DNA from: a virus | IMG/VR virus record: IMGVR_UViG_3300031933_000085 | Span: 1-32,434 of that record | Direction: 5' to 3' (one strand) | DNA length: 32,434 bases | Shown here: piece by piece, positions 1 to 32,434 of the stretch | Numbering within the stretch: position 1 is the stretch's first letter | Layout of the letters: each line of letters begins with the position of its first letter | Translations under genes and position numbers: made by a program | The notes under the pieces: model-generated | The model's database searches: none | Told to the model about the DNA's origin: nothing | Seen by the model: only the letters and a program-made list of their open reading frames with translations

Positions 1-62
1 AACCAGCACCGGAACCAGCACCGGAACCAGCACCGGAACCAGCACCGGAACCAGCACCGGAA
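1..62 (+). repeat. 12-bp tandem repeat coding for Pro-Ala-Pro-Glu
   Basis: A 12-base unit (ccagcaccggaa) is repeated five times without a mismatch inside the truncated coding frame, and the array may continue to the left of the window. It codes for a PAPE linker. Perfect identity at the DNA level suggests recent expansion by slippage and that the copy number may vary between isolates. Confidence 0.95.
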
Positions 63-341
63 CCAGCTGCAGCAGTAGACCGCGAATCGGTAACTTCGCA
101 GATGAAAATGCTGGCGGCTAAAAATGGTCTGGCGCTGAAAGTTAAACCGATGATGCAGAAAGCCACTGGTGGTAAATCATTCATGGTTGCCGATGTTCCC
201 GACAACCTGCTATCACCTATGGCAGAGCTGTTCACCAAAATGGCCGCTAACGCAGCAGCATTTAAACAGTCGGATAAGTCATATTCCGAGTTCTTCGGTG
301 ACGACTTCGACGCAGCATGTGACCTGCACTATGGCGCATAG
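3..341 (+). CDS. C-terminal end of a phage protein with Pro-Ala-Pro-Glu repeats (5' truncated)
   Basis: The reading frame is open from the window edge and ends with TAG at 339-341; its start lies outside the window. The visible N-terminal part is five copies of a Pro-Ala-Pro-Glu tetrapeptide, a flexible proline-rich linker. It is followed by a roughly 90-residue compact region rich in Ala, Lys and Met, ending in DLHYGA. I do not recognise this C-terminal domain. The first methionine at 102 is internal, since the frame continues upstream without a stop. The stop overlaps the start of the DUF2800 nuclease gene by 11 bases, so the two are probably translationally coupled members of the replication operon. 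The same operon also encodes a proline-rich tail in the SSB, so disordered linkers are a local theme. A role in recombination or replication is only inferred from position. Confidence 0.75.
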   Translation, partial: PAPEPAPEPAPEPAPEPAPEPAAAVDRESVTSQMKMLAAKNGLALKVKPMMQKATGGKSFMVADVPDNLLSPMAELFTKMAANAAAFKQSDKSYSEFFGDDFDAACDLHYGA

Positions 342-1452
342 TCTCTTAGGCGCCTCTGTAATGGCTATGCGCATGATCTGCCACGGCAGTTATGCGCTGG
401 CTAAACTGACGGACCCTGAAACAGACGGTGATACGATTTGTTCCGCAGAAGGTGTAGCAACGCACTGGACGGGGGAAACTTCACTAGCCACTGGCGGGAT
501 GCTGCTACCAATTGATTTCGAGAACACATACGCCCCTAACGGCGTGTGGCTAACAGAGTCGTTACTCGAAGCACCGACGGAGTACGTTAGTCATGTGTTA
601 GATACGATCCGCGACATCGGTGGTGACGTATCGAAACTCGAAATTGAGTGTCACGTGGATCTGTCGTGGGTCGATGCCGAAATGTTTGGCACGTGTGACT
701 GCCGGTATCGTCACGGAAACACGTTATACGTGTGGGACTATAAAAATGGCTACGATGCAGTAGAAGCCACGGATAATCCACAGCTGGCGTTTTACGCACT
801 GGACGACCGTACTATTGAACGGGCGATCTGTTTCATTGTGCAGCCGAATGCAGGAGGTATTAAAAGTGTGGAGTATACGCGAGCTGACCTTGACAAGTGG
901 GCGTTAAAGTTCCGTGAAGTTGCGGCAGCGTGTCGTGCCGACGGTGCCTCGCGTGTGGCCAGCAACAAATGCCGTTACTGTCCCGCTGCGGCGCGTTGCC
1001 CTGAGAACATGGCAGAGGCATGGTCACGCTACGTGACAGCAACGACACCGACGCCGGATATTTCTGACGAAATGGACGCTATTGAAGCAGCACTGCTGTT
1101 GCTGAAGGCACGTAAAGAAGCAGTGACGCAGCGTGCATATAATCTGGCGTATAAGTCTGGCGTGCACATTCCGCGCTATAAAATCGTCGAAGGCGCGAAA
1201 CAGCGCCAGTGGCGCGACGAAGAGGAGTTAATTGCATACTGTGACTTAATGGGCGTCGACCCATATGAAAAGAAACTATTGACTCCTGCAAAACTAAGTC
1301 GCATTATTGACATAGGCGAGTACGCATACAAACCAGAAGGTAGTGTGAAACTCGTAAAAGAAAACGCACGCGGTACCCCAATTCCTACCGCTGTACAATC
1401 CCGTTTCGCTGGTATCACTGGCGGAACCCCGACACCAAAAGGAACTAAGTAA
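331..1452 (+). CDS. DUF2800 family PDDEXK-like nuclease
   Basis: The 373-residue product matches the pattern of DUF2800 phage proteins, a RecB/Cas4-like exonuclease family. I chose the ATG at 331 because the family begins with a conserved segment like MAHSLLGAS...CHGSYAL; the same frame is open further upstream but that part reads as nonsense, and no good ribosome site is visible. Nuclease core residues are seen at about residues 105-150: a Glu-rich strand, GTCD, then VWDYKNGY corresponding to the catalytic D...ExK region. A cysteine cluster follows (RYCPAAARCP, about residue 215-225), which in relatives resembles the Fe-S-binding cysteines of Cas4-like nucleases. The C-terminal third contains the family signature region with RYKIVEGAKQRQW and a KLLTPAKL segment. 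It overlaps the previous gene by 11 bases and shares the TAATG junction with the SSB gene, consistent with joint function in recombination or replication. Confidence 0.85.
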   Translation: MAHSLLGASVMAMRMICHGSYALAKLTDPETDGDTICSAEGVATHWTGETSLATGGMLLPIDFENTYAPNGVWLTESLLEAPTEYVSHVLDTIRDIGGDVSKLEIECHVDLSWVDAEMFGTCDCRYRHGNTLYVWDYKNGYDAVEATDNPQLAFYALDDRTIERAICFIVQPNAGGIKSVEYTRADLDKWALKFREVAAACRADGASRVASNKCRYCPAAARCPENMAEAWSRYVTATTPTPDISDEMDAIEAALLLLKARKEAVTQRAYNLAYKSGVHIPRYKIVEGAKQRQWRDEEELIAYCDLMGVDPYEKKLLTPAKLSRIIDIGEYAYKPEGSVKLVKENARGTPIPTAVQSRFAGITGGTPTPKGTK

Positions 1453-2342
1453 TGAGTGAATCAGTAGCATATCCAGTATTCCGTGCCCGTCACGTATGGG
1501 GTGACCTGTTCAAGCCCGTAACGGAAACGGAACGTAATGGTAAAAAAACCATTCTCGAACCTAACGAGTATTACATTAACGCCGGTTTTGCCGTACCTAA
1601 GGCAGAGTGGGATCAGTTGTGGCAAACTATGTGGAGCGCTGTAGCTAACGATGCTAAAGGTGCAGGTCAGTTGCAAGCTAAAAACGCAGGTGACATTGCC
1701 ACCACACAGTTTAAGTGGAAAGTGATTGATGGTGACACGCCAGATCCAGACGGTAACCCACGTGGCGACCATCTGAAAGGCCACTACATTATCCGCATGA
1801 CTTACAGCTGCGGTCGTTTCGGTCGTCCTCTGCCGGTCGTTGACGGTGCGTATGTGCCGTTGAGTGCCGAATCTGGTGCTAAGTGTGGTGATTACTATAA
1901 CGTCGACGCCACAACAGCATTTAATGGGTTGCTGGATCACAACGCAGGTGTGTACCAGAACCTGAACTCGTGCATGTGGGCGGCAGCGGGTGAAGCATGT
2001 GGCGGCACCGGTCCAGACCTACGCAGCCGTTTCGCAAACGTTGCAGGCGGTTCACCTGTCGCTGGTCCAGCTGGCGTAACTGCCGCACCTGCTCCGACCG
2101 CTCCGGTACAGTCCGCACCTGCTCCGACCGCTCCGGTACAGTCCGCACCTGCTCCGGTACAGTCCGCACCTGCTCCGGTACAAACGACAGTGCAGCCACA
2201 CACCGATATTTTGAACCCGCCAGCGGCGCCATCGCCAGAAGTGGAAGAGAAATTTATCGTGAAGGGTAACGCCTATACTCGTGCGCAACTCCACGCATCT
2301 AAGTGGACAGACGATAAGATCGACGCGCTGCCACGTGCGTAA
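1452..2342 (+). CDS. Single-stranded DNA-binding protein, Enc34 type (DUF2815)
   Basis: The 296-residue protein begins with YPVFRARHVWGDLFKP and has the organisation of the DUF2815/Enc34_ssb family, an OB-fold SSB first described in phage Enc34. The N-terminal 190 residues are the DNA-binding domain, containing a segment that includes GHYIIRMTYSCGRFGRPLPV. Residues about 205-245 are a repetitive linker of APTAPVQS and APVQS units. The last about 30 residues (FIVKGNAYTRAQLHASKWTDD) look like a separate small module. SSB proteins bind unwound DNA during replication and recombination and often use C-terminal tails to recruit partners; such a role for this tail is inferred. The start codon overlaps the stop of the DUF2800 gene, a pairing seen in other phages. 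A terminator follows the gene at 2364-2386. Confidence 0.88.
   Translation: MSESVAYPVFRARHVWGDLFKPVTETERNGKKTILEPNEYYINAGFAVPKAEWDQLWQTMWSAVANDAKGAGQLQAKNAGDIATTQFKWKVIDGDTPDPDGNPRGDHLKGHYIIRMTYSCGRFGRPLPVVDGAYVPLSAESGAKCGDYYNVDATTAFNGLLDHNAGVYQNLNSCMWAAAGEACGGTGPDLRSRFANVAGGSPVAGPAGVTAAPAPTAPVQSAPAPTAPVQSAPAPVQSAPAPVQTTVQPHTDILNPPAAPSPEVEEKFIVKGNAYTRAQLHASKWTDDKIDALPRA
2085..2186 (+). repeat. Tandem repeat within SSB linker
   Basis: Two identical 30-base units starting gcacctgctccgaccgctcc are followed by two 21-base derivatives that lack the gaccgctcc segment; the last copy diverges at its end. They code for the Ala/Pro/Gln/Ser linker between the OB domain and the C-terminal tail. Confidence 0.9.
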
Positions 2343-2363
2343 CGCTGTAAATTAACGTAACTA

Positions 2364-2386
2364 GGCGGTGATTCACCGCCTTTTTT
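2364..2386 (+). terminator. Rho-independent terminator after the SSB gene
   Basis: A 7-bp stem ggcggtg/caccgcc with a 3-base loop is followed by six T residues. It lies between the SSB stop and the polymerase start, so it may reduce expression of the polymerase relative to the SSB. The sequence also contains a GTG at 2368 in frame with the polymerase, which is not a credible start because it sits in the hairpin. Confidence 0.85.
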
Positions 2387-2400
2387 ATATCAGAGGATTT

Positions 2401-4605
2401 ATGATTAGACTCGACTTCGAATCATTCTCAGAGATTGATATTAAAAAACACGGCGCGTGGGTTTACAGTGAGCACCCAAGCACAGATCCGCTGTGTTTCT
2501 CATACGAAATTAACGATACTGGCGTAAAACGGTGGCGTCCGGGTATGCCAGCTCCGGCTGACTTACTCACGGCGATCAGCAATGGCACGTTAATTGAAGC
2601 GTCAAACGATTTCTTTGAGTATGCGATCTGGAATAATATCTTCCACAAGCGCTACGGTTGGCCACATGTCCCATTTGAACAGTTCCGCGACATGTTTGCC
2701 AAAGCGCGCGCCTACGGCCTGAAAGGTGAACTCGGTACGCTTGGTGACATTACTAACGTTCCGGTGAAGAAAGACAAAGTCGGTAAGCGTGTGATGATGA
2801 AACTGGCGAGGCCACGCAAGCCAACTAAAAATAATCCAGCAACGCGCTGGACACGCGAAATGGCGCCCGATGATTTCGAGATACTCGAAGACTACTGTGA
2901 CGACGACACAATCACACAGGGTCAAATATCTGCGCGTATTCCTGAGTTAGATGCTAACGAGTACCAGATAATGCTACTCGATAAGAAAATTAACGCGCGT
3001 GGCATGTATTGCAATCTGGAACAAATTGACGCGGCGATCACCGTGTTTGAACAAGCGACGCAGAAATACACCGCAGAGCTACAGCAAATTATAGGTGATG
3101 TGACGATCACCGCCAGCAAGGTAAAGCAGCTAACCGAGTGGCTGGCTAAAACACAGCACTGCTATGCCCCTGACTTATCCGACGAAACCGTTACCGCGCT
3201 GCTAAAGCGTGACGACTTAACACCGCCGGCACGACGTGTAATTGAGATCCGTGAAATGCTAGCAGGTTCGGCGCCGAAAAAACTGTACGCAATGCGTGCC
3301 CGTGCGGGTAGTGATGGGCGCATTCGAGACTTTCTATCCTACTGTGGCGCAGCAGGTACGGGCCGTTGGGCAGGGCGTGGCATCCAGCCACAGAATTACC
3401 CTAACAGTGGTCCCGCTGTAAAAGAGTGCCTGTGCTGCGGCGCAAACTACTGGAAAGAGCTACCAGAGTGCCCTGAGTGCCTAAGCAGTGACTCAAAAGA
3501 AGCGGACTGGGGAGTTAAAGGTATGCGGCTGTGTATCTCGCACCTAATGTCACGCGACTATGAGCTAGTCGAAGCGCTATGGGGCAATGCTATTACCGCT
3601 ATTTCTGGCTGCTTACGCGGCTTTCTACAGGCGGAACCAGGTAAGCAACTAATCTGCTCTGACTATAACGCTATCGAAGCGCGGGTACTGGCATATCTAG
3701 CTGGCGAGCAGTGGCGCCTCGATGTATTTAACACTCACGGCAAAATCTATGAAATGTCCGCCAGTAAAATTTCGGGTGTACCATTTGAGGAATTTGAACG
3801 CCACAAGAAAGAAACAGGCTCGCATCATCATCTTCGGAAGAAGATCGGTAAGCCAGCGGAATTAGGTTCCGGATATTCTGGCTGGGTAAATGCGTGGAAA
3901 AACTTTGGCGCCGATAAGTTCATGACGGACGACGAAATAAAAGAAGGTATATTAAAGTGGCGGGAGGCGTCACCGAATATTGTTCGATTCTGGGACGGAC
4001 TAGAAGAAGCTGCTACGCGTGCCGTATTAGCGGCTATGCCGCAGAATGAGCTTGCGGAGTTAGAGGCGTGGCTTCACTCCGAGTATAACAGTGACGATTG
4101 GAAGTCAAGCAAAACGGCAGGAGAATTACTCGACAAGTATTTCCCTGTTAATCGCGGCCCCGCGTTTCAGTGCGGCGCGATATTTTATCAGGCCACACCA
4201 GAGTGTTTATTCTGCCGCTTACCGTCTGGGCGTTTCTTACATTATCACCAGCCAAAAATAGTCGGTAAGTACACCGCTTGGGGCACACCGCAACTCAGTA
4301 TCACATTTTACGGCGTAGATCAGAAAACATCTCAGTGGTGTCAGCAAGAAACGTACCGTGGAAAACTGACAAATAACGTGGTGCAAGGTTTCGCGCGCGA
4401 CATTCTAGCGTGGGCGATGCTGCGGTTAGATGCTGCGGGGTATGACATTGTGATGCACGTACATGACGAAGTGATCGCAGAAATACCGGAGGGATTCGGC
4501 AGCGTCGAAGAATTTGAAGGCATTATGAAACAACTGCCACCATGGGCAACGGGATGTCCGATTAACGCATCTGGCGGATATATTGACACCATGTATCAGA
4601 AGTAA
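2401..4605 (+). CDS. Family A DNA polymerase with 3'-5' exonuclease domain
   Basis: The 734-residue product is a DNA polymerase I-type replicase. The ATG at 2401 follows an AGAGGA ribosome site. The N-terminal proofreading exonuclease shows the DxE motif (LDFES, D5/E7), a FEYAIWNN segment and a third-motif region ending DYCDDDTI at about 160-170. The polymerase domain shows motif A (SDYNAIEARVLA, D421), an O-helix-like motif B (RKKIGKPAELGSGYSGW, from R479) and motif C (HVHDE, H688-D689). It lacks a 5'-3' exonuclease domain. Between the exonuclease and motif A is a cysteine cluster, C343, C346, C357 and C360, in two CxxC knuckles, which looks like a zinc-finger insertion. It belongs to the short phage PolA group that sits beside DUF2800 and DUF2815 genes. 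It probably replicates the phage genome. Confidence 0.95.
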   Translation: MIRLDFESFSEIDIKKHGAWVYSEHPSTDPLCFSYEINDTGVKRWRPGMPAPADLLTAISNGTLIEASNDFFEYAIWNNIFHKRYGWPHVPFEQFRDMFAKARAYGLKGELGTLGDITNVPVKKDKVGKRVMMKLARPRKPTKNNPATRWTREMAPDDFEILEDYCDDDTITQGQISARIPELDANEYQIMLLDKKINARGMYCNLEQIDAAITVFEQATQKYTAELQQIIGDVTITASKVKQLTEWLAKTQHCYAPDLSDETVTALLKRDDLTPPARRVIEIREMLAGSAPKKLYAMRARAGSDGRIRDFLSYCGAAGTGRWAGRGIQPQNYPNSGPAVKECLCCGANYWKELPECPECLSSDSKEADWGVKGMRLCISHLMSRDYELVEALWGNAITAISGCLRGFLQAEPGKQLICSDYNAIEARVLAYLAGEQWRLDVFNTHGKIYEMSASKISGVPFEEFERHKKETGSHHHLRKKIGKPAELGSGYSGWVNAWKNFGADKFMTDDEIKEGILKWREASPNIVRFWDGLEEAATRAVLAAMPQNELAELEAWLHSEYNSDDWKSSKTAGELLDKYFPVNRGPAFQCGAIFYQATPECLFCRLPSGRFLHYHQPKIVGKYTAWGTPQLSITFYGVDQKTSQWCQQETYRGKLTNNVVQGFARDILAWAMLRLDAAGYDIVMHVHDEVIAEIPEGFGSVEEFEGIMKQLPPWATGCPINASGGYIDTMYQK

Positions 4606-4644
4606 TACTATGGCACATATTGAAATAATGATAGGACTGTAATT

Positions 4645-4833
4645 ATGAAAGATCGTTTTGTAGGTAAAGTACCAGAGCTGGCAGCGCCTTATAATTCGTG
4701 GAAAGATTTTGATGCAGCTAAATGCCCCACTGTGGAAGAAGCTATAGAGGCTATACGAAAGTTTCGTGAGGCATTCCCACTTGTGTCTAAAACCGCTAAA
4801 GAATTTTTTTTTCCAGAACAGCCACGGAAATAA
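4645..4833 (+). CDS. Hypothetical small protein (62 aa)
   Basis: A 62-residue protein follows the polymerase by 39 bases and has an AGGA ribosome site 9 bases before its ATG. The sequence is soluble and predicted mostly helical, with a motif TVEEAIEAIRKFREAF in the centre and a short FFFPEQPRK tail. No signal peptide or membrane segment is visible and I do not recognise a family. Close packing with the following 59-residue gene (5 bases apart) supports a real operon member. Confidence 0.65.
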   Translation: MKDRFVGKVPELAAPYNSWKDFDAAKCPTVEEAIEAIRKFREAFPLVSKTAKEFFFPEQPRK

Positions 4834-4838
4834 TAACT

Positions 4839-5018
4839 ATGGAAACCTTTTTAAAACAGTTCGCAGCGCGTGATACGACAATGGAAATCACGGTTAACGA
4901 CGGCACGGGTAAAACCACTGCCGTCCGCGAGTGGACAAACCGATTCAAAACAGCATACACCGTCACAGTGACTTACCCTGACGGTACAACCGATACATCA
5001 GAGGTAATAGAGAAATGA
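4839..5018 (+). CDS. Hypothetical small protein (59 aa)
   Basis: This 59-codon frame begins METFLKQFAARD and ends TSEVIEK. Its TGA stop overlaps the next gene start in an ATGA junction at 5015-5018, the usual sign of translational coupling, and it fills the otherwise empty stretch between two genes. The C-terminal half reads as alternating beta strands (RFKTAYTVTVTYPDGTTD). No strong ribosome site is seen, so it may depend on coupling with the gene ending at 4833. No family is recognised. Confidence 0.6.
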   Translation: METFLKQFAARDTTMEITVNDGTGKTTAVREWTNRFKTAYTVTVTYPDGTTDTSEVIEK

Positions 5019-5536
5019 CCACACCCGAACTAATCCCTGATACTGCTGTGACGATTTATGTCGAGTCGCAGTATACCAATAACGAAAAAACCACTGAGAA
5101 ACGCGACGTTATTATTTCCCACGTGGCTAAGTGTAAACCAATTTTCACCGATCGTAACGGTAGCCGCTATCTGGTTATTGACTGGCCTATCTGTCACGAC
5201 CTCGGCGACGATAAAAACCTGCTGTCACTTACACCAGCGAAACGCATGAAACGATGGGGCTACGATCGTAGCGTGTATTATCGCTGGCAGAATAGCGAAC
5301 GCCGCAAGCCGTTACTCGAGTTGCTGAATCGTGGCTGTATGCTGAACGACCGCACTGATACTGTGGCGCCGAGTGAATTAGAGCGCCTGTGTAACGAGCG
5401 TGGTTTTACTATTTCACAGTTAGCCACAGCCAGTAATTTACAGAAGAACCCGATTAAGGCATGGATGAGCGACGAAACCCGCTGCACCCGTTTCTGGGAT
5501 TTACTGGAGGGTATGGCCGATGCTGTTTCACGATAA
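5015..5536 (+). CDS. Hypothetical protein with possible C-terminal HTH-like segment
   Basis: The 173-residue product starts at an ATGA overlap with the preceding small gene. The N-terminal half is beta-rich (VTIYVESQYT, VIISHVAKCKPIFTDRNGSRYLVIDWP). The C-terminal part, from about residue 118 (SELERLCNERGFTISQLATASNL), has the spacing of a helix-turn-helix, where TISQLATASNLQKNPIKAW would include the turn and recognition helix. This suggests DNA binding but the family is not recognised. Its end overlaps the methyltransferase start by 17 bases, so it could be an accessory or regulator expressed with the methyltransferase; that is inference. Confidence 0.65.
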   Translation: MTTPELIPDTAVTIYVESQYTNNEKTTEKRDVIISHVAKCKPIFTDRNGSRYLVIDWPICHDLGDDKNLLSLTPAKRMKRWGYDRSVYYRWQNSERRKPLLELLNRGCMLNDRTDTVAPSELERLCNERGFTISQLATASNLQKNPIKAWMSDETRCTRFWDLLEGMADAVSR

Positions 5537-6575
5537 TGGCACGTATGCGTTTCTGTACCAAGGAGACAACCGCGTTACTATGCGTGACGAAATTGAAGCT
5601 GATAGTGTCGACAGCATCGTAACGGATCCGCCGTATGGCCTCGGCAAACAGCCGGACATGGTCGAAGTAATGCAGCACTGGCTAGCAGGTGACGACTATA
5701 AAGCCACAGGTGGTGGTTTTATGGGTAAAACTTGGGACAGCTTTGTGCCGGGGCCGAGCGTGTGGCGCGAAGCGTACCGTGTGCTGAAGCCCGGTGGCTA
5801 TTTAGTTGCTTTCGCGGGGTCCCGTACATATGACTTAATGTGTCTGGCGATACGTTTAGCAGGGTTTGAGATACGCGATCAACTCATGTGGATTTACGGC
5901 TCTGGTTTTCCCAAGTCGTTAGATGTGAGTAAAGCTATTGATAAACAGCTAGGTGCAGAGTTTACTAGCGAGCCTGCCAGCGGTGTGGGTTTTATGAACG
6001 AAAAAGGCACTGGCGGCTACAATGTTACAAAGAATAAACTCACACGTGTCGGTGATCCTTCTACCGCCGCCGCCGCATGGAACGGCTGGGGAACAGCATT
6101 AAAACCCGCACATGAGCCTATTGTATTGGCCCGTAAGCCACTCAACGGAACCGTAGCAAATAACGTGCTATCGCACGGTACTGGCGGGCTAAATATCGAT
6201 GCGTGCCGGATTGGTACAGATGAAAAGTTAGCTGGCGGCGCAGGAGGGCTATTGTCACACCAGCGGGATAGTAAGGAGTACCCCGCAGAAAATAGCTATG
6301 TACCTTCTGAACAAGGCCGCTGGCCAGCGAATGTAATGCACGACGGCAGTGACGAAGTTATTTCTATGTTTCCTAGTAACTCATCGCGTTTCTTCTACTG
6401 CGCTAAAGCCTCAAAGAAAGACCGCAACCGTGGCCTAGATGCTTTAGCTGATACTTCGCCCGAGGAACTAACGCATCGTAAAAGTGACTCAGCAGGCATC
6501 AATAATCCACGTGCCGGTGCGGGGCGTACCTCTGGCGCTAAAAATAGCCCCCTACAGTCAAACCAAACGATTTGA
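5520..6575 (+). CDS. DNA methyltransferase, N-terminal part up to a frameshift
   Basis: The 351-residue frame starts at an ATG 8 bases after a GGAGGG ribosome site. It shows the catalytic motif IV DPPYG (about residue 37-41), followed by a WREAYRVLKPGGYLVAF segment typical of amino-methyltransferases that act on adenine N6 or cytosine N4. The order, catalytic motif first and SAM-binding motif last, is that of the beta class. The target-recognition part occupies roughly residues 130-330. The frame ends prematurely at TGA 6573-6575 just before the region that should read HPTVKP; the rest of the enzyme continues in the -1 frame to 6745. Alone, this product lacks the SAM-binding FxGxG motif and is probably inactive. 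Modification of phage DNA to avoid host restriction is the usual role. Confidence 0.85.
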   Translation: MLFHDNGTYAFLYQGDNRVTMRDEIEADSVDSIVTDPPYGLGKQPDMVEVMQHWLAGDDYKATGGGFMGKTWDSFVPGPSVWREAYRVLKPGGYLVAFAGSRTYDLMCLAIRLAGFEIRDQLMWIYGSGFPKSLDVSKAIDKQLGAEFTSEPASGVGFMNEKGTGGYNVTKNKLTRVGDPSTAAAAWNGWGTALKPAHEPIVLARKPLNGTVANNVLSHGTGGLNIDACRIGTDEKLAGGAGGLLSHQRDSKEYPAENSYVPSEQGRWPANVMHDGSDEVISMFPSNSSRFFYCAKASKKDRNRGLDALADTSPEELTHRKSDSAGINNPRAGAGRTSGAKNSPLQSNQTI

Positions 6576-6745
6576 TGCGCTGGCTGTGCCGCCTAGTGAC
6601 TCCCGTAGATGGTGTTATTCTTGACCCGTTTATGGGGTCGGGCAGCACCGGATTAGCGGCTAAAGATGAAGGATTTAACTTCATTGGCTGCGAAATGGAC
6701 GAAACATATTTTACTACTGCTTGGGAACGTATCGAACATGGCTAA
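6546..6745 (+). pseudogene. C-terminal SAM-binding part of the DNA methyltransferase, displaced by a frameshift
   Basis: In the -1 frame relative to the upstream part, this segment reads PTVKPNDLMRWLCRLV, then GVILDPFMGSGSTGLAAKDEG and ends with WERIEHG and TAA at 6743-6745. DPFMGSGSTG is the SAM-binding motif I and TVKP the conserved lead-in. The frames meet at a run of five C at 6548-6552. Restoring one A inside this run (cc to cac) would give NSHPTVKP, the usual family sequence, so loss of a single A explains the break exactly. No start codon with a ribosome site precedes this part. It could be a real mutation, a sequencing or assembly error, or, less likely, a site of slippage on CCCCC. 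Confidence 0.85.
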
Positions 6746-7244
6746 TGAATACATTTACGTCCGTCACGCTGGGCGCCACTATTTTGACTGTCGTGACGCA
6801 CCAGATATCCGTGACATCGCGGAACGGCTGGCACGCATTAACCGCTGGACGGGCGGAACGACTTTTTCCGTAGCGCAGCACTCGCTGCTCGTATCGTATC
6901 TATGCCCGACGTTAGAAGCATTGCTGCACGATGCCACGGAAGCGTATCTTGGCGACTGTGCCGCACCGCTTAAAGCGTTACTGCCCGATTATCAGCGTAT
7001 CGAAGCGGAACACGATAAATGGATCCGTAACAGTTTCGGGCTGTCACTAACGAGTGACCCTGCGGTACGTCACGCAGATTTACAGAGCCTAGCACTAGAG
7101 AAATACTATCTGCTAGGCAATCCAGAAGCGGAACGGTCGTGGCCAGACATGTCACTGCGGCTAGACATGATCCGATTTTTACAACCAGCACCGATTGACG
7201 ATGTGGTGCGTAAGTTTTTAGAACGATTCGAGGAGTTGCGGTAA
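6738..7244 (+). CDS. HD-domain phosphohydrolase, YfbR-like
   Basis: The 168-residue product starting MANEYIYVRHAGRHYFDC overlaps the end of the methyltransferase by 8 bases. A longer frame upstream exists but lies inside the methyltransferase and lacks family character. The HD superfamily metal-binding motifs are clear: SVAQHS (about residue 43-48), LLHDATEAYLGD (about 61-72) and a later Asp. The APLK that follows and the DKWI segment are typical of YfbR-like 5'-deoxynucleotidases found in phages. Such enzymes hydrolyse dNMPs or related nucleotides and could tune the nucleotide pool for DNA synthesis; the substrate here is inferred from the family. Confidence 0.8.
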   Translation: MANEYIYVRHAGRHYFDCRDAPDIRDIAERLARINRWTGGTTFSVAQHSLLVSYLCPTLEALLHDATEAYLGDCAAPLKALLPDYQRIEAEHDKWIRNSFGLSLTSDPAVRHADLQSLALEKYYLLGNPEAERSWPDMSLRLDMIRFLQPAPIDDVVRKFLERFEELR

Positions 7245-7478
7245 ATGACACACAATATCCGAAAACAGGAACCAGACGGGGCACAGTATTACTGCTTAGA
7301 TACTGGTCGTTACTGGAAATATGACGACTGTGGTTTTTACGTGTGGCATGAAAACCAGTGGGTTAGATCAGTGTTCAACAGCCGAAACTATGTCGACCTA
7401 ACAACACCTTGGTGGCTTGGGCTGGCTTATGTCGCGGTAATTGTGGTGGGCGTTACTGCCGCTGCTTTACTGCTTTAA
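7245..7478 (+). CDS. Small membrane protein (77 aa)
   Basis: The ATG follows the HD gene stop directly and an AGGAG ribosome site lies at 7231-7235. Residues 1-52 are hydrophilic and aromatic-rich (YYCLDTGRYWKYDDCGFYVW). Residues about 55-77 form one C-terminal membrane helix (WWLGLAYVAVIVVGVTAAALLL), which predicts a tail-anchored protein with its N-terminal domain in the cytoplasm. It is the last gene of the + strand operon and its end overlaps the end of the convergent Rz1 gene by 26 bases. Function is not recognised. Confidence 0.7.
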   Translation: MTHNIRKQEPDGAQYYCLDTGRYWKYDDCGFYVWHENQWVRSVFNSRNYVDLTTPWWLGLAYVAVIVVGVTAAALLL

Positions 7479-7725
7479 TAAGCGCCTCATGCAACGCCCG
7501 GCACTCATCGAACCGGGCGTTATTTTCTTGTGTCGTTACGATAACGTCCGTCATATCCTGTGACTTATAAGCCACACGGTCAGTGCACTTCACCAACAGC
7601 ACTAGCGGAATATCGTTTTTAACGTCATTTACCGCTTGCTCACTTACGGGGCACACTGTTTCCGGTACTGTTGAGCAACTGCAACATATCATCAGTAACG
7701 CGCTGACACTCAGATTCTTTAACAA
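7453..7725 (-). CDS. Rz1: Rz1-like outer-membrane spanin lipoprotein
   Basis: This frame begins inside the 3' part of the Rz gene in another reading frame, the classic nested Rz/Rz1 arrangement. The start is a TTG at 7725, chosen because a stop lies just upstream in frame and an AGAGG ribosome site precedes it by 9 bases. The N-terminus SALLMICCSCS is a short lipoprotein signal with the lipid-attachment cysteine at about residue 14 or 15. The mature part is about 75 residues, rather long for Rz1. The product would sit in the outer membrane and join Rz across the periplasm to fuse membranes at lysis. Its 3' end overlaps the convergent membrane-protein gene and contains the terminator of the + strand operon. 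Confidence 0.8.
   Translation of the reverse strand: MLKNLSVSALLMICCSCSTVPETVCPVSEQAVNDVKNDIPLVLLVKCTDRVAYKSQDMTDVIVTTQENNARFDECRALHEALIKAVKQRQ
7493..7527 (+). terminator. Rho-independent terminator of the + strand replication operon
   Basis: A perfect 9-bp stem AACGCCCGG/CCGGGCGTT with an 11-base loop is followed by ATTTTCTTG. It lies just downstream of the last + strand gene and entirely within the coding sequence of the convergent Rz1 gene. Confidence 0.8.
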
Positions 7726-7984
7726 TTTTTGTTACCTCTTTCGTCACTGTTACTGGTGGCCGCGATCGCAGCGTATCGACTAACGTCAGGGCATCGTCGC
7801 GTTCTTTGGTACGCTTATCGATGGTCCGTTCATAATTCGCGGCATTCTCTGACTCTCGCGCTTTATACGATTCGTACAGACGCGCTTGCTCTGCTGTAAC
7901 GCCAGCCTCGTAACGTGACTCACCGTAAAAATAAGTCACGATAATCATGGCCACGCCACCAGCTAACCATAGATACTTATTCAT
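7640..7984 (-). CDS. Rz: Rz-like inner-membrane spanin
   Basis: The 114-residue protein starts MNKYLWLAGGVAMIIVTYFYG, a single N-terminal membrane helix, followed by a long charged helical region (residues about 28-85) typical of Rz periplasmic coiled coils. I chose ATG 7984 rather than TTG or GTG codons immediately upstream because it shares one base with the endolysin stop (TGATG). It encodes the inner-membrane half of the two-component spanin and hosts the Rz1 gene in another frame in its last 86 bases. Confidence 0.85.
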   Translation of the reverse strand: MNKYLWLAGGVAMIIVTYFYGESRYEAGVTAEQARLYESYKARESENAANYERTIDKRTKERDDALTLVDTLRSRPPVTVTKEVTKIVKESECQRVTDDMLQLLNSTGNSVPRK

Positions 7985-8580
7985 CACCAATTCACCTCAC
8001 CGAACCGACCGCGATACTTACGCTCAATCATCGGCACATAATTCATTGTTTCTCCCGCGTGGCGTCCGGTTATCTGTGGCAAACATACGATAATTTCTGT
8101 GTATCGTAACGGGCCTCCACAGGCGCGCTGCGCCGCTAAAATATTACCGTTGCCAGCATTGTAACCAGACAGCCCTAATCTGATACGATCTGAATCGGGG
8201 CGCGGAGATGACCAAAACGACACCATACGTGACATATAAAATGCTTGCGCTCTAATAGCGTAACGGGCGTCTCTCGGTGACGCATCGACCGGCACTACCG
8301 ACGCGGCTTTAATGTCGTCCCACGTGCGGGGCATAAACTGCGCTAAACCAACTGCTCCAACTGGTGACACTGCATCGGGATTGCCGGCGCTTTCCTGCTG
8401 GATCTGTGCCCAGCCAATGCGCCAGTCATACTGCGGTAAGTAGCGATGCCACGCGGCGTTTATTTGCGCGTCATACTCCGAGCATTTTACCGGCAAGCAA
8501 ACAAGCGCCAATAACCCAAGCGCCGCGAAAAACAGACAGAGCCAGCGGGTCACTTTTAATAATCGGGAGCATATCGTCAC
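7984..8580 (-). CDS. Endolysin, lytic transglycosylase with N-terminal signal anchor
   Basis: The 198-residue product has a GTG start preceded by AGGGG at 9 bases. Residues about 12-32 (RWLCLFFAALGLLALVCLPV) are a signal-anchor or signal peptide after a basic N-terminus. The rest is an SLT/lysozyme-like lytic transglycosylase: catalytic Glu in QQESAGNP (about residue 63), GAVGLAQFMP, and LSGYNAGNGN. Such enzymes cleave the glycan strand of peptidoglycan. The N-terminal membrane segment suggests Sec export, possibly SAR-type control in which membrane depolarisation by the holin releases the enzyme; that mechanism is inferred. The gene overlaps the preceding holin candidate by 110 bases and joins Rz directly. 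Confidence 0.85.
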   Translation of the reverse strand: MTICSRLLKVTRWLCLFFAALGLLALVCLPVKCSEYDAQINAAWHRYLPQYDWRIGWAQIQQESAGNPDAVSPVGAVGLAQFMPRTWDDIKAASVVPVDASPRDARYAIRAQAFYMSRMVSFWSSPRPDSDRIRLGLSGYNAGNGNILAAQRACGGPLRYTEIIVCLPQITGRHAGETMNYVPMIERKYRGRFGEVNW

Positions 8581-8674
8581 GGAACTTCACCCCTAGAAAT
8601 TTATCGAGTAGTCGCAGTACGCCAAAAACCATAACCACTGCGACTAATGTATAAAAGAGATTCAAATAAAACAT
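8471..8674 (-). CDS. Holin candidate, two membrane helices (67 aa)
   Basis: A 67-residue protein with two hydrophobic segments, about residues 4-23 (LNLFYTLVAVVMVFGVLRLL) and 47-66 (SVFRGAWVIGACLLAGKMLG), separated by a charged loop. Size, topology and position immediately before the endolysin fit a class II holin that makes lesions in the inner membrane at the time of lysis. The start overlaps the stop of the upstream membrane-protein gene by one base, and its 3' half overlaps the endolysin gene in another frame. Confidence 0.65.
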   Translation of the reverse strand: MFYLNLFYTLVAVVMVFGVLRLLDKFLGVKFRDDMLPIIKSDPLALSVFRGAWVIGACLLAGKMLGV

Positions 8675-9135
8675 TACTTCACCTGCTCCTGTTTAGTTCG
8701 TTCTGTGGTGGCATCGGTTACGGCTTGGTGCCACACCGCAGCGGCAACGTATAAAAATATTGCCAATACTGCAGCTAATGAAACTCCTTTTACAATGTTT
8801 AACCAGATGCTACTAACACTTGCACGGCGCGCGCGTTCTGAACGTACAAAAGCAATATCAGCTAAAATCTGTGGTTTATCTTCAGCATCAATGCCAATAT
8901 TGCGTAACTCTTGGTGGATTATTATTTTTACTTCTTCTTGACTTGGTTTCCGTTCCAGAGCTGTTTCAAGTCGGTGCAAGCTCTCTTGTACTTCCCTGTG
9001 CGTAGCGTTGACAGTCTCAGTCACGCGGCGCACCTCCTCTCGCAGTGAATCAACGGCACCGATTATCTTACCAAAAGTAACAGGGTCTATTTGTGATACT
9101 TGCGGTACAGAACTGTCAGGCAATTGTGGCGCCAT
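8674..9135 (-). CDS. Coiled-coil protein with one C-terminal membrane helix, lysis region
   Basis: I place the start at ATG 9135 (MAPQLPD) because the GGGGAG ribosome site lies 8 bases before it; the ATG two codons upstream is only 2 bases from the site. Residues about 18-80 form a helical, heptad-rich region (GKIIGAVDSLREEVRRVTET). Residues about 118-140 (IVKGVSLAAVLAIFLYVAAAV) form one membrane helix near the C-terminus. It resembles accessory membrane proteins found next to phage holins, and could be an antiholin, a second holin or a lysis regulator. The role is not certain. Confidence 0.65.
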   Translation of the reverse strand: MAPQLPDSSVPQVSQIDPVTFGKIIGAVDSLREEVRRVTETVNATHREVQESLHRLETALERKPSQEEVKIIIHQELRNIGIDAEDKPQILADIAFVRSERARRASVSSIWLNIVKGVSLAAVLAIFLYVAAAVWHQAVTDATTERTKQEQVK

Positions 9136-9761
9136 GTCCATTTCTCCCCGAGTTTTTGGTCCAATGCATATTTGTCAGTGTCAAGTCTTTCAGGTCGTGA
9201 CTTTAGAATAACACATTTGTCAAGCGGTATGCACCTGATATCGGAACGAACAAAAATACCACGGTGAAAATGGTACCAATGCCCATCACAAATAACACCT
9301 GTGCCACCAAAAGGCTCTAACGTTACGAGCGACACTAAAAAATCTTGCGTGGAGTCAGGTATTCTACGCACCAGATAGATATTGCCGGCTTCGATAGGAT
9401 CCGATTTTATTCGGTAGGAGCGGCGGATCAGGAATATGCCGTAGAATACAACAGCGGCGGATTTAATCCACATTGCGGGTGCTGTAAAAGGGGTGCCTAT
9501 AAGCCACATGCAGTATACGGCTAACGAACAGGTAACCATAACTGCCCATAACGTAACTATTGTTTTAAATAATAGTAACTTATAACTAATGTAAAAAGAG
9601 AAAAGCCACAGAACGATGCATCCCTGTAGCTCAGAAAGTAATTGGTTTAATTTCCAGTATTCTGCGTTACTGGTAAATCCATCAACGTACCACTGTGCAA
9701 TACTAAGACTTGCTAGTATCACCAGTATCGTTAGGTTTCGTGTCGGGTGGTGTGTTATCAC
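9087..9761 (-). CDS. Integral membrane protein with C-terminal soluble domain (224 aa)
   Basis: The GTG at 9761 has a G-rich ribosome site (GGGGG, 8-9 bases upstream). The first about 130 residues hold four hydrophobic segments (for example LTILVILASLSIAQW and CIVLWLFSFYISYKLLLF). The C-terminal about 95 residues form a soluble domain including GGTGVICDGHWYHFHRG, with conserved-looking Cys and His residues and a terminal WTWRHNCLTVLYRKY. The Cys/His pattern recalls papain-fold or NlpC-like domains, but this is not established. It lies between the tail tip gene and the lysis genes, overlapping the next gene by 49 bases, so it may belong to the lysis group or act in superinfection control. Confidence 0.6.
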   Translation of the reverse strand: MITHHPTRNLTILVILASLSIAQWYVDGFTSNAEYWKLNQLLSELQGCIVLWLFSFYISYKLLLFKTIVTLWAVMVTCSLAVYCMWLIGTPFTAPAMWIKSAAVVFYGIFLIRRSYRIKSDPIEAGNIYLVRRIPDSTQDFLVSLVTLEPFGGTGVICDGHWYHFHRGIFVRSDIRCIPLDKCVILKSRPERLDTDKYALDQKLGEKWTWRHNCLTVLYRKYHK

Positions 9762-9813
9762 CTGGGCTACCCCCGCCGGCGCCAGCCATACAGTATTTAA
9801 ACGGATAAATCAT
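9703..9813 (-). CDS. Possible small protein after the tail tip gene (36 aa)
   Basis: A 36-residue frame starts with ATG at 9813, inside the last codons of the J-like gene, with AGAGG 10 bases upstream. The product reads MIYPFKYCMAGAGGGSP and continues as a Gly/Pro/Thr/Asp-rich tail ending GDTSKS. It overlaps the next membrane-protein gene by 59 bases in another frame. The Gly- and Pro-rich composition is unlike a random shadow and short conserved genes downstream of J-like genes exist, but evidence is limited to the start signal and composition. Confidence 0.4.
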   Translation of the reverse strand: MIYPFKYCMAGAGGGSPGDNTPPDTKPNDTGDTSKS

Positions 9814-12331
9814 CCTGATAGTACCTCTCGTCATAGTTAATACATGTGACCTTGACGTTATCCACGTCGCTTGGCTCAAATGTCTGAACCAGCATCGCCA
9901 GTTTAGTACGCTGGTCATCCGTTGACAAGCTGTACTCCGTTTTATCGGCCAAATATCCGACATAAGGTGGTTCTGACGGAGCATATGCCAACACCACTGC
10001 TTCATCCGTGTCAGGATCGGCCGTTACAGGAATCCCCTCCAGCGAACCGTCACGTTTCGTGAGCACTATCGACCACGTGGCATCACCAATAGCTATTTCA
10101 TGCGGTTGTGACAGAAAATAACGCAGCCCATCTGTCTGATCGATGTACCCGTCAATACTGTTCTGTCGAGTATTATCGATTACATCGACACGTTGCCCTT
10201 TAGATAGCAGACGCGCCTTATCCATAGCAGTAAACACATGACTTATACGTTGGTATTTTAGCTTATTGTACTCACGCCACGCTCGGACCTCTGCAAACTG
10301 AGGCACGTTACAACCTTGCAGCGTTATTTGATTCGGATTCGTGGCGCTTTGGTCGGTAGGGATATAGATGGTGTCAGTGTCGCCGGTGTTCTCATTTTTA
10401 AATGTCAACTCAACACCATCATAATCTTTACTGTTTTTTAGCGACCGTGTCCGCCGTTCTTCTCCACCAGCACGCACAGGGAGTTTCGATCTGTGGCCAA
10501 ACTGCTGCACTGAGATACTTTGCGGCCCCTCCCACCAAAATTTTATAAGATTCCCCTCTTGGTACGCAGACATATTCGTGGCATCACAGATTAAGGCGAT
10601 GTGGTCCTCATATCTAAAGGTGTCATCGTCGAAGGTATATCCGACACGAATAGCATCGCGTGTGCCAAAATAGTCCACAATGGATTCTTGCAGTTCATAT
10701 AAACCCGCGTGGTCTATCGTAGCGGAGGTGCGTCTACCGATAAAAGGATCAGTGTGCATGGAGTACAGTACGTCCGCCACTTCATCACTCGCTATGTAGG
10801 TGCTATCTGGGCGCGTAATGTAACGAGTGCAGGCAAAGGATAACTTACGCTCCTTGACACGTAGCGCAGATTGTGTGGCCTTAGTTCTGGCAAGAATAGT
10901 AGTAACGTTGCCAAAATCTGCAACAGTTACTGAGTTAGCTAAAAATAAGTCACGCCATTTAATTTCGTCTACTACAGTACCGCTAAATTCAAAGTCCGTT
11001 TCTGTCATTCGGCGAACTTCGATAGAACAGTTAGTGTATGGGATCACATACTCTATGGTCACACCAACGGCATCCGTACCGTTTGGCGATATATATTCGT
11101 TGTACGCCGTAGTATTTGCAGGGTTATCAAGATCTGTAAACAGCACGTAGATGTGCATATCGAAATATTCGTATTGAGTGCCTTTCTTATAAAACCCGTT
11201 CTGAGCAACAATGTTTATCCAACACTTTTCAAATCCGGATACAGTAAAAGGGCCGACGGTGGTGGAAATGTCTTTTCCAATAGCGGGCAGAAACTCAACC
11301 AGCATCGTTCCTGGCTGCTCCGTTTCGTACCATAGGTCATTTGCTGAATCATACCAAACGCTTGTCGGAACAGCCGAGCCACCAGCACCGTAGTGAATCC
11401 ACGAACCACTGGCGCCGCTAACGTCAAGAACCAGATAATCGTCCCCTACAGCAGTAACAGTGTAGGAACCACTGCAGTCTGCGAGTTCATTATCTGGTGT
11501 CACAACCACGAAGTTATAAACGACACACGTATCACCAATAGCAAAAGAGTCACCGTAAAACGGCACAGTGGCATTTATAGAGTCTATACGCCCCGTAGAT
11601 CTCGCCAGAAAAGGCCCTGTGTCTTGGTTTTCATTAGGTGCGATTAACGTAGCACCGTCCACTTCATTGGCTTGTTCTACCGCATATAACGGATCTGTAA
11701 AAGTATCACCTATGGTGAGAAAAGGTGACCCCGAGTTTGGCGATGTGTAAGGATTGTAGAACATTGCAGCGGCACCATCGATGCGCGACAGTGGCGTGTC
11801 ACCATCAACGACAGTGGCTTCTTCGATATCAAGTTGTCCAACAGAAGCACATAGATACGATATTTCAAACTCTTGGTTACTTACGAAGCGTGTGTAATTC
11901 ATCCATAAATCTGGATAGCAAGCCGGTTCGCGCCCGCGAATATCGGGTAGCCGTTTATTAAGTCGTGGCTGGTTGCTACGACCCTGAAGCGCATTATTTG
12001 ATGATCTGTTAGCGTTAGCGTCGACTTCTGGGATTGTGGGAGTAAGCAGCAGAGTAGCAGCTACAGCTACGACAATAGCAATAATTACAGGGATCCACGT
12101 CTCTGGTCCAGCGGGTACCGCCGAAATATACCACATAGCGTCAGTATCTAATAGCTGCGCATCGGAAATATCAGTAACAGCCGAGTCCACAGAAATCTGT
12201 TCGTGCCAGAAATACAGCTTGTCATGTTTCGGTGCGTGATTTACGAGCCAGTCCGCCAGATGCTGCACAGTAACGGTATGCATCGTATCTGGGCACATTG
12301 GGCCGTCAGGGTAAAATTTAATAGTCGCCAT
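9797..12331 (-). CDS. Tail tip / host-specificity protein, J-like
   Basis: The 844-residue protein is the largest tail gene after the tape measure in transcription order and ends the tail module, the position of lambda gpJ. The N-terminal region holds a long hydrophobic stretch (WIPVIIAIVVAVAATLLLTP, about residues 80-98), a feature of tail-hub proteins of this type. It is followed by an RSNQPRLNKRLPDIRGREP segment reminiscent of the J family, and then beta-rich hub and fibronectin-like regions. It would form the central tail tip or baseplate hub and contact the host. A short 5' leader from 12332 separates it from the divergent + strand promoter of the 12438 gene. Confidence 0.75.
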   Translation of the reverse strand: MATIKFYPDGPMCPDTMHTVTVQHLADWLVNHAPKHDKLYFWHEQISVDSAVTDISDAQLLDTDAMWYISAVPAGPETWIPVIIAIVVAVAATLLLTPTIPEVDANANRSSNNALQGRSNQPRLNKRLPDIRGREPACYPDLWMNYTRFVSNQEFEISYLCASVGQLDIEEATVVDGDTPLSRIDGAAAMFYNPYTSPNSGSPFLTIGDTFTDPLYAVEQANEVDGATLIAPNENQDTGPFLARSTGRIDSINATVPFYGDSFAIGDTCVVYNFVVVTPDNELADCSGSYTVTAVGDDYLVLDVSGASGSWIHYGAGGSAVPTSVWYDSANDLWYETEQPGTMLVEFLPAIGKDISTTVGPFTVSGFEKCWINIVAQNGFYKKGTQYEYFDMHIYVLFTDLDNPANTTAYNEYISPNGTDAVGVTIEYVIPYTNCSIEVRRMTETDFEFSGTVVDEIKWRDLFLANSVTVADFGNVTTILARTKATQSALRVKERKLSFACTRYITRPDSTYIASDEVADVLYSMHTDPFIGRRTSATIDHAGLYELQESIVDYFGTRDAIRVGYTFDDDTFRYEDHIALICDATNMSAYQEGNLIKFWWEGPQSISVQQFGHRSKLPVRAGGEERRTRSLKNSKDYDGVELTFKNENTGDTDTIYIPTDQSATNPNQITLQGCNVPQFAEVRAWREYNKLKYQRISHVFTAMDKARLLSKGQRVDVIDNTRQNSIDGYIDQTDGLRYFLSQPHEIAIGDATWSIVLTKRDGSLEGIPVTADPDTDEAVVLAYAPSEPPYVGYLADKTEYSLSTDDQRTKLAMLVQTFEPSDVDNVKVTCINYDERYYQDDLSV

Positions 12332-12377
12332 GATTAGATCCGTGTCGGTAATTAGTAAAATTTTATCACGATAGTGT

Positions 12378-12406
12378 TTGACAGCGTAGTGTTGCTATAG
12401 TAACCT
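12378..12406 (+). promoter_or_regulatory. Candidate promoter for the 12438-13312 island
   Basis: TTGACA at 12378-12383 matches the sigma70 -35 consensus perfectly. TAACCT at 12401-12406 is a weak -10 at 17-base spacing. A TATAGT at 12396-12401 lies too close for a standard promoter, but belongs to the TGCTATAGT motif shared with other + strand islands. The promoter lies 32 bases before the ATG at 12438, which has GGAG and AGGA ribosome-site matches. Confidence 0.5.
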
Positions 12407-12437
12407 AATAGCGTTGATTAATTATTGGAGTTAGGAA

Positions 12438-13073
12438 ATGGATAATAAAATTTTAGCGGCTGTGTCAGAGTTTGGCGGAAAGTGGCCGGATAAAGCAGCG
12501 ACTGTCTTAGTATATGAAAAAGGAGTGGATATTTGCTATTGCAAATTAATAAGTGAATACTCTGTCACTGAAAACGAGTTCAAAGTCGCCGCTGAAGAGT
12601 GGCTGAAAGAAGCGTATATGCACAATGCGGCGCTTAATTGTGATTGGGATATTGAGAAACGTGATAGTGACGTGTTAATGGTGGTTAGTAATAACACAGT
12701 ATGTCACTGGGGGTTTGACATCTGTACCGAACAAGAATTCATCGACTACTGCCGTAAGAATAAGCCACACGTGCCGAAACTCTCGTTTAACTGTAGCTGT
12801 CACATTGTCGAACTGTCCTCCGAGTCACTCATTAAAAACACGGTGGAGTGGCTAGTAAATGCAGACTCGCAAGACCAACGTGACAAAGCGCTACAACACC
12901 TATTAGACATGCTGCCACCGCTACCAACACCTCGTGAGAAAGCGATCGATGCTATGTGTAACGTGGTAGAGTCACATAGTAACTACAAAAATATGAATGT
13001 GAATATCGATTGTTCAGTAGCCATTAAATTCACAATCGAAACTTTATACGACGCGGGATATCGGAAACTATGA
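12438..13073 (+). CDS. Hypothetical protein (211 aa), + strand island
   Basis: The gene runs against the surrounding virion genes and is preceded by its own promoter-like sequence and GGAG/AGGA ribosome site. The 211-residue product is soluble, Cys-rich in the centre (ICYCKLIS, CTEQEFIDYCRKN, NCSCHIVE) and has no membrane segment. I do not recognise a family. The C-terminal part (TPREKAIDAMCNVVESHSNYK) is helical. Its stop overlaps the following gene in an ATGA junction. Position and independent promoter suggest an accessory early gene. Confidence 0.65.
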   Translation: MDNKILAAVSEFGGKWPDKAATVLVYEKGVDICYCKLISEYSVTENEFKVAAEEWLKEAYMHNAALNCDWDIEKRDSDVLMVVSNNTVCHWGFDICTEQEFIDYCRKNKPHVPKLSFNCSCHIVELSSESLIKNTVEWLVNADSQDQRDKALQHLLDMLPPLPTPREKAIDAMCNVVESHSNYKNMNVNIDCSVAIKFTIETLYDAGYRKL

Positions 13074-13312
13074 CACACCTATACTACCTGTTCTCAGCGG
13101 TACTCGCGCTGCTAGGAATCGGTGGCCTAGCGTTAAATCCGTCGCTACCGTATTACGTAGCTATTACAGCTGGCGCTATCGGTTTACTCGTTACCCTACG
13201 TAACGATAGAAACGAACGTCGTGAAACGCGGTCATCTGCGCAAAACCTGTCACTACCGTATCGCCTCCAGATTTCCCCGGTGCGCGGTACGCATGGTAAA
13301 TACCGCCGCTAA
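13070..13312 (+). CDS. Small two-helix membrane protein (80 aa) overlapping the convergent NlpC-like gene
   Basis: The ATG overlaps the preceding stop (ATGA). Residues 4-24 (LYYLFSAVLALLGIGGLALN) and 27-43 (LPYYVAITAGAIGLLVTL) are hydrophobic and form a likely hairpin; the C-terminal half is basic (RNDRNERRETRSS). The last 122 bases overlap the 3' end of the NlpC-like gene on the other strand, so the membrane part is encoded mostly outside the overlap while the charged tail is antisense to the tail protein. Function unknown. Confidence 0.55.
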   Translation: MTHLYYLFSAVLALLGIGGLALNPSLPYYVAITAGAIGLLVTLRNDRNERRETRSSAQNLSLPYRLQISPVRGTHGKYRR

Positions 13313-13586
13313 CAACAATACCCACATGTAACCCCGTGCCGGTTCCATACCGGCACGTTATCATCTCTCCCATGTGGTCACGCCACGTACCAGCAAATTT
13401 ACCACGGCGCTCAAATTTATGCCGCAGCCAATACATAAACGTACGCGCCCATTCGTCGCCGTCGGTAAACTCGAAACCATAGTAATCAGCAACGGCGTGT
13501 GCACAAGTCCACGTAACAGGGTCATATGGTCGTCCGATTTTAAGTGTACTGACGATATAACCCCCCTGTGCGTGCAATCGTGCCAC
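13191..13586 (-). CDS. NlpC/P60-like tail tip peptidase
   Basis: The 131-residue product has the Cys of a papain-like NlpC/P60 or CHAP fold (WTCAHAVADYYG, about residue 28) and the His in GTGLHVGIVVSGG (about 87), followed by IYHAYR and a final RFYRYVG typical of phage tail peptidases like lambda gpK. The GTG start at 13586 has a weak AGG upstream and overlaps the previous gene by 47 bases. Such proteins cleave or bind peptidoglycan during tail tip assembly or DNA entry. Its 3' end overlaps the convergent small membrane-protein gene by 122 bases. Confidence 0.75.
   Translation of the reverse strand: MARLHAQGGYIVSTLKIGRPYDPVTWTCAHAVADYYGFEFTDGDEWARTFMYWLRHKFERRGKFAGTWRDHMGEMITCRYGTGTGLHVGIVVSGGIYHAYRAPGKSGGDTVVTGFAQMTAFHDVRFYRYVG
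13335..13357 (+). terminator. Possible terminator hairpin for the + strand island
   Basis: A perfect 8-bp stem CGTGCCGG/CCGGCACG with a 7-base loop lies 23 bases after the + strand stop, within the NlpC-like coding sequence. The following TTATCATCT is only weakly T-rich, so termination is uncertain. Confidence 0.4.
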
Positions 13587-14034
13587 GCTCGCCTGTTTTA
13601 CTCACGTTAGTAGCCTGTGGCGTCGCAGAGAAACCGATACCGTCAGGTTCGCTAGCAAACTCGCCAATTTCTAACGAGTAAGGCCCGTCTGCAACACTGA
13701 CATTATCATCCACATCAATGTAGTAACTATAAAAATTAGCTGTTACGGGAATTTCTGTATCAATCGGGATCTGGTCAAGATACGCACCAGCTACTTCGTT
13801 CATATCCTGCAGCACAACTTTAAATTCTTGTGACAGATTTTCGACGGTGCCGGGTTTCTCGACACGCATAGGTACATACTGAAACGTCCAGTTATTTACC
13901 GTGTCGGTAAACCCCGGGTGCCACGGCGTGATATACAGTGATTCAGTTAGTGCAGGGTGCGATAATATCACCGCATCGACCACTTGCTCCCCACGTGTGG
14001 CATTAACTAATATAGCTCTGGCCTGTTCAAGCAT
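13540..14034 (-). CDS. Minor tail protein, DUF1833-like
   Basis: The 164-residue protein starts MLEQARAILVNATRGEQVVDAVILSHPAL and carries a beta-rich region (WTFQYVPMRVEKPGTVENLSQEFKVVLQDMNE) like DUF1833 phage proteins, a family found between the tape measure and the NlpC-like gene. It would be part of the tail tip complex, in the position of lambda gpL. It shares one base with the upstream gene and overlaps the downstream NlpC-like gene by 47 bases. The family assignment is by pattern only. Confidence 0.65.
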   Translation of the reverse strand: MLEQARAILVNATRGEQVVDAVILSHPALTESLYITPWHPGFTDTVNNWTFQYVPMRVEKPGTVENLSQEFKVVLQDMNEVAGAYLDQIPIDTEIPVTANFYSYYIDVDDNVSVADGPYSLEIGEFASEPDGIGFSATPQATNVSKTGERGTIARTGGLYRQYT

Positions 14035-14516
14035 TACAGTAGTCTCTCAAGCGGGTCTAAGATATGTGTGATATCCCAAGCAGCATAGTCGCCTAGTGCC
14101 TCGTAAGCTACTTGTCGTGACGCAGATACTGCGCGGTCAATAAGTGGAACTGCATTATACACAACAGTAATCTGCGCATATATCCCTGTCCAAATAGCAG
14201 CGGACGGTGCTTGGATTATAGTAGCCACATACCATGTTTCATCCGCTAAATCTGATGCGGTCAAATCTAAGCGCACCTCAATTGGCAGTTGCCCCTCCCG
14301 CAGCGCTCCATAATACGTATCCATAAAATACTGCAGTTGATTGGCTGTAAGCGTATACGTCACACTGGTATTAACCGAGTTGTTACGATATAAGCCACGG
14401 CTGCGGACAGGGCCAGAGCCAATATCCGATACTAATGCACCAAATGATACACCTGGGCGATAACTGTCACGATCAGGTAAAATCGGCTCTCCACCATAAA
14501 TTAGCTTATCTACCAT
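14034..14516 (-). CDS. Minor tail protein
   Basis: The 160-residue protein lies directly after the tape measure, in the position of lambda gpM. It is beta-rich with NTSVTYTLTANQLQYFMDTYYGALREG and WYVATIIQAPSAAIWTG, a pattern common in tail tip proteins that bind the distal end of the tape measure. The start shares one base with the tape measure stop. Function is inferred from order. Confidence 0.6.
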   Translation of the reverse strand: MVDKLIYGGEPILPDRDSYRPGVSFGALVSDIGSGPVRSRGLYRNNSVNTSVTYTLTANQLQYFMDTYYGALREGQLPIEVRLDLTASDLADETWYVATIIQAPSAAIWTGIYAQITVVYNAVPLIDRAVSASRQVAYEALGDYAAWDITHILDPLERLL

Positions 14517-16843
14517 TATCGACGCCTCATATCGTACTGATCGCGCATGCTAGCATTAAAACGCGAGTTAGGGTTACGTGCTTCATTCGCCATAAGTTGC
14601 GGAGCTCGTGAATTAATTTCGTCGCGCACATCCTGAATTGTGACATACGTGTCACCATTAGTATCGCGCGTAGCGGTAGCAGTTACGCCAGAGCCATAGT
14701 TATTGACGTAAACATTGCCGCCTTCTGTGGATAGCGTACCGCCTCGGTTCATCGCTTCCAGCGCGGGACGATTACGGGCAGTGTCACGCGCATTAACGAC
14801 AAACTCGCCGTTGCTTAGGTTTGCAGGAATGCTATCACTAGTTCCGGTACCAGCACCTACAACATATCCACCAGTAGCAAAGTTAGATGATTGTACCGTA
14901 GAAATGATGCCGCCAAACGCTGAAGCCACGGTGGCATAGTTTGCCAGTTTCTGGTAAATAGTAAGCGCTGATGGGTCTGCTAGAGCCTGACCTAATGCTA
15001 CGGCTAGGTTTAACGAGCTCGCCGCAATAGCAAACGCTTTCTGTGCGCGCAAAGCGGTTTTATTCGCATTGTCCTGATTGCCTATGAATTGTCCGGCGAT
15101 TTGTGATAGCGCTTCAAAACCATTCGCAGTAGCAGATAGGGTGTTCTGCGTTTCAGTTAGTGCTAGGGCTTGTCGATCCCGAGACGCAGATTCGGCAACT
15201 TGTGTTTTTAGCGCCTCATAGTCCTGCTGTGACAGTACATCAGCATCCCGCGCTTTCTGTAATATTTCTAATCGTTGTGTTTCTTGCGCTTGTATTTGCT
15301 CTAACGGCGAACCTATGGACGTCTGTAACGACTGTACCTGTTTCCGTAACTGCTCCGCTTGCGCAGCTGCTTTAGTCGCCTCAGCTTGGTCATACAGCGC
15401 GGCGGCGGCGGCGGCGGCGGCGTCCCGTTGCTCCTGTGTAGCCCCTGAACCTAATTTCATCGCAGCGGCATACTGCGCTGCAGCTCTTGCTCCAAACTCC
15501 TGTTCGACACGCGCTGTGGCTAGTTGCTGATTTAGTGCCGCGATCTGTTTCTGGCGGTTAGCTTCTTCGGTCGCTGCACGTTTAGTGGCGGCTTCGGCGT
15601 CTTGGTCAGCCTGTTTTTTATCAGCTAGTGCTTTCTGTTCATCATAAAGCACACCAGCTAATCGGCGCGCTTCGGCGATCTGCTCAGCTGTAGCCTCTGT
15701 TCCTAGCGATAGCGCCGCTTGCATCTGTGCAGCTGCGCGTTCACCACGAATATGCTCAGTACGCACGGCGGCTATTTGCTGGCTTAACGATCTTAAAGAG
15801 GCGTTATGTGTCTCTGCAGTGCTGGTGTTATCTTTAAGCGAAGCATCGAAGTTATTGAGCATTTCAGTAAGGCGACGCTGCTTATCCGTGGCCTCTGTAA
15901 CTTGCGTATTCAACGCCACAATAGCGTTGACAAACTCAACTAATTTCTTATTCGGTTTATCTTGTGCTATTGCTAGATTAGTTGTTGATGTGGTTAGTTG
16001 TTGGAGGTCACGCGCTGCTCCAGATTTCTGAAACTGTGCGAATTGCAGCACTAACCCAGCAGCTTCTTTGCGGGTAATTTTAAACTGTTTCGCTAATCTA
16101 TCGGTGTTAGCTCCAAGTGCGGGAAACTCCGAGCCTCGGCCACGCGAGATCGATGCTAGAAACGCGATGGTGCGTCTGCCGCTTTCATTAGCAGCAGAGG
16201 TGATACTGTCAAGTTCATCTTTTGCATTTTTTAATGTGAACGTGCCGAAAGTACCAAGTATTTCCGTTGCTGATTTATTTGCGTTATCTAACGCAGCGCG
16301 CGCTTCAACTAATGCACGTGTTAGCTCTAGTTGTGCCGCGTCGCGCGAAACTCGGGCTAACTGTTCAATGCTGCCAGTTAAAACCGTAGTCCCCTGTGCT
16401 GTAGTGTCCACAACAGCATTCAGTGACTTTAATGCGTTTTCGAGGTCTTTTGTGGCGTTGACGTTTTGGTGGAAAATCTGATACGCAGCGCCCGCCACAG
16501 CTACTACTACCGAAAGACCAGCACCTAATAAGCCGAAGCCTTGTACTAATTGTGGGATCTGTTGTGATGCAGCACGGATACCATCAGTACCAGAAGCGAT
16601 CTGTACGAAGAAGTCACCTACTTGATATGAGGCGTTTTGAAACCCTGCTGTTAAAGCCTTATTCGCTTTAGTGGCAGCTGTGGTTCCTTTTACATACTGC
16701 CCGCCACTAACGTTACCAACATCAGCAATACTTTTTTCAGTACGATCCGCAGCTTTATTGAGGTCATTTAACGAACGGTTAACCGTCGCAGCGCCTTTCT
16801 GTACGCCGCTGGGGTCAAGTTCTGTTACTACGCGGATCGCCAT
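14516..16843 (-). CDS. Tail tape measure protein
   Basis: At 775 residues this is the long Ala/Gln-rich helical protein that sets tail length and lies just after the chaperone pair. A GGAG ribosome site precedes the ATG. A hydrophobic segment (about residues 93-122, LVQGFGLLGAGLSVVVAVAGAAYQIF) is followed by a long coiled region. Two related modules of about 57 residues occur near 353 and 436, both with the pattern LxQQxAxxRxExxxGxRAAAQxxAAxxLGxxAT, indicating an internal duplication. A (GCG)n run at about 15398-15422 codes for poly-Ala in the second module. The C-terminal segment contains GTGTSDSIPANLSNGEFVVNA, common near the end of lambda gpH-like proteins. Using about 0.15 nm per residue, the tail would be roughly 115 nm. 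Confidence 0.92.
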   Translation of the reverse strand: MAIRVVTELDPSGVQKGAATVNRSLNDLNKAADRTEKSIADVGNVSGGQYVKGTTAATKANKALTAGFQNASYQVGDFFVQIASGTDGIRAASQQIPQLVQGFGLLGAGLSVVVAVAGAAYQIFHQNVNATKDLENALKSLNAVVDTTAQGTTVLTGSIEQLARVSRDAAQLELTRALVEARAALDNANKSATEILGTFGTFTLKNAKDELDSITSAANESGRRTIAFLASISRGRGSEFPALGANTDRLAKQFKITRKEAAGLVLQFAQFQKSGAARDLQQLTTSTTNLAIAQDKPNKKLVEFVNAIVALNTQVTEATDKQRRLTEMLNNFDASLKDNTSTAETHNASLRSLSQQIAAVRTEHIRGERAAAQMQAALSLGTEATAEQIAEARRLAGVLYDEQKALADKKQADQDAEAATKRAATEEANRQKQIAALNQQLATARVEQEFGARAAAQYAAAMKLGSGATQEQRDAAAAAAAALYDQAEATKAAAQAEQLRKQVQSLQTSIGSPLEQIQAQETQRLEILQKARDADVLSQQDYEALKTQVAESASRDRQALALTETQNTLSATANGFEALSQIAGQFIGNQDNANKTALRAQKAFAIAASSLNLAVALGQALADPSALTIYQKLANYATVASAFGGIISTVQSSNFATGGYVVGAGTGTSDSIPANLSNGEFVVNARDTARNRPALEAMNRGGTLSTEGGNVYVNNYGSGVTATATRDTNGDTYVTIQDVRDEINSRAPQLMANEARNPNSRFNASMRDQYDMRRR

Positions 16844-17144
16844 TCTTATTTCTCCACATTTGCGACATTATGTATCGCATTAGTTCTGGTGGTACGTTGT
16901 AGTTCTGCGCGTACCAATGGACTTCTGACGGAGCAAAATCAACTGTCTGTAACTCACAGTACGCCGTGAACCAAAACAGCAAGTCACTGCGTAACTCAGG
17001 ACGCGGTACACAATACTCAGGGACGGGTTGCTTACGTTTCGCAGCTGCGGCAGCCAGCTTCGCAAACTCCTCTGCGTCTTTCGCTGTGTACCGCATGTCC
17101 CACTGCAAAACAGCGATTAGTTTTTTAGTGCTTCCTGAGTCCAC
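16815..17144 (-). CDS. Tail assembly chaperone, C-terminal (T) part reached by -1 frameshift
   Basis: This frame overlaps the end of the G-like gene and continues to 16815, overlapping the tape measure start by 29 bases. It is read mainly as a -1 frameshift extension: ribosomes slip at A AAA AAC (17120-17126) and continue as LIAVLQWDMRYTAKD. The fusion would be 242 residues. A GTG at 17144 could be an independent start but has no convincing ribosome site. As in lambda gpG/gpGT, the long form would bind the tape measure during tail assembly and not remain in the virion. Confidence 0.8.
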   Translation of the reverse strand: MDSGSTKKLIAVLQWDMRYTAKDAEEFAKLAAAAAKRKQPVPEYCVPRPELRSDLLFWFTAYCELQTVDFAPSEVHWYAQNYNVPPELMRYIMSQMWRNKNGDPRSNRT

Positions 17145-17542
17145 TCTTGCTTATAAAACGCATCGTCACGTGACGCAAGCAGCAAGCGGTTCGCAATGTT
17201 CTGACCGAAACCCGGTGCCGATAGTAACTCAATTGCAGCAGACGGTTCGAACGGTACATTATTACCTTCATCATCGATCAGAGACCAGTCGATAATCAGC
17301 ACATTAGCAATAAATTCGATCGTTTCTGGCGTTACCTTACCCGCAAATACGTCAGCTGCGAATTGCTCCGAAATAGGTTTCTTACGATTACGCGAGAACT
17401 CACCAACACGAGCGTTATACTGCTGTGATGCGGGTGACAGGCGCACCATTTTCACCGAAAATACACCTTCGGTAATGGTTATATCTGCAATATCCGCTAA
17501 ATTGTGTGGCGACAGTGCTGCTGATAAATTATCAAATTTCAT
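17117..17542 (-). CDS. Tail assembly chaperone, G-like
   Basis: The 141-residue protein lies between the tail tube gene and the tape measure, the standard position of lambda gpG. It starts MKFDNLSAALSPHNLADIADITI and contains helices typical of the family (SEQFAADVFAGKVTPETIEFIANVLIIDWS). It ends ALKN with the slippery heptamer overlapping the last two codons, so termination gives the short form and -1 slippage the longer GT form. Its own promoter is unclear: a terminator for the tail tube transcript lies upstream at 18212-18237, and the intervening genes run on the + strand. Confidence 0.8.
   Translation of the reverse strand: MKFDNLSAALSPHNLADIADITITEGVFSVKMVRLSPASQQYNARVGEFSRNRKKPISEQFAADVFAGKVTPETIEFIANVLIIDWSLIDDEGNNVPFEPSAAIELLSAPGFGQNIANRLLLASRDDAFYKQEWTQEALKN
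17120..17126 (-). other. Programmed -1 frameshift site A AAA AAC
   Basis: In the zero frame the - strand reads CTA AAA AAC TAA, so the heptamer A AAA AAC sits immediately before the stop codon. After -1 slippage translation continues with CTA ATC GCT into the downstream frame. This is a canonical heptamer and the position, between tail tube and tape measure, is where tail chaperone frameshifts occur. Confidence 0.85.
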
Positions 17543-17639
17543 CGGTCGGGTTCCTGTGGTTACGTCGGGTGATAAAAATTAGGTGGGGATCAAGCGGCCC
17601 GACTCCGCCATTACCCCGTTACGCCATAGTATATAACAG

Positions 17640-17680
17640 TTGCGTGTGGGTGCGTAGTGGTGCTATAGTGACTATATAGT
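17640..17680 (+). promoter_or_regulatory. Candidate promoter with repeated TATAGT for the 17703-18213 island
   Basis: TTGCGT at 17640-17645 and TATAGT at 17664-17669 (18-base spacing) form a plausible sigma70 promoter. A second TATAGT lies at 17675-17680. TGCTATAGTGAC is shared with the promoter regions near 31955. An AAGGAAG ribosome site follows before the ATG at 17703. Confidence 0.55.
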
Positions 17681-17702
17681 AATTGATAAAGGAAGATTTA
17701 AC

Positions 17703-17918
17703 ATGAGTGCATTTGCTAAGATTGTCGCAATAAAAGAAACAGATAATGTAGTTAAGCCAAGTGCTACAATTGAGGTTCGGAGGTACTGGAAAAATACTCG
17801 TATGCCACACATCACAGTTCATTTAAGCACTGGGTGGCCTATGGATAGACCAGAGACACACCGTACGTCCTCACGTGTTGATGCGAAGAAATTAGTACGC
17901 GACTGGCTGAGGGATTAA
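17703..17918 (+). CDS. Hypothetical small protein (71 aa), + strand island
   Basis: The ATG follows an AAGGAAG ribosome site by 6 bases and a promoter-like region. The 71-residue product is basic and beta-rich in its middle (SATIEVRRYWKNTRMPHITVHLSTG) with a C-terminal helix KKLVRDWLRD. No membrane segment or recognised family. It lies 4 bases before the next + strand gene and runs against the tail operon, so it looks like an independently expressed accessory gene. Confidence 0.6.
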   Translation: MSAFAKIVAIKETDNVVKPSATIEVRRYWKNTRMPHITVHLSTGWPMDRPETHRTSSRVDAKKLVRDWLRD

Positions 17919-17922
17919 CACT

Positions 17923-18213
17923 ATGGTTGATTTAGAAAGGTTAGACGCGCACATTCGTGACGGGTTTCCATATTACGAAGATGTCCACGTGGGGCTGATA
18001 GAAGCTTTTAATGAATTGCGGCGTTTACGAGAATATGAAGATGCTGTCAATGAAATAGCATCTATGCTGCCCGGAGAAGATGAGCTAGACGAAATCATTG
18101 ACCTAATCAACGACGACGCGGATAAATCTCTAATTTTACAGGCGGTAGAATGTAAAGCTATGGAACTAATGCACCTTGGTGAAGCAATTCGAGACTTACT
18201 ACCGAAACAATAA
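17923..18213 (+). CDS. Hypothetical acidic helical protein (96 aa), + strand island
   Basis: The ATG has GAGGG about 9 bases upstream. The product is acidic and helical (ERLDAHIRDGFPYYEDVHVG, AFNELRRLREYEDAVNEIAS, LPGEDELDEIIDLINDD), without membrane segments. The gene abuts the terminator of the convergent tail tube gene. No family is recognised; the charge pattern would suit a protein-binding inhibitor, but this is speculation. Confidence 0.6.
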   Translation: MVDLERLDAHIRDGFPYYEDVHVGLIEAFNELRRLREYEDAVNEIASMLPGEDELDEIIDLINDDADKSLILQAVECKAMELMHLGEAIRDLLPKQ

Positions 18214-18237
18214 AAATGGGCCGCATCTAGCGGCCCA
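18212..18237 (-). terminator. Rho-independent terminator after the tail tube gene
   Basis: An 8-bp stem TGGGCCGC/GCGGCCCA with a 5-base loop is followed on the - strand by TTTTTATT, right after the tail tube stop at 18246. The + strand side lacks a T run, so it acts mainly on the virion transcript. It would set high tail tube expression apart from the downstream chaperones. Confidence 0.85.
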
Positions 18238-18245
18238 CATTGTTA

Positions 18246-19709
18246 CTACGCTGGCACATACCGGAACAGTGTGACCGACTGCGCATAGCCGAATGCCACA
18301 GAGCCGAATGCTTCGTTTTCCAGTGCAATTTCGACTTTATCATTCGTTGGAAACGACTTTTCACCGTTACCTAACGTGATCTCAGGCTGGTCTAGAACAA
18401 ACGCGCCCTCATTATTCTGCATCACCAATTCGAGGTTACAGGTTACGTTGTTACGTAGTGCCGAGGTAACTACTGAATCAGTGAATAACGTAGTCATCGT
18501 TTCGCCGATTTCGATATTACCGTAGTTTAGATCTGCGGCGCCCAGCACGCCCAATACGTTTTTAGGTGAAACGTTGTTGTTCACGTTGATCGTGGCATCA
18601 GTGAAATACGTGGTAACACCGTTCAAATCGACGTCACGAATGCGTAACCGCGCAATATCTTCGGAGGTATTGAATAGCTCATTAGCAACGAAATCAACGA
18701 ATGTACCTGGCTGACGAGTCAGTGACGCTTCAGTAACGTCATGAGCAACGCATTCGAAATCGAGTGTTGACTTATCGGTGATCGGCGTAGCCAATGCAAC
18801 GGTGTTAACCATAGCCCCTGTGGCGTACTCATAGCTGCGACCTGGTGGCAAGTCATAACCCGCTTCGATAGTGATGTGGTTAGGGTCGAAATCGGCATGG
18901 TTCACCGGAACATTACGACACCATAGGCCATAATAGATCCGAATTGTTTGAGCAGCACCGGCATCGGTAGCAACTACGCCGCTGTGGTTATCCAGTGTCA
19001 GCGATGCTGCGGTAATGTCACGTACACGTGCAAAACCGTTAAATTCGGCGTTGTCAAAACCATCGACGTACACATATGCACCTTCGAACAGCGGCAGTGT
19101 TGTAAAGTCACCCGCTGCGGTATCAAGTACCATAGTCGATGCAGTAGATGCTACTGAAATATCTGCTGCCGGATATTCGAAGCCACACTCATGCAGCGAT
19201 GTACCACCATTAGGTGTTTCAGCGACTAACCCAGATGCTGGGATGCTAGTGGCCGTGGCGGATGCACCAACGACTTTAACGCCATTATTTGCAGTGTCTG
19301 CAAAGCCACGCGCAATGACCAGAGTACCTTGCGGCAGCGCGCCGTTCGCATCGACGGTATATTCCGTAGCTGTTACTGCTGAAACGTCGTAGCCAAACTC
19401 ACCGGCAGCGGGGCCTTTCCAGACGGTGTACATCATAATTGGCGCCCAAAATGCCATAGCGTCCATTGTGGTGTCCATTGGGAACGCTGGCGATGCGGTG
19501 AGGTTCGTCACGGCACCTTTACGGCGCTGGCGGTCAAGCGAAATAGGTGAACGTGCCACACGCTCAAGCACTGCGGCAAAACTTGAAATGTCGTTAGGCT
19601 GCATGTAATACCAGACACTGTTAGCATCAGGGTTACAGCCTTTCGTTACAGCGAGTGACACTGCATTAGTATTCGACCCGATAGGATCGCAATTTACTGG
19701 AAAAGGCAT
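18246..19709 (-). CDS. Major tail tube protein
   Basis: The 487-residue protein precedes the tail chaperone genes and is followed by a strong terminator, as expected for an abundant virion protein. It starts MPFPVNCDPIGSNTNAVSL and contains a segment WYYMQPNDISSFAAVLERVARSPISLDRQRRKG that matches the N-terminal part of large phage tail tube proteins. The rest is beta-rich with several Thr/Val/Ala segments, consistent with a tube domain plus inserted Ig-like or surface domains (about residues 100-260). It is larger than many tube proteins, so it probably carries decoration on the tail surface. Confidence 0.8.
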   Translation of the reverse strand: MPFPVNCDPIGSNTNAVSLAVTKGCNPDANSVWYYMQPNDISSFAAVLERVARSPISLDRQRRKGAVTNLTASPAFPMDTTMDAMAFWAPIMMYTVWKGPAAGEFGYDVSAVTATEYTVDANGALPQGTLVIARGFADTANNGVKVVGASATATSIPASGLVAETPNGGTSLHECGFEYPAADISVASTASTMVLDTAAGDFTTLPLFEGAYVYVDGFDNAEFNGFARVRDITAASLTLDNHSGVVATDAGAAQTIRIYYGLWCRNVPVNHADFDPNHITIEAGYDLPPGRSYEYATGAMVNTVALATPITDKSTLDFECVAHDVTEASLTRQPGTFVDFVANELFNTSEDIARLRIRDVDLNGVTTYFTDATINVNNNVSPKNVLGVLGAADLNYGNIEIGETMTTLFTDSVVTSALRNNVTCNLELVMQNNEGAFVLDQPEITLGNGEKSFPTNDKVEIALENEAFGSVAFGYAQSVTLFRYVPA

Positions 19710-19757
19710 TTAGGTAGTCCTCTAGAGTTTATCTGCGCCACCATAGTATATTTTAAA

Positions 19758-20183
19758 TCACACCCACTGACCAGCCATAACGCTAAAGTCATAGGTGCAG
19801 CTAACATTGAACTGGTACCAGCCGTCACTAACACCAATATCTTCGACGTTAGGTGCGCCGAGTGACAAACAACCCCCGTCTGTGCCCTCGTATAGTGCCG
19901 CTACGGATTCTGCTAAATTCAAAGCTGTGGCATAACCGGAACCTTGCGCAACAAAAACCTGCACAACGAAACGCGCGGATCGCATGTACCGCGCGCGTTT
20001 ACCTATGGTCCGTCGCTCATTAGTACCGTCACTGTAAGCCACACGGCACCATGGTTCCTCACCACTTGGCGCATCATCTAACTGACGATTAGGTACGCCG
20101 ATCCGCGCTAAATCAAACAATCCCGATAGGAACAGAACTTCTGCCAGTGCTGAACGCGCTTCTAATCGTGTCAAACTACTCAT
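19758..20183 (-). CDS. Tail terminator protein, DUF4128-like
   Basis: The 141-residue protein sits just before the tail tube gene. It contains EPWCRVAYSDGTNERRTIGKRARYMRSARFVVQVFVAQGSG, a pattern of tail terminator proteins that cap the tube and join the head, followed by a final strand with WYQFNVSCTYDF. It shares an ATGA junction with the upstream gene. The family assignment is based on position and pattern. Confidence 0.65.
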   Translation of the reverse strand: MSSLTRLEARSALAEVLFLSGLFDLARIGVPNRQLDDAPSGEEPWCRVAYSDGTNERRTIGKRARYMRSARFVVQVFVAQGSGYATALNLAESVAALYEGTDGGCLSLGAPNVEDIGVSDGWYQFNVSCTYDFSVMAGQWV

Positions 20184-20608
20184 AACGTGTAAGCTCCTGC
20201 AGCGTAACGGTGGTTCGTCTCAGCAACGGCGGAATCCACAGCATCTTCAACGAACATTGATGGTGATTGTTTTGAATGCCCAGCATTTAATCGGCCGATA
20301 TACTGCGTGTCGTTAAAAACGAAGATTGACCCCTGCGATACATCGTAATCCAGCACCGACTGTAGCGTTTGCTGCTGCTTAGCTTTCGCTGCTGAGACGT
20401 TACAGTCGTCATCGGTACGCGCGGGCAATGTGGTTACAGCATACCACCACTTACTCGAGGCGTAGCTGGTGTCAATAGGTGTACCTTTGGGTGGATTGCT
20501 CACTAATGTACCGTGCGCTTCTAATGCGGTGTTGATCATCGCTTCAGATGAGATATCTAACATCTTCACCATGATCCGCTTAATTTCATCTTCGCGCTGT
20601 TTCGACAT
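20180..20608 (-). CDS. HK97 gp10-like neck / tail completion protein
   Basis: The 142-residue protein has an N-terminal amphipathic helix and a segment GTLVSNPPKGTPIDTSYASSKWWYAV that corresponds to the TPVDTGRLRASW region of HK97 gp10-like proteins. The C-terminus YIGRLNAGHSKQSPSMFVEDAV also matches the QS-P-x-F/M-V pattern of that family. Such proteins act in the head-tail joint. It overlaps its neighbours by one and four bases. Confidence 0.7.
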   Translation of the reverse strand: MSKQREDEIKRIMVKMLDISSEAMINTALEAHGTLVSNPPKGTPIDTSYASSKWWYAVTTLPARTDDDCNVSAAKAKQQQTLQSVLDYDVSQGSIFVFNDTQYIGRLNAGHSKQSPSMFVEDAVDSAVAETNHRYAAGAYTL

Positions 20609-20979
20609 TACCCCGTTACCACGGCTATGGCCACAACCTGCACATTATTAATCGCGGGTGCCTGTACAGCAGAGAGCACCTGGCGCCGCCCATCCGGTAA
20701 AATTAAGTGATTACCGTTCTCAGGCACGAAATCGGTACTGAGTAGATCCACATACAGCGTTCCGTCACCGATCGTCACAAGCGTACCATTAATGTACTGC
20801 GTACGTGGCACATCGACAAAAACACGACAATCATGTAACACGGGTGTGTCAGTAATATCAGCTAGCGGGTCATTCGGATCGATAACTCCTGCAGTAACAG
20901 TTTCGATCTGTGCATCAAAACCTGCAATTCCTAGCAGCTTCTGCACACCCGCTAAAAACTTATCGGAGTAATCACTCAT
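20608..20979 (-). CDS. Head-tail connector, stopper-like protein
   Basis: The start at ATG 20979 (MSDYSDKFLAGVQKLLG) is favoured because it overlaps the upstream stop by 8 bases; an extension to 21000 has no support. The product of 123 residues is beta-rich with VFVDVPRTQYINGTLVTIGDGTLYVDLLS and LILPDGRRQVLSAVQ, a layout like head-tail stopper (gpFII or SPP1 gp16 type) proteins. Assigned mainly by order between the adaptor-like and gp10-like genes. Confidence 0.55.
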   Translation of the reverse strand: MSDYSDKFLAGVQKLLGIAGFDAQIETVTAGVIDPNDPLADITDTPVLHDCRVFVDVPRTQYINGTLVTIGDGTLYVDLLSTDFVPENGNHLILPDGRRQVLSAVQAPAINNVQVVAIAVVTG

Positions 20980-21343
20980 AGCTGAATGTTCCCTCGTCAA
21001 TCGCTAGCGGAATATCCTTGCCAGTTTGCACTGTATAGACGCCGCCAGTGGTAACTGTGGCGTCAGGATCGGTAATAACACCCGTATTCGTTAACGCACG
21101 TTTAATGAGGTTATCTTTGATGCGTAGCCAGTAATCCGCCGATTTAGACGAGTCAATACTCAGCGTACCGACTTTTAACACTTCGGAATTGCCCGCGGCT
21201 AATGTGGCGGCAGAATCGGCCAGAGAAATAGCGGCGTTATGCAACGATGTAGAAGAATCCACAACCGTCTGAATAACGCTATCGGTAATTTCTGTAGGTA
21301 ATCCGATTAGATTAGCTCGGATAATTTCGATCGCTGTCGCCAT
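20972..21343 (-). CDS. Head completion / adaptor-position protein
   Basis: The 123-residue product starts MATAIEIIRANLIGLPTEITDSVIQTVVDSSTSLHNAAI, mostly helical in its first half, which fits head-tail adaptor proteins, and ends in a beta-rich tail. It begins the connector cluster that continues with stopper, gp10-like and terminator proteins. No clear family match from the sequence alone. Confidence 0.5.
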   Translation of the reverse strand: MATAIEIIRANLIGLPTEITDSVIQTVVDSSTSLHNAAISLADSAATLAAGNSEVLKVGTLSIDSSKSADYWLRIKDNLIKRALTNTGVITDPDATVTTGGVYTVQTGKDIPLAIDEGTFSYE

Positions 21344-21382
21344 GGTTAGTCGTCTCGAAGAGTAATATCTGTGGTCAGTTTA

Positions 21383-21568
21383 CTATTTACCCGCCCACTT
21401 GTCATTAGCTAGGTATGCCCAGACACTAGCAATGAAAATACCTGTAGCCGTCCAGTACCAGCCCATCGCTGCGCAGAACAGTATCTCAACGACTGAGGAG
21501 GCCACACAGTATCGCAAATGCGCCTTAGTTTTTACTTGGGTAGGGTCTGGTTCGAGCTTATCAAGGAT
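21383..21568 (-). CDS. Second part of the small membrane protein in the -1 frame
   Basis: From the slippery site the -1 frame reads ILDKLEPDPTQVKTKAHLRY, followed by a hydrophobic segment (VVEILFCAAMGWYW and GIFIASVWAYLAND) and ends at TAG 21385-21383. It has no ATG or GTG with a ribosome site at its beginning, but is membrane-like throughout and continues the topology of the first part, so it is most easily understood as a frameshift extension or as the remainder of a gene broken by one base. Joined, the two halves give a three-helix protein of 109 residues. Confidence 0.55.
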   Translation of the reverse strand: MLDKLEPDPTQVKTKAHLRYCVASSVVEILFCAAMGWYWTATGIFIASVWAYLANDKWAGK

Positions 21569-21711
21569 AAAAAAAATGACAAGAACCCCATCACTAAACA
21601 GAACCCTCCGTAAAAGCCGACTAAGTTATCCGCCCATACTGTACCGATAGCGGCTAATGCAAATACTAACCAGACACAAATATCAATCAGAACATTTCTT
21701 AGAAATTTCAT
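21532..21711 (-). CDS. Small membrane protein, first part (59 aa), possible -1 frameshift into 21383
   Basis: The frame starts MKFLRNVLIDICVWLVFALAAIG and has two hydrophobic segments (about residues 7-26 and 32-51), ending ISSNQTLPK at TAA 21534-21532. It overlaps the upstream zinc-binding gene by 29 bases. Eight T residues near codons 46-48 create U UUU UUA, a classic -1 slippery heptamer. The -1 frame continues for 61 residues with a third membrane segment, so the product may exist as a 59-residue short and a 109-residue long form. Alternatively the break is an indel in the T run of a single gene. Function unknown. Confidence 0.65.
   Translation of the reverse strand: MKFLRNVLIDICVWLVFALAAIGTVWADNLVGFYGGFCLVMGFLSFFLSLISSNQTLPK
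21568..21574 (-). other. Slippery heptamer U UUU UUA in a membrane-protein gene
   Basis: The - strand reads TCA TTT TTT TTA TCC in the zero frame, so T TTT TTA has the exact XXXYYYZ phase for -1 slippage. After slippage the next codon is ATC, leading into the open -1 frame. The heptamer is of the type used in HIV and many bacterial mobile elements. No strong downstream hairpin was obvious by eye. Confidence 0.55.
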
Positions 21712-21865
21712 TGTTTCGTTTCCTTAAATTATATTTCCAGCGCACCGCATCGGGCCACGAGCGGCACTGTGGTTTTTCGTCGCCGTCATCCCAACGAAAG
21801 CCACACCGGTCACAGACATGTTCACCTGTGGCTTCACGGTAGGAGTGACAGCGGTGTTTATTCAT
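21683..21865 (-). CDS. Small zinc-binding-like protein (60 aa)
   Basis: The 60-residue product reads MNKHRCHSYREATGEHVCDRCGFRW and includes CxxC (VCDRCG), another Cys and a His near the N-terminus, and a further Cys in PQCRSW. This pattern suggests a single zinc knuckle or ribbon. The C-terminus is basic (KYNLRKRNNEISKK). The start overlaps the stop of the upstream gene by 4 bases. Regulatory or nucleic-acid binding would fit, but is not shown. Confidence 0.65.
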   Translation of the reverse strand: MNKHRCHSYREATGEHVCDRCGFRWDDGDEKPQCRSWPDAVRWKYNLRKRNNEISKKCSD

Positions 21866-22323
21866 ACGCGCACCAACTTAGCTGCACCTGTGGTTTTAAT
21901 GCAGATCTTATCCATAATCGGCTCGCGGTCGGCAGGTTTCAGGCCCGTAGCGCCTAAGGCACGTTCAATTTCAGTAATGGTTTTAAACTTCGCTGGCTGT
22001 GGCTTATATAACTGCTCCTGTGTCAGATACTTCGACAGAAACGCTACAGCAGCTTTTTCGTCAGGAATGGAACGGGAGGTTTTACCAGCTTTCATTTCGT
22101 AGCCCGTAACAGGCATACCTAGTTCGAAACTTGCTAGTACATCAGCTTCAATTTCAGCGATACGGGTGTTAATGTCGTCACGAAGTTGTGACAGATAAGC
22201 CACAGCGGGTGCGGTAGATTCTAATGGCACACCGTCATAAATTGGGCCAATATATGATACTAGCTCCTCAATCTCTTCCGGTGTGTAAGTGCCATCAATT
22301 AACTTATTAACAATCTGTTTCAT
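21862..22323 (-). CDS. Protein resembling the C-terminal region of DUF2800 (153 aa)
   Basis: The 153-residue protein begins with a helical region (MKQIVNKLIDGTYTPEEIEELVSYIG) and then a segment typical of the end of DUF2800-type nucleases: GYEMKAGKTSRSIPDEKAAVAFLSKYL, then KTITEIERALG and ICIKTTGAAKLVRV. This parallels RYKIVEGAKQRQWRDEEELIAY...KLLTPAKL in the nuclease at 331-1452. The nuclease catalytic domain is absent here. It lies among head genes, so its job may differ from that of the nuclease. The similarity is judged by eye. Confidence 0.55.
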   Translation of the reverse strand: MKQIVNKLIDGTYTPEEIEELVSYIGPIYDGVPLESTAPAVAYLSQLRDDINTRIAEIEADVLASFELGMPVTGYEMKAGKTSRSIPDEKAAVAFLSKYLTQEQLYKPQPAKFKTITEIERALGATGLKPADREPIMDKICIKTTGAAKLVRV

Positions 22324-22359
22324 AGTGTCGGGGTCCTAATTGTTGTAACACAATAGGCA

Positions 22360-22971
22360 CTATATCACTTCGGGTAACTCAAGTATACCCTCAGCCCACT
22401 CTAAATAATAACCGAAGCGGGCGTTGCCACTGCCCGTGTTGGTGATACGGATCAGAAAAGTAGTATTTGGTGGGATGATACGTTCAGTACCTTGTGGAAT
22501 AGAGTTCCCTACACGTTGCCCCGTAGCAGAGCCACCGAAATAATATTCTGGTTCGATATTTTCTGGAGTACCGTTATTGTCAAAATTAGGGTCAATAGGT
22601 GTACCTTCATCTCCGACTTCGATGGTAGGGTCTTTAATAAACGTTACCGTAGACGTGGGTCCACTAGGGTTATAGTTACGTGGCGTTATCACAGCACCGT
22701 CGGTATATGTAGGATCTGAGAACAGCTCGAAACGTACTTCTTCGCCAATAAACCCAACGATGCGGTTTCGTGCTCTAATAGGTAAAGCCCCAGTAGTGAT
22801 TACCAGATTTACCGTTGACCCAGCAGATATCTCATTAGCGAGAGGCCACACGGCTCGGCAGAAGAAGTTCTTACCGTTTAACAAGTCTGCTTCCGTGACG
22901 GTTTTAGTCGTAAAGGCACGGACACCTGTCATGATCCGTTTAATGTAGCTAGGTAAATTGCGGTAGCCCAT
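22360..22971 (-). CDS. Putative virion structural protein (203 aa)
   Basis: The ATG at 22971 has AAGGA 9 bases upstream. Residues about 45-203 are beta-rich: VNLVITTGALPIRARNRIVGFIGEEVRFELF, a Gly/Pro/Asn-rich central part and FLIRITNTGSGNARFGYYLEWAEG. This looks like a beta-sandwich virion protein such as a capsid decoration or head fibre protein. A perfect TATAAT at 23007-23002 on the - strand may give it its own promoter, just after the terminator at 23011-23043. Confidence 0.55.
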   Translation of the reverse strand: MGYRNLPSYIKRIMTGVRAFTTKTVTEADLLNGKNFFCRAVWPLANEISAGSTVNLVITTGALPIRARNRIVGFIGEEVRFELFSDPTYTDGAVITPRNYNPSGPTSTVTFIKDPTIEVGDEGTPIDPNFDNNGTPENIEPEYYFGGSATGQRVGNSIPQGTERIIPPNTTFLIRITNTGSGNARFGYYLEWAEGILELPEVI

Positions 22972-23001
22972 AATGGTACGTCCTTGGTTACAGTTAGTGC
23001 C

Positions 23002-23031
23002 ATTATAGGTAAAAAAAAGAAGCGACAGTAA
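23002..23031 (-). promoter_or_regulatory. Candidate - strand promoter for the 22971 gene
   Basis: TATAAT (23007-23002, read on the - strand) matches the sigma70 -10 consensus; TTACTG (23031-23026), inside the terminator hairpin, is a weak -35 at 18 bases. It lies about 31 bases before the ATG. It would restart transcription after the terminator, though read-through cannot be excluded. Confidence 0.4.
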
Positions 23032-23043
23032 ATCACTGTCGCT
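23011..23043 (-). terminator. Rho-independent terminator after the non-coding region
   Basis: The 9-bp stem AGCGACAGT/ACTGTCGCT with a 5-base loop is followed on the - strand by TC and eight T. It ends the - strand transcript that would contain the 23522-23881 gene and the ORF-free region 23044-23520. Confidence 0.9.
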
Positions 23044-23520
23044 GATTGGGCGGTAATGTGTGTCACCGGTATATTCTGAGCCGTACCGGCGCTGGAGTGG
23101 TTTATCCGAGCATCTAGCTCACCGCGAGTAGACTTGACTCATTGGGGTTAACCGTGTACCAGATTACGGCGGTAATTTATAATGTGTATCGACGGTGTAG
23201 TAAAACCACCTATAGCTCAGTCAAGCTACCAATTTAAAGACCTTTTCTCAACACATTGAGCGTTACCGTCACTATTGACACGTGGCCTTAGCATTCAATT
23301 ACAGGAGCAACGTATAACGCTCAATATGTAGCCAGTTACGCTGGCTAGTCGGTGCAGTCTCCGCTGAGATTTAAGGGCTTCTCTGCACATCACGTCATTT
23401 ATGCTGAAAGAGTCTGCACCAGAGCGAACTGAATCACCGTGATGCTACACATTTCCCGTAGGCGCGGATTAGCTGATACGTGCGAGACCGTCCGTCTTTC
23501 TTCATACGACAAACTTTATC
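23044..23520 (-). ncRNA. Candidate structured non-coding RNA (about 480 nt)
   Basis: No credible coding frame exists on either strand; the longest - strand frame with an ATG (23505-23434) is only 23 codons without a ribosome site. The - strand shows many complementary segments: GGTGCAGaCTC/GAGaCTGCACC (23420-23410 with 23361-23351), TAGCCAG/CTGGCTA (23347-23341 with 23335-23329, 5-base loop), a 15-pair helix with one G-U (23329-23315 with 23265-23251), TAGCT/AGCTA (23228-23224 with 23217-23213), ATTAC/GTAAT (about 23176-23163) and CCGGTA/TACCGG. It ends at a strong terminator. This fits a large structured RNA rather than a tRNA; no tRNA was found. Identity unknown; a long 3' UTR of the 23522 gene or remnant DNA is possible. 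Confidence 0.5.
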
Positions 23521-23521
23521 C

Positions 23522-23881
23522 CTACTCGGTTACGATGTCAACATCATTTTCGTGACACCACGCAATCGCTGCATCTTTACCCTGCAGCTTAGTGCCTTCC
23601 GAGATACACATGTCACCCATCATCACCGACCAGTAACCGCCGCCAGTGTGGAGTAACGTGGCTTTATCCATACTAACGGTTTTGCCCGTTTCTGGTTCTA
23701 ACACACTATCAGCTACTACCGTGGCATCCGCTAACGGTTCCTTACTAATTTTACCCATGCGGATCATCGCGCGGATAATCTGTGCATCGCGAATACCCGT
23801 TTTAACCGACAGCTGGTCGCCGCGCTTATATGACTTGCCCGCGTAAGTGAGTGGCTTCTTGACATAATAAATCATGTTCAT
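23522..23881 (-). CDS. Hypothetical head-region protein (119 aa)
   Basis: The 119-residue protein starts MNMIYYVKKPLTYAGKSYKRGDQLSV with a ribosome-like GAGGAA just before the ATG. It has a central linker rich in Ala, Thr and Val and a second small domain (TLLHTGGGYWSVMMGDMCISEG and GKDAAIAWCHENDVDIV). This two-part organisation recalls small structural or accessory proteins near capsid genes. It is separated from the capsid gene by a + strand gene and a terminator, so its expression needs read-through or its own unseen promoter. Family not recognised. Confidence 0.6.
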   Translation of the reverse strand: MNMIYYVKKPLTYAGKSYKRGDQLSVKTGIRDAQIIRAMIRMGKISKEPLADATVVADSVLEPETGKTVSMDKATLLHTGGGYWSVMMGDMCISEGTKLQGKDAAIAWCHENDVDIVTE

Positions 23882-23919
23882 ATTTCCTCGTTATTGTGAA
23901 CGACTACAGAATAACACAC

Positions 23920-23948
23920 TTGACACTATGGCGGTATAGTGCAATAGT
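23920..23948 (+). promoter_or_regulatory. Candidate promoter with inverted repeat for the 23956 gene
   Basis: TTGACA (23920-23925) is a perfect -35; AATAGT (23943-23948) lies at 17-base spacing. Between them is an inverted repeat CACTAT-6-ATAGTG (23924-23929, 23936-23941), which could be an operator. If AATAGT is the -10, transcription would begin about at the ATG 23956, giving a leaderless or nearly leaderless mRNA. Confidence 0.55.
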
Positions 23949-23955
23949 GACTCGT

Positions 23956-24171
23956 ATGAACATTAAAATAACACACCACGCGAGACGACGTTTCGCCACA
24001 CGGTTCACTAGCACCTGGCTGCTAGTACGTTACGATCTCGATATGTGGCTACACGCGTTTCTGGCTGATGCTAATCTGGTTAAACGGATCGGTTCGGTGC
24101 GTCACTATCGTAACGGTCCGGCGCTGTTTATCGTGAATGGGAAAACGTTAGTTACTGTGATTTACGCATGA
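23956..24171 (+). CDS. Small basic protein (71 aa), + strand island, possibly RelE/DUF4258-like fold
   Basis: I chose ATG 23956 because the promoter-like sequence lies inside the longer upstream frame that begins at GTG 23896. The product reads MNIKITHHARRRFATRF and ends FIVNGKTLVTVIYA. The arrangement of an ITxHAxxRFxxR N-terminus, a central helix and a C-terminal beta hairpin resembles small phage or toxin-like proteins of the DUF4258/RelE type; this is a weak resemblance. The gene lies alone on the + strand between the capsid gene and the 23522 gene and ends at a shared bidirectional terminator. No ribosome site precedes it. Confidence 0.55.
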   Translation: MNIKITHHARRRFATRFTSTWLLVRYDLDMWLHAFLADANLVKRIGSVRHYRNGPALFIVNGKTLVTVIYA

Positions 24172-24195
24172 AAAAGCCGGGACGTACCCGGCTTT
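24171..24195 (-). terminator. Bidirectional terminator after the major capsid gene
   Basis: A 9-bp stem AAAGCCGGG/CCCGGCTTT with a 5-base loop lies between the convergent capsid and 23956 genes. On the - strand the stem is followed by TTTTT including stem bases, favouring termination of capsid transcripts; the + side has CTTTC and may also stop the small gene transcript. Confidence 0.85.
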
Positions 24196-24213
24196 CTAAG
24201 TAACGGTTAATCA

Positions 24214-25203
24214 TTATGCAACTACGTCGTACAGCAGCACACCCGCACCGTTAGAGACTAACTTCATATCCCAAGCAGTTTGGATCTCAATACGGTCTGA
24301 TTCAAGTTGCTCCATGCGGAACTTCTTGACACGCATACCATCTTGTGAACCTAACAAACCTGACCAGCTGAAGATGTAACCTGCAGACAAGTCAAAGATG
24401 CTTGGTGAAGTAGGCGAGTAGCTGACCAATACTTTACCAGCAGCAATGAATGCACCACTATGGGCTTCACCTTCTTTAGCGGTGTTATAAATTGCTGTAG
24501 ACACGATCACTTCGTCAACACCAAATACTTGCGCCAGCGCCATGTCGTTAACCACTACTGGAGTGTTGTTACCGATACCGCCAGAATATTTGATGCGGTC
24601 AATTACTGCTGGGTTAGTATCCAGCGCTTGACGTACATCGTAGCTCATGGTGACTTTGTTAGCGCGCTTACCAGTAGCCAGCAAAATGCGCAGCTTAGCG
24701 GCATTAACATCCGCAACAGGATCTGAAGCATCATCAGACCATTTGATAAACTGATTACCAGTTGCGCCAGAAGCCACACCTTGTTTATCCAAGCTCCAAG
24801 TACCTGTGGTCAGGTAAGAGCTGGCAAACATCATTTCGCGGCGGATCATGGCTTTGTTAGTGATGATACGAGTCGCATCAGCATCTAAGTTAAACACACT
24901 GTCTGCGTTTGAACGTTCTTCGTCAGCAACGTCGTGGTGCAAGTCGTAGCGCTTACAGATATACGAATCTTCACCCACGCGGTAACCGGTGCCGTGTGAC
25001 TCTGTACCCGCAGCACGTGGCTTCAGGTCATCGCGGTACATATCGGCAATGTTGAAAGTGCGATAAATATCGCTCTGTTTCATTACCGGAACCATTGGGA
25101 AAACACGGCCAGCAGCAAACGCGCTAGCATCCTGTACTGCGCCCACTGCAATGTTAGTCAGTGGGGTATTAATATGCAGTGATGAAGTAGTAGGATTAGG
25201 CAT
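24214..25203 (-). CDS. Major capsid protein
   Basis: The 329-residue protein follows scaffold and decoration genes and precedes a strong terminator, the typical setting for the major capsid protein. It begins MPNPTTSSLHINTPLTNIAVGAVQDASAFAAGRVFPMVPVMKQSD, a motif common among HK97-fold capsid proteins of this phage group (FPxVPV). Further features are AGTESHGTGYRVGEDSYICKRYDLHHDVADEERSN, KANKVTMSYDVRQALDTNPAV-like segment and a C-terminal YIFSWSGLLGSQDGMRVKKFRME. The start shares one base with the decoration gene stop. Codon use looks enriched in common codons relative to neighbours, consistent with high expression. Confidence 0.9.
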   Translation of the reverse strand: MPNPTTSSLHINTPLTNIAVGAVQDASAFAAGRVFPMVPVMKQSDIYRTFNIADMYRDDLKPRAAGTESHGTGYRVGEDSYICKRYDLHHDVADEERSNADSVFNLDADATRIITNKAMIRREMMFASSYLTTGTWSLDKQGVASGATGNQFIKWSDDASDPVADVNAAKLRILLATGKRANKVTMSYDVRQALDTNPAVIDRIKYSGGIGNNTPVVVNDMALAQVFGVDEVIVSTAIYNTAKEGEAHSGAFIAAGKVLVSYSPTSPSIFDLSAGYIFSWSGLLGSQDGMRVKKFRMEQLESDRIEIQTAWDMKLVSNGAGVLLYDVVA

Positions 25204-25574
25204 TATGCGGCTGCTCCTTTGTTATCTAAAACGATAGCGCCAATCTGATCGAGTGCGCCGCCTTCGACTAAAACGCCGAGGTATGATTGACCAGTGGTCG
25301 CAGCAACAGCTTTACCCGCAGCACTGCAAGTCACTTTAGTACCAGCGGTCAATGTTGCCCCCAGCACAATTTTACTTTGCCCAGCTACTGCTACAGCAGC
25401 GGCAGCACCTGATACTGGGTCGTTTTGCAGAATACCTACAGCATCTGCACCACCCGCAGCGGGAGCACCAGCAACAGAGTAGTCGCCAGACATTTTAACG
25501 AAAGTATACTGGAGCGCTGACAGATCGGCACTGGCAGTATACGGAATTGATTTTAACGCGTTCTCAGTAGCCAT
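25203..25574 (-). CDS. Capsid decoration protein, DUF2190-like
   Basis: The 123-residue protein is Ala/Gly/Val-rich with a beta-rich pattern (TYVKMSGDYSVAGAPAAGGADAVGILQNDP-like region and GQSKIVLGATLTAGTKVTCSAAGKAVAA). This is the pattern of DUF2190 capsid cement proteins, which bind the outer capsid surface and lie immediately before the capsid gene. The stop shares one base with the capsid start. Confidence 0.8.
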   Translation of the reverse strand: MATENALKSIPYTASADLSALQYTFVKMSGDYSVAGAPAAGGADAVGILQNDPVSGAAAAVAVAGQSKIVLGATLTAGTKVTCSAAGKAVAATTGQSYLGVLVEGGALDQIGAIVLDNKGAAA

Positions 25575-25591
25575 GTTTCAAGCGCTCCGTG

Positions 25592-26812
25592 TTACAGTTG
25601 TTCGTATAACTTAGCGCCAGCATCAGTAGCCATTACAGCTTCGGTCGCTTTTGCCATAGTTACGTTGTGTTCTTTGGCGTGGACTTTCACCATACCGTCA
25701 AACTCTTCTTGTGCTGACTTAGCCATACCATCACCGCCTGGTGTTGCATGTTGCTCAAACTGTGGCTTCATCGCAGCGTTACCAGCTTTCAATGCCGCGG
25801 TCAGTGTCTCAGCAACACCTTTGTCCATCTTAGCCACATCACGCAGCACAGCGGCTTTAGCCAGTGCGGTACCTGGTAGATACTGATAATCCGCTTCGGC
25901 GGTTTTAACGAAACCTTGCAGTTCCTGCTCGCCGCGCAGTTTCATCAGGTCTTCGTCTTGCGACTTCAGCATCTCAAAGACACCTGCGGGCAACGCGGAT
26001 TTAACCAGTGATACACCTTTCGAGGTGGTATAAGTTTCTTCGGTGGTTTTAAGTAAGTCCACAGTGGCGGTACGTTCATCGGCACTCATTTTCACGAATG
26101 CAGATTTATCGTCGTCGCTCAGTGTAGCGTAATGTGCTTTCTGGGCGTCGGTCATTACAGCGAGCGCCTGAAGCTCCTCAACGTTTACATTTTCTGGCAT
26201 GTCATTTACCTTTTTTAGTGAATCCGGCATATCCGCTTCGGACTTATCCGGGTAAGCCTTGAGCCAGGCGGCTCGTACTCGCGCCACAACCGCTTTACGG
26301 TCAGCAGCGGGAATTTCTACAGGGTTACCACGAAACCCCTCTGGTGAGAGTGCCGCAGCAGCCGCTGAAATATGTGCTGGTGTGTCGATGCGTAACTTCC
26401 AGCCACTTGGTTTTTCTTTATCTGGTGCGTAAGCGTACGCAGACGGATCGCTCGGTGCGGCTTTAGCTAACGTCATAATTGACATAGCAAATTCGCGCAG
26501 GTTCTGCTTAACTTCTTCCGCATTACCTTTTTTCATTGCGTCGCGGTTAGCGTCCCAGAGAGCATCTTGACTACGATAAAGATGGTCAAGCAAAGGCTCT
26601 AGCATTTCACGCGTGGATTCTTCAACCGCTTTAGTTTCCATAACCTCAGAAAACACAGCTTTAGCTAAATCCTGAAACTCATCAGTTTCTGGCGTGGCGT
26701 ATTTACGCATAGTTGCTACGCTCCCTTGTACGGCTGGTACAGTGACACCACTCAATTCACCAATTTTAATCGCTGTGGCGCGCTGTTTGTTTGTTTTACC
26801 ATCGAAACGCAT
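25592..26812 (-). CDS. Scaffold-like head morphogenesis protein with DUF6582-like segment
   Basis: The ATG at 26812 (MRFDGKTNKQRAT) shares one base with the protease stop and has a GGGAGG ribosome site about 10 bases upstream. The 406-residue product is helical, rich in Ala, Lys, Glu and Asp, as expected of scaffolds. Residues about 125-200 contain KLRIDTPAHISAAAAALSPEG and a DRKAVVARVRAAW region, similar to the HLPIHDAAHV...AKIRAA segment (DUF6582-like) often fused to phage prohead proteases or scaffolds. It would guide capsid assembly and be removed by the upstream protease. Confidence 0.75.
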   Translation of the reverse strand: MRFDGKTNKQRATAIKIGELSGVTVPAVQGSVATMRKYATPETDEFQDLAKAVFSEVMETKAVEESTREMLEPLLDHLYRSQDALWDANRDAMKKGNAEEVKQNLREFAMSIMTLAKAAPSDPSAYAYAPDKEKPSGWKLRIDTPAHISAAAAALSPEGFRGNPVEIPAADRKAVVARVRAAWLKAYPDKSEADMPDSLKKVNDMPENVNVEELQALAVMTDAQKAHYATLSDDDKSAFVKMSADERTATVDLLKTTEETYTTSKGVSLVKSALPAGVFEMLKSQDEDLMKLRGEQELQGFVKTAEADYQYLPGTALAKAAVLRDVAKMDKGVAETLTAALKAGNAAMKPQFEQHATPGGDGMAKSAQEEFDGMVKVHAKEHNVTMAKATEAVMATDAGAKLYEQL

Positions 26813-27213
26813 TATTCTACGTCCTCCCATGCTGCGCCGCCGCCGATACTAAAACCGGTAAAGTCGCCAGAATCAAATTTAGCCAGTGTCTCGTCATCTT
26901 CCACATACGCACCGACAGCAATACCTTCTTGACCGATAGGTTCAATACCTAGCGACTTCAGTACTTCGTCAAACATCGGGAAAATAAAGGGCACCATGCC
27001 ACGAGGCTCGCCAGCGTGCATCTGCTTGAGCATTCGAGTTCCTTTGGCAAATTCGAGCCACCCGTCAAGTGCAACAGATTTCGGAATAGATTGATTATCG
27101 GAATCGAACAGTTCCTCGCCGTTTTTAGTGACTACTTGACCCCAGCCAAAAACTAATCGGCGGTCAGTGTCAACTTTAGCGACAGGTACATACAGTTCGT
27201 TATATTGAGTCAT
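26812..27213 (-). CDS. Prohead protease, XkdF-like serine peptidase (S78-2 type)
   Basis: I chose ATG 27213 (MTQYNELYVPVAKVDTDRRLVFGW); an upstream extension to 27333 encodes a hydrophobic stretch unrelated to the family. The 133-residue protein matches the XkdF pattern: KVDTDRRLVFGWGQVV, KQMHAGEPRG with the likely catalytic His (about residue 66), GIAVGAYVEDDETLAKF and DFTGFSIGGG with the likely Ser (about 126). Such peptidases process scaffold and capsid proteins. It begins the capsid sub-operon and may be read from the promoter-like sequence at 27243-27272. Confidence 0.75.
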   Translation of the reverse strand: MTQYNELYVPVAKVDTDRRLVFGWGQVVTKNGEELFDSDNQSIPKSVALDGWLEFAKGTRMLKQMHAGEPRGMVPFIFPMFDEVLKSLGIEPIGQEGIAVGAYVEDDETLAKFDSGDFTGFSIGGGAAWEDVE

Positions 27214-27242
27214 TGTGTTACTCGATACAAGTTCATGCGCAT

Positions 27243-27272
27243 AGTATGCCACAGCTGCTGTAGTGTGTGCAA
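27243..27272 (-). promoter_or_regulatory. Candidate - strand promoter for the capsid sub-operon
   Basis: On the - strand TTGCAC (27272-27267) and CATACT (27248-27243) are separated by 18 bases, about 30 bases before the protease ATG. It is a moderate sigma70 match and would drive the protease, scaffold, decoration and capsid genes after the + strand island. Confidence 0.45.
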
Positions 27273-27311
27273 CACTTAGAAAATAAGTAATAAAAAACAG
27301 TATGATAGTTT

Positions 27312-27532
27312 CTGTCCGGACAGTGTCCGGCATGGAAAACCGTTATAATACGTTTAAAATCAATAAGTTGTCCGGTAAGTGTCCATGTATGCCCTTTATA
27401 GTTACTTTATAAATAATAAACATTAATGTTTATTATTTATGATCCGTTTTTATGATTTAAGGTGGACACCGGACAAGATACGGATTTATAAGGATTTTTC
27501 GGTGTTTTCGTGCCGGACAGTGTCATGGACGG
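27312..27532. repeat. Nested inverted repeat region around a 32-bp palindrome
   Basis: Four GTCCGG-containing sites surround the central palindrome in symmetric order. Outer pair: 27318-27335 (+) and 27532-27510 (-), sharing GACA(C/G)TGTCCGGCA(T/C)G. Inner pair: 27368-27387 (TTGTCCGGTAAGTGTCC, +) and 27476-27461 (TTGTCCGGTGTCCAC, -). The midpoints of the outer pair (about 27422), inner pair (about 27423) and palindrome (27424.5) agree within about 3 bases. The outer left site also contains the perfect 12-bp palindrome CTGTCCGGACAG (27312-27323). There is no gene here. It lies between divergent transcription units, so an operator array, origin or recombination site are all possible. Confidence 0.8.
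27409..27440. repeat. Perfect 32-bp AT-rich palindrome
   Basis: All 16 bases of each arm are complementary with no loop; only one C (27421) and one G (27428) interrupt A and T. The symmetric centre is CATTAATG at 27421-27428. Such a palindrome could extrude as a cruciform, unwind easily or bind a dimeric protein. Confidence 0.95.
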
Positions 27533-27587
27533 TCAAAAAAGTAACCGTTCTATATTACAGATAAGTTTGTTCTATAAAATAGAAACG

Positions 27588-27615
27588 TTGACATAGTAAC
27601 GAAGTAGTGTATATT
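27588..27615 (+). promoter_or_regulatory. Sigma70-like promoter for the 27649-28091 island
   Basis: TTGACA (27588-27593) and TATATT (27610-27615) are separated by 16 bases, the best promoter match in the window. GAGGAG and ATG 27649 follow. ATAGTAAC and TAGTGTAT in the spacer are related to the CTATAGTG motif of the other islands. Confidence 0.7.
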
Positions 27616-27648
27616 TACTGAAAACGTCAATTGAGGAGTAATTAAGAT

Positions 27649-27834
27649 ATGAGAAAGTACAGTAAGCAGTATAAACGTCGAGTCAGCGCGTGGCTTCGTG
27701 ATGGTAAAGGTATTAACTGCCCATGGTGCGATACATTTTATAGTGTCAACCGCGTTTATTGCCCATACTGCCACCAACTAGAGGCGGAGGCATTTCTAGC
27801 AGCACATTTGCGTGACAATAGCTGCGCGCGTTAA
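27649..27834 (+). CDS. Small zinc-ribbon-like protein (61 aa), + strand island
   Basis: The ATG follows a GAGGAG ribosome site and a good promoter. The 61-residue product is basic at the N-terminus (MRKYSKQYKRRVSAWLRDG) and has two CxxC pairs, CPWC at about residues 24-27 and CPYC at about 38-41, in a typical single zinc-ribbon arrangement. It would probably bind nucleic acid or protein. No specific family is recognised. Confidence 0.7.
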   Translation: MRKYSKQYKRRVSAWLRDGKGINCPWCDTFYSVNRVYCPYCHQLEAEAFLAAHLRDNSCAR

Positions 27835-27848
27835 TAGAGGGTAAAACT

Positions 27849-28091
27849 GTGGAAAAGATGAAAAATGTTTTTGAGCTACCACTTAGTCAAAGTGACCATG
27901 ATACTCGGAAAGCAAAAGACGTGAATAACCAAGTAACGTTATACGCAGACGACCCTGAAGAAATTCTAGCAGCGATACGCGCAATTAACATGCACGACGA
28001 GCTAGTGGCTATGCTTATTCAGTTGCAAACAGAAGGTGGACTCGGTACTGCTCACCACAAACAAATCGATAAACTACTAAAACGCACCTAA
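27849..28091 (+). CDS. Hypothetical small protein (80 aa), + strand island
   Basis: The GTG at 27849 is preferred over ATG 27858 because GAGGG at 27837-27841 lies 7 bases before it. The product is soluble and helical in its C-terminal half (DPEEILAAIRAINMHDELVAMLIQLQ). The TAA stop overlaps the TAG stop of the convergent phosphoesterase gene by 4 bases, so no spacer remains between the two units. Function unknown. Confidence 0.65.
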   Translation: MEKMKNVFELPLSQSDHDTRKAKDVNNQVTLYADDPEEILAAIRAINMHDELVAMLIQLQTEGGLGTAHHKQIDKLLKRT

Positions 28092-29623
28092 CGCCACTGC
28101 TCGCCGCGACTAGTGACAATACACCGCTTGCCCGTCGGGTACGTAATAATGTGACTATTACTGTGCGCTGACGGGCCTTTCTCGTAACCTGCTTTCTCCT
28201 GCGATTTACCCGCCATAAATACGCCGTTAAATACCCCTGCTTGGTGACTGTGGCCTATATTATGCCTAACACCGGTACGGGCGATATTTTTAATGTTACC
28301 GCGTGATCCGTTCGGGCCGCGATCGCCATGGTTATCGTGACGAATACCGAAACGAGTAAATGACTCATCGCCACGCAGAAACTGCATGTGTGACGTATCT
28401 AAACCAAGCAGCTCCATAGCGCGGCCGAGTACCGACATGTTTTCACCGTCACGGATCGCTTTATAAACTTCGGTCTGTAGCTGCAAGAAAAACAATGCAT
28501 TCACCGGATCGCGGCGGTAATCCTGCTCCTTTAGCCACCGCGTTAATGCCAGGTCATGGTTCGACTCTACCGCAACGACTTTACAGAAGTCCCGCGCAAA
28601 CCCGGCAAGACCCTGATAGGTAAGCCGTACTTCATCTGCTACGGATTCGGTGCCACGCGCAAACATACGGTACAAATAGTGGGGGTCATTCATATTGTGG
28701 TGATTGCGGCGCCGCTGATCGTAACTGTCGTGGCCAAACAGATACTCCGGTCGCAGTGTGTCAATCATATCGTGGATGCCACGCAGTACAGGATGTGACA
28801 CATTATCAAAATGTAAGTCGCCTGGTGTCAGCGCACCAATCCTGTTTCCCGTTGTCCAGCCACTCGGCGTAAAAATAACGTCTAGATCCTGAATGTGGCC
28901 AGTCTCAGAGTCGGCACACAATTGCCGAGTGAACCATTTACCGTCGCTGTCGACATGAACGTACAGTGCAGAGAAAACATGATCCCATTCGGCACGCTGT
29001 CCTGCTTTAGCCTGAATGTAATTTCGTTGCGACAGCGCACCAGTAGTATAAATGTGTTTCGCATCGATGCCGGGTGGTGTCGCACAGGCGCGTAACTGCA
29101 ACTTAGCGTGTGGAATAATAAGAGAAGCGCTGCCGGCGTAACTATCGAGACCTGATGTTGGGTCTACTGCGGTAGGTAGGATATTGAAATTGCCACACCA
29201 GTATAAATCTGGTGCTAGCTGCTGCAGGTCGTCACACACGTAGTTTTTAATCTGCGGGTCGAACCAGTAACGGTCGATGCCTTGTTTATCTTTCCAGTGC
29301 GCGTTTTTACGGTCATATAAGAAACGACTTACCACCAGCTCCGCATCGAAATATTTAGTGGCCTGTTTCAGCGTGGCCCACATTTCGGGGTGTATCTGCG
29401 TCTCATTCTGCACCGCCATGAAAATGAAGTCCGAACCGGAGCGTTTCGGAATTTGCTTGAACATGTCCGTTTTAGTGCCTGACAGTACAGGCTCGGCTTT
29501 TTCGGCACGTTTTAAGCTGCGTTGAAGTGACTGGTGATGTACGCCTAATGCTTTCGCTGCGGCGCGTTGTGAACCGTATTTATCAACGGCGGCACGGAAC
29601 TCTTCTAGACGGGATTTAGGCAC
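28088..29623 (-). CDS. HTH plus metallophosphoesterase protein, T5 A1-like
   Basis: The GTG at 29623 has GAGG 7 bases upstream. The 511-residue protein starts with a helix-turn-helix (residues about 5-40, RAAVDKYGSQRAAAKALGVHH) and carries the motifs of a calcineurin-like metallophosphoesterase: GDLHF (about 267), an ESNHD version of GNHD (about 354), HDNHGDRGPNGSRG (about 430-443) and GHSH (about 457-460). This HTH-phosphoesterase arrangement is shared with phage proteins related to T5 A1, which is needed for second-step DNA transfer and host DNA degradation; in many phages it is simply annotated as DNA transfer protein. The active-site residues appear intact. It is the second gene of the head module here. 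Confidence 0.8.
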   Translation of the reverse strand: MPKSRLEEFRAAVDKYGSQRAAAKALGVHHQSLQRSLKRAEKAEPVLSGTKTDMFKQIPKRSGSDFIFMAVQNETQIHPEMWATLKQATKYFDAELVVSRFLYDRKNAHWKDKQGIDRYWFDPQIKNYVCDDLQQLAPDLYWCGNFNILPTAVDPTSGLDSYAGSASLIIPHAKLQLRACATPPGIDAKHIYTTGALSQRNYIQAKAGQRAEWDHVFSALYVHVDSDGKWFTRQLCADSETGHIQDLDVIFTPSGWTTGNRIGALTPGDLHFDNVSHPVLRGIHDMIDTLRPEYLFGHDSYDQRRRNHHNMNDPHYLYRMFARGTESVADEVRLTYQGLAGFARDFCKVVAVESNHDLALTRWLKEQDYRRDPVNALFFLQLQTEVYKAIRDGENMSVLGRAMELLGLDTSHMQFLRGDESFTRFGIRHDNHGDRGPNGSRGNIKNIARTGVRHNIGHSHQAGVFNGVFMAGKSQEKAGYEKGPSAHSNSHIITYPTGKRCIVTSRGEQWR

Positions 29624-29676
29624 AGTGTGACCTCGCGATAGTCGCCATCCGTGACGTTACTGGATATAAACCACTG

Positions 29677-30606
29677 TTATATCAGTTTATAACGCTCACG
29701 ACAACGGCACTGAATGATATTTGCACCGCTACCATCAGGATCGCGTGGTCCATCTAGGTATTCAGCTCCTGCTGGTGGCTGCGTGAGGAACTTTTCATCA
29801 ATAGCCACACCGTCAGGATTCAGCATCGGAATTGAAGCGTGCCAGTGGCGTACTCGGCTGTCGTGCATATATTCCCAAAAACGACGCAGACGCGACGATA
29901 GCACACCATTGTCACGCGCCTGTTTCATCGATTGACGCTGCCCCACTGAAACAGCGGTTAACTGTTCGGTACGAGCAATAACCTCACTGCGGTATTTAAT
30001 GTACCGCTCGCGGTAACGCTGCACCATGCGGTTAATCTGCGCTGTAGTCAGTGACGTCTCTGTTTCGATAGCGCGGCGCACAGTACCATCGAAACGCGCA
30101 TCACGTAATTTACGTTTCAGCGCCTCTTTATCGCCACTTTCCAGCATCGCCCGGTAATTTGCGACGGCTTGCTCCTGCCGCACCGTTAGGCCAATGTTGC
30201 GGCGGATGTCACGCGCGGTATTACGCGGGTTCAGCGATTGCTGTTCGTGGCGTTGTATTGTCTGCTGGATCGCATTAGCAGTGTTCTGCGAAATCTCCGC
30301 CACGTGTCGCGCCACATAGTTTGAAATATACTGTGCGGTAGCGGATGTGGCGAGACTGAACGCATACGGCGCGGTAATGGCACCGTTCGGTAATAGCTCA
30401 ATAATCGCGTTATAATTGCCGCTTGCGATAATTGTAGCTTCAATTTCTGGCACCATGCGCGCCGACAGTTCCTGCTCAGCCGTTTCACGGATAGCGTAAA
30501 TCAGACGCTGCGGATCCGTGGTTAACAGTTCCTCAATTTCGGCCAGCGTGAACCGGCCGCGTATCGCGTCGAATATTTGAGTCAGTAGATCGGTGTTAAG
30601 TGCCAT
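29677..30606 (-). CDS. Minor head protein, Mu F-like (SPP1 gp7-like)
   Basis: The 309-residue protein is helical in its first 190 residues with several charged, Ala-rich helices, then carries the MuF-type core: YRSEVIARTEQLTAVSVGQR, EYMHDSRVRHWHASIPMLNPDGV, and a final GANIIQCRCRERYKLI with the conserved CRC. MuF proteins act at the portal during head morphogenesis and are normally next to the portal gene; no portal is seen downstream, so it must lie elsewhere. Confidence 0.85.
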   Translation of the reverse strand: MALNTDLLTQIFDAIRGRFTLAEIEELLTTDPQRLIYAIRETAEQELSARMVPEIEATIIASGNYNAIIELLPNGAITAPYAFSLATSATAQYISNYVARHVAEISQNTANAIQQTIQRHEQQSLNPRNTARDIRRNIGLTVRQEQAVANYRAMLESGDKEALKRKLRDARFDGTVRRAIETETSLTTAQINRMVQRYRERYIKYRSEVIARTEQLTAVSVGQRQSMKQARDNGVLSSRLRRFWEYMHDSRVRHWHASIPMLNPDGVAIDEKFLTQPPAGAEYLDGPRDPDGSGANIIQCRCRERYKLI

Positions 30607-30624
30607 AAATTGTACCGGTGCAGA

Positions 30625-30864
30625 TTATGTGGTTAGTGTATCATACTGGGAAGGTGTTATGGATAGCGTTCCCTCCTCTGACACAATAACATCTACTAAA
30701 GTGTATTTCTCACACATTTCTAAGAGAGCTGCGCGCGCTTCTTCAGCTGCGACATCCCCTTTTTGACTATGCACATAATGCACGATAGATCGAAGCCACA
30801 CGTCGTCACCGTAAGCCGTAGATACTACATAGGGCATGTCACCCGGAGCAATTTCAGTAATCAT
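30625..30864 (-). CDS. Hypothetical small protein (79 aa)
   Basis: I place the start at ATG 30864 (MITEIAPGDMPYVVSTAYGDD) because GAGG lies 10 bases upstream and the start overlaps the stop of the previous gene by 4 bases. The product is soluble with a central helix (DVAAEEARAALLEMCEKYTL) and a final beta segment. No family recognised. Confidence 0.6.
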   Translation of the reverse strand: MITEIAPGDMPYVVSTAYGDDVWLRSIVHYVHSQKGDVAAEEARAALLEMCEKYTLVDVIVSEEGTLSITPSQYDTLTT

Positions 30865-31046
30865 TTTGAAGTGTCCTCGGGCTGCTGATTGCACTTAGCC
30901 TGTGGGTTCTTACGACCACCAGAATCTTTACAGTACATGCAGTCCTCACAGGGGAAGTTAGGTGCATAATCACAATCAAAGTCACCCCAATAGTCGCGCA
31001 CACCAGCACATCCATCACGAGGCGGTTTAGTATATTTACGTGTCAT
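30861..31046 (-). CDS. Small Cys-rich protein (61 aa)
   Basis: The 61-residue product starts MTRKYTKPPRDGCAGVRDYWGDFDCDYAPNFPCEDCMYCKDSGG; six cysteines lie within about 40 residues, including CEDCMYC, suggesting a zinc-binding knuckle. It overlaps both neighbours by 4 bases, supporting an operon. Function unknown. Confidence 0.65.
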   Translation of the reverse strand: MTRKYTKPPRDGCAGVRDYWGDFDCDYAPNFPCEDCMYCKDSGGRKNPQAKCNQQPEDTSK

Positions 31047-31246
31047 TTCCGCAGCTCCTCAAGTACGCGAGATAACCCAAATTTCAATGTGGACTTATCG
31101 CCGCTATGGTCCTTGTAGAACAATGCTGTTTCTTCAGCCTTATTCAACTTATCAATAGCCTCACGGATCAAATTCGCATCGGCGCCGTTATCGTGGCCAC
31201 GCAAGTAACGCTCGAGTGACTCAAGTCGTTTAGTTAATTCTGACAT
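31043..31246 (-). CDS. Small helical protein (67 aa)
   Basis: The 67-residue product is charged and helical (MSELTKRLESLERYLRG and REAIDKLNKAEETALFYKD), with heptad-like spacing that suggests a coiled coil. It overlaps the previous and next genes. No family recognised. Confidence 0.6.
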   Translation of the reverse strand: MSELTKRLESLERYLRGHDNGADANLIREAIDKLNKAEETALFYKDHSGDKSTLKFGLSRVLEELRK

Positions 31247-31386
31247 GCTTTATATATCCCGTGGCAGAGTGAAAGGTAACAAGCAACGTAGACGCAACAA
31301 GCCAACCACGCCGCCGTAGGATAATTAAGACCCCACAGAGCCACACTTGTAATACCTGATAGTAGCATTAACATAACACGTCTCAT
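31234..31386 (-). CDS. Small membrane protein (50 aa)
   Basis: The ATG at 31386 (MRRVMLMLLSGITSV) overlaps the NinX-like stop by 4 bases and is preferred over the upstream codon at 31419. Residues 4-20 and 22-41 are hydrophobic (VMLMLLSGITSVALWGL and AAWLACCVYVACYLSLC), a likely two-helix hairpin. Function unknown. Confidence 0.55.
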   Translation of the reverse strand: MRRVMLMLLSGITSVALWGLNYPTAAWLACCVYVACYLSLCHGIYKACQN

Positions 31387-31751
31387 GATTTCTGTTTCTC
31401 CAGAATCGCGATAGCACATAGCGATGCGGCGCGTAGCGGGTTAGTATCGGACGTTACGGCAGCATCGGCACCGATGCAGGGGGAGTCGATGTCGTAATTG
31501 CGAATATCGATATAATCCCAGTCGGGGCCAACGGCGATATATTCGTCTTCCATTTTAATCAAACTAATACCAAGCTTGTGGATTAGTGGCCCAATCTCGT
31601 TCCAGTTGTTACACGGGTCAAACCAGCCAAGCACACCATTACCTTTGACAACTACATTTTTACCATCGTTAGTATATGTTCTGTTGTCATAATAACATTT
31701 ATGTCCTACAGCAATTGCAAGGGTTTTATTTACTTCAAAATCACTCAACAT
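31383..31751 (-). CDS. ninX: NinX-like protein (DUF2591)
   Basis: The start at ATG 31751 (MLSDFEVNKTLAIAVGHKCYYD) matches the family N-terminus (LSDFEIN) and removes an unsupported extension. The 122-residue product has the signature of P22 NinX / DUF2591: WFDPCNNWNEIGPLIHKLGISLI corresponding to NPCNxxxDAWPLIxxxxIS, and a C-terminal TNPLRAASLCAIAIL like NPLRAAMI. NinX is found in lambdoid phage early operons and its function is not known. Here it lies in a small early-type operon reading left from the 31950 promoter region. Confidence 0.75.
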   Translation of the reverse strand: MLSDFEVNKTLAIAVGHKCYYDNRTYTNDGKNVVVKGNGVLGWFDPCNNWNEIGPLIHKLGISLIKMEDEYIAVGPDWDYIDIRNYDIDSPCIGADAAVTSDTNPLRAASLCAIAILEKQKS

Positions 31752-31918
31752 AACATTAGCCTCACACGTAACATTTCGTTTAATAATTCGCGGCGCGCAG
31801 CTAAACAACGGGTTAAGGCACGACCACGGCTCTTGTGTTTTGCGGGTAACTGGTTTGTTAGCCCCTGCCACGCCCGTGCGAAACGGTACTCATAGATTAT
31901 TGTGGATAGTTTATTCAC
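31745..31918 (-). CDS. Small basic protein at the head of the left-reading early operon (57 aa)
   Basis: The GTG at 31918 has GGAG 10 bases upstream and the frame ends 7 bases inside the NinX-like gene. The product is basic and helical (YRFARAWQGLTNQLPAKHKS and RALTRCLAARRELLNEM). Longer starts toward 31990 run into the promoter region. Small size makes this tentative; no family recognised. Confidence 0.45.
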   Translation of the reverse strand: MNKLSTIIYEYRFARAWQGLTNQLPAKHKSRGRALTRCLAARRELLNEMLRVRLMLC

Positions 31919-31949
31919 GATAATATTTCTCCGTCGGGTTAATTTCTGG

Positions 31950-31985
31950 TTGCTATAGTGACAGTGTAGCGCTATAGTGTCAACT
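31950..31985. promoter_or_regulatory. Divergent promoter region with CTATAGTG motifs
   Basis: On the + strand TTGCTA (31950-31955) and TATAGT (31973-31978) are separated by 17 bases. On the - strand TTGACA (31982-31977) and CACTAT (31959-31954) are 17 bases apart, reading toward 31918. GCTATAGTG occurs twice as a direct repeat 19 bases apart. The two promoters overlap, so one regulatory protein could control both directions. Confidence 0.55.
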
Positions 31986-32018
31986 GTCAATTAAATAACC
32001 GATTAAGGAAACCCGATA

Positions 32019-32434
32019 ATGACCGTTTCATATAAAGGCTTTAACCAACAGTTACAATGTCGTGACTACCAATTTGAAATTGGTAAAACATTTACTCATG
32101 AAGGAACTGTAGAACCCTGCTCTTCAGGATTCCACGCTTGCGAGATGCCTTTGGCAACTTTTGGTTACTATGCACCTGCTGCTTCACGTTATTGTACTGT
32201 GGAGCAGAAGGGTGTGATCAAATCAGAAAGTGACAAAAAAGTTTCTTCGGTACTTACAGTTAAAGCAGAAATAGGTTTACCAGGACTAATTAAAGCACAA
32301 ATTGAGTGGGTGAAGAACAATCTAATAAAAGAAGATGAAGTGAGCGACACTGGCTACCAGTCCGCTGCGTCAAACACTGGCTACCAGTCCGCTGCGTCAA
32401 ACACTGGTGACTATTCCGCTGCGTCAAACACTGG
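32019..32434 (+). CDS. DUF7666-like protein with 9-residue repeats (3' truncated by window)
   Basis: The ATG follows an AAGGA ribosome site and the frame runs open to the window end. The first about 60 residues match the DUF7666 pattern, with CRDYQFEIGKTFTHEGTV and PCSSGFHACEMPL followed by YYAPAASRY. From about residue 110 the protein consists of 9-residue repeats (NTGYQSAAS and variants) that should form a beta-solenoid or repeat scaffold. Repeat proteins of this kind occur in many phages and mobile elements; the function is unknown. The transcript likely begins at the promoter near 31973. Confidence 0.7.
   Translation, partial: MTVSYKGFNQQLQCRDYQFEIGKTFTHEGTVEPCSSGFHACEMPLATFGYYAPAASRYCTVEQKGVIKSESDKKVSSVLTVKAEIGLPGLIKAQIEWVKNNLIKEDEVSDTGYQSAASNTGYQSAASNTGDYSAASNT
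32346..32434 (+). repeat. 27-bp tandem repeat in the DUF7666-like gene
   Basis: Three near-identical 27-base units and a partial fourth code for (D/N)TGYQSAAS. The first two contain the inverted repeat ACTGG-3-CCAGT, so each unit could form a short hairpin; the third differs (GGTGACTATTCC). The array continues beyond the window. Confidence 0.9.

Follow-up and report, generated by a model that had tools for sequence, protein, structure and literature searches.

Introduction

Replicators with well-defined cis-acting parts provide the closest described parallels to the locus discussed here. In plasmid iteron theta origins and in the origin of phage lambda, initiator repeats are combined with an AT-rich unwinding region and an IHF site. 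The satellite phage P4 has a two-site replicator, ori1/crr, which is served by the alpha primase-helicase, i.e. two cis regions carry initiator repeats together with an AT-rich region. The core origins of the SV40 and papillomavirus type use SF3 helicases as initiators; inverted G+C-rich sites flank a palindrome with an AT tract, and the helicases assemble outward. In other contexts, lambda cosB consists of terminase-binding repeats plus IHF, and the sites of N15-type phages have a G+C-rich alternating centre.

It is instructive to compare these systems with an intergenic element found in a viral contig of 32,434 nucleotides (IMG/VR record IMGVR_UViG_3300031933_000085; the whole stretch is termed the window). 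Like the plasmid and lambda origins, the element contains short repeats clustered at one noncoding locus, an easily melted AT-rich region beside them and a match to the IHF consensus; DnaA boxes, which are not essential in all iteron-type origins, are absent from it. It differs from these origins in that the repeats are inverted around the core and do not form one tandem array, and in that no initiator gene lies alongside. The P4 replicator resembles what we see in the relatives of this phage, which have an SF3-type primase-helicase; however, P4 crr is not mirror-symmetric, and near matches to the type I iteron of P4, GGTGAACA, are no more frequent in the window than expected by chance (25 versus 24.8). 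Compared to the SV40 and papillomavirus origins, which work in a similar manner, the sites in the window are spaced much farther apart, and we claim no homology.

Results

The IMG/VR record is a linear fragment. Both ends run into short repeats, which are coding (positions 1-70 and 32340-32434) and probably broke the assembly. The capsid genes resemble those of Enterobacter phage Mulvp2, Pseudomonas phage KPP23 and Salmonella phage 9NA (45-56% identity for the protease), and the polymerase resembles those of Scuro, AeroV_348, SppYZU01 and Vibrio phage 1.009.O (42-47%); the collections searched contained no close relative. The element is situated between two divergent units. The leftward capsid operon begins with an XkdF-like protease (26812-27213, minus strand) that is 33-56% identical to its counterparts in 9NA-type phages. 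The corresponding proteins are termed DNA methyltransferase in PHROG 1530 and in several GenBank records and XkdF-like protease in others, and the former name looks like a propagated error. The leftward ORF enters the span at 27333, but its start is placed near 27213 by homology, and the left end of the element is about 100 bp upstream of this start. On the other side, the rightward unit begins at 27649, downstream of a strong sigma-70-like promoter (TTGACA-16-TATATT, 27588-27615, plus strand, 11 of the 12 consensus bases) that is outside the element. Its two small ORFs have no known relatives, and searches through them gave nothing useful; they adjoin a gene (28088-29623) for a T5 A1-like DNA transfer protein. 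A preliminary description had called the span free of genes, and there is indeed no convincing gene inside; Rfam and tRNA scans gave no matches.

The element (27312-27545) is a diverged inverted repeat centred on a perfect 32-bp palindrome, ATAAATAATAAACATT/AATGTTTATTATTTAT (27409-27440). The palindrome is exact, as was claimed previously, and no other perfect palindrome of the window exceeds 14 bp, the length of the next longest; from composition alone, about 3e-5 perfect palindromes of 32 bp are expected per 32 kb. The heptamer TGTCCGG occurs 8 times, both strands counted, as compared to a mean of 2.9 in shuffled versions of the whole window, and 6 of the 8 copies fall within 207 bp, between 27313 and 27519. 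The other two, at 5652 and 15090, are each within a predicted gene. The outer left site TGTCCGGACAGTGTCCGG (27313-27330) contains a perfect odd dyad, CCGGACA-G-TGTCCGG (27316-27330), and an even dyad, TGTCCGGACA (27313-27322); in the arm-to-arm alignment it is homologous to its mirror, the outer right site CCGGACAGTGTCATGGACGG (27513-27532). The inner left site TGTCCGGTAAGTGTCCAT (27369-27386) is likewise mirrored, and aligned, by the inner right site TGGACACCGGACA (27463-27475). The nested pairs were correctly described as sharing a centre: taking the sites as four 15-bp dyads, the midpoints are 27421.5 (outer) and 27428 (inner), the centre of the palindrome being 27424.5, and four randomly placed sites give midpoints this concordant in 1.3% of trials.

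The symmetry goes further than originally described, since the flanks also align as a diverged inverted repeat. With the palindrome left out (about 27313-27386 versus 27463-27532), the inverted-repeat SW score is 38, while dinucleotide-shuffled flanks give a mean of 14.9 (sd 2.4). As none of the 500 shuffles reached 38, the element is one diverged inverted repeat with arms of roughly 110 bp, rather than four unrelated sites. The order from the palindrome centre outward is the same on both sides, i.e. TGGACA, CCGGACA, a second CCGGACA and a TGTC element; on either side the distance of TGGACA from the centre is exactly 38.5 bp, and the inner and outer CCGGACA are 45 bp apart in one arm and 44 bp apart in the other. 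It is this arm homology that carries the weight, because short AT-rich symmetry is common: for the same reason the palindrome of the window scores only 5 of 60 in a composition-controlled symmetry test. We did not accept the ungapped symmetry rank by itself as a measure, since shuffled AT-rich gaps score similarly. After composition control, most gaps, including those between the MuF and protease genes of the relatives G002 and G003, show no significant palindromic symmetry in the AT core by itself.

In a nearest-neighbour scan of the 32-kb contig, the AT-rich core (27381-27460) has the lowest stability of all 80-bp duplexes, and the least stable 50-bp and 100-bp segments are found here as well. 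The only match to the IHF consensus WATCAANNNNTTR in the 32-kb window, AATCAATAAGTTG (27358-27370, plus strand), lies inside the element and shares two bases with the inner left site; according to a Markov control, a match would fall in this element by chance in 2.7% of cases. The nearest relaxed DnaA box match, TTTTCCACA, is at 27848. GC skew does not switch at the site, nor at the equivalent position in Mulvp2. The TATAAT noted earlier inside the left arm is present on the plus strand at 27344-27349, but its mirrored TATAAA on the minus strand had been placed one base off and is at 27490-27485. No second copy of the element was found in the window, and no target-site duplication was seen by eye.

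Conservation in related phages had been suggested as a check, and its outcome is divided: the position and the design of the element are conserved, but the sequence is not. The TGTCCGG array is found in none of the relatives, the DNA of the region has only short chance matches to phages and plasmids, and a search of IMG/VR with the palindrome core returned a single match, a different hairpin between other genes. On the other hand, the MuF-protease gap of 9NA-type siphophages is divergent and contains an AT-rich core beside lineage-specific repeats. The least stable segment of 9NA, Carvaje (30 kb examined) and KarinMuster_Bas82 lies in this gap, as does the second least stable one of the IMG/VR genome G004 and of Mulvp2. 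In another relative (L011), a near-perfect 53-bp hairpin with 25-nt arms (92%) is located at 5803-5855, and the protease ORF follows about 55 bp downstream.

A comparison of the gaps within each genome revealed that the AT core recurs once per genome, before the small terminase gene. The duplicated cores are found in G004 (53508-53800 with 37939-38241, 88.5% over 305 nt), Bas82 (13549-13655 with 53263-53371, 91.7% over 109 nt), G003 (10466-10526 with 48742-48801, 88.9% over 63 nt) and 9NA (16039-16106 with 12-81, 83% over 71 nt); in G002 the sharing is weak and covers 25 nt only (84%). The adjacent repeats can likewise be confined to the two gaps. All 9 copies of the 9NA repeat TGTTATNTGNAAC are in the two gaps (7 on the terminase side and 2 on the protease side), as are all 5 copies of the G004 repeat TTAATCYCA (4 and 1 on these two sides, respectively). 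In G002, all three DnaA boxes, TTATCCACA/TGTGGATAA, lie inside the terminase-side gap, clustered within 50 bp, which was seen in 0 of 4000 Markov controls, and they adjoin the AT core and two IHF matches. In the gap that corresponds to that of the window, G002 has two IHF matches (p 0.001) and G003 has one (p 0.03).

The loci of 9NA, Bas82 and G004 are thus like the element of the window in their place in the divergent MuF-protease gap, in their least-stable AT core and in the short repeats next to it. They are unlike it in the sequences of core and repeats, and the perfect palindrome with its mirror arrangement is particular to the window. As in P4, two cis loci sharing repeats are present in 9NA, G004, G003 and Bas82, whereas the contig of the window contains one. 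The paired loci of 9NA, Bas82 and G004 are not annotated in the records examined, and we found neither a description of the paired-locus design nor a paper on the origins of this phage type in the literature searched; the genome announcement of 9NA states that molecular detail on its lifestyle is lacking (PMC4153490). The earlier remark that the genome is without a known dedicated origin of this design was too strong, as its relatives have comparable loci, unmarked in the annotations examined.

A divergent gap is also found in the phages that share the polymerase. SppYZU01, AeroV_348, Vibrio phage 1.009.O and Scuro each contain one such gap of 400-490 bp on the terminase side, and it harbours the least stable segment of the genome. 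Inverted or iterated repeats of differing sequence flank it in the first three (CCCCCGTTTA/TAAACGGGGG, TGTAGTCG/CGACTACA plus three 31-bp repeats, GTGCCCC arrays), and Scuro has weak repeats only. KPP23 contains an imperfect palindrome of about 520 bp (40308-40825), co-centred at 40566.5 without indels (z 8.1), in an intergenic region of 865 bp (40227-41090). Both arms carry GTCCGGAC, and the lowest duplex stability in the 47 kb examined is found here. The KPP23 palindrome resembles the element of the window in being intergenic, in its co-centred nested inverted repeats and in its instability, and differs from it in its length, in its TAAAACGAA repeats and in lying between genes of the same direction.

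Discussion

There are several ways to explain the element, and three of them, a replication origin, an operator array and a protelomerase or recombinase target, had been listed in the preliminary description. The relatives favour the first, because an AT-melting core, iteron-like sites and an IHF consensus are accompanied by DnaA boxes in one relative and by two loci per genome; the operator array comes next in probability. We consider it somewhat probable that the element acts in cis in the replication of a virulent 9NA-type siphophage, as a replicator. In this model the mirrored TGTCCGG/CCGGACA sites would be bound by an initiator of the phage, and IHF may introduce a bend next to the inner left site; the AT-rich palindromic core would open or extrude, and helicases would be loaded outward from it in both directions. 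Also in favour are the unstable divergent gaps of the phages that share the polymerase and the TGTCCGG clusters that several unrelated phages have in or beside replication genes. The absence of a DnaA box from the element, of a GC-skew switch at the site and of the TGTCCGG array from all relatives counts against it. The window, a 32-kb fragment, contains no initiator, primase or SF3 domain and no DUF5906 match; the candidate initiator is suggested by the relatives examined, whose primase-helicases carry SF3-type (D5/DUF5906/VapE) domains. The anatomy, the homology of the arms, the instability, the conserved position and design and the pairing of loci in the relatives are observed; that proteins bind, that the core melts, that the site acts as an origin, which protein initiates and that a partner locus exists are inferred.

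The pairing in the relatives suggests that the element may be one of two such loci in its genome. Since the contig is a fragment, only one is seen, and we predict a second TGTCCGG element beyond the contig, ahead of the small terminase gene. More tentatively, we propose that 9NA-type phages possess a two-locus replicator, of which the window would carry the form whose TGTCCGG sites are placed symmetrically on both sides of the perfect 32-bp palindrome. The full array and AT core would precede the terminase gene and a smaller copy the protease gene, and repeats and core would be replaced in each lineage together with the initiator; we hold this extension to be possible, with less confidence than the replicator role itself. 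If it is true, the repeats and the core of a replicator are replaced in full, with their location and pairing retained. The comparison has yielded exact paired candidate loci in phages of laboratory hosts (Salmonella LT2 for 9NA and E. coli for Bas82), therefore the question is now one for direct experiment.

The main rival explanation is that the element is the transcriptional control region of the capsid operon, which we regard as rather unlikely, though it deserves serious attention. A phage regulator bound to the TGTCCGG dyads would switch the leftward protease-capsid promoter and perhaps the promoter of the rightward small genes, with looping across the palindrome. The position of the element between divergent units and close to the protease start agrees with this explanation, and two weak promoter-like sites on the minus strand (27324-27374, consensus matches) use the CGGACA of the left-arm sites as a -35-like hexamer (CGGACA-18-TATTAT at 27374-27345 and CGGACA-16-TATCAT at 27329-27302). 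KPP23 provides a further argument, as 19 of its 25 TGTCCGG copies are intergenic versus 14% expected (47 kb examined), and TGTCCGGAC(A) is dispersed over several promoter spacers, often between a TTGAC -35 and a -10 (sites at 18471, 25547, 28621, 32705, 35922, 36512, 36608 and 41752). Two of these sites, 36512 and 36608, are mirror-placed within a divergent gap. Such dispersal is not seen in the window, where both TGTCCGG copies outside the array are intragenic, the other promoters carry a different element, CTATAGTGAC, and the strong rightward promoter has no part in the array. The duplicated cores of G004, G003 and 9NA share the same orientation relative to the downstream late gene, as a control region might; however, the late genes of 9NA form at least six rightward blocks and the core with its repeats precedes just two of them, which disfavours a general late promoter. 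Nor would a late promoter be expected to have three DnaA boxes in a tandem cluster, as found in G002. The two roles, replicator and transcriptional control, could be combined in one element.

A packaging or terminase recognition site (pac/cosB-like), with sites bound by the small terminase and an IHF bend, is very unlikely. The partner locus of the relatives is directly upstream of the small terminase gene, and 9NA is known for headful packaging from a pac site, the relatives being virulent pac phages (PMC4153490). But pac sites are normally found at a single place and need no melting core, and the locus of the window is in the protease gap, which in the relatives is far from the terminase genes. 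Still less credible is a miniature inverted-repeat transposon or another chance insertion: the 220-bp element has long imperfect terminal inverted repeats, but we rejected this reading because there are no further copies and a comparable element, an AT core, occupies the same place in many relatives. Least probable of all is a protelomerase or site-specific recombinase target, for although the perfect central palindrome with flanking inverted sites recalls telRL-type targets, the alternating G+C-rich centre that N15-type sites have is missing from the core, the relatives are virulent, no protelomerase (ResT-TelK_cat) or tyrosine recombinase model matches the fragment, and no Phage_integrase match in the surrounding 32 kb provides the neighbouring integrase gene of an attP.

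A few minor observations concern the repeats themselves. The TGTCCGG array was also considered as a general origin marker and rejected as such. In several unrelated phages TGTCCGG clusters occur within or adjoining replication-initiator, primase or helicase genes, and other arrays in G+C-rich contigs are near tail-fibre or endolysin genes; given these mixed locations, the motif alone proves nothing. Intragenic CCGGACA/TGTCCGG clusters are present at four loci (L118 2131-2179, L124 12370-12439, L122 1606-1822 and L095 1244-1283); the genes of the last three match replication-initiation families, and the clusters encode peptides like SGQCPD. The window has its own dispersed repeat: GCTATAGTGAC-like sites lie upstream of rightward ORFs at 12394-12404, 17662-17672, 23941-23951 and 31952-31981, with TTGACA-like hexamers ahead in two cases, and with up to 2 mismatches there are 25 matches in the window versus 9 expected, so they are likely a dispersed early-promoter element of this phage. 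In 9NA (L174/L175/L006) and Bas82 (L177/L178), TGTAATCCGTCAAGAATTATTTTAA occurs in about a dozen or more copies per genome, many of them ahead of small leftward genes, as a dispersed early-promoter family.
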